Below the pieces are notes generated by a model. The model saw nothing but the letters and a program-made list of their open reading frames with translations. It was not told the DNA's origin and did not search any database. Both the position numbers and the translations under genes were made by a program. Shown piece after piece: positions 1-64,000 of a DNA stretch of 64,000 nt (positions are counted from its first letter, which is position 1; each line of letters starts with the position of its first letter). Where the stretch lies: assembly GCF_016917355.1 (NCBI RefSeq), contig NZ_CP070304.1, positions 1,736,001 through 1,800,000 on the forward strand, written 5' to 3'. This DNA is from Glaciimonas sp. PAMC28666 (GTDB taxonomy: Bacteria > Pseudomonadota > Gammaproteobacteria > Burkholderiales > Burkholderiaceae_D).

Positions 1-663
1 AGACTCGCGATATCGAGCATCATAGACGTAGCCCACATTGCTGGTTGGGCCGCCCAATTGAAGTTGTATATCTTGCTGGCGCGCACGTACGGCACTATCC
101 ATAGCGCGGTATAGGTAGGCTTCCATTTGATAGACAAACTGAGAAATCACGCCCGATCTTGGATCAAATATCCCGACAGTCGCTGCCGATTGGAGGGCCG
201 TCAATGCAAGCGATACAAAACGAGGAAAGTAAAAAAAAGTGTGATGCGGTGAGCGCTCTATTTGAAAAATCTGCTTGTCGCCATCCTCTATCAATGCAAG
301 ACAAGGATAAAGTGTGGAGTAGATAAGTTGTTGAGATTCCTCGCTGGCGTCGTCTATATGGCCATGGCGCAGGAAGCTGGCAAGATGACCTTCCAAGGCA
401 GTTAATATTGCCTCAATCGGTTCCTCCTGCGGCGATGACGTTACGCCGATTGCTTGCTTTATCGTCTCTGTAACATGCTCCCAGGCGTGCTTCTCCGGGA
501 AGCCGGTCAAAAATTTATCGGTGCTCCGTTTTAGCCTCCGATGGGCGCTATCGTCTCCGAGGAAGATACCTATTACATGATCAACCGTATTAGCTGTCAA
601 AGTGGGAATAGCATGATGATGTGTTGCCGTTAAAGCGAGCGACGAGCTTTGTTCTGCGTTCAA
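1..663 (-). CDS. Unidentified protein, partial (C-terminus beyond left edge)
   Basis: The minus strand is open for 221 codons from a TTG at 661-663 to the window edge. The TTG is preceded by AAGGAG at 670-675, six bases away, which is why I choose it. The frame stays open upstream to an ATG at 751-753 that lacks a Shine-Dalgarno sequence, so a start there is possible. The product is soluble-looking and acidic, with no signal peptide. The visible part includes HHHAIPTLTANTVDHVIGIF near the start and LYPCLALIEDG in the middle. I recognise no family and assign no function. It is separated from the phn locus by about 1 kb of non-coding DNA. Confidence 0.6.
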   Translation of the reverse strand, partial: MNAEQSSSLALTATHHHAIPTLTANTVDHVIGIFLGDDSAHRRLKRSTDKFLTGFPEKHAWEHVTETIKQAIGVTSSPQEEPIEAILTALEGHLASFLRHGHIDDASEESQQLIYSTLYPCLALIEDGDKQIFQIERSPHHTFFYFPRFVSLALTALQSAATVGIFDPRSGVISQFVYQMEAYLYRAMDSAVRARQQDIQLQLGGPTSNVGYVYDARYRES

Positions 664-1778
664 TTTAAACTCCTTGAGGTAATTTACGTTGAAATACGGT
701 ACGGCTTGAGCTGAGTTAAACGATTTTTTGTGACACACCTCCTTTCCAGCCATAAAAATATGTGGATCGTAAACGCGGTGCTACGTATCCATCTGCACAA
801 CGATAAAGTGCGGCGAACCGCCGGATTTATCGTTCATCCAGCATCATTTATTGCATCTGCAGGAGTACGCCTGAACGCTTAACAGTCAACCAAGGCGGTC
901 TATTTTCGAAGGGAGAAACTTTGGAGCGACAAAAAGCACCCTGCTGCTATAAAGCGTTACAGAAGGTTAAAGATTTGTAGCGGATAATTCGTCAGAAACG
1001 CGGGGCTGATGCCCTGCAAACAGGTTGGCTGCCGACGCGCGCAGTAGGCTAGGCGCGACGGATAACCGCCAAAAATTTACGTGGTTCACCACCAATAGCT
1101 TTACACCAACCAAGGATGTTGGGCTATCTGGATAAACGCATTGATTTGTCAGAAAATCTAATCTCTGCGCGCGATACAAATTTCAATCCCGGCGAGCGGA
1201 CACCAAGACTTTCTACCGGTGCTCAATGTCAAAATTGTAAATGGATCGGATGAAAAAATGCCCAAGAATATCCTCGTAAAATACGTGGGAATCTTGAGAT
1301 TGCTGACAGCCATCTTTCCTATTTTTTCAGATGGAGGATCTGATCCGCGCCAACAGGAATCGAGTATAGTTCACGCGATAAATTTCCGTCAAGAAATATC
1401 TTTGGTCGTTTCTAAGAAATTTCTTGGATATGCGAAAGCCGTATAAAGGCGCATTCCTTAACCTTTTTTTCTGATTTCAAACGAGGAAGATAAGGCGTAA
1501 TAAGGACGCTGAGAGGGAATCAATTGAGGTTTCGCGACGGAACGCTAACAGTTACGCTGTGCTCCGAGTTCGGTCTCCGAAGGTAACTTTTCTTCCGTTT
1601 CAACGGAACCCGCTGGCGCATGCTTCAGCACCGCATCGGGGCCGGCTGACTCCGCGGTTTGATCGCTCTGTTCAGGTCTTTGATTTCTGCATCTTACGTC
1701 CCTATATTGATGACGCAGAGCTTAGGGTCACAACATAAATCGGGGGGAGCGGGCGATGACGGTTGGAAATTGCCGACT
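664..1778. other. Long stretch without a convincing gene
   Basis: Only short frames of up to about 75 codons with no family resemblance occur here. A minus-strand open stretch at 1545-1721 (58 codons, no good start, Glu/Ser/Pro-rich) reads like the tail of a decayed gene. A strong AAAGGAGG motif lies on the minus strand near 738-745 without a well-spaced start codon. No tRNA, IS ends or CRISPR repeats were seen. Confidence 0.5.
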
Positions 1779-2912
1779 TCAAATAACCCGTTGTCCAGAT
1801 TTCCAAACCTGCAAAATTACCGGGATTTCATCGACTACGCGCACCCGTAAAAAATCCGCCCGCAAGCGGGGAGCAATTTCACCGCGATCAGCGAAGCCAA
1901 TCATACGCGCCGGATTGCGTGAGACGGTATTGACCGATTTCGACAAACTGAAACCCTCTTTTTGCAGCATGAATGCCGCGTGCAATAAACTGGCGGGCAC
2001 GTAATCCGATGACAAGACATCAAGCAAATCAGCGCGGGCCAATTCGGCTGCCGAGACATTGCCAGAATGCGAGCCGCCGCGTACTACGTTCGGCGCGCCC
2101 ATGATAGTACCCAGGCCATGCTGCCGTGCCGCTTGTGCGGCAATCATGGAAGTCGGAAATTCGCAAATTTTGATGCCTTCAGCCACACCTTCCGTCACAT
2201 GCGCAACGGTGGTGTCGTCATGGGTCGCCATTGGCTTGGCGATGGCATTACAACTCTCCACAATGCGACGTCGATTATCGACCGCATAGCGTACCTGGCG
2301 TTCCAGCATGTTCTCCAGCATGGAATCCACCTTTTCGTTGCTCCAACCCCGTTTTCCGGTGGTATAAATGCGATAGTGGCTGAGGTCTGTCCATTGCCGC
2401 TGTCCTGGCGTGTGATCCATTAGCGAGACCAGCTTTAAAGCGGGATCGTTGAGAAATGGCAAAAACATGTCGAGCAGATTTTCTTCGGCCAGTTCAAGGC
2501 GCAGGTGTAGAAAATGATCGACGCGCAGTAATCCGTTAGCACGGGCGCGTTGCAGATTATCGACACAGGATGCGAGCATGGTACTGCGCACGCTTTCAGG
2601 ATCGATATCACCTACGCCGAGTGCGTCTAATACGGTGGTGATCCCGGCCGCCGCAATTTGTGCGTCATGTGCCAGAATCGCGGGCAAAACCGGCCAGTGT
2701 ACTTTTGGACGCGGCACCAGATGCTTTTCAAGATTGTCGGTATGTAACTCAACCAACCCGGGGATCAGATAATCGCCCTCCCAATCCTCCCCAACCTGAG
2801 AACTGCCAGCGGCAACGCTGACGATGGTATCTGCGGCAAACGAAAGATTGCCAGAAAAGTGCTCTTGCGATGTGACGATACGCGCATTTCTTATGGCGGA
2901 GAGAGTGGTCAT
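1779..2912 (-). CDS. phnM: PhnM, ribose 1-methylphosphonate 5-triphosphate diphosphatase
   Basis: Amidohydrolase-fold enzyme of the C-P lyase pathway. It releases pyrophosphate from alpha-D-ribose 1-methylphosphonate 5-triphosphate to give the 5-phosphate that PhnJ cleaves. The 377-residue length is normal for the family. The N-terminal signature IPGLVELHTDNLEKHLVPRP (about residues 50-70) is characteristic of PhnM and carries the first metal-binding His. The metal-site segment MATHDDTTVAHV and the C-terminal NPARMIGFADRGEI are also present. It is the last gene of the leftward phnGHIJKLM operon, about 150 bp after phnL, a wider gap than elsewhere in the operon. The cytoplasmic location follows from the absence of a signal peptide. 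Confidence 0.95.
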   Translation of the reverse strand: MTTLSAIRNARIVTSQEHFSGNLSFAADTIVSVAAGSSQVGEDWEGDYLIPGLVELHTDNLEKHLVPRPKVHWPVLPAILAHDAQIAAAGITTVLDALGVGDIDPESVRSTMLASCVDNLQRARANGLLRVDHFLHLRLELAEENLLDMFLPFLNDPALKLVSLMDHTPGQRQWTDLSHYRIYTTGKRGWSNEKVDSMLENMLERQVRYAVDNRRRIVESCNAIAKPMATHDDTTVAHVTEGVAEGIKICEFPTSMIAAQAARQHGLGTIMGAPNVVRGGSHSGNVSAAELARADLLDVLSSDYVPASLLHAAFMLQKEGFSLSKSVNTVSRNPARMIGFADRGEIAPRLRADFLRVRVVDEIPVILQVWKSGQRVI

Positions 2913-3063
2913 AGTGGTCGTAATCGGTCAGATGCCGAAATAATAAATGTTATAACAAGAAAAAACTCGGCGCATCAAATCAAGCTGAAGGGTAAGACTT
3001 CTATGCGACTTAAAGTGTACTTATGTGCTGACCAAAGGCGCTTATGCGGACTTTCATCAGACC

Positions 3064-3828
3064 CTATGCCGCGGTCCAAGTTTCCAATTCCTCCGATTGT
3101 ATCGCTGCTAGCGGAAACAAGCGCGTCGCCAGAGCCCGCCGCACATATTCATCGTGGAAAATACCCACTACGGCGGTCCCGCGATCACAGGCTTCCTGGA
3201 TCATTGCAATGACCGTATCACGGTTACCTTCATCCAGCGACGCAGTGGGTTCGTCCAGCAATAAGATGGGAAAATCACTGATGAGGGTACGCGCAATGTT
3301 AACCCGTTGCTGCTCACCTCCCGAAAATGTGGCCGGGGGAACTTGCCATAGCCGCGCCGGTATTTTTAGGCGGGATAACCAGGACTTTGCTTGATCCTGT
3401 GCATCGTCTACGTCTAAACCCTTGTTTATTAACGGCTCCGCGACCAGATCCAACGTGCTAATGCGCGGAATGACACGCAAAAACTGGGTCACAAAGCCCA
3501 GGGTTGTGTTCCTGACTGCATGGATTTTCTGCGGTGATGCGGTAGTTAAATCAACCCAAGCGGTTTCCATGTCGCTCCCGCCCTCGATTGCATGACGAAT
3601 GCTAACGCTTCCGCTGCTGGCACGATAATTAGCATACAAACAACGCAGCAAGGTGCTTTTTCCCGCGCCGGAGGGCGCATGGATCACGACGCATTCACCG
3701 GCATCCACGTCCATATCGACATCAGAAAAAATCGGCATGTGTAAACCACCTTGCAGATGCAATATAAATTCTTTTGAAAGCTGCCGTACTTCGATACGTT
3801 TTAACCGATTCATGCTGTGTCCGTTCAT
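3064..3828 (-). CDS. phnL: PhnL, ABC-type ATPase of the C-P lyase complex
   Basis: ATP-binding-cassette protein required for phosphonate breakdown, not transport. PhnL is a core component of the C-P lyase system together with PhnGHIJ and PhnK. It shows a Walker A GAGKSTLL preceded by APS, the signature SGGEQQRVNIAR and the Walker B LLLDEPTAS. The frame is open further upstream and into phnK. I place the start at the ATG at 3828 (254 residues, 25 bp after the phnK stop) with GGCGGG-type purines upstream. An ATG five codons later (3813) is equally possible. E. coli PhnL is slightly shorter. Confidence 0.92.
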   Translation of the reverse strand: MNGHSMNRLKRIEVRQLSKEFILHLQGGLHMPIFSDVDMDVDAGECVVIHAPSGAGKSTLLRCLYANYRASSGSVSIRHAIEGGSDMETAWVDLTTASPQKIHAVRNTTLGFVTQFLRVIPRISTLDLVAEPLINKGLDVDDAQDQAKSWLSRLKIPARLWQVPPATFSGGEQQRVNIARTLISDFPILLLDEPTASLDEGNRDTVIAMIQEACDRGTAVVGIFHDEYVRRALATRLFPLAAIQSEELETWTAA

Positions 3829-3853
3829 GCTTTTTTTCCCGCCCCGCAATTGG

Positions 3854-4648
3854 CTATGCCTGCAATACCGAGGACACCAATAATTGTGTATAGGGATGCT
3901 GCGGGTCGTCAAGGACCTGATCGGTCAATCCTTGCTCAATCACGCGTCCCTGCCGCATCACGACCAAACGGTGTGCCAACAATCTGGCCACTGCCAAGTC
4001 ATGCGTCACGATGACGGCGGCCACGTGCAATTGCGATACCAGTTGGCGTAACAAATCCAAAAGCCGCGCCTGCACCGAAACATCCAGACTCGCCGTCGGC
4101 TCATCCATAAAAATCAAGCGCGGCTTGGTCACCAGATTACGGGCTATTTGCAAACGTTGCTGCATGCCTCCCGAGAAATGACGTGGCAAATCATCAATCC
4201 GATCTGCATCGATTTCTACTCTTTCCAGCCAATGCAATGCCTCTTGCCGGATATCACCATAATGACGCGCACCGATTGCCATCAGACGTTCGCCCACATT
4301 GGCGCCTGCCGATACATTGGCACGCAAACCATCCCGCGCACTTTGATGCACAAAGCCCCAATCGGTGCGCGACAATAGCCGCCGCCGCGCCTCGCTAACT
4401 TGATATAAATCAATCACGCCTTCGTGCCGCGTCGAAAACAATACCCGTCCTTCGCTGGGCACCAGTTGCCCCGCCAGGCAGCTCAGCAAGGTACTTTTTC
4501 CGGACCCTGATTCGCCGACAATTCCCAGCACTTCACCCGGATAAAGTTGCAGGTTAATGTTGTCACAGGCGGAAAGGGCGCCAAAGCGATGTGTCAAATT
4601 TTCGGCAGCCAAAAGCGGCGATGGAAGCGTTGGCATGTTCATCATCAT
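3854..4648 (-). CDS. phnK: PhnK, ABC-type ATPase of the C-P lyase complex
   Basis: ABC ATPase subunit that docks on the PhnGHIJ core complex through PhnJ. The 264-residue protein has Walker [12 protein letters not shown], a Q-loop region around VHQSARDGLR, signature FSGGMQQRLQIAR and Walker B RLIFMDEPTAS. It resembles oligopeptide-transporter ATPases, as PhnK does generally, but it has no permease partner here. The start overlaps the phnJ stop by four bases (ATGA), which indicates translational coupling. Several closely spaced Met codons follow the first, so the true start may be a few residues in. Confidence 0.94.
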   Translation of the reverse strand: MMMNMPTLPSPLLAAENLTHRFGALSACDNINLQLYPGEVLGIVGESGSGKSTLLSCLAGQLVPSEGRVLFSTRHEGVIDLYQVSEARRRLLSRTDWGFVHQSARDGLRANVSAGANVGERLMAIGARHYGDIRQEALHWLERVEIDADRIDDLPRHFSGGMQQRLQIARNLVTKPRLIFMDEPTASLDVSVQARLLDLLRQLVSQLHVAAVIVTHDLAVARLLAHRLVVMRQGRVIEQGLTDQVLDDPQHPYTQLLVSSVLQA

Positions 4649-5574
4649 GCCTCCGCAGGGGAAGGATGCGTTTCAGGAAATTGCGGCTTCGCTTGCGCGA
4701 CAACACGCTGATGACAATAATCGGTATCGCTGCAAACATGCATCCGCGCCCCCTGATCATCGATGATAATCTCATCGAGAAAGGAGTCCTCAGAACTGCA
4801 TAAACTACAGCACTGATCCCAGCTTTCAATCTCAAAAGGATAGTCTTCAAAGTCTAGACTTTTCACTGAAGTGTAAGGTGGAACCGCGTAAATCCGTTTT
4901 TCACGGCCGGCACCAAAAAGCTGCAAGGCCGGACTCTGATCGAGCTTCGGGTTATCGAATTTGGGGATTGGAGACGGTCGCATCATGTAGCGATTGTTGA
5001 CCACCACGGGATAATCATAAGCGGTGGCTATTCTGCCCATGCGGGCAATGTCTTCATAAAGTTCCACACTCATCAGACCGTAGTCTGCCATCGCGTGCAA
5101 TTTGCGCGTCTGTTGCTCACTCGGCTCAAGCCAGCGCAACGGTTCGGGAATCGGCACTTGATAGATCATGATCTGATCGGTTAATAATGGCGTTTCCGGA
5201 ATTCTGTGACGGGTCTGAATCAAGGTTGCTTCGGTGGTTCGCTCGGTAGTAGCGACGCCGGTCGTGCGACGGAAAAATCGCCGGATATTCACCGCATTGG
5301 TGGTGTCATCCGAGCCTTGGTCGATCACCTTCAACACATCATCCTGACCGATCACGGCAGCGGTAACCTGTATGCCTCCCGTGCCCCAGCCATAGGGCAA
5401 CGGCATCTCACGACCGCCGAAGGGCACCTGATAGCCAGGTATCGCCACCGCCTTCAAAATAGCCCGGCGGATCATGCGTTTGGTTTGCTCGTCCAGATAG
5501 GCAAAGTTATAACCGGCCTCTGGTTGTGTTGCAGCCCGGGACTGGGAAAGGGGCGCAGCAGTGCTCTCCATCAT
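4645..5574 (-). CDS. phnJ: PhnJ, radical-SAM C-P lyase
   Basis: Catalytic subunit that cleaves the carbon-phosphorus bond of ribose 1-alkylphosphonate 5-phosphate to give an alkane and the 5-phosphoribosyl 1,2-cyclic phosphate. The protein has 309 residues. The expected cysteine pattern C-x2-C-x21-C-x5-C is intact near the C-terminus, starting at CSLCSSEDSFLDE and ending at HVCSDTDYC. This covers the 4Fe-4S ligands and the thiyl cysteine known from E. coli PhnJ. An extra Cys immediately precedes the first ligand. The gene overlaps phnI by four bases upstream and phnK by four bases downstream. Confidence 0.97.
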   Translation of the reverse strand: MMESTAAPLSQSRAATQPEAGYNFAYLDEQTKRMIRRAILKAVAIPGYQVPFGGREMPLPYGWGTGGIQVTAAVIGQDDVLKVIDQGSDDTTNAVNIRRFFRRTTGVATTERTTEATLIQTRHRIPETPLLTDQIMIYQVPIPEPLRWLEPSEQQTRKLHAMADYGLMSVELYEDIARMGRIATAYDYPVVVNNRYMMRPSPIPKFDNPKLDQSPALQLFGAGREKRIYAVPPYTSVKSLDFEDYPFEIESWDQCCSLCSSEDSFLDEIIIDDQGARMHVCSDTDYCHQRVVAQAKPQFPETHPSPAEA

Positions 5575-6794
5575 GCGGCCTTCCGTGATTCGAGACCGTC
5601 CGTTTTCGGGCGGTCAGCCTGCAAGTCCGAACATGCGTTGCCGGGGTCAGCATTCAGGGCGGCATCTACAGCATCTAAGGCATCGGCGGTCTGGCGACGC
5701 AAAGCACGAATCATATTAAGTTCGGCCTGAAAATCGACATAATGCGGCAGCTTCAAATGTTGCAGAAAACCCGAAGCCTCGACGTTGTCGGAGTGATACA
5801 GCACGAACTCAGCCATTTGGGCTGGCGAATTGGCCTCTTCACCTAACTCCTGGCAACGCAGGGTTCGGTCCATCAATCCCATCGCAATCACCTTGCGCTC
5901 GTTATAACCGAAGGTTAATCCGTAACCCCGCGTAAAGCGCGCAGGTTCCGTACGGGAGCCAGCGAACTGATTCACCATCTGGCACTCGGTAATTTCGATA
6001 TCACCAATATCGATGGCAAAGCCCAGTTCTTCCGGCATCACTTCAACAGTGACTTTTCCATGGCGTATTTCGCCCGCAAACGGATGGCTGTTGGCATAAC
6101 CACGCTGCGTTGAATAAGCCATCGCCAGGACAAAACCTTCATCCGCGCGCGCCAGATTTTGAAGTCGTATATCGCGTTGCGCAGGAAACGCCAACGGATC
6201 TCGGGTTAAATCACCCGGCGCTGGATCGCCTTCGGGGATAAGCTCCTGCTCAATCAAACCTTCGGCGTTCAAAAAATCCAGTACCCGTGGCATCGCGGCG
6301 CTATAGGTATTTTGAACCGCACTTTCGCTGGATGCGGTTGACGGTTGCGGTTTTTCCAGTGGGACTTGCAGCGTCGATTCTGCGGCCAGTGAAAAGTCCA
6401 GCAAGCGCTGGGTGTAGTCGTACGTTGCGCCTAATATTTGCCCACCCGGAACGTCTTTGAATGTGCCTGAAATGCGCCTCTCTATGACCATCGTCGCGGT
6501 ATCAAGCGGCAAGGTGGATAACAGACGCGGCAAGGTCGTGCGATAGGCCCGCAACAAGAATATCGCCTCCATCAGATCACCGCTGGCCTGCTTGATCGCC
6601 AGTGCGGCCAGATCTCGGTCGTACAACGATCCTTCCGTCATCACACGGGCGACCGCCAGCGGCATTTGTTCACGTATTTGTGCAACCGTTAGCTCCGGTA
6701 GCGCAGGATCTCCGCGGCGGGTGCGCGCTAGCGCTAAATAGGATTCTTCGATGGCCTTTTCGCCACCTTTGACTGCAACATACATACGGGTCAC
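5571..6794 (-). CDS. phnI: PhnI, C-P lyase core subunit (nucleosidase)
   Basis: PhnI, with PhnG, PhnH and PhnL, transfers the phosphonate onto the C1 of ATP ribose, displacing adenine. The 407-residue protein begins MYVAVKGGEKAIEESYLAL after an initial MTR. The start MYVAVKGGE at codon 4 is typical of the family, so either Met may be used. It is longer than the E. coli protein (354), mainly at the C-terminus, which ends in a polar tail. The 3' end overlaps phnJ by four bases, and 30 bp separate it from phnH. Confidence 0.95.
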   Translation of the reverse strand: MTRMYVAVKGGEKAIEESYLALARTRRGDPALPELTVAQIREQMPLAVARVMTEGSLYDRDLAALAIKQASGDLMEAIFLLRAYRTTLPRLLSTLPLDTATMVIERRISGTFKDVPGGQILGATYDYTQRLLDFSLAAESTLQVPLEKPQPSTASSESAVQNTYSAAMPRVLDFLNAEGLIEQELIPEGDPAPGDLTRDPLAFPAQRDIRLQNLARADEGFVLAMAYSTQRGYANSHPFAGEIRHGKVTVEVMPEELGFAIDIGDIEITECQMVNQFAGSRTEPARFTRGYGLTFGYNERKVIAMGLMDRTLRCQELGEEANSPAQMAEFVLYHSDNVEASGFLQHLKLPHYVDFQAELNMIRALRRQTADALDAVDAALNADPGNACSDLQADRPKTDGLESRKAA

Positions 6795-6824
6795 TCCATC
6801 AAACTACGTGGTTGCTGGTGCCGC

Positions 6825-7442
6825 TCACAATCTTGGTACGGCGATATTGGTGGTGCGTGGCAGACCAAGGATTTGAGACCCATGGCAAAAAATAAGGTCA
6901 ACCCCGAGAGGAAATCCATCAACATTTTTTTGCCAGATTGCGTCGAAATGTTCAGGCAGTCCTGCCACATTCATCAAGCGCTCGTGCGGAATTCCCGGAC
7001 CGGATAATGTCCGCGCCGGCCCACCGCTGAAACCCTGCACCTGGACCAATAGAGTGGTCGAACGATCTGGATATTCCATGGTGCCACGCGCGAACTCTTC
7101 AAAAATGTGCTCAGCGAGAAGCCGTGGATCAGTTATCACGGCAAAGGTCGCCCGCGTGGCATCTGCTACCAATTGACAACCGCAATGAAAGCGCAAATAG
7201 TCTTTAAGCGGCTCCGTACTTGCGCTATCGTCGAGCCAAACCGTGGTCTCGCCATCTGCGAGAGTCAGGCAGAGCGCGATGGTTGACAGAAATAACGGAG
7301 CCGGTGCTTGAATATCGACCATCAAAGTTTGAATCACCCCCGGCTCCGACAAGGCTTTCAGTACAGCCCGAAAGGTGGATTGCGATGCATGAACGGGATC
7401 ATTCCACGCTGGCAAGAGTGCAGACTTCAAGAGCGCGCTCAT
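6825..7442 (-). CDS. phnH: PhnH, C-P lyase core subunit
   Basis: Structural and catalytic partner in the PhnGHIJ core complex. I use the ATG at 7442, which overlaps the phnG stop as ATGA and gives 205 residues. The reading frame extends further upstream, but that part is antisense-like Cys/Arg-rich sequence lying over phnG. The N-terminus after this start, NDPVHASQSTFRAVLKALSE, is the conserved PhnH opening (a segment resembling FRxxxxAMSEPG). GPGIPHERLMNVAGLP lies in the second half. It has no membrane segment. Confidence 0.93.
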   Translation of the reverse strand: MSALLKSALLPAWNDPVHASQSTFRAVLKALSEPGVIQTLMVDIQAPAPLFLSTIALCLTLADGETTVWLDDSASTEPLKDYLRFHCGCQLVADATRATFAVITDPRLLAEHIFEEFARGTMEYPDRSTTLLVQVQGFSGGPARTLSGPGIPHERLMNVAGLPEHFDAIWQKNVDGFPLGVDLIFCHGSQILGLPRTTNIAVPRL

Positions 7443-7915
7443 TCGTTCTCTCCCCGAACCATCGTCATAAAATCGACCTTCGTTACCGCCGCACGCGCTT
7501 CTGCCAAAACACGTTGCGCAGCTAGTGCATGCCTGATCGGCACCAGGATCATTTGCTCGATCTGTTTCGCGCTGTCGCTCTGCATCAAAGCGTCGAACAA
7601 AGCTGCCCATTCTGCATGTTGCGCATCGCGTCCGGCAACGTAAGAAACACCCATCTGGCCGGAAGACAAGCGCAATGCACAACGTGTCAAAGACATTTCA
7701 CCCAGATTGAATTGCTGGCCGGTGCCGCCAGTGCGAGCACGCACCATCGCTAGCCCGATCTCCGGACGGCGTAACCAGGTATAAGCAGGAAGCAGTCCGT
7801 ATTGCTGCGTATATTGACTTACCGCTGCGATTAAAACGGACGTTGGTGCTTTAGCCAGCAATGACATCCAGGACGCACGCGCCGACTGCGCTATATCAAT
7901 TGTTTGAGATTCCAT
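7439..7915 (-). CDS. phnG: PhnG, C-P lyase core subunit
   Basis: First gene of the leftward C-P lyase operon. PhnG forms the core complex with PhnH, PhnI and PhnJ. From the ATG at 7915 it has 158 residues, close to E. coli PhnG. The conserved features RPEIGLAMVRARTGGTGQQF and GEMSLTRCALRL are visible in the centre. The frame stays open upstream to 8275, but that part overlaps the divergent gene and has no family similarity. A plausible sigma-70 promoter lies at 7975-8002. Confidence 0.94.
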   Translation of the reverse strand: MESQTIDIAQSARASWMSLLAKAPTSVLIAAVSQYTQQYGLLPAYTWLRRPEIGLAMVRARTGGTGQQFNLGEMSLTRCALRLSSGQMGVSYVAGRDAQHAEWAALFDALMQSDSAKQIEQMILVPIRHALAAQRVLAEARAAVTKVDFMTMVRGENE

Positions 7916-7974
7916 TCGATCATTGAAACATCGTAATGTTAAGGCTTGATGACATTGCAGCGGTGCATCCCTTT

Positions 7975-8002
7975 TTGATAGCCAAATAGCTTCCCATGTC
8001 AA
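7975..8002 (-). promoter_or_regulatory. Candidate promoter for phnGHIJKLM
   Basis: On the minus strand TTGACA (7997-8002) is followed after 16 bases by TATCAA (7975-7980), about 60 bp upstream of the phnG start. The -35 is perfect and the -10 matches at four of six positions. I found no convincing paired Pho box here. Confidence 0.4.
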
Positions 8003-8076
8003 AGCGCAGTAACAATCGCAACTTAAACTATTGGTAGATCCAGTGTATATTTTCTGCATTGCATTGCTTCTTGCTT

Positions 8077-8096
8077 TCGATATCGTTTGATATCGA
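8077..8096. promoter_or_regulatory. Perfect inverted repeat between phnG and the phnN fusion gene
   Basis: TCGATATC-GTTT-GATATCGA: two perfect 8-base arms around a 4-base spacer. It lies in the divergent promoter region and touches the first possible ATG (8096) of the fusion gene. This suggests an operator and a real start at a later Met. No phnF-type regulator gene is in the window. Confidence 0.4.
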
Positions 8097-9505
8097 TGCG
8101 AACCGACTTTTGCTTTGATTTCGCACCCAATCTTATGACCGATAACGGATTTAACACCCCAGCCGAGAATTCCTGCGACGCTAACTCTTCGGGGGCTAAT
8201 GTCAATGAGAATCCCCGCTACGCTTTGTATTTCGCACCGATCCACAACGACGCCTGGTGGAATGCGGGAATGCATTGGTTAGGCCGGGATGCCGCCACCA
8301 ATCTCACGGTCGCGCAACCCGGCGTCGCCAATGGTTCAAGCGCGAACTTGCATCAATTAACCACTGATGCACGTCGATATGGATTTCACGCCACCTTGAA
8401 GGCACCGTTTCGGTTGGAAAATGGCTTTTCCGAGGCCCATCTGGTCGCGATGGCGCACTCCTTTTCCAGTTTGCAAAATGCATTCGAAGTGAAAGACCTT
8501 GGTGTGCATCGTTTAGGAAATTTTCTGGCGTTGCAAACCACAGACCCCGCTAGCAAACAACAGATCAGTGCCCTTGCCATGCGTTGTGTACGTTATTTCG
8601 ATTTGCTTAGAGCACCGCCCACCAAAGCTGAACTCACCAAGCGCAGAAAAACGACATTAAGTGATCGCCAGGAAGCGCTCCTTGCACAATGGGGCTACCA
8701 ATACACCGAAGAAGAATATCGCTTCCATCTGACGCTGACCGATTCGCTGGTATCGCAGGACAAGGAGTTCGCGGCGGCTATCCGCCGCGCTGCGGAAAAA
8801 TGCTTCTCCACGGCCGTAGCGACAACGAAGCCCTTTATGATTGATGGCCTGACTATTTTCAAGGAATCTTTTCCCGGCGCGGCGATGACGATCTGGAAGC
8901 ACTTCCCTTTCCGCCCCGCTCCCGATGCTACATCAATCGCAGGGCCGGATTTCCCCCAGCAAGGCCGCCTGTTCTTTGTGGTTGGACCATCCGGAGTGGG
9001 CAAAGACGCGTTATTGCAATGGGTACAGGCCCGGTTGCCGGAAGAGACGAACGTCGTTTTTTCGCAGCGGTGCGTCACTCGCCCGGCTCATGCCAGCGAG
9101 GTGCATCATGTCATGACTTCGGATCAATTTTTTCAAGCCGAGCAAGGAGGGGCTTTTAGCATGACATGGCAGGCTAACGAGACACGCTACGGCATACCGC
9201 GAGGGATTGAAGCGGACTTGAAAGCGGGCAAGGATGTGGTCGTTAACGGGTCACGCGAGTACGTGCCGCAACTAAGGCAGTTATTTCCTAATGCGACGGT
9301 TATCTGGATTGTTGCAAGCCCTGACATCATCAGAAGGCGCATCGAAAATCGACAGCGTGAATCCGGCGTGGCACTGGAAAATCGTTTGTTACGGAGTGTA
9401 GCGTTCGGTGCCAACCAGGACGAAAATATCATCTATATCGACAATAGCGGGCCGATTGACATTGCCGGTAGTCAACTGGCAGATATTTTTTCTGCCAAAA
9501 CTTAA
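8096..9505 (+). CDS. phnN: Fusion of a DUF1045 2H-phosphoesterase domain with PhnN ribose 1,5-bisphosphokinase
   Basis: Two-domain protein of about 469 residues. The N-terminal half (about residues 40-270) has the two H-x-T motifs of 2H phosphoesterases, in YGFHATLKAPF and YRFHLTLTDSL, matching the DUF1045 family found in phosphonate loci. The C-terminal half (about 285-470) is a guanylate-kinase-like PhnN with the P-loop VVGPSGVGKDALL. PhnN phosphorylates ribose 1,5-bisphosphate to PRPP, the last step of the pathway. The 2H domain probably opens the cyclic ribose phosphate made by PhnJ, because no phnP is present; that is inference. The start is uncertain: ATG 8096 sits on a palindrome, and ATG 8135 is an alternative. 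Both leave the domains intact. It is transcribed divergently from phnG. Confidence 0.88.
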   Translation: MRTDFCFDFAPNLMTDNGFNTPAENSCDANSSGANVNENPRYALYFAPIHNDAWWNAGMHWLGRDAATNLTVAQPGVANGSSANLHQLTTDARRYGFHATLKAPFRLENGFSEAHLVAMAHSFSSLQNAFEVKDLGVHRLGNFLALQTTDPASKQQISALAMRCVRYFDLLRAPPTKAELTKRRKTTLSDRQEALLAQWGYQYTEEEYRFHLTLTDSLVSQDKEFAAAIRRAAEKCFSTAVATTKPFMIDGLTIFKESFPGAAMTIWKHFPFRPAPDATSIAGPDFPQQGRLFFVVGPSGVGKDALLQWVQARLPEETNVVFSQRCVTRPAHASEVHHVMTSDQFFQAEQGGAFSMTWQANETRYGIPRGIEADLKAGKDVVVNGSREYVPQLRQLFPNATVIWIVASPDIIRRRIENRQRESGVALENRLLRSVAFGANQDENIIYIDNSGPIDIAGSQLADIFSAKT

Positions 9506-9579
9506 TTTCCCGTCTACATTGCCTTTGGTCGCAGACCAGAGGCAATGTATTTAGTTGGTTAAATTTGCTTTTAGGTTGT

Positions 9580-10449
9580 CTAGCGCAAAGTCTGGGCCGT
9601 AAGGTGCTGCTGCCCACTCCATTGATGGCCAGCAGCCAGTATCACCGGCTTTTCTATGGCCGCCGCTTCAATACAAACAAAATCTTTGTACGCATCATCG
9701 TTAAGATCCGAGATAGTCTTGCTGCCGTCGCTCCACGGATTCCACACCACAACATCTGCAAAGCCGACTTGCTGTGACGTGATCGAATGGTTTTCCACCG
9801 TCAACACAACAGGCTCGCGGACCTGGAAAAAAATACAATCCACCTCCGATTCGATACGCAACTCGCCATGCTCATCGAAGTTCAGACGACTACCTGCAAC
9901 ACTATTTTCAGCAGGCAAGCCAGATAATCCATGGATGGATGCCTGCGCAACGTCGGCGACCAAATAAGAATGTAAAGCACCGGTAAAGCTGAAGGTTTCC
10001 GCTCCAGTATTGGCTACCGTGAGCGTGGTATTAATTGATTCCCCTGAAAACGTGACATGCAGGTCGAGTTTAAAGTTGTAAGGGAACAGCAGTCTGGATT
10101 CCACCGACTCGCGCAGAGTGAGATGAATAAATCCATCGCCATTTTCACACATACGGGTGGCCGCAAGCGTCCACAGCGAAGTCCGCGCAAAACCGTGCTT
10201 CGGCAATGGTCCCCGATTTGCAAACTGCGGGAAGATTACTGGAATGCCGCCGCGAATCGCAGTAGCCCCGTCCCACTTGGTGAGCGCACTCAAAAACAGG
10301 CGCTCGACACCATCGGCGGTGCGCCATGAGCAAACATGTCCACCGTGTAACGACACGGAAATTTCAGCGCCATCGCGAGATCTCAGCGTCACCAGATCAC
10401 TCGGCAAGTGGGCGTCTTCTGATTTTTTTGGTTGCAGATCGGAATGCAT
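9580..10449 (-). CDS. D-hexose-6-phosphate mutarotase (aldose 1-epimerase superfamily)
   Basis: Member of the YeaD-like glucose-6-phosphate 1-epimerase family, interconverting anomers of hexose 6-phosphates in the cytoplasm. The 289-residue protein from ATG 10449 shows the family block AIRGGIPVIFPQFANRGPLP followed by KHGFAR, which carries the conserved Arg and catalytic His. FTGALHSYLVADVAQ and VVWNPWS come later in the sequence. The frame is open upstream to 10551, but the ATG at 10449 has AAGG nearby and starts just before the domain. It lies between the phnN fusion (convergent) and a GNAT gene and need not belong to the phosphonate pathway. Confidence 0.85.
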   Translation of the reverse strand: MHSDLQPKKSEDAHLPSDLVTLRSRDGAEISVSLHGGHVCSWRTADGVERLFLSALTKWDGATAIRGGIPVIFPQFANRGPLPKHGFARTSLWTLAATRMCENGDGFIHLTLRESVESRLLFPYNFKLDLHVTFSGESINTTLTVANTGAETFSFTGALHSYLVADVAQASIHGLSGLPAENSVAGSRLNFDEHGELRIESEVDCIFFQVREPVVLTVENHSITSQQVGFADVVVWNPWSDGSKTISDLNDDAYKDFVCIEAAAIEKPVILAAGHQWSGQQHLTAQTLR

Positions 10450-10572
10450 AATGTGTGCCTTGCTTTGAGATCGAGGAAAATTGCAGAAAATTGCAGAAAT
10501 TTTCAGATAATCAGACATTCCAAAAGATTGCCGTGCATGAATTTTCTTCAACTTGATGGAAACTGAGTAATG

Positions 10573-11073
10573 CTAAAGCGGCAACGCAAAACTAATCCCA
10601 TGTTGCTGGAAACCGTAAGTTTCATAAAAGCGATGGGCGTCCATGCGTTTGAGATTCGATGATAGCGCGATTTTGTAACACCCATCGTCAGCGGCTATTT
10701 TACAAGCGTGCTCCAACATCGCGCTACCAATGCCCTGCCCGCGACTGTGCCGACTGATGACGACAGCATCCAGCACAGCTTGCTCGCTGCCATCGTGTGC
10801 CAGACTACAAAAAATCAGCAGACTGAACGTGCCCACAACGATGCCGTCATAAAAGATCAAGAATACGCGGAAATTAGGATAAGAGGCCATGCGCGCCACA
10901 ATATCGCGTGCGCCTTCGATACTGAGTCGCGCCATATTTTCTGATTGCTCTCCCGGCTCGTCCATCTCAGCCAGCAGCGCGACCAGTGTCGCAGCATCAT
11001 CAACCGTCGCAAGTCGTATCACTATATGACGGGAAGTCGGATTGTCAGAATCGATAACAGTAGGGATTATCAT
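10573..11073 (-). CDS. GNAT N-acetyltransferase, PhnO-like candidate
   Basis: Acetyl-CoA-dependent N-acetyltransferase fold, 166 residues from ATG 11073. A TTG twelve codons upstream is an alternative start. The acetyl-CoA loop is SRGQGIGSAML. The C-terminal block KRMDAHRFYETYGF resembles the E. coli PhnO segment KRHDAHRFY, as I recall it. PhnO acetylates aminoalkylphosphonates before C-P lyase attack. With phnCDE immediately upstream on the same strand, that role is plausible here. The motif also occurs in other GNATs, so substrate assignment rests on context. Confidence 0.7.
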   Translation of the reverse strand: MIIPTVIDSDNPTSRHIVIRLATVDDAATLVALLAEMDEPGEQSENMARLSIEGARDIVARMASYPNFRVFLIFYDGIVVGTFSLLIFCSLAHDGSEQAVLDAVVISRHSRGQGIGSAMLEHACKIAADDGCYKIALSSNLKRMDAHRFYETYGFQQHGISFALPL

Positions 11074-11185
11074 AAATAAAGGGGAAAGTAATAAAGCGCT
11101 GTTTCCCAAGGATAACAGCTTCTTTACCCCTCGTTTTGGTATCGCTGATTGGATGCCGCTAAAACATTCGTGCAGATACCCGCGG

Positions 11186-12004
11186 TTAAATAAATAATTT
11201 TCGCAAGCGCGAAGAGCCTAGATCAATCAACGTCACTGCCACAACCACGATCAATAAGACTGCACAAGTTTGCGCATACTCAAAGCTACGAATCACCTCC
11301 CACAAGATAACGCCGATACCGCCTGCACCGACCATTCCGAGCACCGTCGCAGAGCGAACGTTCGCCTCGAAGCGATACAGAATGTAAGAGATCCACAACG
11401 GCATTACCTGTGGTAACACGCCAAAAACGATCTCTTCCAGCGCGTGTGCACCGGTTGCACGAATTCCTTCAACCGGCTGCGGATCAATCGCTTCCACCGC
11501 CTCGGAAAATAATTTTGATAAGGTTCCGGTGGTGGCAACAAAGAGTGCCAGTACTCCGGCAAAAGGGCCAAGTCCCACGGCCACAACAAACAACATCGCA
11601 AACACCATTTCGTTGATCGCGCGCGCCGCGTCCATCAAACGCCGCACCGGCTGACTGACCCATGCCGGCGCAATATTCGACGATGCCAACAGGCCACATG
11701 GCACCGCACAGACGACGGCCAGGGCTGTGCCCCACACAGCGATTTGCATGGTCACCAGCATTTCTTCCAGATAGACTCTCCAATCATGAAAATCCGGCGG
11801 AAAGAAGCTGGCTGCATACACGCCCATGTTGCTTCCATCCCTCAACAGCTCCAGCGGTCGCATATCTGCTCCCCTCCAGGAGGCCAGCAAAATCGCCACC
11901 AATACTCCCCAAAGCAAAGTGCGTGCAAGCGGCTGCCCGGGGGGTAGCGGCAGCGTATGATGAGCGCTGGTTTTCTGCATTTTTGAAGGAGCTAACGTCG
12001 TCAT
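11186..12004 (-). CDS. phnE: PhnE, phosphonate ABC transporter permease
   Basis: Inner-membrane permease of 272 residues with an extended polar N-terminus, then about six hydrophobic segments. The BPD-type signature region around [20 protein letters not shown] contacts the PhnC ATPase. [21 protein letters not shown] is highly conserved in PhnE proteins. It starts three bases after the phnD stop, so the two are cotranscribed. A single permease gene is present, implying a homodimer. Confidence 0.94.
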
Positions 12005-12007
12005 TTT

Positions 12008-12985
12008 TTACGCTTTTGCCAGTTCGGTCAGCTTACGGTCGATATCATCCAGTTTTGCTTTCTTTTCATCGACATTCAGATTGGTGTCAGCTTCGATTTT
12101 GTTTTTGTCCTTGAACAATTCAAGCTGACGCACTGGATTCAACTGCGCGTCGCTGGAGTCTTTAAAACCGCTAAATTGTAGCTTTTCCAATTGCACCTTT
12201 TCCTGGGCAGCATTTGGACCTGTGCGGCCGTAGTTCAGAAAGAAATCCTTGATCTTGATTTTGGTTGCGGCTGGCAAATCTTTACGCCAGACCAAAGGAT
12301 CAGCGGCGATAAGCGGAGATTTCCAGATTACGCGCACTTTACTCGCCGTATCCGGTTGGCGTGCGGTTATACGCTCCATCGTGTCGGAGGCGAACACCGC
12401 AGCATCGACCTGCTTGTTAGCGACAGCCAAAATATTCGACTCATGATTTGCGCTGCGGATGGTTTTGAACGTAGTCTTTGAGTCGAGATTATTTTTCGCA
12501 AAAATGTAATAACTGGGAACGAGGAAGCCAGAAGTTGAATTTGGATCCCCGATGCCGAAGTTCAGACTCTTGGCATTTTTCAGGACATCTTCAATACTTT
12601 TAATCGGGCTATCCTTATTTACGCCAACCAAGCTGTAGTAACCTTCCGAGCCATCGGGATTGACTACATGCGCAAACACTTCACCGCTGGCGCGATCAAC
12701 CGCTTCCATCGCCGACTTGTTACCAAACCATGCCATCTGCACCTTTCCAAAGCGCATACCTTCAATGATACCGGCATAGTCAGACGCAAAAAAAGCATTC
12801 ACTTTCATGCCCAACTTTTTGCTCATTTCATCCAGAACGGGCTGCCAATCCTGCTTGAGATTCTTTGACGATTCGGTAGAAATGATACCGAAATTAATGA
12901 CCTTTTCTGCATCCTGCGCGTGCACGACGCCCGCTGCAAGAATCGCAAACGCGATTACAGCGGTGGAGAGTATTTTCTTAAGCAT
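12008..12985 (-). CDS. phnD: PhnD, periplasmic phosphonate-binding protein
   Basis: Substrate-binding protein of the phosphonate ABC importer, 325 residues. It has a cleavable signal peptide (MLKKILSTAVIAFAILAAGV, cleavage after VHAQ or nearby). The mature part carries INFGIISTESSKNLKQDWQP, the conserved NFGIGDPNSTSGFLVPSYY and the KTIRSANHESNILAVANKQV segment that lines the phosphonate pocket in E. coli PhnD. The start is supported by AAGG before the ATG. The C-terminus ends in a charged helix. Confidence 0.95.
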   Translation of the reverse strand: MLKKILSTAVIAFAILAAGVVHAQDAEKVINFGIISTESSKNLKQDWQPVLDEMSKKLGMKVNAFFASDYAGIIEGMRFGKVQMAWFGNKSAMEAVDRASGEVFAHVVNPDGSEGYYSLVGVNKDSPIKSIEDVLKNAKSLNFGIGDPNSTSGFLVPSYYIFAKNNLDSKTTFKTIRSANHESNILAVANKQVDAAVFASDTMERITARQPDTASKVRVIWKSPLIAADPLVWRKDLPAATKIKIKDFFLNYGRTGPNAAQEKVQLEKLQFSGFKDSSDAQLNPVRQLELFKDKNKIEADTNLNVDEKKAKLDDIDRKLTELAKA

Positions 12986-13098
12986 GTCGGTACCTTGATT
13001 GAAGGTTAAATGAGATTAAAAGGAGACATTTGTTGGTTTGATCGAACACCAACCGATATTGTTCATCAGTCGAATTGAAGCGAAATTCAAGGGTATAT

Positions 13099-13947
13099 CT
13101 ATGCCAAAGCGACTTTGATTCTGGCCGTATCAAAGATGGTCGGGACATCAATCTTCGGGCGGGTTAAGGAATTCGATCCGCCGAGAATATCCTCTGCTTC
13201 GGTACCGTATAATTCACGTAACATGTGTTCGGTCAATGCGGCAGACGGGCCGTCGTAGACCACCCGACCTTTGTTGAGTGCCACGGTGCGGGTGCAAAAG
13301 CGCAAAGCCACATCGACTTGATGCAGCGACACAATGATCGTCGTGCCATCCTCGCGATTCAGGTCTGCCAACGTTTGCATCACGCGGCGCGCAGATTCCG
13401 GATCGAGCGAGGCAATCGGCTCATCGGCGAGGACAATGCGTGCTTTTTGCACAATTGTACGAGCGATCGCGGCCCGTTGCTGCTGACCGCCAGATAATGC
13501 CGAAGCACGCTTGTACGCATGATCGGAGATACCCACGCGCGCTAGCGCCGCCATCCCCTGTGCTTTTTCTTCCGCAGTGAAAAGCTTAAAGCAACTACGC
13601 CAGAGCGGCATGCGCGACAGCCCACCAGTCAAGACATTAGTCAGGACAGGCAGACGACCAACCAAATTAAATTGCTGAAATACGAACCCAATATTTGCGC
13701 GCACCGCACGAATGTTGCGATTGATCAAACCGTTCTGTTGCACCGGCTGCCCATTGACGTGCACTTCGCCACCGTCGACATCGGCTGCCATCAATCCCGA
13801 CAGATGACGTAACAACGTTGACTTCCCGGAACCGGAAGCACCAATAAGTGCGACCATTTCTCCTGATTTGAACGACAGGCTGACCTGATTCAATGCCTTA
13901 AATCCGCCCCGAAATGTTTTCGACAAACCGTTAATTTCAAGCATCAT
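13099..13947 (-). CDS. phnC: PhnC, phosphonate ABC transporter ATPase
   Basis: ATPase of the phosphonate importer. From the ATG at 13947 it has 282 residues. The frame is open upstream to 14055, but that part covers the promoter region with its Pho half-sites. Walker A is [14 protein letters not shown], the signature is [13 protein letters not shown] and Walker B is [14 protein letters not shown]. It is first in the leftward phnC-phnD-phnE unit, 113 bp before phnD. The C-terminal about 30 residues after GTEAEDIL are polar and not family-typical. Confidence 0.93.
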
Positions 13948-14033
13948 TTTTAGTACCAATCTGTGTTGAACAAAGATGGAGCGCGTCATCAACAGGATGC
14001 GCAGCATGAATGCTCGAAGTATCACCATCAAAT

Positions 14034-14071
14034 ATGTCATGCGTATGAAAATCACATGACGATTTGATGAC
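14034..14071 (-). promoter_or_regulatory. Tandem Pho box upstream of phnC
   Basis: On the minus strand the pentamers GTCAT, GTCAT, TTCAT and GACAT occur in that order, each start exactly 11 bases after the last (14067-14071, 14056-14060, 14045-14049, 14034-14038). PhoB half-sites in Pho boxes repeat with an 11-bp period, so this looks like two adjoining boxes about 90-120 bp before the phnC start. Confidence 0.6.
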
Positions 14072-14226
14072 TTGGGATTGGCTAACAGTTAAATAAGATA
14101 CTCCGCGGGTGACGCATAATCCACTGGTAAGCATCAGCACAACAACAAATATCGCGCGCCGTATAATATTTTTCGTGATGCCGGCAACACTTGTTAGTTG
14201 GACTATGAACTGCTATCAGGCAAAAA

Positions 14227-15315
14227 TTATGCCGCGTTCGGCCGCAGACGGGTTCCCTGAAGAAGAGCCTCCCACAAATCAAGCGCTTCCTGTTCCGTTA
14301 ACGCTGAAGTTTGACGTGCGTTTGTTTTGGCATCGCGTGTTTCACCCCCCACTCTCAACTGGAGATAGGCATGCGGTTGAGTGACATGCATGGGCTCCCC
14401 GTCGTTAGCAATCTGCCCCTTGAACTCCCACACGAAATTGTAGGCGGTAATGGCCCCTGCGGTAACCTTCAAGAGCCATTCCTGGCCATCCATTCCGGCG
14501 ACCGTGCGTTCTCCGTCGCGTATCGTGCTCGTATGGCCGATCAGCTTGCCGAGGGCTTGTACGAAGAATGATTTACGATCAAGCAGCTTATCGTCGACCT
14601 TTACGGTGGGTCGCGTTTCGATACCGAAAATCATTCCGCCTAGGGTAGACGGTCGTTCGAAATAGGCTGTTACCGATTCGTTATATTTCTGCAGCCCCTT
14701 GACTAAGCCTCCATCGAAGCAAAAGCCTGGCTTCGTCGATATCTCTGTGTTAAGGCGACCAGAGACTCTGGGAAGCACATCCTTCGCGACGTCAATGGCG
14801 TCTTCGATCATCTCAAAGCTAGTAAGAGGAGTGGCAAAAAGCAATGTGTCATTGGACCAAACATAGCCCTCGCTCATATATGACAATCTCAATCTATCCC
14901 TTGACGTCTCGTTATACACAAGCAAACGTGAATTCGATTCAATTGCCATATTTGTTTCCAGCCACGGGATATCGGTTAGTAGAACAGTTTTTCCCGAATA
15001 ATCCTTACGTTTTTTTGATAGCAAAACTGCCACCCGTTCGTTAACAATATGATCAAAACTGTAGCGCATGACAGAGGGCGTTGACCTCAACTCATGTCCA
15101 GCGTAATGATATTCATCGGTCTTCAATTGCATTTCGGTGGGTATGTCTATAACGAACCGTCCAATGCAAAGGGTCCTCGGATTTTTCATCCATTTCATTG
15201 GTGTCTCCTGATGAGCAGGGTTGTTGGTTGTGCAACCGGCGATCAGCCCGGAACAGAGTAAGCACGACGCTATGGCGTGCTTTTCGAGGATGGCACTTGC
15301 GATTATTTTTAACAT
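14227..15315 (-). CDS. Tli4-family immunity lipoprotein
   Basis: Periplasmic lipoprotein of 362 residues, predicted to neutralise the lipase encoded just upstream. The signal peptide ends in the lipobox LIAGC at about residue 28. The mature N-terminus contains RTLCIGRFVIDIP, the hallmark of T6SS Tli4 immunity proteins. The remainder includes DGQEWLLKV and YLQLRVGGETRDA. It starts six bases after the stop of the effector gene on the same strand, the usual effector-immunity arrangement. The best-known pair of this type is Pseudomonas TplE/TplEi (Tle4/Tli4). Confidence 0.82.
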   Translation of the reverse strand: MLKIIASAILEKHAIASCLLCSGLIAGCTTNNPAHQETPMKWMKNPRTLCIGRFVIDIPTEMQLKTDEYHYAGHELRSTPSVMRYSFDHIVNERVAVLLSKKRKDYSGKTVLLTDIPWLETNMAIESNSRLLVYNETSRDRLRLSYMSEGYVWSNDTLLFATPLTSFEMIEDAIDVAKDVLPRVSGRLNTEISTKPGFCFDGGLVKGLQKYNESVTAYFERPSTLGGMIFGIETRPTVKVDDKLLDRKSFFVQALGKLIGHTSTIRDGERTVAGMDGQEWLLKVTAGAITAYNFVWEFKGQIANDGEPMHVTQPHAYLQLRVGGETRDAKTNARQTSALTEQEALDLWEALLQGTRLRPNAA

Positions 15316-15321
15316 CGCTTT

Positions 15322-16998
15322 CTAAGGTCCCGTAGATACAATCGATTGTGAGATTTGCGCGACACCATACAAGGCTGCCCATCGCGCCCATGGGTGGTTG
15401 TAACAAAACTGATGGTCATAACCGGCCTGTTTAAACGACTGCCGTACGCCATTTGCGCTGTTTTGTTTTGCTGCAGATGGCGCAGGAACAGTACCGTCAC
15501 CGGCTTGATCGGGGCCTCGTACCGTCAGCGTTACTATCTGACCGCGCACGTTAATTTTCCATACACCGCGATGGTTATCACTCACCAATGTGGCGGCACG
15601 TAGGTCAGCAGCGGTCGTTCCTACTGGTAAAGAACCGCGCCAACGCACGATTCCGTAGGTTCGCAATTCTTCGTCTGTTCTGGTGCTTACGGTATGGTCC
15701 GAGGAGGCACCCTCGCCATACAGGGCATAAGTGCGGGGATGGTACTGGCCACCGATGGATGCTTGAAATTGATTCGCATTCTTTATTGCATCCACAAATA
15801 CACCACGTACCGTCGACGTTTTCTTGGACATCTGAATATCATTTTTTATAATCCCAGCAGGATCAATCAACGCCTCATTCGAATCAGGAATCAAGGCATA
15901 CCACGCCGTACTATCGTAAAGTTCCTCTGCCGCAGACGCTTGCGGTAACGCCAGCACGTCGTTTCCGTCATCATCCTGAATAAACCACCACGGTTTTCCA
16001 TCCAGATAATCCGGCATCGGCATAAGTTCAAGCGCAGCGGGCGAACTGGCCGAGACGGCGGTCCACTCATCCGCGTTGGCACCGAAAAACGACCTTTCCA
16101 CAAAGCCGCCCTCAACTCCCGTCCTAAAGCGCTTGGCCGCTATTGGCGCGCCCCTCGCAGGCTGTGCGCCATGGACGATGCCAACGATCAAATCTCTACT
16201 TTCCGGTATCAGCGCATTCATGCCACGCGCTACAATGCCACCCATTGAATGGGTGACGACAATTGCTTTTTCTGCGCCGTATTGCTTACAAATTTTTTGA
16301 ATACGAATAAATACGTCCGCTGCTGACTGCGCGTTTGACTGTGCCCAGTTGTACCCTACTGCAAACACCGGATATTGATGTGCCGCAAATACCTTCAGCG
16401 ACGCAACATCCATCGTCTCTCCGTCCATAACCGCACCATACCGGCTGGGAGCAGTACCGAGTATGGCTGTCGGTAGCAATTTCGGATTGTGTTCACTTTC
16501 GGCCGACTGAGGACTAACCCAGTCACCCACCGGTTCTCCATACAGCATCGGGTTATTTAACTGGACTTGCAGGTAGGCCAGGATACCGTGATAACTGTCC
16601 TTGTGGACTTCTCCCCACCCACGTGACTTTGCATCCTCCTTTGTTAATCCACTTTCACCAACGTCAATCGTCCCAGTGTTATCCACCGCCATATTTTTTG
16701 GATTCAGGCGTTTCTGGCGATCCGCAGCTCCCCTGAAAGCCCATCCCAGGAGCGACAAAATGGCGTCAATAAGCTCGATGGGTCCGCCCATATTGGGTGC
16801 TATCCATGCCGCCCCGCCATCGCCCGTTTTCAGATTGGTTCCCATAACACCTGGCAAAAAAATTACCGGTACGATCGGTCGCGGGTCGCAATCTATGATT
16901 TTGATAGACTTGTTTGCTGTTGGCGTCAAACAAACGTGTGCTTCCTGCATACCCCGCTCATTGAGTCGGGAAGAAATAATCGTGGGAGCCTCGCTCAT
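15322..16998 (-). CDS. Type VI secretion lipase effector (Tle, PGAP1-like alpha/beta hydrolase)
   Basis: Alpha/beta hydrolase of 558 residues without a signal peptide, as expected for an effector exported by a type VI machine. The oxyanion-hole region is VPVIFLPGVMGTNL (about residue 43). The nucleophile elbow is VVTHSMGGIVARG, with the catalytic Ser in THSMGG. The C-terminal DQAGDGTVPAPSA is the kind of Asp-containing segment seen in LCAT/PGAP1-like lipases, and a His follows in YDHQFC. Pairing with a Tli4-type lipoprotein points to the Tle4 branch, acting on phospholipids in the periplasm of a target cell. No vgrG, PAAR or T6SS structural gene is in the window. Confidence 0.8.
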   Translation of the reverse strand: MSEAPTIISSRLNERGMQEAHVCLTPTANKSIKIIDCDPRPIVPVIFLPGVMGTNLKTGDGGAAWIAPNMGGPIELIDAILSLLGWAFRGAADRQKRLNPKNMAVDNTGTIDVGESGLTKEDAKSRGWGEVHKDSYHGILAYLQVQLNNPMLYGEPVGDWVSPQSAESEHNPKLLPTAILGTAPSRYGAVMDGETMDVASLKVFAAHQYPVFAVGYNWAQSNAQSAADVFIRIQKICKQYGAEKAIVVTHSMGGIVARGMNALIPESRDLIVGIVHGAQPARGAPIAAKRFRTGVEGGFVERSFFGANADEWTAVSASSPAALELMPMPDYLDGKPWWFIQDDDGNDVLALPQASAAEELYDSTAWYALIPDSNEALIDPAGIIKNDIQMSKKTSTVRGVFVDAIKNANQFQASIGGQYHPRTYALYGEGASSDHTVSTRTDEELRTYGIVRWRGSLPVGTTAADLRAATLVSDNHRGVWKINVRGQIVTLTVRGPDQAGDGTVPAPSAAKQNSANGVRQSFKQAGYDHQFCYNHPWARWAALYGVAQISQSIVSTGP

Positions 16999-17090
16999 GC
17001 CGGATCTCCGGGTATCGGCACACGAATATTCAGCGCGTAGGGTTGCAACACTTGCAAGCTCAACGATGTCGACGACGCGGTTATGTCCAT
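16995..17090 (-). CDS. Short reading frame (31 residues) coupled to the lipase effector
   Basis: An ATG at 17090 preceded by GGAG (spacing about 8) opens 31 codons whose stop overlaps the effector start as ATGA. The peptide has a Ser/Thr-rich start and ends QPYALNIRVPIPGDPA. It may be a real small protein, a translational-coupling leader, or the leftover tail of a larger gene formerly upstream in a vgrG-type island. I recognise no family. Confidence 0.4.
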   Translation of the reverse strand: MDITASSTSLSLQVLQPYALNIRVPIPGDPA

Positions 17091-17691
17091 GAAATTATCT
17101 CCATTAGGGCTATGCTGGAAGTCCCGTCAATATTTCCCGAGATCATTTTTGCATAGATCAATAGCCAGTTTTTGCACGGCACTGCGCTAGTCTAGGCAAT
17201 TACTTAGACTCGCCCTGCAAGACATATTTTTTGCATTGGCGTTAATGGGCGCGGCCTAGGAGCTGACCGCGCTTGATCAAATAGTCACAAAATGACGTTA
17301 ATTTTTGTCCCGTTCTGGTTTTATTGTTTGAATTGTAGAGGGGGAAAATTTAACGCACGAGGTTATCGGCAGGCAGGCCGCTCAATCGAAAAACCGTCAG
17401 GAAACCGGTGGGCTAAGGTCGAGCGTAACGGGAGGCGTGGATGGTGTGGCTGGTATGGATGGTGCGGATGGCGTGGCTGGCGTTGCCCTGCATCGTAATC
17501 AGGAGGAACTATGCGTTTTCGTGCATGTATCTCTTTGACTCGCGTACGCAATGACGTTTGATCGTAGAAAGGTACGATCACGACTGATACAACAGTAGAT
17601 CAACAATCGTCGCGTGCATGCGACGATTGCTTAAAAAGTTAAATGGCGCTTAAGTAGCTTTTACGTAGCACCAGAGAGTACTCGAATAAAT
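17091..17691. other. Gap with short tandem repeats and two hairpins
   Basis: No convincing gene is present. It holds five imperfect 9-base repeats (17438-17482, unit like TGGATGGTG), a perfect 7-bp hairpin GATCGTA/TACGATC (17560-17579) and a perfect 10-bp hairpin CAATCGTCGC/GCGACGATTG (17604-17629). The hairpins lie downstream of rlpA and may end its transcript, although no clear T-run follows. Confidence 0.5.
17604..17629 (-). terminator. Perfect 10-bp hairpin downstream of rlpA
   Basis: CAATCGTCGC, a six-base loop and GCGACGATTG form a perfect stem about 65 bp after the rlpA stop. The run of T expected for an intrinsic terminator is missing in that direction, so the role is only probable. 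Confidence 0.35.
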
Positions 17692-18933
17692 TTACTTTAA
17701 TACGATGATGGCATTAACCGCGGCACGTTGGCGCACCAGTGCTGCTGCTTCTTCCGCGGCTGGGCGTGTGGCATAAGGCCCAGCGTATAAACGATAAATG
17801 CCGCCGACGGCCACATCATCTAATGCGTCTGTACTGACAATTCCCGGCAGCTGCTGCAACAATCGTTGTCGCTCCATCTCAGCATTCGGTTGTCGGGAGA
17901 ATGCGCCCAGTTGCAAATAATAACCTTGCGAACCTTGTGCTGTTGGGTTGCTTTGACTTTTTTCCCGATGTTCGTCTGGCCGGTTGGCGATACTGTCTGC
18001 GCCTGCTACGTCGCTCACTAGACCTGGTTGTGGACGCGGTGACGCCATTAATTCCAGTGCCGTGCTGTCTACTGATGGACTGTTCACCGCCATGGCTGTG
18101 GCACCGTCCAATGGATCCGGCACAGACGCGCCGGTCGATTTGTTCATTGCAAGAATGTCGGCTGGTAGCAGTCGTTCTACTTCGAGTTCACTACTGCCGC
18201 TGCCAAGGTAACCCAACCTCAGCGCTGCCGTGTAGGATAAATCGATAATTCTGGTTGAGTGGAATGGTCCGCGATCATTGATGCGAACAATGATCTGTTT
18301 GCCCGTTTTGAGGTTCGTCACGCGCGCGTATGAAGGAATGGGTAAAGTCGGGTGCGCCGCCGTCATTTTGTACATGTCGTAAGGCTCGCCCGACGAGGTG
18401 CGTTGTTTGTGAAATTTCTTGCCGTACCAACTACCAATGCCGCGCTGTTTAAACGGTTTGTCGTCGATCAAAGGGGTGTAGGTTTTGCCGAATACGACGT
18501 AAGGCTTATTACCGGTACGCGAATAAGGCTCAATCGTGGGAACCGCATCGGCGGTGTTCTGCAACCCCTCCGGGATGTCATCGCCGGGACCATCATCCTT
18601 ATAGTATCCGCCCCGACCTGAACCCGCTGCGGGCATCACCGGCGCGCCCGAGGCCGACCGTGAAGAGGAGGACGACTTGGAAGGTGTTGAGGGCCCCGAG
18701 CGGCCATCGGGAGCTGTTGGCGCGGTACTGCAGCCGGCGACGATCAACAGCGGCACCAAGGCGCTCATTATTCGGCGCAATTCGACAAATCGGTGGCCGA
18801 CATATCGGTGGCCGGCAAATCGGTGGCCTGCACTCCGGTGGTCGGCACTCCGGTGGCCGGCATCCCGGTGGCCGGCAAATCGGTGGCCAAGATACGGATG
18901 GCGAGAAAAAAAATTGAGGATGCAAAATGTCAT
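17692..18933 (-). CDS. rlpA: RlpA, septal/lateral-wall lytic transglycosylase-like lipoprotein
   Basis: Outer-membrane lipoprotein with a double-psi beta-barrel (GIGSWYGKKFHKQRTSSGEP, ARVTNLKTGKQIIVRINDRG) and a C-terminal SPOR domain (GYYLQLGAFSRQPNAE through the end) that binds denuded glycan strands. The lipobox is LLIVAGC. The ATG at 18933 has AAGGA seven bases upstream. The ATG at 18768 just before the hydrophobic segment is the alternative and has no such site. From 18933 the n-region of the signal peptide is extraordinarily long (about 55 residues) and consists of His-Arg-Gly repeats encoded by a 15-bp minisatellite. It is the last gene of the mre/mrd block. Confidence 0.88.
   Translation of the reverse strand: MTFCILNFFSRHPYLGHRFAGHRDAGHRSADHRSAGHRFAGHRYVGHRFVELRRIMSALVPLLIVAGCSTAPTAPDGRSGPSTPSKSSSSSRSASGAPVMPAAGSGRGGYYKDDGPGDDIPEGLQNTADAVPTIEPYSRTGNKPYVVFGKTYTPLIDDKPFKQRGIGSWYGKKFHKQRTSSGEPYDMYKMTAAHPTLPIPSYARVTNLKTGKQIIVRINDRGPFHSTRIIDLSYTAALRLGYLGSGSSELEVERLLPADILAMNKSTGASVPDPLDGATAMAVNSPSVDSTALELMASPRPQPGLVSDVAGADSIANRPDEHREKSQSNPTAQGSQGYYLQLGAFSRQPNAEMERQRLLQQLPGIVSTDALDDVAVGGIYRLYAGPYATRPAAEEAAALVRQRAAVNAIIVLK
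18791..18895. repeat. 15-bp minisatellite, seven copies, at the 5' end of rlpA
   Basis: Seven consecutive 15-base units starting CGGTGGCC (for example CGGTGGCCGGCAAAT, present twice exactly) with small differences between copies. The unit is a multiple of three, so copy number can change without a frameshift. On the coding strand it yields a five-residue repeat resembling GHRFA. Confidence 0.9.
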
Positions 18934-19052
18934 GACGTTTTCCTTGGCAATCGGATCCATCTGATCGACGCCGGGTTGGTGACAAGGCAGCGCAAAAAAT
19001 AGTCAGTAAACCACCAACGAATAATCGACCATCGACCCGCCGCCAGCGACGC

Positions 19053-20165
19053 TCAGGTCTGAATCAATTTACGGTGCCGTTGGATACTCATCAAAATTCC
19101 AGCGCCCAGTCCGAGCGTCACCAATGCAGTACCGCCGTAGCTCAAGAACGGTAACGGCACCCCGACCACTGGAAGAATACCACTGACCATTCCCATATTA
19201 ACAAACGCGTATGTGAAGAAAATCATCGTGATGGATCCGGCCAGCAAACGCGTGAACATGGTTGGCGCGTTGGCTGCGATCATCAGCCCGCGGGCGATCA
19301 GTAAAATATACAGGAACAACAAAATGCTATTCCCGATCAAACCAAACTCTTCCGAGAACACTGCAAAAATAAAATCGGTGGTGCGCTCGGGGATAAACTC
19401 CAGATGCGACTGCGTCCCCTTAAGCCAACCTTTGCCAAAAATGCCGCCGGAACCAACTGCAATCGTTGATTGAATAATGTGAAAACCTTTTCCGAGGGGA
19501 TCGGATGTCGGGTCGATCAACATCATCACGCGTTGGCGTTGATAGTCGTGCAACACGGTCCAGACGACCGGTAAGCTGGCACCCACCGCAATCACCAGGC
19601 CGACCAAAACCCGCCAGCTTAATCCCGCCAGAAAGATGACATAAAATCCAGCTGCCAGCACCAACGTCCCGGTACCCAAATCCGGCTGGCGAATAATCAG
19701 CCCGACCGGCACGACCAACAGGAGTCCGGCCACCAGATAGTCACGCCAGGAAATCATGCCTTCGCGTTTCTGAAAATACCATGCGAGCATCAATGGCATG
19801 GCAATCTTCATAATCTCGGAAGGTTGGATCACGACGCCAAAATTTATCCAGCGGCGTGCGCCTTTTTTGACCATGCCAAACATCGCTACTGCGACCAGTA
19901 AAGCCACGCCGACGGTATAAATGGGAACCGAAAATCGCATCAGGGTTTGCGGCGGGATACTGGCGGCGACCCACATTACAATAAATGCCACCAAAATATT
20001 TCGCAGTTGGTCCTCTACGCGTCCCGGAAAATCAATTCCAGCCGAGTACAAGGTCACGATTCCGACCGACAAGATCAAAAAAATGATCAGCGATAAAGGT
20101 CCATCAAAGATCGCAACATGCGATTTGATCTGACGCCACCAGGAACTTTTTGGAGAAAAATTCAT
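19053..20165 (-). CDS. rodA: RodA, peptidoglycan glycosyltransferase of the elongasome
   Basis: SEDS-family glycosyltransferase of 370 residues with about ten membrane segments. It polymerises lipid II together with PBP2 during cell elongation. Family features are RRWINFGVVIQPSEIMKIAM, GTGTLVLAAGFYVIFLAG and the C-terminal GVPLPFLSYGGTALVTLGLG. It lies directly after mrdA on the same strand (about 90 bp gap) and before rlpA, the standard order in Burkholderiales. Confidence 0.96.
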   Translation of the reverse strand: MNFSPKSSWWRQIKSHVAIFDGPLSLIIFLILSVGIVTLYSAGIDFPGRVEDQLRNILVAFIVMWVAASIPPQTLMRFSVPIYTVGVALLVAVAMFGMVKKGARRWINFGVVIQPSEIMKIAMPLMLAWYFQKREGMISWRDYLVAGLLLVVPVGLIIRQPDLGTGTLVLAAGFYVIFLAGLSWRVLVGLVIAVGASLPVVWTVLHDYQRQRVMMLIDPTSDPLGKGFHIIQSTIAVGSGGIFGKGWLKGTQSHLEFIPERTTDFIFAVFSEEFGLIGNSILLFLYILLIARGLMIAANAPTMFTRLLAGSITMIFFTYAFVNMGMVSGILPVVGVPLPFLSYGGTALVTLGLGAGILMSIQRHRKLIQT

Positions 20166-20253
20166 TGTTTCGTTCTAATTAAGCGACAAGTTCAAATAGC
20201 AAATAAATGCAACACTCGCGGAGCGAGCCGATGCTGCAGCGTGCAATACGACA

Positions 20254-22236
20254 TCACTCGCGATTTCCTGGTGTTTCCGCGCCCGGCTTATAAGACTCAT
20301 CATCGCCGGTATCCGGTTTGCCTTCGGTAGCCGGCGACTGCTCGTCCAGCGGAGGCATCACGACGCTCGGCTTATCGGTGTCACCCGGCCGTTTTCCAAG
20401 CAAATAGTAATCCAATGCTTTACGCGCGATTGGCGCTGCAGCGGCCGCACCGAAGCCGCCATTTTCGACAATCACAGCGATGGCAATGGTTGGCTTGTCG
20501 GCCGGAGCAAACGCTGTATACAACGCATGGTCGCGGAAGCGTTCACCGACGGCGTGCTGGTTGTATTTTTCATTTTGTTTGATCGTAAATACCTGCGCGG
20601 TTCCGGTCTTGCCGCCTGACTCGTAACCCGCCCCGGCAAAAACCCGCGCTGCTGTACCGGCGTGCGTAACGCCCACCATCGCACGTTTGATAAAGTCGAT
20701 ATTTTCCTGCTTTAACGGAATCCTGAAGCTTTCTTTCGGCACCGTCTCGGTATGTGCATGGGTCACACCATCCTCGATGATCTTTACCAGATGCGGCTTC
20801 ATTACAATGCCATTATTGACTAGCGTGGCGGTCGCATGGGCGATCTGTAGCGGTGTAAAAGTATTAAATCCCTGGCCGATACCCAGAGAAACAGTATCAC
20901 CGCCTTGCCATTTCTGACGTGCGACTGTTTTAAAGGCGGATCGCTTCCATGCGGTCGATGGCAGCAAGCCAGTGCGCTCATGCTCCAGATCGATCCCGGT
21001 GAGCTGACCGAAGCCGAACGGCTTCATGAAGTCATGGATGGCATCAACACCCAAGTCGTTGGCTAACATATAGAAATAGGTGTCGCATGATTCGACAATT
21101 GCCTTATACATGTCTACCACGCCGTGCCCGCCAACTTTATCATCGCGGAAACGGTGACCACCGAGCATGAAAAAGCCTTGATCCCGGATAGTCTGCTGCG
21201 GCGTACGCTTGCCCAACTCGAGCCCGGCCAGTGCCATAAATGGCTTATAAGTTGAACCTGGGGGATACGCGCCGTTCATTGGACGATTGATCAGCGGATG
21301 ATCCGGCGAATTCAGGAGTTCGTTCCAACTTTGCTGATCAATGCCGTCGACAAACAGGTTCAAATCATAGGTTGGTTGCGACACATAGGCCAGAATGTCG
21401 CCCGTGGCCGGATCAATGGCGACCAGCGCGCCTCGATGATCGCCAAAAGCTTGCTGTACGATTTTTTGCAATTCGATATCGATGGAAAGAATCAGATTGT
21501 TACCCGGTATGGCAGATGTACGCGACAACGTGCGGACCGCACGGCCACTCGCGGACACTTCGATTTCCTGATAACCCGTAGTACCGTGCAATTGGGTCTC
21601 GTAGCTCTTTTCCAAGCCTTCCTTGCCGATGTAATCGGTGCCTTTATAGTTGGCCGAACCGTCGTTATCCTCAAGCGCTTTTGCATCATCCGGGCTAATG
21701 CGTCCGATATAGCCAATTACGTGCGCGGCAACGTCGCCGAGCGGATATTCGCGGAACAAACGCGCCTGCACGTCAACGCCGGGGAAACGATAACGCTGAA
21801 CTGTGAATTTGGCGACCTCTTCATCGGTAAGCCGCGTGCGGATAGGCAAGCTGGCGAAGCTTTTTGAATCATCCATCAATTTTTTAAAGCGCCGTCGGTC
21901 CTTCGGCCCGATTTCAATCAACTTAGACAAATCATCAATCACGTCTTCCAGTTTGCCGTTGATTTTTGAGCGGGTGATTTCGAGTGTATACGCCGAATAG
22001 TTGCGCGCCAGCACCACTCCGTTACGGTCCAGAATGAGTCCACGATTAGGGACTATCGGGACTAAGGAGATACGGTTTTCTTCGGCTTGTGCCGCGTAGA
22101 CGTCGTGACGGATAACCTGCAGCCAGACAAAACGCGCGACCAGGAGCGAAAAGCAAAATAGAACGAACACCACCACCGCGGCGATCCGCATTCGGAAGTT
22201 GTGGAGTTCGCGTTCGGTATTCTTAAATTCTGTCAT
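20254..22236 (-). CDS. mrdA: PBP2, elongasome transpeptidase
   Basis: Class B penicillin-binding protein 2, the transpeptidase partner of RodA. One N-terminal membrane anchor (IAAVVVFVLFCFSLLVARFV) is followed by the dimerisation domain (NRGLILDRNG) and a transpeptidase domain with active-site PPGSTYKPF (SxxK), SCDTYFYML (SxD) and GGKTGTAQV (KTG). I choose the ATG at 22236 (660 residues), giving the usual MTEF start. The frame also opens 21 codons earlier, immediately after mreD. The C-terminus is an acidic, Pro-rich tail after the last fold element. Confidence 0.95.
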   Translation of the reverse strand: MTEFKNTERELHNFRMRIAAVVVFVLFCFSLLVARFVWLQVIRHDVYAAQAEENRISLVPIVPNRGLILDRNGVVLARNYSAYTLEITRSKINGKLEDVIDDLSKLIEIGPKDRRRFKKLMDDSKSFASLPIRTRLTDEEVAKFTVQRYRFPGVDVQARLFREYPLGDVAAHVIGYIGRISPDDAKALEDNDGSANYKGTDYIGKEGLEKSYETQLHGTTGYQEIEVSASGRAVRTLSRTSAIPGNNLILSIDIELQKIVQQAFGDHRGALVAIDPATGDILAYVSQPTYDLNLFVDGIDQQSWNELLNSPDHPLINRPMNGAYPPGSTYKPFMALAGLELGKRTPQQTIRDQGFFMLGGHRFRDDKVGGHGVVDMYKAIVESCDTYFYMLANDLGVDAIHDFMKPFGFGQLTGIDLEHERTGLLPSTAWKRSAFKTVARQKWQGGDTVSLGIGQGFNTFTPLQIAHATATLVNNGIVMKPHLVKIIEDGVTHAHTETVPKESFRIPLKQENIDFIKRAMVGVTHAGTAARVFAGAGYESGGKTGTAQVFTIKQNEKYNQHAVGERFRDHALYTAFAPADKPTIAIAVIVENGGFGAAAAAPIARKALDYYLLGKRPGDTDKPSVVMPPLDEQSPATEGKPDTGDDESYKPGAETPGNRE

Positions 22237-22301
22237 GAGGTTTGCACCGTGAGATTCTGGCGCAGAGAATGGCGATCGCCGCCGTAAGGAGCGACGCATA
22301 A

Positions 22302-22814
22302 TTAAATCGGACGATTGTCATCACGATTGATGGCACGTCGTTGCGGCGCTAGTAACATCCAGCTGAGCAACGGCCACAAAAGCATGCTGACCAGGCTTTC
22401 CGTGAAAAATAGCCATCCAGGAAACTTGCCGCTAATGATCAACCGCAAAACGAGTTGAACAGCTTGCGTCAATAACAGCAACGGTAGTATGTGCAGAGCC
22501 TGTCCCAATGGCGAAAACCATAATACGCGTCGGTGAATCATGATCGCGAAGTACGAAAGGAGTGTGTACGCCAGTGCATTTTGGCCCAACAGCGTTGCGT
22601 CATGCACGTCGACCAACAATCCCATGCAAAATGCGATAACGATGCCGATCTTGCGCGGCTGATGAATACTCCAAAATATCAACACCAGCGCGACAAAATC
22701 GGGAACACCCTGCATTTGTCCCCACGGCAGTATGTTCAGAAAAAAAGCCAACACCAGCGTAAGCCCGATAAAAAGCGGATTGGCCGGCAATAAAATGTAG
22801 TGAGGACGGCTCAT
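22302..22814 (-). CDS. mreD: MreD, rod-shape membrane protein
   Basis: Integral membrane protein of 170 residues with about five hydrophobic segments, linking MreC and the RodA/PBP2 synthase to MreB. The family block FLNILPWGQMQGVPDFVALV and the following IGIVIAFCMGLLVDVHDATL are clear. The start overlaps the mreC stop by four bases. It ends just before mrdA. Confidence 0.93.
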   Translation of the reverse strand: MSRPHYILLPANPLFIGLTLVLAFFLNILPWGQMQGVPDFVALVLIFWSIHQPRKIGIVIAFCMGLLVDVHDATLLGQNALAYTLLSYFAIMIHRRVLWFSPLGQALHILPLLLLTQAVQLVLRLIISGKFPGWLFFTESLVSMLLWPLLSWMLLAPQRRAINRDDNRPI

Positions 22815-23884
22815 CGACCACGTTCCTGTAGTTTTTTACGCGCCAGTTCAGCTTTTGCACTCTTCTCAACGGTCTTCACCGCATCTTTGTTAGCTTTTTT
22901 GTCCGCTTCACTCGCGGCGTTCGCTGCTTCCTGGGCTGCTTCTTGGGCTTTTTCTCGCGGACTGTCGGTCAACCGGCGCTTGCTCAATGTGTCGACTTTT
23001 CCATTACTTGCCTTCACTGCATCGTCGGGACGAGGAACCGGTTTGGGATCAACCAGTAAGATCAGCAGCTGCCTATGGCGGTCGATACCGGCTGCGGGCT
23101 CGCAAACGATATGTGCAAAAGCATCTGCAGATTTATTTTCAACTAACACCACTTTTGCCACCGTTAAACCTGGCGGATAAACGCCGTCAATACCCGAAGT
23201 CACCAATACGTCGTCTTTTTTAACATCTGCGTTGGCCGACATGAACCGTAAATCAAGGAAACCGGATTGGCCCCGACCATAGGCGACACTGCGCAACCCG
23301 TTCCGTAAAACCTGAACCGGAATTGCCTGATCTTTATCGGTTAATAATGTTATCTCAGAGGTAAATGGAAACACGCGTGTCACCTGCCCGACGATACCCG
23401 CGTCGTCAATAACGGGCTGACCGGCAACCACGCCTTGTTGCGAACCACGATCAACCACAACTTTGCGGGTGAATGGATCGCGAGCATCATAAAGAATTTC
23501 GCTCATCACCGATTTCACCGGCAATTGTTGTTGCGCGCCTAACAGCTTGCGCAGTTGAACGTTTTCCACCGCGAGCAACTGTGCTTGTTGCAATTGCTGC
23601 GCACGCGCAGCTTGCACTGTACGTAATTCGCGATTTTCTTTTTCTACGGAGGATAAGGTGGAGAAGTAATCGATCATGCGATAAGCAGCGTTACGCGGCA
23701 CAAGGGCTATCGTCTGAACCGGATACAGCACTGTGCCCACAGTCTGCCGCAGAAACACGAGTGCGTGCAACCGTGCGTCGACGATCAGCAGTGTCAGCGC
23801 CAGCAACGTACAAACAATCGCCTTGCCGCGTGCCGAGGCACCTTGCTTAAAGAGTGGAGGCGGGCTGTATTCCATTGATGGCAA
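22811..23884 (-). CDS. mreC: MreC, rod-shape scaffold protein
   Basis: Periplasmic scaffold of the elongasome anchored by one N-terminal membrane segment (IVCTLLALTLLIVDARL). A coiled coil follows (ENRELRTVQAARAQQLQQAQ) and then the beta-barrel domain with DRGSQQGVVAGQPVID and ITLLTDKDQAIPVQV. The 357-residue length includes a long Ala/Lys/Glu-rich tail (last about 60 residues) predicted to be helical and common in betaproteobacterial MreC. The gene is translationally coupled to mreD. Confidence 0.95.
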   Translation of the reverse strand: MPSMEYSPPPLFKQGASARGKAIVCTLLALTLLIVDARLHALVFLRQTVGTVLYPVQTIALVPRNAAYRMIDYFSTLSSVEKENRELRTVQAARAQQLQQAQLLAVENVQLRKLLGAQQQLPVKSVMSEILYDARDPFTRKVVVDRGSQQGVVAGQPVIDDAGIVGQVTRVFPFTSEITLLTDKDQAIPVQVLRNGLRSVAYGRGQSGFLDLRFMSANADVKKDDVLVTSGIDGVYPPGLTVAKVVLVENKSADAFAHIVCEPAAGIDRHRQLLILLVDPKPVPRPDDAVKASNGKVDTLSKRRLTDSPREKAQEAAQEAANAASEADKKANKDAVKTVEKSAKAELARKKLQERGR

Positions 23885-24085
23885 ACAGGTTATCAGTGAC
23901 TAAATGAAGAAGAGGATAGTACAAAACCACGCTGTGTGACGAACAATCCCGAAAGACCACCCACACCGGCGAATGTCAGGAATTATAACGACCGGCCGGG
24001 CGAACGCGGTCGGGCCGGCCAAAGGTATGCCGTTTACGCAGGGAGCCAAAGGCTTCCTGCGCGACAGCACGCCACGTCCACGAGA

Positions 24086-25539
<1,454 letters not shown>

Positions 25540-25842
25540 ATGTCACTTGCCCTTTCAGACGTTAAACGTATTGCTAATCTAGCCCGTCTTGAGCTGACCG
25601 AGGACCAGGCTACGGCCACCTTGGATAAACTTAATGGCATTTTTTCATTGGTAGAACAGCTACGCGCCGTCGACACCGCGGGAGTTGAACCGTTAAGTCA
25701 TCCGATCGCCGCCCTGCAGGCAGATCTTTCGCTGCGCCTGCGCGACGACATCGTTACCGAAACCAATCACCGTGAAGACTATCAACGCGCCGCACCGGCG
25801 ACTGAGGATGGCCTCTATTTAGTGCCGAAAGTTATCGAATAA
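25540..25842 (+). CDS. gatC: GatC, Asp/Glu-tRNA amidotransferase subunit C
   Basis: Small subunit (100 residues) that stabilises the GatA-GatB complex converting misacylated Glu-tRNA(Gln) and Asp-tRNA(Asn) into Gln- and Asn-tRNA. Conserved features are [17 protein letters not shown] at the start, [12 protein letters not shown] in the middle, and the LRDDIVTE and YLVPKVIE elements near the end. It begins the rightward gatC-gatA-gatB set. Confidence 0.96.
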
Positions 25843-26162
25843 TTTTCTCTTGAGAAATATAACGCAATGTGCGTTTCATTGCGTAAATCATTTGCATTGT
25901 TTTCATCGTTTTTTGAAATCACGGTCCAAAGTGGGCTTTCGGAGCTCGGACCAACATCCTGTTAAAAAAAACACAATGAAATGGCAAAACGGTACCAATT
26001 ACGCAACAGTTACCGGCAGAAAGCCTTTAGCAACAGCATTGTTGCGGTCATCGCTATTCGTCCTTTATCAGCTTAATATTGACCGCCTGTATCCAAGCTA
26101 ATTACTAGCAAATAATACAAGCAAATAAGTCATTCCTTATTTATCAGGCAAGTTTCCAACTC
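25843..26162. other. gatC-gatA spacer with a hairpin
   Basis: A 320-base gap, unusually long for this operon, holding a perfect inverted repeat ACGCAATG/CATTGCGT at 25862-25884. An 83-codon frame here has no family resemblance and I do not call it a gene. Confidence 0.4.
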
Positions 26163-27632
26163 ATGCATACAAAAACTCTTAAACAACTGTCAATACTGCT
26201 TCACGACAAGAAAATTTCTTCGGTGGAACTGACGACACAATTTTTGGCGCGTATTCAACAAAGCGATTTAAATGCTTTTCTACACGTAGAGCCAGAGTTA
26301 ACGTTGCAGCAGGCGCGTGCCGCCGATCAGCGATTGGCACAAAATAACGCCACACCGCTGACCGGCCTGCCCATTGCGCATAAAGATATTTTTGTGACGC
26401 GCGACTGGCGCTCCACGGCTGGTTCCAAAATGCTGGAAAATTACGTTAGTCCTTTCGATGCAACCGTGGTGTCCCATTTTAAAGATGCCGGAATGGTGCA
26501 TCTGGGCAAGCTCAACTGCGATGAATTTGCAATGGGTTCCTCCAATGAGAGTTCTTATTTCGGTGCGGTAAAAAACCCATGGGATAAAACGGCGATTCCT
26601 GGCGGCTCTTCTGGTGGTTCAGCCGCGGCTGTCGCAGCGCGTTTGACGCCAGCGGCGACTGCCACCGATACGGGCGGATCAATCCGGCAACCTGCATCGC
26701 TGTGCGGCGTCACCGGCATCAAACCTACATACGGCAGTGTTTCGCGGTTTGGCATGATCGCGTTTGCCTCGTCGCTGGACCAGGCTGGACCAATCGCTCA
26801 AACAGCAGAAGATTGCGCAATGTTGCTAAATGCGATGGTGGGTTTCGACGCGCGCGATTCAACCTGTCTGGAGCGACCGAAAGAAGACTTTACACGCGAC
26901 TTGAATAACGACCTGAAAGGGTTGCGGATCGGTATTCCTAAAGAATATTTCAGTAGCGGCCTGGCACCTGACGTTGAACAGGCGGTTCGTGCAGCCTTGA
27001 ATGAGTATGAAAAATTAGGTGCCGTTCTGGTCGATATTTCTCTGCCAAAAACCGAGTTATCGATTCCGGTCTATTACGTCATCGCGCCAGCTGAAGCATC
27101 CTCCAATCTGAGCCGTTTTGATGGCGTTCGGTATGGACATCGCGCTGCGAATTATAAAGATCTGGCGGACATGTATCAAAAGTCGCGGGCAGAGGGATTT
27201 GGCGAGGAAGTCAAACGCCGAATTTTGGTAGGCGCCTATGTTTTATCGCACGGTTATTACGATGCGTATTATTTGCAAGCGCAAAAAATCCGCCGACTGA
27301 TCGCAGAGGATTTTCAGAAGGCGCTGACAGGTCCGAATCGTTTGTGCGATGTCATCATGGGGCCGGTATCGCCGACAGTGGCGTGGGATCTGGGGGCCAA
27401 GGCCAACGATCCTGTAGCGAATTACCTGGCCGATATTTATACCTTGTCGAGTAGCCTCGCCGGGCTGCCCGGCATGTCGATTCCCTGTGGTTTTGGTCAG
27501 GGCGAAAAAAATGCACATCGTCCGGTTGGATTGCAAATCATCGGGTCTTATTTTGACGAAGCCAGACTGCTTAATGTAGCGCACCAATTTCAGCGTGTAA
27601 CCGACTGGCATTTGCGATCGCCAACTAATTAA
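26163..27632 (+). CDS. gatA: GatA, amidotransferase glutaminase subunit
   Basis: Amidase-signature subunit (489 residues) that hydrolyses glutamine and delivers ammonia to GatB. The catalytic triad is visible: Lys in [10 protein letters not shown], the cis-Ser in [14 protein letters not shown] and the nucleophile Ser in [32 protein letters not shown] and the C-terminal [11 protein letters not shown] complete the family pattern. The gene is separated from gatC by 320 bp and is followed closely by a secreted-protein gene before gatB. Confidence 0.97.
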
Positions 27633-27646
27633 AACGGGAACCGTTC

Positions 27647-28165
27647 ATGCGCAACGTCCGCACTTTTTTGCACCGTTATTTTTTATCGATGCTGTTGTTA
27701 CTGAGCATAACAGCATTATCGACACCGCTTTATGCACAGGAATTGCGGACCAAATTTGGCTGCAATACGACGCATACCGAAGGCGGTGAAAAAGTAATTT
27801 TGGCTGATGAGGGCGAAATTCATTTGGACGGCAACCAAATAAAGACCTTTAGATGGGAGTCGGACCAATACCGGACTTTGCACGGCTTCGATTGCAGCGT
27901 GGATGAAAGCGACGAACCGGTCGCTGTAGTGACGCAAAGTGGCGACAAACCCGGCTGGCGCATCACCCTAAAAGATCCGGTAGCGGCAAGAAATCGGCGT
28001 GGCTTTGACTTCTATAATCACGGCAAAAATTGCAGCATCCGCCTACAACGCGATGGCGACTCGTTAAGCATCAAACCGAGTTGTCCGGCGTTGTGCGGTT
28101 CGAGAGTAAATTTCACGGAATTGTCGGTGAATTTAAAAACCGGTACCTGCCGTCACGAAGAATAA
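27647..28165 (+). CDS. Secreted protein of unknown function between gatA and gatB
   Basis: A 172-residue protein with an N-terminal signal peptide (hydrophobic core FLSMLLLLSITALSTPLYA, likely cut after YAQ). The mature part is beta-rich with six cysteines (FGCNTTHTEGG, FDCSVDES, KNCSIRL, SCPALCG, TGTCRHEE), suggesting disulphides in the periplasm. Only 14 bp separate it from gatA, so it is probably cotranscribed with the amidotransferase genes. I do not recognise a family, and nothing visible links it to tRNA amidation. Confidence 0.75.
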   Translation: MRNVRTFLHRYFLSMLLLLSITALSTPLYAQELRTKFGCNTTHTEGGEKVILADEGEIHLDGNQIKTFRWESDQYRTLHGFDCSVDESDEPVAVVTQSGDKPGWRITLKDPVAARNRRGFDFYNHGKNCSIRLQRDGDSLSIKPSCPALCGSRVNFTELSVNLKTGTCRHEE

Positions 28166-28247
28166 ACGCAACACTGCACGCGGTTGGTGAGATTGTCCTG
28201 ACAATCTGAATAGCTACCGCGTGCGCACAAAAAGAAGCGAGAAAATT

Positions 28248-29708
28248 ATGCAATGGGAAGTCGTCATCGGTCTGGAAACGCATGCGCAGCTTTCGACCAA
28301 ATCAAAAATTTTTAGTGGATCATCTACCCTGTTTGGAGCCGAGCCGAATACGCAGGCTAGTCCGGTCGATCTGGCGTTACCAGGAGTATTGCCGGTACTT
28401 AATCGCGGTGCTGTGGAGCGCGCTATACAGTTTGGTCTGGCGGTGGATGCAGTCGTTGCAGCGCAGTCGGTTTTTGCGCGCAAGAACTACTTCTATCCCG
28501 ATTTGCCGAAAGGCTATCAGATTAGCCAATTCGAGATTCCTGTGGTGCAGGGAGGCAAAGTTTCGTTCGTGATGGAAAAAGATGGGAAGAGCGAAATCCG
28601 TTCGGTCCAGTTAACCCGCGCGCATCTGGAAGAGGATGCGGGGAAATCACTCCACGAAGACTATCAGGGCATGACCGGCATCGACTTGAATCGTGCCGGC
28701 ACACCATTGCTGGAAATCGTCACAGAACCGGATATGCGCAGTGCGGCGGAAGCCGTTGCTTACGCCAAATCGTTGCATGCGTTGGTCATGTGGCTGGGGA
28801 TTTCCGACGGTAACATGCAAGAAGGCTCTTTCCGCTGCGACGCCAACGTTTCTGTACGTCCAGTCGGGCAAAAAGAATATGGCACACGCCGTGAAGTCAA
28901 GAATTTGAACTCGTTCCGCTTCCTCGAAGAAGCGATCAATTACGAAGTCCAGAATCAAATTGAAACGATCGAAGATGGCGGCACCATTCGTCAGGAAACA
29001 CGCCTCTACGATCCGGATAAAAAAGAAACACGTTCAATGCGCAGCAAGGAAGACTCACAGGATTATCGTTATTTCCCTGATCCGGATTTGCCGCCGCTGG
29101 TTATTTCGCGTGAATGGGTCGAACGTGTCCGCGCGACCATGCCGGAATTACCCGGTGCGATGCGTGAACGCTTTATGCGTGATTACGGCCTGTCCGACTA
29201 CGACGCAATCGTCTTGACGCAATCAAAGGCAATGGCGGCGTATTTTGAAGGCGTGGTATCAAAGGCAGGCAAAGAACAGGCTAAACCGGCTGCCAATTGG
29301 CTGATGGGCGATGTCTCATCAACCTTGCACCGTGAAGGCGTCGACATCAGCGAGGCTCCCGTCAACGCAATTCAATTTGCATTGTTGCTGCAACGTATCG
29401 CGGACGGCACCATTTCCAACAAAATAGCCAAAGAAGTCTTTGCCGCGATGTGGGATGCAAAAGCGCCGCAAGATACGTTAGCTGATGAAATCATCGAGAG
29501 CAAAGGTCTCAAGCAGATTTCCGATAGCGGAGCGCTGGAAAAAATCATCGATGAAGTATTGGCAGCCAATGCTAAATCGGTCGAAGAATTTCGTGCCGGG
29601 AAGGAAAAAGCCTTTAACGCTCTCATCGGCCAAGCTATGAAAGCGAGTAAAGGTAAAGCAAATCCTGCACAGCTAACGGAGTTGCTGAAACAGAAGTTGA
29701 CATCCTAA
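28248..29708 (+). CDS. gatB: GatB, amidotransferase kinase subunit
   Basis: Subunit B phosphorylates and transamidates the misacylated tRNA. From the ATG at 28248 (486 residues) it opens with the expected [19 protein letters not shown] nine codons earlier is less likely. The family motifs [48 protein letters not shown] and the zinc-region-equivalent [15 protein letters not shown] are present. The C-terminal YqeY-like helical tail ends [17 protein letters not shown] strong hairpin follows. Confidence 0.97.
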
Positions 29709-29727
29709 GCGCACTAAATAAATAAGC

Positions 29728-29783
29728 AAAAAAAGTAACAGCGCCGGTTGATCAAACAAGTTGGATAGTTTGACTAACCGGCG
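29728..29783 (-). terminator. Hairpin between gatB and the DUF4124 gene
   Basis: CGCCGGTT-GA-TCAAAC pairs with GTTTGA-CT-AACCGGCG (29742-29783, one two-base internal loop) and lies between convergent genes. A seven-base A run at 29728-29734 gives a T-run on the minus strand, fitting termination of the leftward DUF4124 transcript. It may also end gatB. Confidence 0.55.
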
Positions 29784-29874
29784 TTATTACTCTCCTGGGT
29801 TGTCCGTGCAATCGGTGTTATTTACGGGTCCGCAAAAATACTCTTTTTCTGCCTTCTGCCTTCAAGCGTGCCGA

Positions 29875-30576
29875 TTAGCGATTCGAAGAGTTTGCCTGAT
29901 CCAGACTCAGGGTCCGGTACCGGGTTAAGGTCTCATCAAATTTCGCATTGATTCCAGCGGCTTCTTGCTGATGTTCACTCAAGCTGGTTTTACTTCCAAC
30001 CAAGGCCTGTTGCGCATCGTCGATTTTCCATTGAACGGGCGCAGGAAGCTTTTTATTCTTATAAAATTCGGCATCCGCCTGTGCCGCTTTCAATTGCCCC
30101 TCAGCCTCTACAATTGACGCCTGATCGCGTTTAATCATATCTTGGGAGAGCGCCAGATAGTAGCGGCGCGATGCGGTGATATCGTTCTCGCTGCGATAAC
30201 GCGCCATCAATGCCTTATCTTGCTGATGCTGCTCCTCCAGTGCCGCAGCCGCAATCCGATGTTTTTCCTCTTGCAGCTGCAGTTGATGTTTTTGTTCGGC
30301 ATTTAATGGCGCCGGAATTTCGCGCCGGAGCAAACCGGCGTTACTGAGTTCACGCATAGCCCGATCAGCACATTCGGGAGTGGGATGATCGGAGGTTATA
30401 GTCCTCCCTGCCCCATCCTTGCAAATAAAAATTTGGCTGACCGCGGGCGACGGCAGCACGCAAATAAAGGCGATCGCATAAAAAGTCAGGCGAGCCAAAT
30501 GAAACGCACCTCTGAAATGAGGCAGACGCGGTAAATTTAGGGGGGGGTTGAGTTGCACCTGTACGTCTGAATTCAT
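29875..30576 (-). CDS. DUF4124-type secreted coiled-coil protein
   Basis: Protein of 233 residues with a hydrophobic segment (LTFYAIAFICVLPSPAVSQ) that looks like a signal peptide, although about 30 polar residues precede it. The mature N-terminus IFICKDGAGRTITSDHPTPE matches the DUF4124 pattern, with a second Cys at PECADR. The rest is Gln/Glu/Ala-rich predicted coiled coil (residues about 95-225), including HQLQLQEEKHRIAAAALEEQ. Its function is unknown, probably in the periplasm. It stands alone, convergent with gatB. Confidence 0.7.
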   Translation of the reverse strand: MNSDVQVQLNPPLNLPRLPHFRGAFHLARLTFYAIAFICVLPSPAVSQIFICKDGAGRTITSDHPTPECADRAMRELSNAGLLRREIPAPLNAEQKHQLQLQEEKHRIAAAALEEQHQQDKALMARYRSENDITASRRYYLALSQDMIKRDQASIVEAEGQLKAAQADAEFYKNKKLPAPVQWKIDDAQQALVGSKTSLSEHQQEAAGINAKFDETLTRYRTLSLDQANSSNR

Positions 30577-30757
30577 GCGCCTATCCGCACCTTAACGTCA
30601 CGAGTCGCTATTCCGGCTTCGCCTTCCATCACCTGTACCTTCACAAAATAGTGCACGTAACGACTTCCAAAATCGCGTCTCGTCCACGAAAAAAAACGTT
30701 TAGATTTGACTACTTCACCTCAGCAGACAACGTGAAGAACTCGTCTGCCCGCGCAAA

Positions 30758-31423
30758 TCAGTTCACACCGTAACGCGTGCGATAGGTCGCAACCGCATCC
30801 TTGTATTGGGCTAACTGGGGGTCCGCACCGGCCGCCGAAATGTATGTCAGCAAATCATTCAAATTGCCGATTGAAATCACCGGCAATCCGAATTCCCGTC
30901 CTACCTCGTCGACCGCGGATTTTGCAGAAAGAGCATCATCTTTACCCGACCGCTCCATCCGATCAAGCGCAATCAGCACCGCACAAGGGGTCGCCCCGGC
31001 AGCGCGAATCATGGCGACTGACTCACGCACCGAAGTACCGGCCGAAATCACGTCATCAATAATCACCACGCGCCCTTGCAGCTTGGCGCCCACAATGGTG
31101 CCGCCCTCGCCGTGATCCTTGGCTTCCTTGCGGTTGTACGAAAACGCCACATTGCGTCCTTCTGCCGCCATCGCTACTGCAGTTGCCGAAGCCAGCGTAA
31201 TGCCCTTGTAAGCAGGACCAAACAACATGTCGAACTCGACTCCGGAGTCCAATAAAGTGCGCGCATAAAACTGCGCTAATTGCGCCAGGGTCGCGCCCTC
31301 ATTAAACAATCCGGCATTAAAAAAATAAGGCGATGTGCGCCCGGCCTTCGTCACAAAGTCGCCAAATCGCAAAACGCCGGAGGCCACAGAAAAGGCAATA
31401 AATTGTTGGCGTAAATTATTCAA
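30758..31423 (-). CDS. pyrE: PyrE, orotate phosphoribosyltransferase
   Basis: Transfers the phosphoribosyl group of PRPP to orotate in pyrimidine biosynthesis. It has 221 residues. The N-terminal orotate-binding region is FGDFVTKAGRTSPYFFN, followed by MLFGPAYKGITLA and the flexible-loop segment YNRKEAKDHGEGG. The PRPP-binding motif VVIIDDVISAGTS is present. It is monocistronic on the minus strand. Confidence 0.96.
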   Translation of the reverse strand: MNNLRQQFIAFSVASGVLRFGDFVTKAGRTSPYFFNAGLFNEGATLAQLAQFYARTLLDSGVEFDMLFGPAYKGITLASATAVAMAAEGRNVAFSYNRKEAKDHGEGGTIVGAKLQGRVVIIDDVISAGTSVRESVAMIRAAGATPCAVLIALDRMERSGKDDALSAKSAVDEVGREFGLPVISIGNLNDLLTYISAAGADPQLAQYKDAVATYRTRYGVN

Positions 31424-31692
31424 AATAGATTCCAGAAAGTAAATATGAACATTAAAATAACAATAAGTGACAAATTTGGTCGCCTGTTTCGTTACTTATT
31501 TTGTCGAAAGGACCTCGATATTCGACACATTCTGTCATTTTAAATGGTGTTCGCGCCGCCGGGTAATGAAATGCAAACAATGTGCCTGTTTCAACCTAAG
31601 AGCGAATTGGGTAGTTCTATCGAGTTAAGTGTTGCCGCACTCTGACGGGTCGAAACTTACGACATTGCGCAATCTTCGGTACACTACGCCCT

Positions 31693-32340
31693 ATGCCGCT
31701 TTCTTCCTCCCCCCAAATAGTTCAGCGTGGTAACGAACCGTATCAGGTCACTTTTGATGCCATGCGCGCCTATACTGACGCGCGCACATCAGCCACACCC
31801 GATCAGTTGTGGATCGTCGAACATCCGCCTGTCTTCACGCTAGGGCTAGCCGCCGACCCGAGCCATGTGCTGGCAGCGCATGCCATCCCAGTGGTACAGA
31901 CCGATCGTGGGGGCGAGGTCACTTATCATGGCCCCGGGCAGGTAGTCGTCTACTTGCTGATCGACTTACGCCGCAAACGCGCAGAAAGCCGACTTTTTGC
32001 ACGAGCATTCGTGCATGTTATCGAGCAAGCAGTGATCGAGACGCTCGCAGCGTATAATCTTGTTGGTGAGCGCAAACCCGGCGCGCCGGGTATTTACATG
32101 GCATCCGGTCCGTGGCAAGGGGCGAAGATCGCAGCGCTCGGGTTGAAAATTCGTGCCAGCGGCTGCACTTATCATGGCGTGTCGCTGAATGTTGCCATGG
32201 ATTTGACGCCATTTTCCTGGATCAATCCGTGCGGCTACGAAGGTTTGGCTACTGTCGATATGAAAACGCTGGACGTTGATGCGGCTCTATCAACAGTGCA
32301 GTTAGCACTCGCTCACATACTGATCGAACGCCTCGGTTGA
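31693..32340 (+). CDS. lipB: LipB, octanoyltransferase
   Basis: Moves octanoate from acyl carrier protein to lipoyl-dependent enzymes, the first step of lipoate synthesis. The 215-residue protein has [20 protein letters not shown], the catalytic Lys region [11 protein letters not shown] and the catalytic Cys in [16 protein letters not shown]. lipA follows after 27 bp on the same strand, so the two likely form an operon. Confidence 0.95.
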
Positions 32341-32367
32341 TGTTCACCACTGAAGATTACTTAGACT

Positions 32368-33402
32368 ATGACCACAGAAACTACTCCTCTACAAACTGCT
32401 GACATTGCTGAAATTGTTCGGCCCGCCAGTATTACCGCGCCGGCCCCCTATAATCCGCTGGAAAAGCAAAAAGGCGCTAGCAAAACGGCACGCATTCCGA
32501 TCAAGATCATTCCGATTGAGCGCCTCAAGAAACCTGACTGGATACGCGTAAAAGCGGCGTCGCCCACCACCCGCTTCTACGAAATCAAAGACATTTTGCG
32601 CGCCAATAGCCTGGTGACGGTCTGCGAAGAAGCTAGCTGCCCGAACATCGGTGAGTGTTTCGGTAAAGGGACCGCGACCTTTATGATCATGGGCGACAAA
32701 TGCACGCGTCGTTGCCCGTTCTGTGATGTCGGACACGGCCGCCCCGATCCGCTAGATGTCAACGAGCCAGAAAATCTGGCGAAAACCATCGCTGAATTAC
32801 GACTGAGTTATGTGGTTATCACCAGCGTTGACCGGGATGATCTGCGCGATGGTGGCGCTGGCCATTTTGCTGAATGTATCCGTCGTGTGCGTGAATTGTC
32901 ACCTAACACGCGCATTGAGATCCTGACGCCGGATTTCCGCGGTCGTATGGACCGTGCACTGGAAATACTGAACGCTGCACCGCCGGATGTGATGAACCAC
33001 AACTTGGAAACTGCACCACGCCTGTACAAGGAGGCGCGCCCAGGATCTGATTATGACTATTCGCTAAATCTGCTCAAACGCTTTAAAGCGCTGCATCCGA
33101 ATGTTCCGACCAAATCCGGGATCATGGTCGGCCTGGGTGAAACCGACGAAGAAGTGTTGCAAGTGATGCGTGACTTACGCGCCCACGACGTCGACATGCT
33201 GACTATCGGCCAATACCTGATGCCAAGCGGCAACCATTTACCGGTCCGCCGTTACGTACATCCTGATACCTTCAGGATGTACGAAGAAGAAGCTTACAAG
33301 ATGGGCTTTGTCCATGCTGCAGTCGGGGCAATGGTACGTAGTTCGTATCATGCAGATGAGCAGGCGCACGATGTTTTGGCGGCTGCAGCACTGCCAAAAT
33401 GA
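32368..33402 (+). CDS. lipA: LipA, lipoyl synthase
   Basis: Radical-SAM enzyme (344 residues) inserting two sulphurs into octanoyl groups. Both clusters are recognisable: the auxiliary [13 protein letters not shown] (C-x4-C-x5-C) and the radical-SAM [10 protein letters not shown] (C-x3-C-x2-C). The C-terminal RSSYHADEQ supplies the Ser ligand of the auxiliary cluster. The first about 50 residues are a variable extension common in betaproteobacteria. A strong hairpin separates it from the convergent pxp operon. Confidence 0.97.
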
Positions 33403-33428
33403 CGGCTGTAGAAAGATAATAGAAATGA

Positions 33429-33463
33429 ATGCAAAAGCGCCGATCTTGTCGGCGCTTCTGCAT
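33429..33463. terminator. Bidirectional hairpin between lipA and the DUF979 gene
   Basis: Fifteen-base arms (ATGCAAAAGCGCCGA and TCGGCGCTTCTGCAT, one mismatch) around a TCTTG loop, between convergent genes. The T-run is weak, but the stem is long and GC-rich. Confidence 0.6.
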
Positions 33464-33469
33464 TTCCAC

Positions 33470-34426
33470 TTATCGGTTCATCAGAAAATAAAGAAGGAAT
33501 ACGTTCACCACCAATAGCGTGAGTGCTGTTGGCAGCTGCGCTTTTATCACGGCATTGCGATCCGGCAATTCCAGTAACGCTGCAGGCACAATATTGAAGT
33601 TTGCCGCCATCGGCGTCATCAAGGTGCCGCAATAACCTGAAAACATTCCGATTGAGGCCATGACGGCGGGATTCGCGCCAAATACGCCGACGAGGACCGG
33701 TACGCCGACGCCGCCCGCCATCACCGGAAAGGCAGCAAAACCGTTACCCATCACGATCGTAAATAATGCCATGCCAAACACGTACACCATGACAGCGACA
33801 AATTTATAATCCATGTTGATGTACGACGTGGTGATATGCGCCACCGCCTTCCCGACCCCCGCATCCGAGAACACCAAACCCAGCATTCCGAGCATTTGCG
33901 GTAAAACCACGGCCCAGCCCAACGCTTCTGTCAGACGGCGCGATTCACGCATGGATTGAGCGGGCGTGTCATGGGTTAACCAGCAAGCGAGCCCGAGTGC
34001 GACGATACAACCAATACCAAGACTGACCAGCGTGGTATTTTTTGGGTCAAGCAAAAAACTATCTCCGATTTTGACGCTGTGCAGCAGCACAGTGCCGATC
34101 ACCGTCACAATCGGGATCGCCAAAGCGGGGACGAATAATTTATTCCCAAGCCGGCCAGCACTGGCGCGCCGCGCCGCATCAGGAAGCTCAACGTGCTTGC
34201 CGGCGCCGACCCATCCAAGACCAGCGATCAGCGCCATCAGAATGACGCCAAGGCCGACCAGTGACGGAGGCAACCGGTCTCCGATTAAAAACGCGGCCGC
34301 GAATAATCCCCAAAATAAGCCGCTGGACCAACGCCGCGGATTTGTGCTGTCGCGTAAGGTCATGCCGGCGGTGATCGCGAGAATGATGCCTACCAGATAG
34401 TAAAGATAAGTGACGGAAATGATCAT
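33470..34426 (-). CDS. DUF979 membrane protein, probable 5-oxoproline permease component
   Basis: Polytopic membrane protein of 318 residues (about nine to ten hydrophobic segments) of the DUF979 family, found with DUF969 next to 5-oxoprolinase genes. I use the ATG at 34426, whose ATGA overlaps the DUF969 stop. The frame is open further upstream but lies over that gene. Visible family features are YYLVGIILAITAGMTLRD, VMGNGFAAFPVMAGGVGVP and CGTLMTPMAANFNIVPAALL. The likely role, import of 5-oxoproline with the DUF969 protein, is inferred from context. Confidence 0.82.
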   Translation of the reverse strand: MIISVTYLYYLVGIILAITAGMTLRDSTNPRRWSSGLFWGLFAAAFLIGDRLPPSLVGLGVILMALIAGLGWVGAGKHVELPDAARRASAGRLGNKLFVPALAIPIVTVIGTVLLHSVKIGDSFLLDPKNTTLVSLGIGCIVALGLACWLTHDTPAQSMRESRRLTEALGWAVVLPQMLGMLGLVFSDAGVGKAVAHITTSYINMDYKFVAVMVYVFGMALFTIVMGNGFAAFPVMAGGVGVPVLVGVFGANPAVMASIGMFSGYCGTLMTPMAANFNIVPAALLELPDRNAVIKAQLPTALTLLVVNVFLLYFLMNR

Positions 34427-35172
34427 GACTTGGTCCCGTCCTGCTGAGGCTTGGCGGCTGTGGTCGTGGTTTTCCCGGCCGGCTGGTAATTCATCTCGCG
34501 GTCTAGCGCGGCGTCCAGCCGCGATAAGCGGTAGCCATGAACAATAAAGGCAGAAATCGCGGTTGGAATACCCCACAGCGCGATATGCAACGGCTCAACA
34601 TCGATACCGGCCTCATGCAGAAAGGTCGACATGAGCACGATAGCGCCGAAGGCCACAAAAATATCCTCGCCGAAAAACAACCCAATATTGTCCGTAGCTG
34701 CAGCGTAGGCCCGTAACTTATACCGAACGGCATCGGTCAGTTTTCCATACCGGGTTTCGGCTGCGCCCTCGGTCATCGGTGCCAGCAACGGCCGAACCAT
34801 TTGGGGATGTCCGCCCAGACTCGTCAATCCGATGGCAGCGGTTAACTCGCGCGCGGCCAGATAAACAATTAGCAGTCGGCCAGCGGTGGCCGACTTAATA
34901 CGCGCTATCCAGTTTTGCGCGTGCAGTCGCAACCCGTGCCGCTCAAGCAGTCCGATAATAGCGAGCGGCAATAGAATAATTAAAGGCAAATTGCGGGTCT
35001 TGATAAACCCCGAGCCGATCTCTGCAAGCACCTTCTCGGCAGGAAATTGGGCGGCGATCCCGGTCACAATAGCAGCGACAGCGACCACGAGCATAGGATT
35101 AAAGCGAAAGACAAAACCCGCAATGATGACAACAACGCCGATTAACGGCCACAGACTGACAGCAGAATGCAT
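34423..35172 (-). CDS. DUF969 membrane protein, probable 5-oxoproline permease component
   Basis: Membrane protein of 249 residues with about six hydrophobic segments. It belongs to the DUF969 family that pairs with DUF979 in pyroglutamate loci. The N-terminus LWPLIGVVVIIAGFVFRFNP and the block LIILLPLAIIGLLERHGLR are typical. AAIGLTSLGGHPQMVRPLLAP and LFFGEDIFVAFGAIVLM follow. The polar C-terminus overlaps the start of the DUF979 gene by four bases, so the two are made together. Confidence 0.82.
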   Translation of the reverse strand: MHSAVSLWPLIGVVVIIAGFVFRFNPMLVVAVAAIVTGIAAQFPAEKVLAEIGSGFIKTRNLPLIILLPLAIIGLLERHGLRLHAQNWIARIKSATAGRLLIVYLAARELTAAIGLTSLGGHPQMVRPLLAPMTEGAAETRYGKLTDAVRYKLRAYAAATDNIGLFFGEDIFVAFGAIVLMSTFLHEAGIDVEPLHIALWGIPTAISAFIVHGYRLSRLDAALDREMNYQPAGKTTTTAAKPQQDGTKS

Positions 35173-35311
35173 AATATTTCCAATATGGTGATGGCTAAAG
35201 GATGGGTCATAGTTGCGTCGTTGATTGTCCTGTAGTTTTTGTCCTCATGGAGTGGTGGTATGGTGCATTGGTGCATTGGCTATATCCCATCGAGTAGCGC
35301 GCAACGATATT

Positions 35312-36232
35312 TTATTTCAATAAAGGAAACAGGGAATAACGATCTGTACTCGATACTGCAGCGCTCGCATGGTGCGCCGAGACGGTGATGCCCTCCTGCG
35401 CCAGATAAGCGCGAATACGCTGAGCAAATGCCAGTGCGTGCGCACCATCGCCATGCAAACAAACCGTATTCGCGGTCAACGGAACCCAACTTCCGTCTAT
35501 CGCCTGCACTCTGCTATCTCGCACCATGCTGATCGTTTGCGCTAGTGCCTTCTCTTCGTCCTCGATCAAATCCCCGGTTGAGCCGCGTTTGACCAGACTG
35601 CCATCGGGGCTATAACCACGGTCGGCAAAAACCTCTTCAATCGCCGATAAGCCAGCCCGTTTCGCCGCCGCAATCAGTGCACTGTTTGCTAACCCGAAAA
35701 GGGCTAATGCCGGATCAAAATCTCGCACCGCAGCAACAACTGCATCGGCTAACGTAGGATCACGTGCAGCTTGGTTATACAGGGCACCGTGCGGCTTTAC
35801 GTGCCTTAAGCGCGCGCCCTGTGCTTCTGCAATTGCAGCAAGTGCACCGATCTGGTAAAGGATGCCGCTATAAATCTCTTGCGCTGGCAGATGCATCTCG
35901 GTACGGCCAAAATTATCGGGATCCGGGAAACTGGGATGCGCGCCGATGGCAACGCCATACTGTATCGCCCAAGCGACGGTCTGCTGCATCAACCCAGCTC
36001 TACCTGCATGCCAGCCACAGGCAATATTGGCGGAACTGATCAATGCCAACAAAGCTTGATCGTTAGCGCCGCCCTCGCCGAGGTCAGCGTTAAGGTCTAC
36101 AGAAAGGCGAGGCTCTGCACCTGAGGAAGACTGCTGGGCTAAGGGCTTGGCGGAAGTCACCATAGAAGCAGGTGATAAGCCGGACTCCGAAACATCTGAC
36201 GATTTTTCCACTCGTTTAGTAATCTTTGTCAT
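35312..36232 (-). CDS. pxpA: PxpA, 5-oxoprolinase subunit A (LamB/YcsF family)
   Basis: Catalytic subunit of the ATP-dependent 5-oxoprolinase PxpABC that opens 5-oxoproline to glutamate. The conserved core begins [11 protein letters not shown] and includes [23 protein letters not shown] and [13 protein letters not shown]. The family usually starts directly at the DLNADLGEG strand. This reading frame carries about 44 extra Ser/Lys-rich residues before it, with an internal Met (codon 24) as an alternative start. It lies about 20 bp after pxpC. Confidence 0.9.
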
Positions 36233-36254
36233 CGCTTACTCCGTTATTTTTCCG

Positions 36255-37247
36255 TCATTTTTTAACCGGGTGCTGCCAAGCGATCGCCCGGTTAATTTGC
36301 TCCAGGTATAACGTTTCATTGATAAGCTCCTGGCGGGCTTGTTCGGCGTTGTACTCCACAAACTGCAGCGTCCGATTAAAGCGCAGTTGTGCAAGTTTCG
36401 AAATATCGGCCGTAATCACCACGCCGATTTTTGGATAGCCTCCGGTGGTTTGGGCATCGGCCATCAGAATAATCGGCTGGCCGGCTGGTGGTACTTGAAT
36501 CACGCCGGGGAATACGCCGTGAGACAGCATATCGACGTTTTTTTTGATTTTTAATTCCGGGCCAGACAGCCGAAATCCCATCCGATTACTTTGGGGCGTA
36601 AGCGTCCATACACTGTCCCAGAAGGCACGCTGAGTAGACACGGAGAATTGCGTATATTCCGGCCCTGGAATCACCCGAAGCGGCATTGGCTGCGCACCCG
36701 GCGATTGCACATCGCGTCCATACCAATCAGGTGCACGAACACCAAAACGGGGTGCACGACCAATCGCAACGGAGGCTGGCGTCGTGGCATCCATCGTCAA
36801 GCGGTCCCCTTCCACAAGCGCACGACCACAGTGACCGCCAAACCCAGCGGACAAATCCGTCGCACGCGAACCTAATTGCATAGGCACATTAATTCCACCG
36901 GCGATGGCGACATAGGCACGCATGCCATTTCTGGCGCCATCCAATGTCAAGGTCTGGCCCGCCCGCACCGGTGCGCTCCACCACAACGCGAGGCTTTTAC
37001 CGTCAAGCGTTGCGGCAAAATCAGCGCCACCGATAGCAATGCGGGTATCGACTGTAAACCGCAACGTGCATGGACCTAGTGTCATTTCCAGGGCCGCGGC
37101 GTCAATAGCATTACCGACCAGCTTATTGGCAATCGCAAGTGCGGTCTGGTCTAATGCACCCGCTTGACAGATTCCCAGATGACGAAAGCCGCTGCGCCCC
37201 CTATCTTGAACAGAATTCAGGCGTCCGGCGCGAAGGACCTCAATCAT
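36255..37247 (-). CDS. pxpC: PxpC, 5-oxoprolinase subunit C
   Basis: Carboxyltransferase domain subunit (KipA-like) of the 5-oxoprolinase complex, 330 residues. The start MIEVLRAGRLNSVQDRGRSG and the following HLGICQAGALDQ are hallmarks. IAIGGADFAATLDG, MGFRLSGPELK and IILMADAQTTGGYPKIGVV complete the pattern. The start overlaps the pxpB stop by four bases. Confidence 0.93.
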   Translation of the reverse strand: MIEVLRAGRLNSVQDRGRSGFRHLGICQAGALDQTALAIANKLVGNAIDAAALEMTLGPCTLRFTVDTRIAIGGADFAATLDGKSLALWWSAPVRAGQTLTLDGARNGMRAYVAIAGGINVPMQLGSRATDLSAGFGGHCGRALVEGDRLTMDATTPASVAIGRAPRFGVRAPDWYGRDVQSPGAQPMPLRVIPGPEYTQFSVSTQRAFWDSVWTLTPQSNRMGFRLSGPELKIKKNVDMLSHGVFPGVIQVPPAGQPIILMADAQTTGGYPKIGVVITADISKLAQLRFNRTLQFVEYNAEQARQELINETLYLEQINRAIAWQHPVKK

Positions 37248-37936
37248 GACAGATCCCCGCTAGCCACAAAACGCACGCGGTCACCTGGTTGCAATAGCGT
37301 CGGCGGTGCCGCGCACGGATCGAATAAACGTACATCAGAATAGCCAATTAACTGCCAGCCACCCGGCGAGGCCGCGGGATAGATGGCGGTTTGGCTACCG
37401 CCGATGGCGACCGAACCGGCAGGTACGACCAATCTTGGTTCAGGGCGACGCGGTGTTGCTAATAATGGGTCCAGCCCGCCCATGTATGCAAAACCGGGTT
37501 GGAAGCCGAGGAAAAAAACAATGTAATCTGCGGCGGTATGGCGCTTGATGACTTCCGCTACCGACAACCCGGTATGCTCGGCAACGATAGTAAGATCAGG
37601 ACCGCGTTCCCCTCCGTAGACCACAGGAATTTCAATTTCACGTCCGCTCTTGACGACGGCGCTGGTCTTATTCCATGCAGTTAATAATTTGTCGGCGAGA
37701 TGATCCGCGTCAGCAATTAAAGGATCAAAAATGATCGTTAGATTGTTCATGCCGGGAACAACATCCAGGACATGCAGCCAACCGCCTGCTTTTACAGCGA
37801 TTGCCCACAAGCGCTGCTGCGAGGCCAACGTAGCGGTACCGGCTGCGTTCCCTGCGTCCTTAATACTTAAGACGATGGCACCTTCACCCAGAAGGTGAAT
37901 TTCGGCCTGACACGGGTTTGGCGCGGTCGCAGTCAT
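37244..37936 (-). CDS. pxpB: PxpB, 5-oxoprolinase subunit B
   Basis: KipI-like subunit (230 residues) of the 5-oxoprolinase. Characteristic blocks are PVVYGGERGPDL, DYIVFFLGFQPGFAYMGGLD, PRLVVPAGSVAIGGSQTAIY and SPGGWQLIG. It is first in the leftward operon pxpB-pxpC-pxpA-DUF969-DUF979. AGGA lies upstream of its ATG, and a perfect 18-base palindrome begins 15 bp upstream of the start codon. Confidence 0.94.
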   Translation of the reverse strand: MTATAPNPCQAEIHLLGEGAIVLSIKDAGNAAGTATLASQQRLWAIAVKAGGWLHVLDVVPGMNNLTIIFDPLIADADHLADKLLTAWNKTSAVVKSGREIEIPVVYGGERGPDLTIVAEHTGLSVAEVIKRHTAADYIVFFLGFQPGFAYMGGLDPLLATPRRPEPRLVVPAGSVAIGGSQTAIYPAASPGGWQLIGYSDVRLFDPCAAPPTLLQPGDRVRFVASGDLS

Positions 37937-37951
37937 TGGACAAATTTCCTT

Positions 37952-37969
37952 GCGCTTGCTAGCAAGCGC
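37952..37969. promoter_or_regulatory. Perfect 18-bp palindrome before pxpB, candidate operator
   Basis: GCGCTTGCTAGCAAGCGC reads the same on both strands and sits immediately upstream of the pxpB Shine-Dalgarno. The divergent gene encodes a MarR-like regulator, whose family binds such palindromes. The link is inference. Confidence 0.55.
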
Positions 37970-38351
37970 TACATGATGGTGAGGGATTAAGTCAAAGCCG
38001 AGTTAATCATTAGCTAAGCAAAAATAACGCCAGATGCTAGCAATATCAACCATCAAAAATAAAATGTCAATAAAATGTATATAAATAGCGGATAAATCAC
38101 AATTGTATTGTTCGCGTGATACCGTTTAAAATGGTGTCGGAGAGCGCTCCAACGTCGACGATTTCACTGATATCAAGATGAAGAGACTGAAGGTCACTCT
38201 GTCACTCTTAATTGGCATGCATCGGTATATTTTTTCAGGTGACGCATTGTTTCTAAAAAGCAACAACTATCGCACTGACTCGAAGCACGTACTGGCCAAA
38301 AGTCACTTATGAACCAAGTTTTACGCCATCATGGGCGCATTAGGGCTAAGC
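37970..38351. other. Intergenic region between pxpB and the regulator gene
   Basis: AT-rich divergent promoter region of about 380 bases without a gene. Apart from the pxpB palindrome I see only a short GAGCGCTC inverted repeat near 38144. No -35/-10 pair is strong enough to call. Confidence 0.4.
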
Positions 38352-38861
38352 ATGGATACACCATCAAAAATACTGTCTTCGGCGCATTTGGCATCGGAGA
38401 GCACAGCAGAGTTATCAGAGCTTGAATACGCGTTAATAATTGCGGGCAATGCTTTTAATCGCTGGATGGCACGCTGCATGTCGGCTGCAGGCGTCAAAGA
38501 TATGACGCCGGTTGAAGTGTCTTTGTTGCATCACGTCTGTCACCGGGAGCGCAAAAAGAAATTAGCCGATATTTGTTTTGTGTTGAATATTGAAGACACC
38601 CACATTGCCAGTTATGCGCTGAAAAAGTTGGTTAAAACAGGTTTGGTGACAAGCCAGAAGGTTGGCAAAGAGGCTTTTTTTTCGGCTACTGAGAAAGGAT
38701 ATGAATTAGCCCAAGCATACCGTAAAGTCCGTGAGGAATGTCTGATTCCCTTACTATCTGACACGGGGCTATCAAATCAAAGTCTGGGCGAGACCGCAAA
38801 ACTGTTGCGGACGGCATCCGGGTTATACGATACGGGATCGCGCGCAGCGACCTCGCGCTGA
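38352..38861 (+). CDS. MarR-like winged-helix transcriptional regulator
   Basis: A 169-residue protein (ATG 38352, with AGGG upstream; another ATG lies seven codons earlier) with the fold order of MarR-type regulators: a helical dimerisation part, then the winged helix with DMTPVEVSLLHHVCHR, ICFVLNIEDTHIASYALKKL as recognition region and LVTSQKVGKEAFFSATEKG as wing. Proteins of this kind carry the label winged helix DNA-binding protein in related genomes. It is divergent from the pxp operon and is its most likely regulator. The ligand is unknown. Confidence 0.78.
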   Translation: MDTPSKILSSAHLASESTAELSELEYALIIAGNAFNRWMARCMSAAGVKDMTPVEVSLLHHVCHRERKKKLADICFVLNIEDTHIASYALKKLVKTGLVTSQKVGKEAFFSATEKGYELAQAYRKVREECLIPLLSDTGLSNQSLGETAKLLRTASGLYDTGSRAATSR

Positions 38862-38875
38862 GCCAAACGAGCATG

Positions 38876-38905
38876 AAAAAAGGCGCATCGGAAATTCCGT
38901 GCGCC
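38876..38905 (-). terminator. Intrinsic terminator of the thioredoxin-like gene
   Basis: On the minus strand GGCGCACGGAA pairs with TTCCG-A-TGCGCC (one bulged base) and is followed by six T. It lies just past the stop of the leftward gene at 38940. Confidence 0.7.
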
Positions 38906-38939
38906 GTCAGTAGTGGGATGCGGCGATCCGCCCGCACGA

Positions 38940-39467
38940 TCAGGCCGCAAGTGCCTTATCGAGCAATTGATGCAATTCGGCGAAAACAGGCTCACCGACA
39001 TAACGTTTGATAATATTCCCTTGTTTATCGATCACAAAGGTGGTTGGCGTCAGTTTGACGTCACCAAAGGAATTAGCAATCTTGTCATTGGTATCTAACG
39101 CTACCTGAAACGGTAAAGCGCGTGTCTTAACGAAATTCAGAACATAATTCGGTGGGTCATAACTCATGGCCACTGCTACAAAATCCAGGCCGTGGGCTTT
39201 ATATTTATCGTAGGTTTCAATCATTTTGGGCATTTCGCCAACACAAGTTGTACAACTCGTGGCCCAGAAATTAACCATTACAACTTTGCCGCGCAAACTC
39301 TTGAGCGAAATTTTTTCGCCCTGTAAATTCGTGAAACTGACATCCGGTGCGGGAGTTTTATGGGAGAGCGATAACATGACGAACAAGCCTATTGAAGCGA
39401 TCACGATCGCTATTCCGATCTTTATCAAGAGCGGTTTTCGTGACACGGCATCTACATGAGCTTGCAT
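38940..39467 (-). CDS. TlpA/ResA-like thioredoxin-fold protein
   Basis: A 175-residue thiol-disulphide protein anchored by one N-terminal membrane segment (IKIGIAIVIASIGLFVMLSL), so the redox domain faces the periplasm. The active site is NFWATSCTTCVGEMPKM with a CTTC pair. The cis-Pro region TPTTFVIDKQGNIIKRYVG is intact. It probably reduces or oxidises cysteines of exported proteins such as c-type cytochromes. No partner gene lies next to it, and an intrinsic terminator follows. Confidence 0.88.
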   Translation of the reverse strand: MQAHVDAVSRKPLLIKIGIAIVIASIGLFVMLSLSHKTPAPDVSFTNLQGEKISLKSLRGKVVMVNFWATSCTTCVGEMPKMIETYDKYKAHGLDFVAVAMSYDPPNYVLNFVKTRALPFQVALDTNDKIANSFGDVKLTPTTFVIDKQGNIIKRYVGEPVFAELHQLLDKALAA

Positions 39468-39822
39468 AAATTATCCAATACGGATCAGTCTGAAAGACCT
39501 TCATTATAGTCATGTGACTACCAACGCGCTGAAGTAGACGCGATGATTGGCAAGCTAACAACAAACCGTCTTCAAAAAGCAAAGAGGTTAATTCAAAGAT
39601 AATCTGGCACAGCAGTTATGAATTGCAAGAAGAAAACGGGGCTAGCGCGATTGAACTCCACCCTCGTGCCCCACCTTGGTGCTCCACCCAAGTACTTTAC
39701 CTAGGTGTTCCACTTAGGTAAAGCACGTAAACACCCAGCGAGAGCATTCCACGCTGACAAAACTCTGCTTAAGGCCGCATCGTTTCGCCCCGTTCCTCAG
39801 ACTTACTGCCTGTTGATACTTT
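39468..39822. other. Gap upstream of the thioredoxin-like gene with a long hairpin
   Basis: No gene is seen. GTACTTTACCTAGGT (39692-39706) and ACTTAGGTAAAGCAC (39712-39726) form a stem with 13 of 15 pairs and a five-base loop. No T-run follows, so this may be an RNA structure or a remnant repeat. Confidence 0.45.
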
Positions 39823-41080
<1,258 letters not shown>

Positions 41081-41164
41081 TTAAGTAGAGTACCAGATTG
41101 AAAGGCGTGATTTCATTGTTAAAGTTGCGAAATCATCCCGGCAGACTTAGCCGAGAATAAAGCC

Positions 41165-41548
41165 TTAAGCATCAAAAGCATTTTTTATCCATTCGATGAC
41201 ATCGCCATCGATGGCAATAACATCAAAGCGGCAGGCTGGCGGTTGCCTGTATCGCTGCAAAAAATGCTGTGCGGCGATGATCAGGCGGCGTTGTTTACTG
41301 ATAGTGACGCTAGCTGCTGCCCCGCCGTGTCGATTGTCAGCACGCTGCCTGACTTCCACAAATACGAGCGAAGCGACACCATCGCGCATAATCAAATCAA
41401 TTTCCCCGCCCTTACAACTAAAATTCCGCTCAATCAACGTGAATTGACGTTGCTGCAAGTAGTCCAGTGCCGCATCTTCTCCAAGTTGACCACTAATCTG
41501 ACGTGCGCTGCGCCGCTCAGGCTGTAACATCTTTTTAAAAAAATTCAT
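41165..41548 (-). CDS. yraN: YraN family (UPF0102) putative nuclease
   Basis: A 127-residue protein with the restriction-endonuclease-like UPF0102 core: GEDAALDYLQQ, then NFSCKGGEIDLIMRDG and LVFVEVRQRADNRHGGAA, which contain the E, D and ExK-like residues expected for metal binding (the usual EVK reads EVR here). CRFDVIAIDG follows. The function is not established. It lies between lpoA and diaA as in E. coli. Confidence 0.9.
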   Translation of the reverse strand: MNFFKKMLQPERRSARQISGQLGEDAALDYLQQRQFTLIERNFSCKGGEIDLIMRDGVASLVFVEVRQRADNRHGGAAASVTISKQRRLIIAAQHFLQRYRQPPACRFDVIAIDGDVIEWIKNAFDA

Positions 41549-41606
41549 GCGTTCGGTCCTGGCCTCTTTTTACCTGATCTTCACCTGATATTCACACGGT
41601 TTCCAC

Positions 41607-42755
41607 CTAATGATCCTCAAGCGGCACCACGCGACCATCCTGATACGCGGCCGTTGGTTCGGTCCGCTCGAAAACCGGAGTCCCGACGCCGAAACCTACA
41701 TTCAATTTTCCTGTAGCGCCATTGATCTGGAAAGCGAAATTTTGTGCCGCTACCTGACGGGTGACGTTGTAGGCGTCAATCCCCAGCGCATAAAGCCTTT
41801 CCAGATCCGCATTGCGTGCGGCGCCATTACTAACAGCCTGCCGCGGATAAGTTCTCATGGCAGGATTATCCGGCGTCAACAACCACGGAATATCCAGTAA
41901 TCGCACGCCGTTCAGGTCCGCCAGCCGGTTGCTTTCGTTTTCACCAAAGGAATTTAACTGAGAAATTCCGTACATTGTTATTTCAGGACCCACTGCGGTG
42001 CGCACTTGCGAGGCCTGATCGGCGGTCAATGCGACGAATATCGCCCTTGGATTTTCCGCTTGAATACGTTGAATTAGCTGGTCCAGCGCACCTGGATTTG
42101 CGACACCACGTGTCATGCTGACGGTCATCACTTCCGGCACCAGACCAGCGCTGGTTGCCTGCTTTACGAAGGCGCTGACAACCCGACGTTGCCAACTGAC
42201 AGGAGTGGCAATCACAAACACCTTGCCCGGACCTTGCTCGTTACTGATCCAATCCGCGACCTGACGCGCTTCAGCCTCAATCGACAAACCAATTGGTAGC
42301 AGCAAGGATGGCAAACCGGCCTCTTCGGTCGCTGACAAATCCGGCTGGGTCAAAGCGATAGTCGGCTTGGTAATCTGACCGTTTTGAACAATTGCAGTCA
42401 TCCCCGTCCGTGACAACGGGCCGACCAAAATATCATATTGCGGACTCGCTGCCAGGTAAGCGGAGAGCATATCCGCAGGCGTATCCGGTGCTTCGATAAC
42501 GGTAACGGCCAGCCCACTTTTATTGCGTTCATAAGCCGCGAGAAAGCCATTGCGCAATGCATCCGCGGCGCTGCCAAGCGGGCCCGCATGGGTCGGCAGC
42601 AGCAAGGCAACGCTGGCTATCGGGATATGGTTCGGACCGATATCATTGGCGACCGGCTCCACAACTGTTGTGTTTGCCAGCGCAGCGGGGCACAATCCGT
42701 GCATCAAGATTCCCGCGAAGACCAGCACCAACGGCTTTGCCCATTTGTATAACAT
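41607..42755 (-). CDS. lpoA: LpoA-like penicillin-binding protein activator, short form
   Basis: Periplasmic-binding-protein-fold (LppC) domain protein, 382 residues. In E. coli LpoA is an outer-membrane lipoprotein that activates PBP1A and has an N-terminal TPR half before this domain. Here only the binding-protein-like half is present. It has a signal peptide ending near CPAALAN and no clear lipobox. Family blocks are SVALLLPTHAGPLGSAADAL, YDILVGPLSRTG and RLYALGIDAYNV. The start codon is 11 bp from the divergent rsmI start. Confidence 0.85.
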   Translation of the reverse strand: MLYKWAKPLVLVFAGILMHGLCPAALANTTVVEPVANDIGPNHIPIASVALLLPTHAGPLGSAADALRNGFLAAYERNKSGLAVTVIEAPDTPADMLSAYLAASPQYDILVGPLSRTGMTAIVQNGQITKPTIALTQPDLSATEEAGLPSLLLPIGLSIEAEARQVADWISNEQGPGKVFVIATPVSWQRRVVSAFVKQATSAGLVPEVMTVSMTRGVANPGALDQLIQRIQAENPRAIFVALTADQASQVRTAVGPEITMYGISQLNSFGENESNRLADLNGVRLLDIPWLLTPDNPAMRTYPRQAVSNGAARNADLERLYALGIDAYNVTRQVAAQNFAFQINGATGKLNVGFGVGTPVFERTEPTAAYQDGRVVPLEDH

Positions 42756-42766
42756 TGATAACTCCC

Positions 42767-43684
42767 ATGACTGAACACTCTGCTAGCAACCTTCTTACCT
42801 TACCGATTCTTTCGGAGGTCGGTCTGCAAACATATCCGCTGTCGACATTATATGTGCTTGCCACCCCAATCGGAAATGTCTGCGATATAAGTCTGCGCGC
42901 GCTCCACGTCTTATCGCTGGTTGATGCCGTCGCCTGTGAAGACACCCGCAATACAGCGCATCTGCTGCATCGCTACGGGATTTCCAAGCCGCTCCTCGCT
43001 GCTCATCAACACAATGAGCATGAGGCCGCGGAAAAGATAGTTGCCAGATTGCAAGCCGGAGAGCGCATCGCGTTGGTGTCAGATGCAGGAACGCCTGGGG
43101 TCTCCGATCCCGGGGCGCGAATAGTCGACGCCGTTCTCAAAGCCGGGTTGCGCGCCCTGCCCTTGCCAGGCCCATCGGCAGCGATCACCGCGCTCTCCGT
43201 GAGCGGCCTCTTGAACGATCAATTCCACTTCGTAGGCTTCTTACCGAGCAAAGCGCGCCAACGTGAAACGATATTAGCTAGCCTGGCGAATGTCCCCGCA
43301 ACGCTGGTTCTATATGAAGCGCCGCATCGGATCGTCGAAACCGTGGACGCTTTGGTAAGCGCATACGGTCCGACCCGGCAAATCGTTATAGCGCGCGAGT
43401 TGACCAAACTGTTCGAGACCGTCCATCGCTGCCTGTTAGGTGACGCGCCAGAATGGCTGGCAGCAGATGCCATGCGGCAAAAAGGTGAATTTGTCATTTT
43501 GATCGAATCATCACCAGCGGCGACCGACGATGGTGCCGAAGGCGACAGAATATTAAAAATCCTGCTGGCAGAACTCTCGGTCAAACAAGCTGCTTCACTC
43601 GCAGCTCAGATAAGCAGCCAAAAGAAAAACGCTTTATATGACCGTGCATTGGTATTGAAAGCCTTGCAAGACGCCGAAAATTGA
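42767..43684 (+). CDS. rsmI: RsmI, 16S rRNA 2'-O-ribose C1402 methyltransferase
   Basis: SAM-dependent tetrapyrrole-methylase-fold enzyme, 305 residues from ATG 42767. Signature segments are STLYVLATPIGNVCDISLRAL, ACEDTRNTAHLLHRYGI, LVSDAGTPGVSDPGARIV, PLPGPSAAITALSVSG and YEAPHRIVETVDAL. The C-terminal helix AEGDRILKILLAELSVKQAASLAAQI is typical. The frame extends upstream through antisense lpoA, which I exclude. No Shine-Dalgarno precedes the ATG, but a perfect GGAGGT occurs inside the reading frame at 42814-42819. Confidence 0.95.
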   Translation: MTEHSASNLLTLPILSEVGLQTYPLSTLYVLATPIGNVCDISLRALHVLSLVDAVACEDTRNTAHLLHRYGISKPLLAAHQHNEHEAAEKIVARLQAGERIALVSDAGTPGVSDPGARIVDAVLKAGLRALPLPGPSAAITALSVSGLLNDQFHFVGFLPSKARQRETILASLANVPATLVLYEAPHRIVETVDALVSAYGPTRQIVIARELTKLFETVHRCLLGDAPEWLAADAMRQKGEFVILIESSPAATDDGAEGDRILKILLAELSVKQAASLAAQISSQKKNALYDRALVLKALQDAEN

Positions 43685-43691
43685 TGTTTTG

Positions 43692-43761
43692 GTACGGCCG
43701 GTGAGGTACGGCCGGTGAGGTACGGCCGGTGAGGTACGGCCAGTGAGGCATGACCGATAAG
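43692..43761. repeat. 14-bp tandem repeat downstream of rsmI
   Basis: GTACGGCCGGTGAG occurs three times exactly (43692, 43706, 43720), then once with one change (43734), then as a degenerate fifth copy. It starts seven bases after the rsmI stop. Confidence 0.9.
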
Positions 43762-44319
43762 CGTACTGACGTGATCTTCTACGGCTCGGGAATTCCAACC
43801 GGTGAAGGGGTTCTGCAGCATCAAAAACAACACCCGGGTTTGTTTCACATGAATCAAATAATTTTCTGCCGGAACAACCTCACCTTTACAGTCGTTTTCG
43901 CACGGGTGTGGCCCTATTAATGGCTGGCTCTTAAATGTATATTTTCATATATTGGCAAGGGGCAAGGGTCTTATACTATGATTGATTTAGTAACTATTCG
44001 TTGAAAAATGCATAAAAGGGATCGTTCTTGCTGTTGAATCCTCCGCGAGACTCATTTATTGTAATGACTTTGAGCTTGGTAACTCTCCGGAAACTGCTCG
44101 TTTAGTCATCTGACAATTAAATAAGCGATGTATTTTTGCAACGTTAAAACCCGCTACTGGCTGGTATCCGGGTTCAGGGGTAAAATCCGGCAAATTGTGC
44201 AGTGCGTCACAGTATATTTAAGACATCATTTGTAATGCCAAAACCGACACAAGCGTAAATAGTTCGCAAGGCACGTTGAAGAATCTGCTTTATGCGGCGC
44301 CATAGATAAGAAAGAAACC
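43762..44319. other. Intergenic region before kup
   Basis: About 560 bases without a gene. I looked for RNase P RNA, which sits near rsmI in some relatives, and found no matching motif. This is presumably the kup promoter region. No promoter is clear enough to call. Confidence 0.4.
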
Positions 44320-46221
44320 ATGAGCAATACGCAAGGTCGCAGTAAAACACCTTTTACCTCAGCACGATTACATGTAATTACTCTCGGCGCCCTAGGTGTT
44401 GTGTTCGGTGATATCGGCACAAGTCCTCTGTATGCTCTGAAAGAAAGTTTTAGTCCGGACCACGGCATTCCCTTTTCGTCCAACGCCGTAATGGGGATCA
44501 TCTCCATGCTGTTTTGGGCAATTATGATCGTCGTAACGCTCAAGTACATTTACTTAGTGATGCGGGCCGACAATAACGGCGAGGGCGGTGTGTTAGCGCT
44601 GATGGCGCTCGCTTTACGCACTGCCAAAAATGGCTCGCCCTGGGCCAAATGGCTCATGATGCTCGGCGTGTTCGGGGCGTGTATGTTTTACGGAGACGTG
44701 GTAATTACCCCAGCAATTTCGGTGTTGTCAGCCGTTGAGGGTCTCGGCATCGCGGCCCCACAATTGTCGCATTACATTATTCCCCTGACCGTTGCGATCA
44801 TCATTGTCCTTTTCCTGATCCAGCGCCACGGCACTTCCATCGTGGGTAAGCTATTTGGTCCCGTGATGCTGGTCTGGTTTATTTCGCTAGGTTTGCTTGG
44901 CATTTATAACATTCTGAAAGCGCCGGAAATACTTGCAGCGGTCAATCCGTACTACGCTTTCCACTTTATGGTGCAGCATGCGCAGCTAGCCTTTGTGGTG
45001 CTCGGCTCCGTCGTACTGGTGCTCACCGGTGTAGAAGCGCTGTATGCCGATATGGGACATTTCGGTGTAAGGCCGATCCGCTTTGCATGGCTATACACCG
45101 TCATGCCTTGTCTCTTGCTCTGCTATTTCGGTCAAGGGGCCAACTTAATTGTGAACCCTTCATCGGTATCAAACCCGTTCTACTTAATGGTCCCGGACGC
45201 ATTGCTATTGCCGATGGTGATCCTGTCCACTTTTGCGACGGTGATTGCCTCGCAGGCGGTTATTTCAGGCGCCTTCTCGTTGACAAGTCAGGCCATTCTG
45301 CTGGGGTTCGTGCCTCGCATGCGTATTCTGCACACGTCAGAAGATGAGCGCGGCCAGATTTACGTGCCCGTCATTAACTGGATGTTAATGATATTGGTGG
45401 TCGCGGTGGTACTCGCGTTTCAGAAGTCCGATAATCTGGCCGCAGCGTATGGTGTTGCTGTCACCGCAACAATGCTGATTACCACGATGCTGTTAGCAGT
45501 AGTGATGCGCACGCTATGGAAATGGCATCCTCTGGCGGTGGCACTGATCATCGGCGCAATCTTTATCGTCGATTTTGGCTTCTTTGCCGCCAATTTGATG
45601 AAAATTCCCGACGGTGGCTGGTTCACGATTCTACTCGGCGCGATCACTTTTTTCCTCCTGATTACCTGGTACTCGGGCCGCATGCTTTTACGTGAGCGCA
45701 GTCAGGATGAAGGTATTCCGCTGGAGCCGTTCATCGAAGGCCTGCTGGCCCATCCGCCGCATCGGGTCGATGGCACTGCGGTCTTCCTGACCGGCAACAT
45801 AGCGACCGTACCGGTGGCGATGCTGCACAATCTGAAGCACAACCGGATATTGCACAAACGGGTCTTTTTCTTAAAAATCAGCATCTGGGATATTCCGTTT
45901 GTGGACGACGATAAACGATTGACGCTGAAAGAAATGGGCGGCGAGGTGTATCTACTGCGCGCAGCCTTCGGATTCAAGGAAGCCCCGGACGTCAACACGG
46001 TCATGAACCTGACGAATATCCAGTTTGGGCACGAGTTTGACTTAATGGATACATCGTTCTTCCTGGCACGCGATACGATCGTCCCGAGCAAATTACCCGG
46101 TATGTGGTTGTGGCGCGAGAAGTTGTTCGCCTGGATGTATGCCAACGGCGCTAAACCTTCCGACTTCTTCCATATCCCTATTAATCGGGTAGTGGAATTA
46201 GGAACTAAGGTCGAAATCTAA
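44320..46221 (+). CDS. kup: Kup, potassium uptake permease
   Basis: Proton-coupled K+ importer of the KUP/HAK family, 633 residues with about 12 membrane segments in the first 440 residues and a cytoplasmic C-terminal domain. The N-terminal signature [19 protein letters not shown] is intact, followed by [13 protein letters not shown] and [38 protein letters not shown] and the C-terminal [20 protein letters not shown] also match. It is monocistronic, with a near-perfect terminator behind it. Confidence 0.97.
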
Positions 46222-46283
46222 TATTCAGCATCATTTATCTGCCCGGTCCCTGAGCAATCAACCCGTAGCAGATGGGACATAAG

Positions 46284-46317
46284 AAAAAAAATGGGAGCCA
46301 GAGGCTCCCATTTTTTT
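46284..46317. terminator. Bidirectional intrinsic terminator after kup
   Basis: ATGGGAGCC, loop AGA, GGCTCCCAT: a perfect nine-base stem flanked by an A run on the left and seven T on the right. It serves kup (rightward) and the DUF3567 gene (leftward). Confidence 0.92.
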
Positions 46318-46393
46318 ATGGATATTTATTGTCCTGCAGTAAGTCATTTAGTGAATCGCTAATCAACCGCATTCAGCCATACACCGCAAAACT

Positions 46394-46651
46394 TTATTGC
46401 AACGTTACCGGCTGACTCATTAGCGAATCATAATTGCCAAGGAACGCATCTATATCTTCAATGGTAGGCTCGGAAGCAATGAGCTCTTCAACGCCCTGAC
46501 GAAAGAATTCTGCCAAAGCCCCTGCGATGAAAATTTCCCGTTTAAATGATTTATCAACAATTTCATAGCCGCCAAAGCGTAATGCTTCCCGTTGCTCGTC
46601 TACCCCAAATTCGACGACGCTGTATTGGTCACTGTTGTAGATCAGGTTCAT
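46394..46651 (-). CDS. DUF3567 family protein
   Basis: Small cytoplasmic protein of 85 residues belonging to the DUF3567 family of Burkholderiales. The conserved stretches GGYEIVDKSFKREIFIAGAL and IDAFLGNYDSLMSQPV are clear. No function is known. It is useful as a taxonomic marker and marks the edge of core sequence before the accessory operon at 47.4 kb. Confidence 0.88.
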   Translation of the reverse strand: MNLIYNSDQYSVVEFGVDEQREALRFGGYEIVDKSFKREIFIAGALAEFFRQGVEELIASEPTIEDIDAFLGNYDSLMSQPVTLQ

Positions 46652-47393
46652 ATGCGCTCCCTGTAAAGTTAGACAGAAGGTGATGATCGATAAGCAGTTT
46701 TCAAGCCAGCTCGCTTAAATATTTTGGTGCACTCCTTCGAATCAGAGTCAGACTAAAATCAAAACATCTCGTTTATATACTACGCCATAGCGCGTTTTTG
46801 TCACGCTTTTAATGCAAAACGTTAACGTCAATTGAAACCAAATGTGACGATGCGCCTTTTTGCGGGTAGAGTCCTGTTGTTTTTTTTGAGAGATGAACAA
46901 CAGAGTTACTATTTTAGCAAAAATCTCATCGAGAAATCGCCAGGCTAACTAAGCGATAAAAGTCAGGCTTCCGCATCACGAGGAACGCCCCCCGTTATTT
47001 TCCAAACTAAGGAAATTACCTAACTTAAGGCCCAAGCTCCTAAATTCCCCTAAAGCAAGGTTAATATTACTTCAGCTTCCGCTTTAAACTCATGCGAGTA
47101 TTTCTGAAAAAACACCCCTCGATTAACGGAAAACAGCGATCTCTTTAACCACCGAGAAAGAAATGAAAATCTTAGCAAATTCGATCAATCGGCAGCAGCA
47201 ATTGTTTCGATGCTCCTTTGCGCTGCAAATCACGCCAACAGTCGAGTACAAGAACAGAGATGCGCGATGTATGGCCTAACTGTTATGGCAACGCAGAACT
47301 GTGCCGCATCCGCTATTTAACCGAATCCTTATGCGAACTAATCAAAGTTTCAGCATGGGTAAATAACCAGAATTTTCGGAGTTCGTTAAGGCT
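46652..47393. other. AT-rich leader region of the accessory operon
   Basis: About 740 bases without a strong gene. A 38-codon frame at 47163-47279 (start after AGAAAGAA) is the only small candidate and is weak. An inverted pair TAAAGC (47051-47056) and GCTTTA (47081-47086) flanks an AT-rich core. No lux-type box was recognised. Confidence 0.4.
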
Positions 47394-47975
47394 ATGTTAA
47401 ATGAGACCAATGAAGTGATCGTGAAATCAGCAAATTTTACGCAGGCCCCGATCGCAGAAATACTCTCGTTCCGCAAAAAGCAATATCGGAACCGCCGACT
47501 TGATTATTTGTGTGAAATTGGAACCGTTGAAGAGGAGAACGAATCCCGCGTCGACCAACGAAGCCATCACTTCTGGGCTGAGTACAATTTTGAAATTATC
47601 GGCAGTCTGCGCACGACACCGCATCCGTTCGAGCTCACGGCGCTGGCCGCAGCTTTTAGCGAACTTGCGACCGCCTATCAAAGCCATCTTGAGTTTAGCC
47701 GATTTGTAGTACGAGCCGACACACAAAATCCAATACTATCCAAAAAGCTGCTTGAAAACGCTTTTTTATATGCTAGACAACAGTACTTAGGGGTAATTGC
47801 GGTGTGTCGTACTCCGCAAAGACGTCTTTTTGAAAGATTTGGATTGCGCGCCATTCATCAGACCGCCATCACATTACCAAAGCGCAATAATGGAGATTAT
47901 TGGATATTAGAAGGAAATTGCGATGAGGTTACTCGCTTCGTTTTAAACCGCGATGCTTCCAAAAACCATCTGTAA
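47394..47975 (+). CDS. LuxI/FeeM-like N-acyltransferase (GNAT superfamily)
   Basis: A 193-residue GNAT-fold protein resembling autoinducer synthases and the N-acyl amino acid synthase FeeM. Visible family points are SFRKKQYRNRRL (early Arg), DQRSHHFWAEYNFEIIGSLR (the D..S.HF...GxLR strand) and LEFSRFVVRAD, which matches the ExSRF element of LuxI-type enzymes. A C-terminal RRLFERFGLRAIHQ acyl-site helix follows. Such enzymes transfer an acyl chain from acyl-ACP or acyl-CoA to an amine. The acceptor is unknown. It is first gene of the accessory operon, 19 bp before the HDO gene. AAGG near the ATG is poorly spaced, with GGAG further upstream. Confidence 0.7.
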   Translation: MLNETNEVIVKSANFTQAPIAEILSFRKKQYRNRRLDYLCEIGTVEEENESRVDQRSHHFWAEYNFEIIGSLRTTPHPFELTALAAAFSELATAYQSHLEFSRFVVRADTQNPILSKKLLENAFLYARQQYLGVIAVCRTPQRRLFERFGLRAIHQTAITLPKRNNGDYWILEGNCDEVTRFVLNRDASKNHL

Positions 47976-47994
47976 ATACTTAAAAGGCGAACGA

Positions 47995-48738
47995 ATGCAT
48001 ACCGATGAAAACCTACTGGATTTTGATAGTTTTTTTCAGCAACTGGAAAATAAAGCAGGTACAGTGTGGAACGAAATTTTGGGCAAATCGCAATTGATAC
48101 AGGCGATTGAAAAAGGCAAAATCACCAAAGCCATGTATGCAATCTACATGATTGAGACCTACCACTATACCAGTCATAACGCGCGAAATCAGGTAATGGC
48201 TGGCACAAGAAATGACTGCAGCGATGTTTATACAAAATTTTGTTACCAACATGCGGCGGAAGAAGTTGGTCACGAGAAATTGGCTTTACACGACCTAGCG
48301 AGCATAGGATTGTGCGATATTAAGAATGCGGCTTTATCGTTACAGCGACCTCTTCTGGAAACCGAAAGTCTTATTGCATATTTGTATTGGATTTCGTTGA
48401 CTGGAAATCCCTTACAACGCTTGGGGTACAGTTACTGGGCAGAGAGCTGCTATACCTATATCAATCCGATGGTTACAAAATTGCGGAGTGCGCTTGGCCT
48501 TGAGCGATCGCAAATGACCTTCTTTATTGCTCATTCTGATATCGACACCCAGCATTTTGAAGACGTGAAAAATGTCATCCGACGCACCTGCAAATCGCAA
48601 GATGATTTGAATAGCATTGCTTACGTGATGGAGGTTACTTTACGAATGACCGGGAAAATGCTTGACGCGGTATATGGTGACTATGAAAACCTCATGGCGG
48701 GAAAGTCATCCCGCAGCTCATTTCTGAGTCATCTTTAG
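47995..48738 (+). CDS. Haem-oxygenase-like diiron oxidase/oxygenase (HDO; TenA/PqqC fold)
   Basis: All-helical protein of 247 residues from ATG 47995, which has AAGGCGAACGA upstream. The frame opens earlier inside the preceding gene. Candidate metal ligands of the HDO superfamily are in order: MIETYHYTSHN (Glu and His), HAAEEVGHEKLAL (Glu and His) and HSDIDTQHFEDV (Asp and His). HDO enzymes use a cofactor-like diiron site for N-oxygenation, C-C cleavage or desaturation of amino-acid-like substrates. Others of this fold, such as PqqC, use no metal, but the ligand set here looks complete. It precedes the DUF3419 gene by seven bases. Confidence 0.75.
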   Translation: MHTDENLLDFDSFFQQLENKAGTVWNEILGKSQLIQAIEKGKITKAMYAIYMIETYHYTSHNARNQVMAGTRNDCSDVYTKFCYQHAAEEVGHEKLALHDLASIGLCDIKNAALSLQRPLLETESLIAYLYWISLTGNPLQRLGYSYWAESCYTYINPMVTKLRSALGLERSQMTFFIAHSDIDTQHFEDVKNVIRRTCKSQDDLNSIAYVMEVTLRMTGKMLDAVYGDYENLMAGKSSRSSFLSHL

Positions 48739-48745
48739 AGCTCAG

Positions 48746-49819
48746 ATGGCAAGTTATTTCAAAAATTTGAATTACACAATGGGAGATGAAGATGCGAGCC
48801 CCGAGATGCATTTTTTACCCAATGGCAGCAAACATGTGATGGCAGTTGCCGACTGTGGCAGTCGCATAATCCCGCTGTTGGCGAAATATCCCGAGCGTCT
48901 CACTTGCGTCGACATTAATTCAGAACAGCTCGCTGTATGTGAAATGCGAATCGCACTGCTGCGTCACTGTGACCTCAAAAATTATAGGAGGTTTCTGGGT
49001 TATGAAAACAGCATGTGCAGCCTACAGCGCAAGAAAATCTTTTCCCAGCTTGATATTTCAATGGAGCGCAAATCCCTTCTTGAGGAGATGTTTAACAATA
49101 TCGAATGGGGAGCAATGCTCTACTATGGAAAATTCGAAAAAATGCTTAAAACATTATCCAATCTGATACGTCTAACGGTTGGCGTTGGCGCTATCGGTAT
49201 TTTTTCAACCAGAAATATGGATGAGCAAATTTCCTACTACCGCAAACAATTTCCACATCGACGGTGGGCGATAGCCCTCGCCTTATTAGCAAATTCCACT
49301 GCCTTAAATTCGCTATTGTACAAAGGTGACTATCCCAAAAAAAATATCCCCGGTACTTATTTCTCCATTTATAAAAATATTTTTCATCGCTTGTTTATGG
49401 AACAACCAGTGAAGGAAAGTTTCTTTTTGCAAATGATTCTTCTTGGAAGAATCGTATATCCAGAAGGGGATTTGATCGAGTGTTCCCCTAAAGTGTTTAG
49501 TCAGGCACAGCAAGGGGTGCGTCACTGCAAAGTAGATTTCGTCCATAGGGATATTTTTGACTCAGTGAGCAACGCAAAAAATGTAGATTTTGTTTCTATG
49601 TCAGATGTACCTTCATTCATACACTTAACTTCACATCACGAGTATTTAGAACGTATTAAACCTGGACTTGCGCAGGGGGCACTTGTTGCGGTGCGATCTC
49701 ACGTGCGCGTAATCCGACCCAACACCGACGGCTTTCGTGACGTTAGCGCAAGATATCTTGAACTGACCAAGAACGAGGCAACCCGACTCTGGTCGTTCCA
49801 TTTATACCAACGTCAGTAA
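48746..49819 (+). CDS. DUF3419/BtaA-like S-adenosylmethionine 3-amino-3-carboxypropyl transferase
   Basis: A 357-residue protein with the DUF3419 layout. A Rossmann-type SAM region has ADCGSRIIPLLAKYPERLTC, then VDINSEQLAVCEMRIALLR, which closely follows the BtaA motif VDxNPxQLALxELK, and YRRFLGYENS. The C-terminal acceptor-side region has SMSDVPSFIHLTSHHEYLER and GALVAVRSH. BtaA itself moves the aminocarboxypropyl group of AdoMet to diacylglycerol for betaine lipids. No BtaB N-methyltransferase lies nearby, so the acceptor is probably different. It is tightly packed between the HDO and AdoMet decarboxylase genes. Confidence 0.72.
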   Translation: MASYFKNLNYTMGDEDASPEMHFLPNGSKHVMAVADCGSRIIPLLAKYPERLTCVDINSEQLAVCEMRIALLRHCDLKNYRRFLGYENSMCSLQRKKIFSQLDISMERKSLLEEMFNNIEWGAMLYYGKFEKMLKTLSNLIRLTVGVGAIGIFSTRNMDEQISYYRKQFPHRRWAIALALLANSTALNSLLYKGDYPKKNIPGTYFSIYKNIFHRLFMEQPVKESFFLQMILLGRIVYPEGDLIECSPKVFSQAQQGVRHCKVDFVHRDIFDSVSNAKNVDFVSMSDVPSFIHLTSHHEYLERIKPGLAQGALVAVRSHVRVIRPNTDGFRDVSARYLELTKNEATRLWSFHLYQRQ

Positions 49820-49886
49820 GCACATTTCACTATGCCGCGTTGCCAGACAGCTTAGAGTCATTCAATTTTCTGTGGGGATAAATAAT

Positions 49887-50291
49887 ATGGAAGATACTGG
49901 TTATCACTATATTTTTGATTTTAAATTACATTCGAACCAAATTCTGAGTTCCCCCGTCGATCTTAATAGAATTTTCCTTGATGTATTGCGTGATTTCAAA
50001 GTGTTGAAATATGACTTTTTTAAATTCAGCGGCGGTGGTGAAGGCGTCACCGGCTTCTATTTGCTGTCAGAGTCACATTGCTCGTACCATACATATCCCG
50101 AAAGCAATTACATAGCGGTCGACATATTCACCTGTGGCCGAGATCCCGGGAATACGGGATCCGAACTAAGTAAAAGACTAGGGGCGCTAACATATTCCTC
50201 GCATTTCATCAAACGTGGTTCCCAAGCAATCACTTATACCGTTCCTACGTCCAGTTCGGAACCGTACGATGACAAAGCGGAGATTTTGTAG
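49887..50291 (+). CDS. S-adenosylmethionine decarboxylase, class 1b (SpeH/SpeD-like)
   Basis: Pyruvoyl enzyme producing decarboxylated AdoMet, the aminopropyl donor. The start is ATG 49887 after GGGGA; an in-frame GTG lies five codons earlier. The 134-residue length fits the small class. Catalytic points are intact: self-cleavage and pyruvoyl Ser in LLSESHCSYHTYPE, the His in the same strand (YHTYP) and the Cys in AVDIFTCG. A C-terminal IKRGSQAITYTVP follows. No spermidine synthase gene is adjacent, so the decarboxylated AdoMet may be consumed by another enzyme of this operon. Confidence 0.85.
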   Translation: MEDTGYHYIFDFKLHSNQILSSPVDLNRIFLDVLRDFKVLKYDFFKFSGGGEGVTGFYLLSESHCSYHTYPESNYIAVDIFTCGRDPGNTGSELSKRLGALTYSSHFIKRGSQAITYTVPTSSSEPYDDKAEIL

Positions 50292-50293
50292 TC

Positions 50294-50986
50294 ATGGAAA
50301 ATTCGGAAACACCCTATCCAGTACGAAAAAAATATCGGATAAAACGTATAGCTAAACGTGCTCATTACGATAAAGCCGACGTCAACGCAATTATCGACGC
50401 CAGTTATTTGTGTCATATTTCTTTCACCCAGAATAACCAGCCAAGCGCAATTCCAATGGCATGCTGGCGCGACGGCCTGTATATATATTTTCATTCCGCT
50501 AATAAAGGACGGCTGAGTAATCAGTTAGTAGGTAATAGCGTCTGTATTTCAATCGCATTGTTCGATGGACTCGTACTTGGACATAGCGCCTTTAACCACT
50601 CTTACAATTACCGCTCAGTCGTTATCCACGGGCAGGTTGAAGAAGTGGCCGACGAGCCCGACAAGGAAGCCGCAATGCGCACCTTTATGGAGCATATTTT
50701 ACCCGGACGCTGGTCAGACATCAGGCCTGTAAGTCAGAAAGAGCTGCGGGCGATTACGGTGATGCGGGTTAAATTAGAGCAGGTCGCAGGAAAAATTCGG
50801 GACGAATTTCCCGATGACGAAACCGATACGCCGAACTGGCCAACCTGGATCGGAGTCATCCCCTCAATAACGAAATTTCATGCGGCAGATGCCGATCCGA
50901 GTCGCAACAAAGTAGGCGCACCTCCCAGCTATATTGTCGAATACACTGGCATCGACGGACGACTCAGACCAAACAAAAAAAAATGA
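50294..50986 (+). CDS. Pyridoxamine 5'-phosphate oxidase-fold flavoprotein (NimA-like)
   Basis: A 230-residue split-barrel protein of the FMN-binding PNPOx superfamily. The start of the fold AIIDASYLCHISFTQNNQPS followed by AIPMACWRDGLYIYFHSANK resembles nitroimidazole-reductase-like and flavin-nucleotide-binding members. HSAFNHSYNYRSVVIHGQVE is typical of the subfamily. The ATG is two bases after the decarboxylase stop, so the two are coupled. It is likely an oxidoreductase acting late in the operon's pathway. The substrate cannot be read from sequence. Confidence 0.75.
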   Translation: MENSETPYPVRKKYRIKRIAKRAHYDKADVNAIIDASYLCHISFTQNNQPSAIPMACWRDGLYIYFHSANKGRLSNQLVGNSVCISIALFDGLVLGHSAFNHSYNYRSVVIHGQVEEVADEPDKEAAMRTFMEHILPGRWSDIRPVSQKELRAITVMRVKLEQVAGKIRDEFPDDETDTPNWPTWIGVIPSITKFHAADADPSRNKVGAPPSYIVEYTGIDGRLRPNKKK

Positions 50987-51036
50987 AAGGGGTTATCCTT
51001 AGCGCCTTGCCTTAATGCGAAGTACTCCGCGATAAC

Positions 51037-51657
51037 ATGTCGTCTAACAATACCCCTCCCCGAGCGCGATGCAATCGCTGCGTCCGTCCACTCGTCAGTT
51101 GTCTTTGCGAATTAATTCCGCTGCTCGACAGCCGCACGCGCATTTTGTTGCTGCAACATCCGAGCGAAACAGACCACGCCTTAAACACAGCGCGGCTGGC
51201 GGCATTGGGGTTAGTGAATGCGGAGTTATTGATCGGCGAAAAATTTCCCTCTTTGTCGCAATCCTTAACGCAACCGGGGTATCAAGCCTGTCTGTTATTT
51301 CCGGGGGAAGCCGCTCAGCCGGTGCATCAACATTTGAATCATGCTGAAACCACGCCTTTGTTGCTTGTGGTATTGGACGGCACGTGGCGCAAAGCGCGCA
51401 AGCTGCTGCACGTTAATCCGTTATTAGCGGCATTGCCTCGCGTCGTCCTTCCTGCAGGTTTACAGTCGCGTTATCGCGTGCGAAAAACACCCGCGCCCGG
51501 CATGGTATCGACGTTGGAAGCGATTGTTTGTGCGCTGAATTTACTGGAGGCACCGCGTAATTTTGAGGCGCTGCTGCTTCCTTTTGAGGTGCTCATTGAT
51601 CAACAAATTGCGGCAATGGGTGAGCAAACCTACTTGCGCAACTATCATCCCGACTAG
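51037..51657 (+). CDS. DTW-domain tRNA-uridine aminocarboxypropyltransferase
   Basis: A 206-residue DTW-domain protein, the family that transfers the 3-amino-3-carboxypropyl group of AdoMet to uridines in tRNA (acp3U, TapT/TuaA type). An N-terminal zinc-like region CNRCVRPLVSCLCELIP is followed by ILLLQHPSETDHALNTARLA and the DTW signature LVVLDGTWRKARKLLHVNP. RYRVRKTPAPGMVSTLEAI is also family-typical. Base composition returns to that of the core genome here. It is 50 bp after the accessory operon and may be read through from it, but it looks like a core gene. Confidence 0.9.
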   Translation: MSSNNTPPRARCNRCVRPLVSCLCELIPLLDSRTRILLLQHPSETDHALNTARLAALGLVNAELLIGEKFPSLSQSLTQPGYQACLLFPGEAAQPVHQHLNHAETTPLLLVVLDGTWRKARKLLHVNPLLAALPRVVLPAGLQSRYRVRKTPAPGMVSTLEAIVCALNLLEAPRNFEALLLPFEVLIDQQIAAMGEQTYLRNYHPD

Positions 51658-51689
51658 TTTAGCTTTCCCTGCACACATCCCCAACAATG

Positions 51690-53264
51690 TTACTTCTCCC
51701 GTAGCGCTCGACGATACTGAATCGCTTCCGCTACGTGCGCTTGCGCGATGTTTTCACAGGTGGCCAGATCAGCAATTGTGCGGGCAATCTTTAATACACG
51801 ATGATAGCCGCGTGCGGACCAGTTGAGGCGCGTCATGGCAGTTTGCAATAACTTTTCACCGGCGGAATCTGCCTTGCAGAACGTATCAATATCGTTAGTC
51901 GAGAGCGCGTTATTTCCCTTCCCTTGTCGGGCCATTTGTATCGCATGCGCTTGCGCAACACGGTCCGCAATCTGGCGCGAGGGTTCGCCGTCGGCCTGCT
52001 TTTTTAACTCATCGTGCTGCAATGATCCAACCTGAATCTGCATATCAATACGGTCCAGCAGCGGACCGGAAATTTTATCCTGATACCGCGCAATATTATC
52101 TGGTGTGCAGCGGCATTTGTTGGAAACATGTCCGAGATAGCCGCAGGGACAAGGGTTCATTGCCGCTATGAGTTGGAAGCAGGCGGGAAAATCTGCCTGG
52201 CGTGCCGCACGGGAAATGGTAATTCGACCGGACTCCAGGGGCTCGCGCAAGACCTCTAAAACCCGTCGGTCGAACTCTGGAAGTTCATCTAGAAACAACA
52301 CACCCCGATGCGCTAACGAAATCTCGCCGGGACGTGGAGTACCACCGCCGCCAACCAGCGCGACGCCAGAAGCCGTGTGATGCGGTGCCCGATAGGGGCG
52401 AACCTTCCAGCTACTGCTGGAAAAGCCGCTGGTCAAAGACTGCACTGCTGCAGATTCTAATGCTTCCTGATCTGTCATCGGTGGCAATATTCCGGCGAAA
52501 CGCGTTGCCAGCATTGATTTTCCGGTACCGGGCGGGCCGATTAGCAGGGCGCTGTGACCACCGGCGGCTGCCACCTCAAGTGCGCGCTTGGCTTGCAGCT
52601 GACCTTTGACGTCGCTGAAGTCGAGATAGCGCGGCGGTTGTACCTGCGGCGCAGCGATATGACGAGTCAAACGCCCTTCCGCATCTTTGGCGGAGAAGTG
52701 CGCACATACGTGCAATAACGAGTCAGCAGGAAAAATCGCAGCATCGGTGACCAGGGCAGCCTCATCCGCATTTTGGCGAGGCAAGATAAATGCGCGCTGT
52801 TGCGGTTGCGATTGCTCTAAATCGCCAACGTTAGCGTGTTTGGTGTAGTTAGTGTGGTTGAGCCTTGCGTTGCTGGTCATCGCAAACGTCATCGCCAACG
52901 CGCCGCGAATGGGGCGTAGTTCACCAGAGAGCGACAGCTCGCCGGCGAACTCGTACTGATCCAGTTGATCGGCAGGCATTTGACCGGAGGCCGCCAAAAT
53001 GCCTAAGGCAATCGGCAAATCGAATCGACCTGATTCTTTTGGTAAATCGGCCGGTGCAAGATTAACGGTGATTCTGCGCGACGGAAATTCAAAACAGGCG
53101 TTTTGCAGTGCTGCCCTTACCCTATCTTTTGATTCCTTGACTTCGGTTTCCGGCAAACCAACGATCGTAAAAGAAGGCAGCCCGTTTGCAAGATGGACCT
53201 CAACTGTCACTTCCGGCGCCTGCATACCTGCAAGCGCCCGACTTTTTAATACTGCTAACGTCAT
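51690..53264 (-). CDS. comM: ComM/YifB Mg-chelatase-like AAA+ ATPase
   Basis: Hexameric helicase-like ATPase (524 residues) that promotes branch migration during natural transformation in other species. An N-terminal ChlI/Lon-like domain (VEVHLANGLPSFTIVGLPE, VRAALQNACFEFPSRRITVN) is followed by the AAA+ core with Walker A LIGPPGTGKSMLATRFAG, Walker B GVLFLDELPEF and the Cys-rich CPCGYLGHVSNKCRC. The C-terminal domain has RLNWSARGYHRVLKIARTIA. An insertion of about 25 residues (NHTNYTKHANVGDLEQSQPQ) occurs before RAFILP, where family members are usually shorter. Confidence 0.95.
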   Translation of the reverse strand: MTLAVLKSRALAGMQAPEVTVEVHLANGLPSFTIVGLPETEVKESKDRVRAALQNACFEFPSRRITVNLAPADLPKESGRFDLPIALGILAASGQMPADQLDQYEFAGELSLSGELRPIRGALAMTFAMTSNARLNHTNYTKHANVGDLEQSQPQQRAFILPRQNADEAALVTDAAIFPADSLLHVCAHFSAKDAEGRLTRHIAAPQVQPPRYLDFSDVKGQLQAKRALEVAAAGGHSALLIGPPGTGKSMLATRFAGILPPMTDQEALESAAVQSLTSGFSSSSWKVRPYRAPHHTASGVALVGGGGTPRPGEISLAHRGVLFLDELPEFDRRVLEVLREPLESGRITISRAARQADFPACFQLIAAMNPCPCGYLGHVSNKCRCTPDNIARYQDKISGPLLDRIDMQIQVGSLQHDELKKQADGEPSRQIADRVAQAHAIQMARQGKGNNALSTNDIDTFCKADSAGEKLLQTAMTRLNWSARGYHRVLKIARTIADLATCENIAQAHVAEAIQYRRALREK

Positions 53265-53322
53265 CGGTGCGGCCGATTTGGTCGCTTACGCCAATTTTGT
53301 AAAAAGAAAGTTGCGTGCAAAA

Positions 53323-53565
53323 TCATGGCCGCTTTAATTGTGCTTCAAGCTCGGTGACACGTAATTCAAGCAACTCTAATTTTGCGCGCGTCGTTGCCAG
53401 CACTTGCGCCTGCACATCAAATTCTTCGCGGGTGACGAGGTCAAGCTTGGAAAAGCCGCTGCTCAGCATTGCCTTGACGTTTTTTTCAACGTCTTTCGCT
53501 GGCGAATTTTCTATCGCCTTATTAACCTTGGACTGCATATCTTCAAAAAACGTGGGCTTGCTCAT
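53323..53565 (-). CDS. ubiK: UbiK accessory factor (YqiC/BMFP family)
   Basis: An 80-residue coiled-coil protein that assists the ubiquinone biosynthesis complex in Proteobacteria. ATG 53565 has TAGGAG upstream. The first residues [19 protein letters not shown], the block [18 protein letters not shown] and the C-terminal heptads [15 protein letters not shown] are typical. It is followed by comM, a common pair in Burkholderiales. Confidence 0.92.
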
Positions 53566-53932
53566 GGCGCTGCTCCTATTAAATGCGATCAATACTAAAA
53601 ATACATACTCGGAATAAAAAAATGATACCTCATCTAACCATGCTCAATAGCAAGACGAGGCCACATATTAAGGTAAATGCCTAGATTTGAATTAGACATT
53701 ACTGGTCGCCTTTTCTGAACTAATCAGGTTCACTCGCGCCGTGGCGCGATGTCCCTGTCATGCAATTTTGGAAAGTTGTTGTGATAACGAAATTAAATTA
53801 TCTTCCGTCAACTCATTTCCATCCCCTTCGAACCCCGTTATCGGCTTCGCTGCTGCATTAAGGAAATGAGATAGAGCCACGGACCGTGAAAACTATTATT
53901 TTGCTCACCATATAAGTGCAATACTGCAAAAA

Positions 53933-53949
53933 TGCACTTTGACAGTGCG
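53933..53949. promoter_or_regulatory. NtrC-type enhancer site
   Basis: TGCACT-N5-AGTGCG, matching the NtrC dyad TGCACY-N5-RGTGCA at all but the last base. It lies about 105-120 bp upstream of the sigma-54 promoter. A second, wider dyad AGTGCA...TGCACT (53915-53938) overlaps it. Confidence 0.65.
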
Positions 53950-54054
53950 CTTTTCAGTGTTTCCCTTATGAAATTCGATGCTCCCCAGCGTAACGATGCT
54001 GTATATCAATCAAAAATTGCGCCATAGATGCCTCTAAATCAAGATGATATGTAG

Positions 54055-54071
54055 TTGGCATGAGTCCTGCT
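54055..54071 (+). promoter_or_regulatory. Sigma-54 (-24/-12) promoter of torF-glnK-amtB
   Basis: TTGGCATGAGTCCTGCT agrees with the consensus YTGGCACG-N4-TTGCW, with GG and GC ten bases apart and two mismatches. It is about 70 bp before the porin start. The rest of the gap from 53566 to 54138 holds no gene. Confidence 0.7.
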
Positions 54072-54138
54072 AGTACAACCCTGAAACAAGTTGCTGTCTA
54101 TCAAAAATTTTAATGCATTTAAACTTAGGGACGAATAA

Positions 54139-55313
<1,175 letters not shown>

Positions 55314-55326
55314 GGGGACTTTTAAA

Positions 55327-56892
55327 ATGAACATCAAGAGATTATTTGCCACGTTTCTGGCATTTTGCGCACTCATGCTGGCGGTCGGCTTCATGCTGCC
55401 AGCCTCTGCGGCTGATGATGCTTCGGCTTCGGCCACAGCATCCGCTTCTGCCGCCGCCAGCGCTACCAGCACTGCGGTAATTGCCTCTCCTGCACCTGTT
55501 GCAGCCGCAATCGCTCCGGCAGCAGCATCTACTCCTGCAATCGCTGGCGCTGCGCCCGCTGCTGCAGTTCCAGCTCCAGCGGTACCTAACAAGGGCGACA
55601 CTGCGTGGCTTCTGGTATGTACAGCACTAGTGATTCTCATGACATTGCCAGGTCTCGGCCTGTTCTACGGCGGCTTGGTTCGCAGCAAGAACATGTTGTC
55701 GGTGCTGATGCAGTGTTTCACCATCTTTTCACTCGTGATCGTTTTGTGGATTGTGTATGGTTATAGCCTGGCATTCACAGAAGGCAATGACTTCATTGGT
55801 GGCATGAGCCGTTTGTTCCTCAATGGCATGACACCTGATTCATTGGCTGCAACCTTCAGCAAAGGCGTTGTATTGCCTGAGTTTGCCTTCGTCGTGTTCC
55901 AGGGCGCATTCGCTGCAATCACCTGCGCATTGGTCATCGGCGCATTCGCTGAACGCGCCAAATTTTCTGCGATCCTCGCGTTCACAGTACTGTGGTTCAC
56001 TTTCTCGTACTTGCCAATTGCCCACATGGTTTGGTACTGGCCTGGTCCTGATGGCTTTACCGACGCTGCGGCAGCTGCAAAAGCATCTGCAACTGCTGGT
56101 TGGTTGTTCAAAAAAGGTGCGCTGGATTATGCTGGCGGTACAGTGGTCCATATCAATGCAGCGGTGGCCGGTCTGGTCGGTGCATATGTCATCGGCAAGC
56201 GCGTAGGTTACGGCAAAGAAGCATTCAAGCCGCATAGTCTGACATTGACCATGGTCGGTGCTTCATTGCTGTGGTTTGGTTGGTTCGGTTTCAATGCAGG
56301 CTCTGGCCTGGAAGCAAATGGCGGCGCAGCATTGGCTTTCATCAACACTTTAGTCGCAACAGCAGGTGCAGTACTGACCTGGAGCCTGGCTGAGTGGGTT
56401 GGCAAAGGTAAGCCGTCCATGTTGGGTGGCGCATCCGGTGCAGTTGCCGGTTTGGTTGCGATCACTCCTGCTGCTGGTTTCGTCGGTGTTGGCGGTGCGT
56501 TAGCGATGGGCCTGATTGCTGGTTTTGCTTGCTTATGGGGTGTAACTGGCCTGAAGAAACTGTTGGGTGCTGATGATTCACTGGATGTCTTCGGTGTGCA
56601 TGGCGTCGGCGGTATCCTGGGTGCCTTGCTCACTGGTGTGTTCGCTGCGCCAAGCCTTGGCGGTGTTGGTATTTATGATTACGTCGCTAACGCTGTTGCT
56701 CCTGACTACTCAATTAGCGGCCAGGTCTGGATTCAACTCCAAGGCGTCCTGACTACAGTGATCTGGTCCGGTGTGGTGGCATTCATCGCCTTCAAACTGG
56801 TCGATATCGTTATCGGTCTGCGTGTTACTGAAGACGAAGAGCGCGAAGGTCTGGATATCTCCAGCCACGGCGAGTCGGCTTATCACGGTTAA
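55327..56892 (+). CDS. amtB: AmtB, ammonium channel
   Basis: Trimeric ammonium transporter of 521 residues from ATG 55327 (AAGGGGA upstream); the frame opens earlier inside glnK. It has a cleavable signal peptide (FLAFCALMLAVGFMLPASA), then an unusually long Ala/Ser/Pro-rich linker of about 60 residues before the channel domain, which begins DTAWLLVCTALVILMTLPGL. Family motifs include GLFYGGLVRSKNMLSVLMQC, DYAGGTVVHINAAVAGL with the first pore His, and FGVHGVGGILGALLTGVF with the second. A strong terminator follows. Confidence 0.96.
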   Translation: MNIKRLFATFLAFCALMLAVGFMLPASAADDASASATASASAAASATSTAVIASPAPVAAAIAPAAASTPAIAGAAPAAAVPAPAVPNKGDTAWLLVCTALVILMTLPGLGLFYGGLVRSKNMLSVLMQCFTIFSLVIVLWIVYGYSLAFTEGNDFIGGMSRLFLNGMTPDSLAATFSKGVVLPEFAFVVFQGAFAAITCALVIGAFAERAKFSAILAFTVLWFTFSYLPIAHMVWYWPGPDGFTDAAAAAKASATAGWLFKKGALDYAGGTVVHINAAVAGLVGAYVIGKRVGYGKEAFKPHSLTLTMVGASLLWFGWFGFNAGSGLEANGGAALAFINTLVATAGAVLTWSLAEWVGKGKPSMLGGASGAVAGLVAITPAAGFVGVGGALAMGLIAGFACLWGVTGLKKLLGADDSLDVFGVHGVGGILGALLTGVFAAPSLGGVGIYDYVANAVAPDYSISGQVWIQLQGVLTTVIWSGVVAFIAFKLVDIVIGLRVTEDEEREGLDISSHGESAYHG

Positions 56893-56961
56893 ACCATTTG
56901 TTGCAATTTGATCCGAAGCTGTCGGTCATGAAATATTAACGTCAGACACTTGGATCTCATT

Positions 56962-56988
56962 AAAAGCGCCCTAATCGGGGCGCTTTTT
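56962..56988 (+). terminator. Intrinsic terminator after amtB
   Basis: AAAAGCGCCC and GGGCGCTTTT form a perfect ten-base stem with a short loop, ending in TTTTT. It closes the torF-glnK-amtB transcript. Confidence 0.92.
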
Positions 56989-57198
56989 CACATTCAGGGC
57001 TTTAAAACCGTCAGATTGCCCTAATGTTATCAACCGGCTCGATTGATCTCATCGCCTGTTTCTTCTGATTTGCACGTGGAAAATCATAATTCCCGTTAAA
57101 ATCGAGATCACTCAAGCGCAGCCGCAGGTTCATAAGCAGGCCCCGCTGGCACTTAAAACCGCTAAATAGCGTTTAAACATGAAAGTGTAAGAGTTTCT
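56989..57198. other. Promoter region of gshA
   Basis: With the amtB tail and terminator this makes a 306-base gap. No additional gene is visible, and the gshA promoter is not clear enough to mark. Confidence 0.3.
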
Positions 57199-58491
57199 AT
57201 GGTTCCGCACCTCGTCACCGCCCTTAACGGCCCGCTACTCGATCTCGAAAAGAAGATTCTGACCGCCACCCCAGCCATTGAACGCTGGTTTCGGATGGAG
57301 TGGCAGGAGCACACCCCGCCGTTTTACTGTTCGGTCGATTTGCGTAACTCAGGCTTTAAATTAGCCCCGGTCGATACTGATCTGTTTCCGGGCGGTTTCA
57401 ATAATTTGTCACCGGAGATGCTGCCGCTAGCGGTGCAGGCCGCCATGGCTGCGATTGAAAAATATTGTCCTGATGCCAAGAATCTATTGTTGTTGCCGGA
57501 ATTGCATACGCGCAATTCTTTTTATTTACAAAACGTCGCTCGGCTGATGCAAATTTTCCGTCAAACCGGATTGAATGTGCGACTCGGCTCGCTGGCACCC
57601 GGGGTGACAGAGCCCGAGACGATTGAATTGCCGGATGGTACAACCGTCACGCTCGAGCCTCTCGAACGCTCGCAGAATGGACGCCGCCTCGGCCTAAAGA
57701 ACTTCGATCCATGCACCATCTTGCTGAACAGTTATCTGTCGTCAGGTATTCCGTCAATTCTGGAAAATCTGAACGAACAAACTTTATTGCCACCTTTGCA
57801 CGCCGGCTGGACGATGCGCCGCAAAAGCAGCCATTTTTCCTCTTACGACGACGTCGTAAAAAAATTCGCAAAACTGGTGGATGTTGATCCATGGATGTTG
57901 AATCCGTTTTTTGCCAAGTGTGAATCGGTCAACTTTAACGATCAGGCCAGTGAAGAGGCGCTGACTTCCAGCGTGAGTTCACTGCTCTCAAAAATCCGGA
58001 AGAAATATAAAGAATACGGGATCAAAGAAAAGCCGTTCGTGATCGTAAAGGCCGATGCAGGAACCCACGGCATGGGCATCACAAGCGTCACAGATGCCGG
58101 ACAAGTCAGAGAACTGAGCCTGAAGCAGCGCAAAAAGGCGGCCGAAGGCGGCCAGTCGACCTACGATGTGGTTATTCAGGAAGGCGTGCACACCTTCGAG
58201 CACATCAACGACGCCGTGGCGGAGCCGGTGGTCTATATGATAGATCGCTACGTGGTTGGCGGATTCTATCGGGTGCACGCCGAGCGTGGAATCAACGAAA
58301 ATCTGAATGCGCCTGGTGCTCACTATGTACCACTAGCATTTGCGCAACAACACGCGTTGCCTGATCTGTTGGCAAAACCGGGCACGACTGCGCCCAACCG
58401 TTTTTACATGTACGGTGTAGTGGCGCGTCTGGCGTTACTGGCCGCATCGCTTGAGATGGAAAAGACCGATCCCAACCCGGAAATTTATTGA
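57199..58491 (+). CDS. gshA: GshA, glutamate-cysteine ligase (proteobacterial ATP-grasp-like type)
   Basis: First enzyme of glutathione synthesis, 430 residues. It belongs to the glutamate-cysteine ligase type found in beta- and some other proteobacteria, unrelated in length to E. coli GshA. Conserved stretches are FYCSVDLRNSGFKLAPVDTD, PGGFNNL, NLLLLPELHTRNSFYLQNVA and VIVKADAGTHGMGI, the nucleotide-binding segment. IQEGVHTFEHINDAVAEPVV and VVGGFYRVHAERG also match. gshB follows downstream, so both steps are encoded together. Confidence 0.92.
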   Translation: MVPHLVTALNGPLLDLEKKILTATPAIERWFRMEWQEHTPPFYCSVDLRNSGFKLAPVDTDLFPGGFNNLSPEMLPLAVQAAMAAIEKYCPDAKNLLLLPELHTRNSFYLQNVARLMQIFRQTGLNVRLGSLAPGVTEPETIELPDGTTVTLEPLERSQNGRRLGLKNFDPCTILLNSYLSSGIPSILENLNEQTLLPPLHAGWTMRRKSSHFSSYDDVVKKFAKLVDVDPWMLNPFFAKCESVNFNDQASEEALTSSVSSLLSKIRKKYKEYGIKEKPFVIVKADAGTHGMGITSVTDAGQVRELSLKQRKKAAEGGQSTYDVVIQEGVHTFEHINDAVAEPVVYMIDRYVVGGFYRVHAERGINENLNAPGAHYVPLAFAQQHALPDLLAKPGTTAPNRFYMYGVVARLALLAASLEMEKTDPNPEIY

Positions 58492-58615
58492 TTTTGCATT
58501 GCCGGGATACCAATGCTTAGGCGCATGGTTCAACCAACGAATCAGAAAATGCGTAATCAGTAACAAGGCAGCGTTAGTCAGAACACTTGAACAAGACACC
58601 ATTAAAGGCTTGATA

Positions 58616-59566
58616 ATGAAAATTGCTTTCCTGGCGGACCCGCTCGATAGCTTTAAAATCTACAAAGACACGACTTACGCGATGATGGTCGAGGCTGCCA
58701 AACGTGGTCACACACTGTATGCCTTCGAACAGCAGGACATGGCGCTGGAAAGCGGCATCGTGACAGCCAACGTCTCCCGCATTACGCTTACCGGCGACAG
58801 CAAAGAGTGGTACAAGGCAACCGCGCCGAGCGCGATGTTTCTTTCTGAGTTCGATGCGATTTTGTTGCGCAAAGATCCTCCATTTGACATGGAATATATT
58901 TATACGACCTATCTATTGGAGTTGGCGGAAAAACAAGGTGCGCGAGTCTTCAACAAGCCGCAGGCGGTCCGCGATCACAACGAAAAACTCGCAATAGCGC
59001 AGTTCCCACAATTTATCTCGCCGACTTTAGTCACACGAGATTCAGCACGGTTGCGTGCTTTTCACGAAGAACATCAGGACGTCATCCTCAAACCATTGGA
59101 CGGCATGGGCGGCGCCGGAATTTTTCGCGTCAAATCCGACGCACTTAATCTTGGCTCGATTATAGAAACGTTGACCGATAATGGCCGTCAAACCATCATG
59201 ATTCAGCGTTTTATTCCCGAAATCGTGGCCGGCGACAAGCGCGTATTAGTCATCGGCGGCAAAGTGGTTCCCTTCACATTGGCCCGCATACCGCAAGGAA
59301 CCGAAGTGCGCGGCAATCTCGCCGCTGGCGGTCTGGGCGTCGCGCAACCGTTGACTGAACGTGAGCGCGAAATTGGTGAGGCACTTGGGCCAATACTGGC
59401 AAAACGTGGACTGTTACTGGTCGGTTTAGACGTCATTGGTAATTACCTGACAGAAGTAAATGTGACCAGTCCGACCTGCTTCCAGGAAATCATGCAGCAA
59501 GCGGGATTTAACGTGGCAGAAATGTTTATCAGTGCGCTGGAAGAGGCTGTCCAGCAGGCAAGCTAA
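58616..59566 (+). CDS. gshB: GshB, glutathione synthetase
   Basis: ATP-grasp enzyme joining gamma-glutamylcysteine and glycine, 316 residues from ATG 58616. The frame runs back into gshA, but MKIAFLADPLDSFKIYKDTT is the standard start. Other motifs are FNKPQAVRDHNEKLAIAQFP, LKPLDGMGGAGIFRV (ATP lid) and IPQGTEVRGNLAAGGLGVAQ. The C-terminal VNVTSPTCFQEI is typical. Confidence 0.97.
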   Translation: MKIAFLADPLDSFKIYKDTTYAMMVEAAKRGHTLYAFEQQDMALESGIVTANVSRITLTGDSKEWYKATAPSAMFLSEFDAILLRKDPPFDMEYIYTTYLLELAEKQGARVFNKPQAVRDHNEKLAIAQFPQFISPTLVTRDSARLRAFHEEHQDVILKPLDGMGGAGIFRVKSDALNLGSIIETLTDNGRQTIMIQRFIPEIVAGDKRVLVIGGKVVPFTLARIPQGTEVRGNLAAGGLGVAQPLTEREREIGEALGPILAKRGLLLVGLDVIGNYLTEVNVTSPTCFQEIMQQAGFNVAEMFISALEEAVQQAS

Positions 59567-59764
59567 TCACCAGCATGCATTAACACGAATTCGGGCAATA
59601 TTGCATAATAACGAGTTTGTGTGATTTCTACCAAGTTCGCGTGGTTTAAATGAATTTATCGGGCGGCTTTAATGCGGAGCATGTCGAAAGCGCCTAAAAT
59701 TACCGCGAAATCTGCCATTCGGCACATTCGTTTTTATCCGCTCTGCGGGTCTGGTATTAACTAT

Positions 59765-60166
59765 ATGGTTGGCATTCTCCTATTAACGCATTCGCCGCTT
59801 GGCGAAGCCTTCATTTCCGCGGTTTCGCACGTTTTTCGTGCGTTGCCAGAACGGTTCGAGGCAATTGATGTGGTAGCAGATCAAAATCCGGCAGATGTGA
59901 AATTGCTGGCTAAAGAAGCGGTGGATCGCCTTGATGACGGTTCTGGCGTACTTGTCATTACCGATGTCATGGGCGGCACGCCATCCAATTGCACACTGCC
60001 GTTATGCAGCGGGACGCAAACGCAAGTGATTGCAGGAATCAGTTTACCGATGCTCTTGCGCGCACTCACCTATCGCAATGACACTCTCGACGTGGTCGCT
60101 GAAATGGCGCTCGCGGGCGGTCAGGGCGGCGCTGTGCGGGTCGATAACCGGGTGCGGGTTTCGTAG
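59765..60166 (+). CDS. PTS EIIA-Man-type protein
   Basis: A 133-residue mannose-family EIIA domain protein. From ATG 59765 it opens MVGILLLTHSPLGEAF, whose His is the phosphorylation site in this family. VITDVMGGTPSNCTLPLCSG and ISLPMLLRALTYR complete the fold. Frames upstream of this Met lack family features. With HPr and EI next and no sugar permease in the window, it belongs to a regulatory phosphotransferase chain as in other Burkholderiales. Confidence 0.9.
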   Translation: MVGILLLTHSPLGEAFISAVSHVFRALPERFEAIDVVADQNPADVKLLAKEAVDRLDDGSGVLVITDVMGGTPSNCTLPLCSGTQTQVIAGISLPMLLRALTYRNDTLDVVAEMALAGGQGGAVRVDNRVRVS

Positions 60167-60187
60167 CGTTTTGCAGCCCTTCGTAAC

Positions 60188-60223
60188 GTTTGTAGGGTTT
60201 GTAGTGTTTGATAGCGTTCGTAA
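60188..60223. repeat. Short degenerate 9-bp tandem repeat between PTS genes
   Basis: Units GTTTGTAGG, GTTTGTAGT, GTTTGATAG and CGTTCGTAA follow one another in the EIIA-HPr gap. Confidence 0.6.
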
Positions 60224-60337
60224 TAAGTTTCTCGCATTAAGATCTTCGTAATACGTTCCCTTATGGCAATCTTATGCGGCGGGTGCTCCCTACAACGGAT
60301 GCTTCCGTGCATTAACAAAATAACGATAAAGACCCTC

Positions 60338-60607
60338 ATGATTCAAAAAGACATCGAAATTATCAACAAGTTAGGTCTTCACGCACGTGCGTCGGCCAAA
60401 TTTACCCAACTTGCCAGCAAATTCAAATGCGAAGTATGGATCTCCCGCAATAATCGTCGCGTCAACGCAAAATCAATCATGGGCGTCATGATGCTGGCAG
60501 CGGGTAAAGGAAGCACGGTCTTATTAGAGGCCGAGGGTTCAGACGAGAAAGAATGTTTTGACGCGCTCAATCAACTCATCGAGGACAAATTCGGCGAAGG
60601 CGAATAA
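60338..60607 (+). CDS. ptsH: HPr, phosphocarrier protein
   Basis: An 89-residue HPr, the phosphoryl carrier between EI and EIIA. NKLGLHARASAKF contains the active His15. NAKSIMGVMMLAAGKGS contains Ser46, which HPr kinase phosphorylates in species that have it (its gene is not in this window). The ATG at 60338 gives the usual length; the upstream open frame is not HPr-like. Confidence 0.96.
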   Translation: MIQKDIEIINKLGLHARASAKFTQLASKFKCEVWISRNNRRVNAKSIMGVMMLAAGKGSTVLLEAEGSDEKECFDALNQLIEDKFGEGE

Positions 60608-60735
60608 CCGGGACCAAATAAAAGCCAGCGAAAGCAACCAAAGAGCCGTTCCGGGATCTCTACTCGGGATGGAGCGGTGCTGCAACGCGAATAAAAAAAA
60701 GAGACAAGCGCAAATCGTCAGCAAAGGCATAACAG

Positions 60736-62493
60736 ATGGCTTCTTTTTCCTTACATGGTATTCAGGTTTCGCGCGGCATTGCGATCGGACGAGCGCATTT
60801 ACTGGCCCCAACGGCGATGGACGTCAAACACTATCTGGTGTCTGAAACCCAGGTCGAAGCTGAGGTGCAGCGGCTTGAAAACGCCGTCGCTACGGTGCGC
60901 AAAGAGTTACAAAACATACGGCTTGAATTACCCAAAGAATCGCCAGCCGAGCTCGGCGCCTTTATCGATGTGCATTTGCTGATTCTGGCCGACGCGATGT
61001 TGGCCGAAATTCCGCTAGAAATCATACGTCAACGCCAGTACAACGCCGAATGGGCGCTGGTCACGCAAATTGACGAAGTATCCGCCCAATTCGATGAAAT
61101 CGAAGATCCGTATTTGCGTGAACGCAAAACCGACATTCAGCAGGTCGGCGAACGCATCCTTAATGTCTTGACCGGCACTGCAACTACGCTACCGGAACTG
61201 GAAGTCGACGGCGACGGTATCTCTTCTCCGAATATTATTGTGGTCGCCCACGATATTTCCCCCGCTGACATGCTGCAATTCCGCAATCGCGCTTTCGCTG
61301 GTTTTATTACGGATCAGGGCGGTCAAAACTCTCACACCGCCATTGTTGCGCGCAGCCTGGATATCCCCGCCGTGGTGGGAATGGGGCATGCCACGCTGCT
61401 GATCAAGCAGGATGACTGGATAATCATCGACGGGTTGGCTGGCGTCGTCATCGTCGATCCATCGCCCGTAATATTGCAACGCTTTCGTGAGCTGCAAGCA
61501 CAACAAATCCGGGCAAGAAAAAAACTCGGAAAACTGAAAAAAACCCGCGCTGTCACCATTGATGGCGTAGAGATCACTCTGTTGGCAAACATTGAACTAC
61601 CGGATGATTGCGCACCGGCCATGGAGTCCGGTGCCAACGGCGTCGGACTGTTCCGATCTGAATTTTTATTTATGGGAAGAATTGGCGCCAAGCAGCAATT
61701 ACCGACCGAAGACGAACAGTTTGCCTCTTATAAGCAAGCGGTAGTTGCCATGAAAGGCAGACCGGTCACCATCCGCACGCTCGATGTTGGCGCCGATAAA
61801 CCGCTGGATACGAGCGAACAAACCGCGCTTAACCCGGCGCTTGGGCGGCGCGCCATTCGTTATTGCCTGGCTGAACCGCAATTATTTTTGACGCAGTTAC
61901 GCGCGATTTTACGGGCGTCCGCTTTCGGTACTGTGAAGTTGCTGATACCAATGCTCGCCCACGTGTTTGAAATCGATCAAACCTTATCCATGATTGCACA
62001 GGCCAAGCAGCAATTACGTGATGAAAATATCAAATTCGATGAAGAGATCAAGATCGGTGCAATGATAGAAATCCCAGCCGCCGCTTTGGCGCTGCCGATG
62101 TTTATCAAACGCATGGACTTTTTATCAATTGGTACTAACGACTTGATTCAGTACACACTGGCAATCGACCGTGTCGACCATGAGGTGTCGCACCTTTATA
62201 ATCCCCTTCATCCAGCAGTGTTATTTTTGCTCTCGAGCGTGATAGCAATGGGGCGCAAAGCTGAAATCCCGGTTTCGGTATGCGGAGAAATGGCTGGCGA
62301 TATCAAATACACCCGCTTGCTACTAGGCATGGGATTGCTCGAATTTTCAATGGATCCGGTGCATCTGCTGTCGGTCAAGCAAGAGATTTTGAATAGCGAT
62401 CTTGAAATGCTCACCGCCCAAACGAAGAAAATCTTGCGCACGACGGAGCCAAATGCGATTGCCGCGGCGATCAACCAGATGCGCAGCGCTTAA
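60736..62493 (+). CDS. ptsI: PtsI, PTS enzyme I
   Basis: Phosphoenolpyruvate-protein phosphotransferase of 585 residues that starts the PTS chain by phosphorylating HPr. The active-site His lies in ITDQGGQNSHTAIVARSLDI. Further motifs are GANGVGLFRSEFLFMGR, the PEP-binding IGAMIEIPAAAL, and DFLSIGTNDLIQYTLAIDR followed by VSVCGEMAGD with the catalytic Cys. It ends a short regulatory PTS operon. Confidence 0.97.
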   Translation: MASFSLHGIQVSRGIAIGRAHLLAPTAMDVKHYLVSETQVEAEVQRLENAVATVRKELQNIRLELPKESPAELGAFIDVHLLILADAMLAEIPLEIIRQRQYNAEWALVTQIDEVSAQFDEIEDPYLRERKTDIQQVGERILNVLTGTATTLPELEVDGDGISSPNIIVVAHDISPADMLQFRNRAFAGFITDQGGQNSHTAIVARSLDIPAVVGMGHATLLIKQDDWIIIDGLAGVVIVDPSPVILQRFRELQAQQIRARKKLGKLKKTRAVTIDGVEITLLANIELPDDCAPAMESGANGVGLFRSEFLFMGRIGAKQQLPTEDEQFASYKQAVVAMKGRPVTIRTLDVGADKPLDTSEQTALNPALGRRAIRYCLAEPQLFLTQLRAILRASAFGTVKLLIPMLAHVFEIDQTLSMIAQAKQQLRDENIKFDEEIKIGAMIEIPAAALALPMFIKRMDFLSIGTNDLIQYTLAIDRVDHEVSHLYNPLHPAVLFLLSSVIAMGRKAEIPVSVCGEMAGDIKYTRLLLGMGLLEFSMDPVHLLSVKQEILNSDLEMLTAQTKKILRTTEPNAIAAAINQMRSA

Positions 62494-62711
62494 CCACCAC
62501 CCGCCACACTTCCGCGTCGGGAAGAGGCAACCCGATCCTTCGTTCAACGATAAGTCAGGCGCAACATTTGACGCCAGCCCCTGACTTGGTTATTCTAATA
62601 CCGTTGCATCATGAATTAGCAACAACAGCGCCGATTTGAACGGTTAACCACCTCAGCTTGCGGGCGCGTGACACTTCCTGAAAAAGTGTCGAATAAATAC
62701 GGCTAAAGCGA

Positions 62712-62726
62712 GCTTGCATTGCAAGC
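62712..62726. repeat. Short palindrome GCTTGCA-T-TGCAAGC upstream of metX
   Basis: Seven-base perfect arms around one base, directly before the terminator at 62738. It could be a protein-binding site, but no regulator is known here. Confidence 0.4.
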
Positions 62727-62737
62727 CCCCTTGATTT

Positions 62738-62769
62738 AGCCCGACGAGCGCAAGCTTTCGGGCTTTTTT
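62738..62769 (+). terminator. Intrinsic terminator between ptsI and metX
   Basis: AGCCCGA and TCGGGCT pair around an inner AGC-GCAA-GCT stem, followed by TTTTTT. It lies about 245 bp after ptsI. A regulated attenuator in the metX leader is an alternative. The remaining non-coding DNA from 62494 to 62905 shows nothing else I can name. Confidence 0.85.
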
Positions 62770-62905
62770 CTTGTTTAATCGGGAACAGAAAGCAGGCGCA
62801 AGCAGGGCCAGGAGTGCACAACGCCGCTGGGGCGATTCTGCGTAAGTCCTCTTATATTTTTCTATAGTTACCCCAGTCACCAATAACATTGCAACACAAC
62901 CAACC

Positions 62906-64000
62906 ATGCATTCAGGAATAGTCACACCACAGTCCATGCACTTTGCGCCACCTCTCAAGCTGCAGAGCGGTGCAGCATTGTCCAACTACACGCTCGTCTA
63001 TGAAACGTATGGCACGCTTAACGCCGACAAGTCGAACGCGGTGCTGGTTTGCCACGCGTTAAATGCGTCGCATCATGTCGCAGGTCGGTACGCCGACGAC
63101 GAGAAGAACGTCGGTTGGTGGGACAACATGGTGGGTCCCGGAAAATCTGTCGATACGGACAAATTCTTTGTCATGGGCGTCAACAATCTGGGCTCTTGCT
63201 TTGGATCGACCGGCCCCATGCATATCGATGCGGCCACAGGGAAGCCTTACGGCGCCAATTTCCCGGTAGTAACGGTCGAAGATTGGGTACAAGCCCAGGC
63301 CCGTCTGGCCGACGCCCTTGGCATCACCCAGTTTGCGGCAGTGATGGGTGGCTCGTTGGGTGGAATGCAAGCGCTGGCGTGGAGTTTGTTGTATCCCACC
63401 CGTCTGCTGCATTGCGTTGTGATCGCCTCTACACCGAAGCTGTCCGCGCAAAATATTGCCTTTAATGATGTCGCACGGCAAGCCATTCTGACCGATCCGG
63501 ATTTCCACGGAGGCGATTTCTACGCGCACGGCGTGGTGCCGAAGAACGGCTTGCGGGTGGCGCGCATGATTGGGCACATTACCTATCTGTCCGATGACGA
63601 TATGGCGGAGAAGTTCGGGCGCGATCTGCGCTCGGGCAGCTATCAGTTCGGCTTTGGGGTCGATTTTGAAATCGAATCGTATCTGCGTTATCAGGGCGAC
63701 AAATTCTCAGAATATTTCGATGCCAATACCTATTTGCTGATCACCAAAGCGCTAGACTATTTCGATCCCGCTGCAGAATGCGGCGGTGATTTAACCGTCG
63801 CGTTGGAGAAAACCTGCGCCGAATTTCTGGTGGTCTCGTTCATGACCGACTGGCGGTTTTCGCCCGAACGCAGTCGCGATATCGTCCAGGCATTAGTGAA
63901 TAATAAACGTCGGGTTAGCTACGCGGAAATTGACGCACCGCATGGTCACGACGCCTTCTTATTAGAGGATGCACGCTACCAGAATGTGGTCCGCGAGTAT
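62906..64000 (+). CDS. metX: MetX, homoserine O-acyltransferase (3' end beyond window)
   Basis: Alpha/beta-hydrolase-fold acyltransferase activating homoserine in methionine synthesis. Many MetX proteins of this group use succinyl-CoA rather than acetyl-CoA. The 365 visible codons start [19 protein letters not shown]. They include [20 protein letters not shown], the nucleophile segment [20 protein letters not shown] (Ser in GGSLGG), an Asp region [17 protein letters not shown] and a His in [13 protein letters not shown]. Only the last ten or so residues are missing at the window edge. Another Met at codon 11 is an alternative start. Confidence 0.95.

Follow-up and report, generated by a model that had tools for sequence, protein, structure and literature searches.

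An operon of Glaciimonas sp. PAMC28666 pairing SpeD with a DUF3419 protein, a possible aminopropyltransferase, beside an acyltransferase and a diiron oxidase

Gene content of the operon

We analysed a 64,000-nucleotide window of the Glaciimonas sp. PAMC28666 genome (NZ_CP070304.1, positions 1,736,001 to 1,800,000, forward strand; all coordinates below refer to this window). Five ORFs, all on the + strand, occupy positions 47394-50986 with intergenic gaps of 19, 7, 67 and 2 bases, sizes that rest on ATG starts shared with homologues for the second gene (47995) and the fourth (49887). The first-pass annotation had described five tightly packed rightward genes, AT-rich and preceded by a long leader, and all of this was confirmed. 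The G+C content of the operon is 44.1%, compared with 51.3% in the remainder of the window, and the second and third genes rank lowest in G+C when the 36 window ORFs of 250 aa or more, called mechanically, are compared. The leader (46652-47393, + strand) spans about 740 bases with 41.9% G+C and holds no called gene. An Rfam scan of 46200-51100 found no family above its gathering score, and a riboswitch or sRNA in the leader or operon was rejected on this result; promoter-like sites in the same interval showed no excess (7 vs 10.0 in shuffles). Outside the operon, also on the + strand, lie what we take from their sequences to be kup on the left (44320-46221) and a DTW-domain gene on the right (51037-51657).

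The families had previously been assigned by motif. Four of the assignments held over Pfam cut-offs, while the acyltransferase was placed only weakly. This first gene (47394-47975, 193 aa) encodes a LuxI/FeeM-like protein that matched FeeM at 2.8e-4 and 21.2 bits, under the cut-off of 27, and Acetyltransf_1 at 21.3 bits, marginally over the cut-off of 20.7; no NCBIfam match was found, and its Aestuariibacter relative barely passes the FeeM cut-off at 27.3 bits. It contains E-F-S-R and S-L-R-T-T-P blocks, which we take to be of LuxI/FeeM type. All 19 acyltransferase homologues keep the Arg of this E-x-S-R block, and 15 of them have E-[FL]-[SG]-R. The protein resembles FeeM and LuxI acyltransferases in its weak profile match and this block, but it scores under the FeeM cut-off and the operon has no LuxR gene. 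Canonical quorum sensing and a metallophore were both rejected at the level of the operon, as neither a LuxR family nor a metallophore-synthase family occurs among the five proteins.

The second gene (47995-48738, 247 aa) encodes a haem-oxygenase-like diiron oxidase (HDO), which matched Haem_oxygenas_2 at 2.4e-18 (67 bits vs a cut-off of 28.9) and PDB 3dde at 7.2e-72. Residues E104, H107, E164, H194, D198 and H201, counted from an upstream ATG at 47953, were kept in all homologues covering them (20 or 21 of 21 rows) and are presumably metal ligands, by analogy with UndA. The protein has a three-His, three-carboxylate ligand set, which is described as common among HDOs (PMC13108848). A defence system was rejected, since PADLOC gave only a 17.7-bit Cas2a match to the HDO, taken as chance. 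Phage cargo was rejected as well: no DUF3419 relative was confirmed in two scans of viral contigs, and a search of phage records gave no match to the HDO.

The third gene (48746-49819, 357 aa) encodes a DUF3419 alkyltransferase of the BtaA superfamily (4.6e-21, 75.9 bits vs a gathering score of 28.2). The fourth gene (49887-50291, 134 aa) encodes SpeD, a class 1b AdoMet decarboxylase; its start at ATG 49887 is consistent with homologues, whereas the ORF list had GTG 49872. SpeD matched AdoMet_dc (PF02675) at 3.5e-21 (76 bits vs 25) and TIGR03330 at 73.3 bits, slightly under the curated cut-off of 75.65. Ser63, His68, Pro71 and Cys83 are present, and the five operon SpeDs known to us (see below) are 47-71% identical with catalytic residues kept. 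The Ser63, His68 and Cys83 positions are those described for pyruvoyl formation and catalysis, and the same source describes a proline fully conserved in true AdoMet decarboxylases but not in arginine decarboxylases (PMC10407285). The fifth gene (50294-50986, 230 aa) encodes a PNPOx-fold flavoprotein (Pyridox_ox_2 9.5e-40, 136.2 bits vs 27; nearest solved chain 6rk0, 7e-40), an orthologue of which is still present in G327.

Distribution and inheritance

We collected 21 loci and found that the HDO adjoins DUF3419 in all 21, DUF3419 having been the query for relatives, so that its own 21/21 presence is by construction. The acyltransferase was found in 19 of the 21; none was found in L042, L050 starts inside the HDO, L010 begins 1.76 kb before DUF3419 and has masked bases, and the L048 sequence opens about 0.95 kb ahead of its acyltransferase. 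These three genes form a conserved core that occurs in Pseudomonadota, Myxococcota and Bacteroidota, while SpeD, the flavoprotein and a hydrolase vary. Their side-by-side recurrence in unrelated genera indicates that the association is not chance, and the first-pass proposal of a dedicated operon recurring in unrelated species, for which a co-occurrence check had been named beforehand, was borne out. The exact five-gene set did not hold as a unit: SpeD occurs in only 5 of the 21 loci (the window, a Deefgea plasmid, Trinickia, Corallococcus and G1411, found later) and a Pyridox_ox_2 or FMN_bind_2 flavoprotein in 13. The place of SpeD also differs: in Trinickia and Corallococcus it precedes the acyltransferase, and in the window, Deefgea and G1411 it comes after DUF3419. 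Other DUF3419 matches on plasmids, at 22-24% identity, belong to a different group.

In three of the five SpeD loci there follows a hydrolase of the beta-lactamase family whose N terminus looks, by eye, like a membrane segment. This hydrolase has no homologue in the window genome, so that an acyl-prodrug with a periplasmic deacylase is not claimed here. Flavobacterial loci additionally hold a PlsC-like acyltransferase and a desaturase. HlyD, an AMP-ligase, a penicillin amidase or a serine hydrolase is carried at other loci, which suggests an exported molecule. The operon is absent at this site in two sister genomes, and a third keeps a remnant. The operon is horizontally spread and probably builds an acylated small molecule; we read it as a laterally acquired biosynthetic unit. 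We found no report of this gene combination in the openly accessible literature.

The DUF3419 loop and the polyamine genes

Codons 36-39 of DUF3419 (48851-48862) encode Asp-Cys-Gly-Ser, a changed AdoMet glycine loop. Asp36 was present in 5 of 5 SpeD-linked DUF3419 proteins and in 0 of the 24 others read, where column 36 is Gly in all 16 SpeD-less operon copies and Gly (6) or Ser (2) in eight distant proteins. The 16 SpeD-less rows amount to fewer than 16 independent cases, because the nine myxobacterial rows, whose DUF3419 was read by BLAST, include near copies; the SpeD-less status of L010 is limited to the sequence present, as its contig ends upstream and SpeD could lie further upstream. Across the 16 copies 75 columns are invariant, and only column 36 was changed and fixed in the five. 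Four positions separate SpeD-linked from SpeD-less proteins, two of them (36 and 39) within the loop. G1411 was located after the Asp36 rule had been noticed and conforms to it, and in Corallococcus exercitus the two forms coexist, the Asp36 one linked to SpeD and the Gly36 one not. The SpeD-linked proteins may be one clade (support 81/83, or 55/7 once columns 36 and 39 are masked), in which case the SpeD/Asp36 association may count as a single event; the trees do not include G1411, and those of the HDO also omit MyxoL050.

In known aminopropyltransferases, the acidic residue of the glycine loop hhhhGGG(D/E)G is described as part of the decarboxylated-AdoMet site (PMC11107197). The DUF3419 loop VMAVADCGS has the acidic residue but not GGG, and its register is two residues off: a weak profile alignment (probability 0.6%) sets Asp36 two residues earlier than the SpeE position. 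The DUF3419-SpeD pair resembles SpeE and SpeD in the partner and in an acidic residue of the loop, but differs in the loop ADCGS in place of GGGDGG and in lacking a PF01564 match (none among Pfam matches up to E = 1).

The one-contig window genome has no second PF02675 protein. A PF01564 search, which covers canonical spermidine synthases and leaves BpsA-type aminopropyltransferases outside, found no GGGDGG-type enzyme; neither of its two matches, a membrane protein of 821 aa and a second protein of 282 aa, has GGGDGG, and ordinary polyamine synthesis was rejected on this basis. SpeE-type genes are present in Trinickia and Corallococcus, so SpeD there could serve spermidine too.

Proposed pathway, alternatives and significance

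The best reading, which we put close to but short of an even chance, is that SpeD supplies decarboxylated AdoMet to a donor-switched DUF3419 that aminopropylates an N-acylated, oxidised intermediate; the reactions, their order, the acceptor and the product are ones that we infer. The scheme is similar in logic to microcin C aminopropylation. What the sequences show is which genes are present, that the core recurs, that catalytic residues are intact, that SpeD and Asp36 go together and that no canonical spermidine synthase was found in this genome. The acyltransferase would use a fatty acyl group, probably drawn from acyl-ACP, to acylate the amine of a small molecule, probably an amino acid, and the HDO would oxidise the N-acyl intermediate by desaturation, C-C cleavage or N-oxygenation. 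SpeD would decarboxylate AdoMet, and the Asp36-bearing DUF3419 would transfer 3-aminopropyl from the decarboxylated AdoMet to a nucleophile of the intermediate, releasing methylthioadenosine. The flavoprotein may supply electrons, tailor the product or protect the producer. The earlier suggestion of an aminopropyl or aminocarboxypropyl unit can be narrowed: the loop change that accompanies SpeD favours aminopropyl here, and aminocarboxypropyl in SpeD-less relatives. The mycobacterial tyz cluster is similar in following an N-acyl amino acid synthase with O2-dependent oxidation of the N-acyl amino acid, but as outlined in PMC10404671 it makes N-acyl-tyrosine with a flavin oxidase and a cyclase, and has no HDO and no AdoMet-alkyl step.

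The alternative that survives best, though unlikely, is that the operon makes a membrane aminolipid resembling betaine or ornithine lipids, as opposed to a secreted molecule, with DUF3419 alkylating a lipid in the manner of BtaA. It concerns product class and overlaps our preferred reading. DUF3419 is the Pfam family of BtaA, the flavobacterial PlsC-like acyltransferase and desaturase fit a lipid, and aminolipids are described as made by N- and then O-acylation (PMC11631085). However, neither an O-acyltransferase nor a BtaB-like methyltransferase occurs among the five proteins of the window operon, and the HlyD, AMP-ligase, penicillin amidase or serine hydrolase genes at other loci speak against it. 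Compared with BtaA proper, which transfers aminocarboxypropyl to diacylglycerol, the window DUF3419 is 20-25% identical to the BtaA-like outgroups read and has Asp in the AdoMet loop where these have Ser.

We consider it quite unlikely that SpeD has been converted to an arginine or ornithine decarboxylase, supplying agmatine or putrescine as the acyl acceptor, with DUF3419 transferring aminocarboxypropyl from AdoMet like BtaA. Some FeeM-type enzymes acylate putrescine to palmitoylputrescine, which counts in its favour. Converted enzymes are also described as common among SpeD homologues without spermidine synthase, absence of SpeE being the criterion by which they were found, and the window genome fits that pattern (PMC10407285). 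Against this, all five operon SpeDs have HTYPE with Pro71, a candidate for the AdoMet-decarboxylase proline, and conversion leaves the Asp36 change unexplained.

Less probable again is a reverse order, in which DUF3419 uses ordinary AdoMet to attach aminocarboxypropyl and SpeD acts last, decarboxylating the resulting adduct; the net product would likewise carry an aminopropyl group. To our knowledge, SpeD-type enzymes act on AdoMet, Arg or Orn and not on large adducts, which counts against this order, as does its requiring no AdoMet-loop change. It corresponds to route a of microcin C as first proposed (PMC10491745). For our preferred reading, microcin C offers a close parallel in MccD and MccE, a non-spermidine-synthase AdoMet alkyltransferase and a decarboxylase that aminopropylate a natural product, but BtaA is not homologous to MccD according to the review (PMC10491745), and MccE is a PLP decarboxylase domain, a family absent from the Pfam matches of the five operon proteins, whereas the decarboxylase here, SpeD, is of the pyruvoyl type and is accompanied by an acyltransferase and an HDO. 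That Asp36 is a functionless lineage marker, with SpeD and DUF3419 uncoupled, is improbable: a single origin would allow it, but the SpeD-less copies all have Gly at column 36 as do six of eight distant proteins (Ser in two), six other clades have no fixed change at positions 34-40, and SpeD stays within the operon despite its rearrangement.

More broadly, and as a possibility we place below even, DUF3419 would be the source of a second kind of aminopropyltransferase beyond the spermidine synthase family, in which a Gly-to-Asp loop change switched the donor from AdoMet to decarboxylated AdoMet, speD was captured as donor supply, and polyamine chemistry came to decorate an N-acylated, oxidised natural product or lipid. 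If this is true, Asp36 with a linked speD would predict DUF3419 enzymes that transfer aminopropyl and not aminocarboxypropyl, and SpeD would serve a purpose other than polyamine synthesis, in a genome in which no canonical spermidine synthase was found. It would also bring a further pathway to the HDO superfamily, of which about a dozen members have been validated by the account of PMC13108848, and the operon would represent an unrecognised biosynthetic family present in three phyla and on a plasmid.

The operon and its three-gene core

We set the gene starts of the window operon at those common to homologues, giving five plus-strand ORFs: a FeeM-like acyltransferase (47394-47975), a haem-oxygenase-like diiron oxidase (HDO, 47995-48738), a DUF3419 alkyltransferase (48746-49819), a class 1b AdoMet decarboxylase (SpeD, 49887-50291) and a Pyridox_ox_2 flavoprotein (50294-50986). 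These starts reproduced the tight packing described in the first-pass annotation, with gaps of 19, 7, 67 and 2 bases. The AT-richness noted there was also confirmed, at 44.1% G+C compared with 51.3% in the remainder of the window. Third-position G+C was 44-48% in the operon, against 63% in the left-flanking kup, 57% in the right-flanking DTW-domain gene and 55% in comM, and when all 36 ORFs of 250 aa or longer in the window were compared, HDO and DUF3419 had the lowest G+C. Pfam and NCBIfam agreed with the proposed families, the only weak assignment being the acyltransferase (FeeM profile, 2.8e-4, under the cut-off). A close relative of the window HDO is PDB 3dde (7.2e-72), a solved TENA/THI-4 protein with a haem-oxygenase-like fold and without assigned function, which could be a template for modelling the HDO active site.

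A search for co-occurrence of all five families had been suggested as a check. Across 21 loci with an operon-type DUF3419, recurrence was consistent for the acyltransferase-HDO-DUF3419 core, with HDO adjoining DUF3419 in all 21 and the acyltransferase found in 19, and was partial for SpeD (5/21) and for flavoproteins assigned to Pyridox_ox_2 or FMN_bind_2 (13/21). We take these two families to share a common fold; the former occurred in the window and Trinickia, and the latter (PaiB-like) in L010, L012 and all nine myxobacterial SpeD-less loci. The Trinickia locus held all five window families, with SpeD upstream of the acyltransferase.

Other neighbours varied. A serine hydrolase lay downstream in Deefgea, Trinickia and the relative genome G1411; Pseudomonas L009 had an AMP-ligase together with a class I/II aminotransferase; HlyD, an AMP-ligase and penicillin amidase were found in Aestuariibacter, and Flavobacterium L013 encoded a desaturase alongside a PlsC-like acyltransferase. 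Loci L042-L050, from Myxococcaceae-family genomes, carried a bigger, SpeD-less cluster, to which L043 added an Asp/Asn hydroxylase, GNAT/FemAB-like proteins, a PaiB-like flavoprotein and a condensation-like transferase.

Two plasmids carried an acyltransferase-annotated gene immediately 5' of HDO and without DUF3419. On the Pseudomonas coronafaciens plasmid (NZ_CP046442.1; L005 4099-9156) the two genes were accompanied by a phenylacetate-CoA-ligase-family gene, flavodoxin, a transporter, a hydrolase and divergent anthranilate-synthase genes; on the Agarilytica plasmid (NZ_CP021746.1; L006 7398-8699) the two formed a bare pair. Acyltransferase and HDO may together represent a more ancient module. 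On Rhizobium plasmid pMK-2 (L016 2998-4071), a distant DUF3419 was found in a different cluster, whose other members were annotated as a CoF synthetase, an MBL-fold hydrolase and an oxidoreductase; the family thus has another uncharacterised use.

Distribution and genomic site

One scan of genome contigs with a two-sequence DUF3419 alignment yielded nine loci: Trinickia, Corallococcus, three Pseudomonas, a Lysobacterales MAG, Aestuariibacter, Flavobacterium and a Flavobacteriaceae MAG. A plasmid search added Deefgea piscis NZ_CP054144.1, where acyltransferase, HDO, DUF3419, SpeD, an ABM-annotated gene and a serine hydrolase are consecutive, with an IS3 transposase gene ahead and an IS30 transposase gene behind. 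Whole-genome counts, which come from samples and not full censuses and include the window's own genome wherever it was searched, gave DUF3419 in 1/398 genomes of the phylum, 2/274 of the class (the second at 25% identity), 3/349 of the order (besides the window's own genome, G1411 and, as a distant fragment, G1465) and 1/195 of the family. The Trinickia family gave 1/249, Trinickia itself; the Corallococcus family 9/96, with 10 matches; and the G1411 family 2/43, G1411 and G1522, the latter matching at the same coordinates as the Deefgea plasmid. The sampled distribution is rare and patchy, the pattern that lateral spread would give.

Within the genus, the DTW gene was present in three of the four relatives searched, and in these three kup, a small ORF and the DTW gene are neighbours. 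No operon gene lay between kup and DTW in G350 or G287, and a DUF3419 gene was found in none of the four. Gain or loss of the operon at the kup-DTW site took place within the genus.

In the sister species G327 the genes for the acyltransferase, HDO and DUF3419 have been lost, as has most of speD. Its remnant (L060 6138-6967, minus strand) consists of a SpeD C-terminal fragment and a flavoprotein frame that is still open and shares 69.6% identity with its window counterpart. The flavoprotein has outlived the pathway in G327, which would fit a protective (self-protection) or independent role. In the leader, a 33-base stretch (46999-47031) was 88% identical in G327 despite diverged surrounding DNA, and is possibly an operator.

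Asp36 in SpeD-linked DUF3419

The AdoMet glycine loop of DUF3419 read A-D-C-G-S in the first four SpeD-linked loci and A-G-[SC]-G-[GA] in the 16 SpeD-less loci. A profile built from both loop types found a fifth SpeD-linked locus, in G1411, where the loop is again A-D-C-G-S and speD is the next gene; this case is not wholly independent, because G1411 shares a family with the record taken to be Deefgea. In these 21 sequences, 4 of 357 positions (36, 39, 64 and 115) separated SpeD-linked from SpeD-less copies, and of the 75 columns invariant in the 16, column 36 alone was changed and fixed in the five. Six other clades had no fixed changes in positions 34-40. Eight distant DUF3419 proteins had Gly (six) or Ser (two) at column 36 and an acid in none; both Ser36 proteins are BtaA-like, and one adjoins a methyltransferase gene.

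The loop hhhhGGG(D/E)G contributes to the decarboxylated-AdoMet site of known aminopropyltransferases (PMC11107197). The register differs in the window DUF3419, where Asp36 lies two residues ahead of the SpeE acid in a weak profile alignment (probability 0.6%).

In the DUF3419 tree the first four SpeD-linked copies formed one clade (support 81/83), and support dropped to 55/7 with columns 36 and 39 masked; the HDO tree neither recovered nor rejected the grouping (p-AU 0.16). One or several origins are possible. Because the association of SpeD with Asp36 may be a single event, we put below one half our confidence that SpeD-linked DUF3419 would have switched donor from AdoMet to decarboxylated AdoMet.

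Decarboxylated AdoMet and the proposed route

On the single 5.23 Mb contig of the window genome, the operon SpeD was the sole PF02675 protein. Neither of two PF01564 matches carried GGGDGG; therefore, in this PF01564-based search, no canonical consumer of decarboxylated AdoMet was found, except, by our proposal, DUF3419. Corallococcus exercitus holds both Asp36 and Gly36 DUF3419, and a second SpeD on a contig with a strong PF01564 match. Since Trinickia has only the operon's SpeD and also one PF01564 match (2.7e-42), that SpeD might serve spermidine as well.

The main rival explanation for the speD gene, drawing on PMC10407285, is that the operon SpeD is a converted Arg/Orn decarboxylase. All five operon SpeDs retain Ser63, His68, Pro71 and Cys83, and their ten pairwise identities range from 47 to 71%; the second Corallococcus SpeD, whose sequence was begun at an internal Met, matches them over only 38-83 residues.

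Judging by titles and abstract starts, openly accessible literature on DUF3419 concerned algae, betaine lipids and anther smut, and of the papers treating HDOs together with acyltransferases, AdoMet decarboxylases or N-acyl amino acid synthases, none described the present operon; nothing there treated DUF3419 and AdoMet decarboxylase together. We do not claim that the operon is absent from print, as most subscription papers fall outside this scope.

The nearest functional parallel to the proposed aminopropyl transfer is microcin C, whose enzymes are unrelated (PMC10491745).

The best reading of the operon is a route in which a substrate would be N-acylated and oxidised by the diiron enzyme HDO, SpeD would make decarboxylated AdoMet, and an aminopropyl group would be transferred from it.
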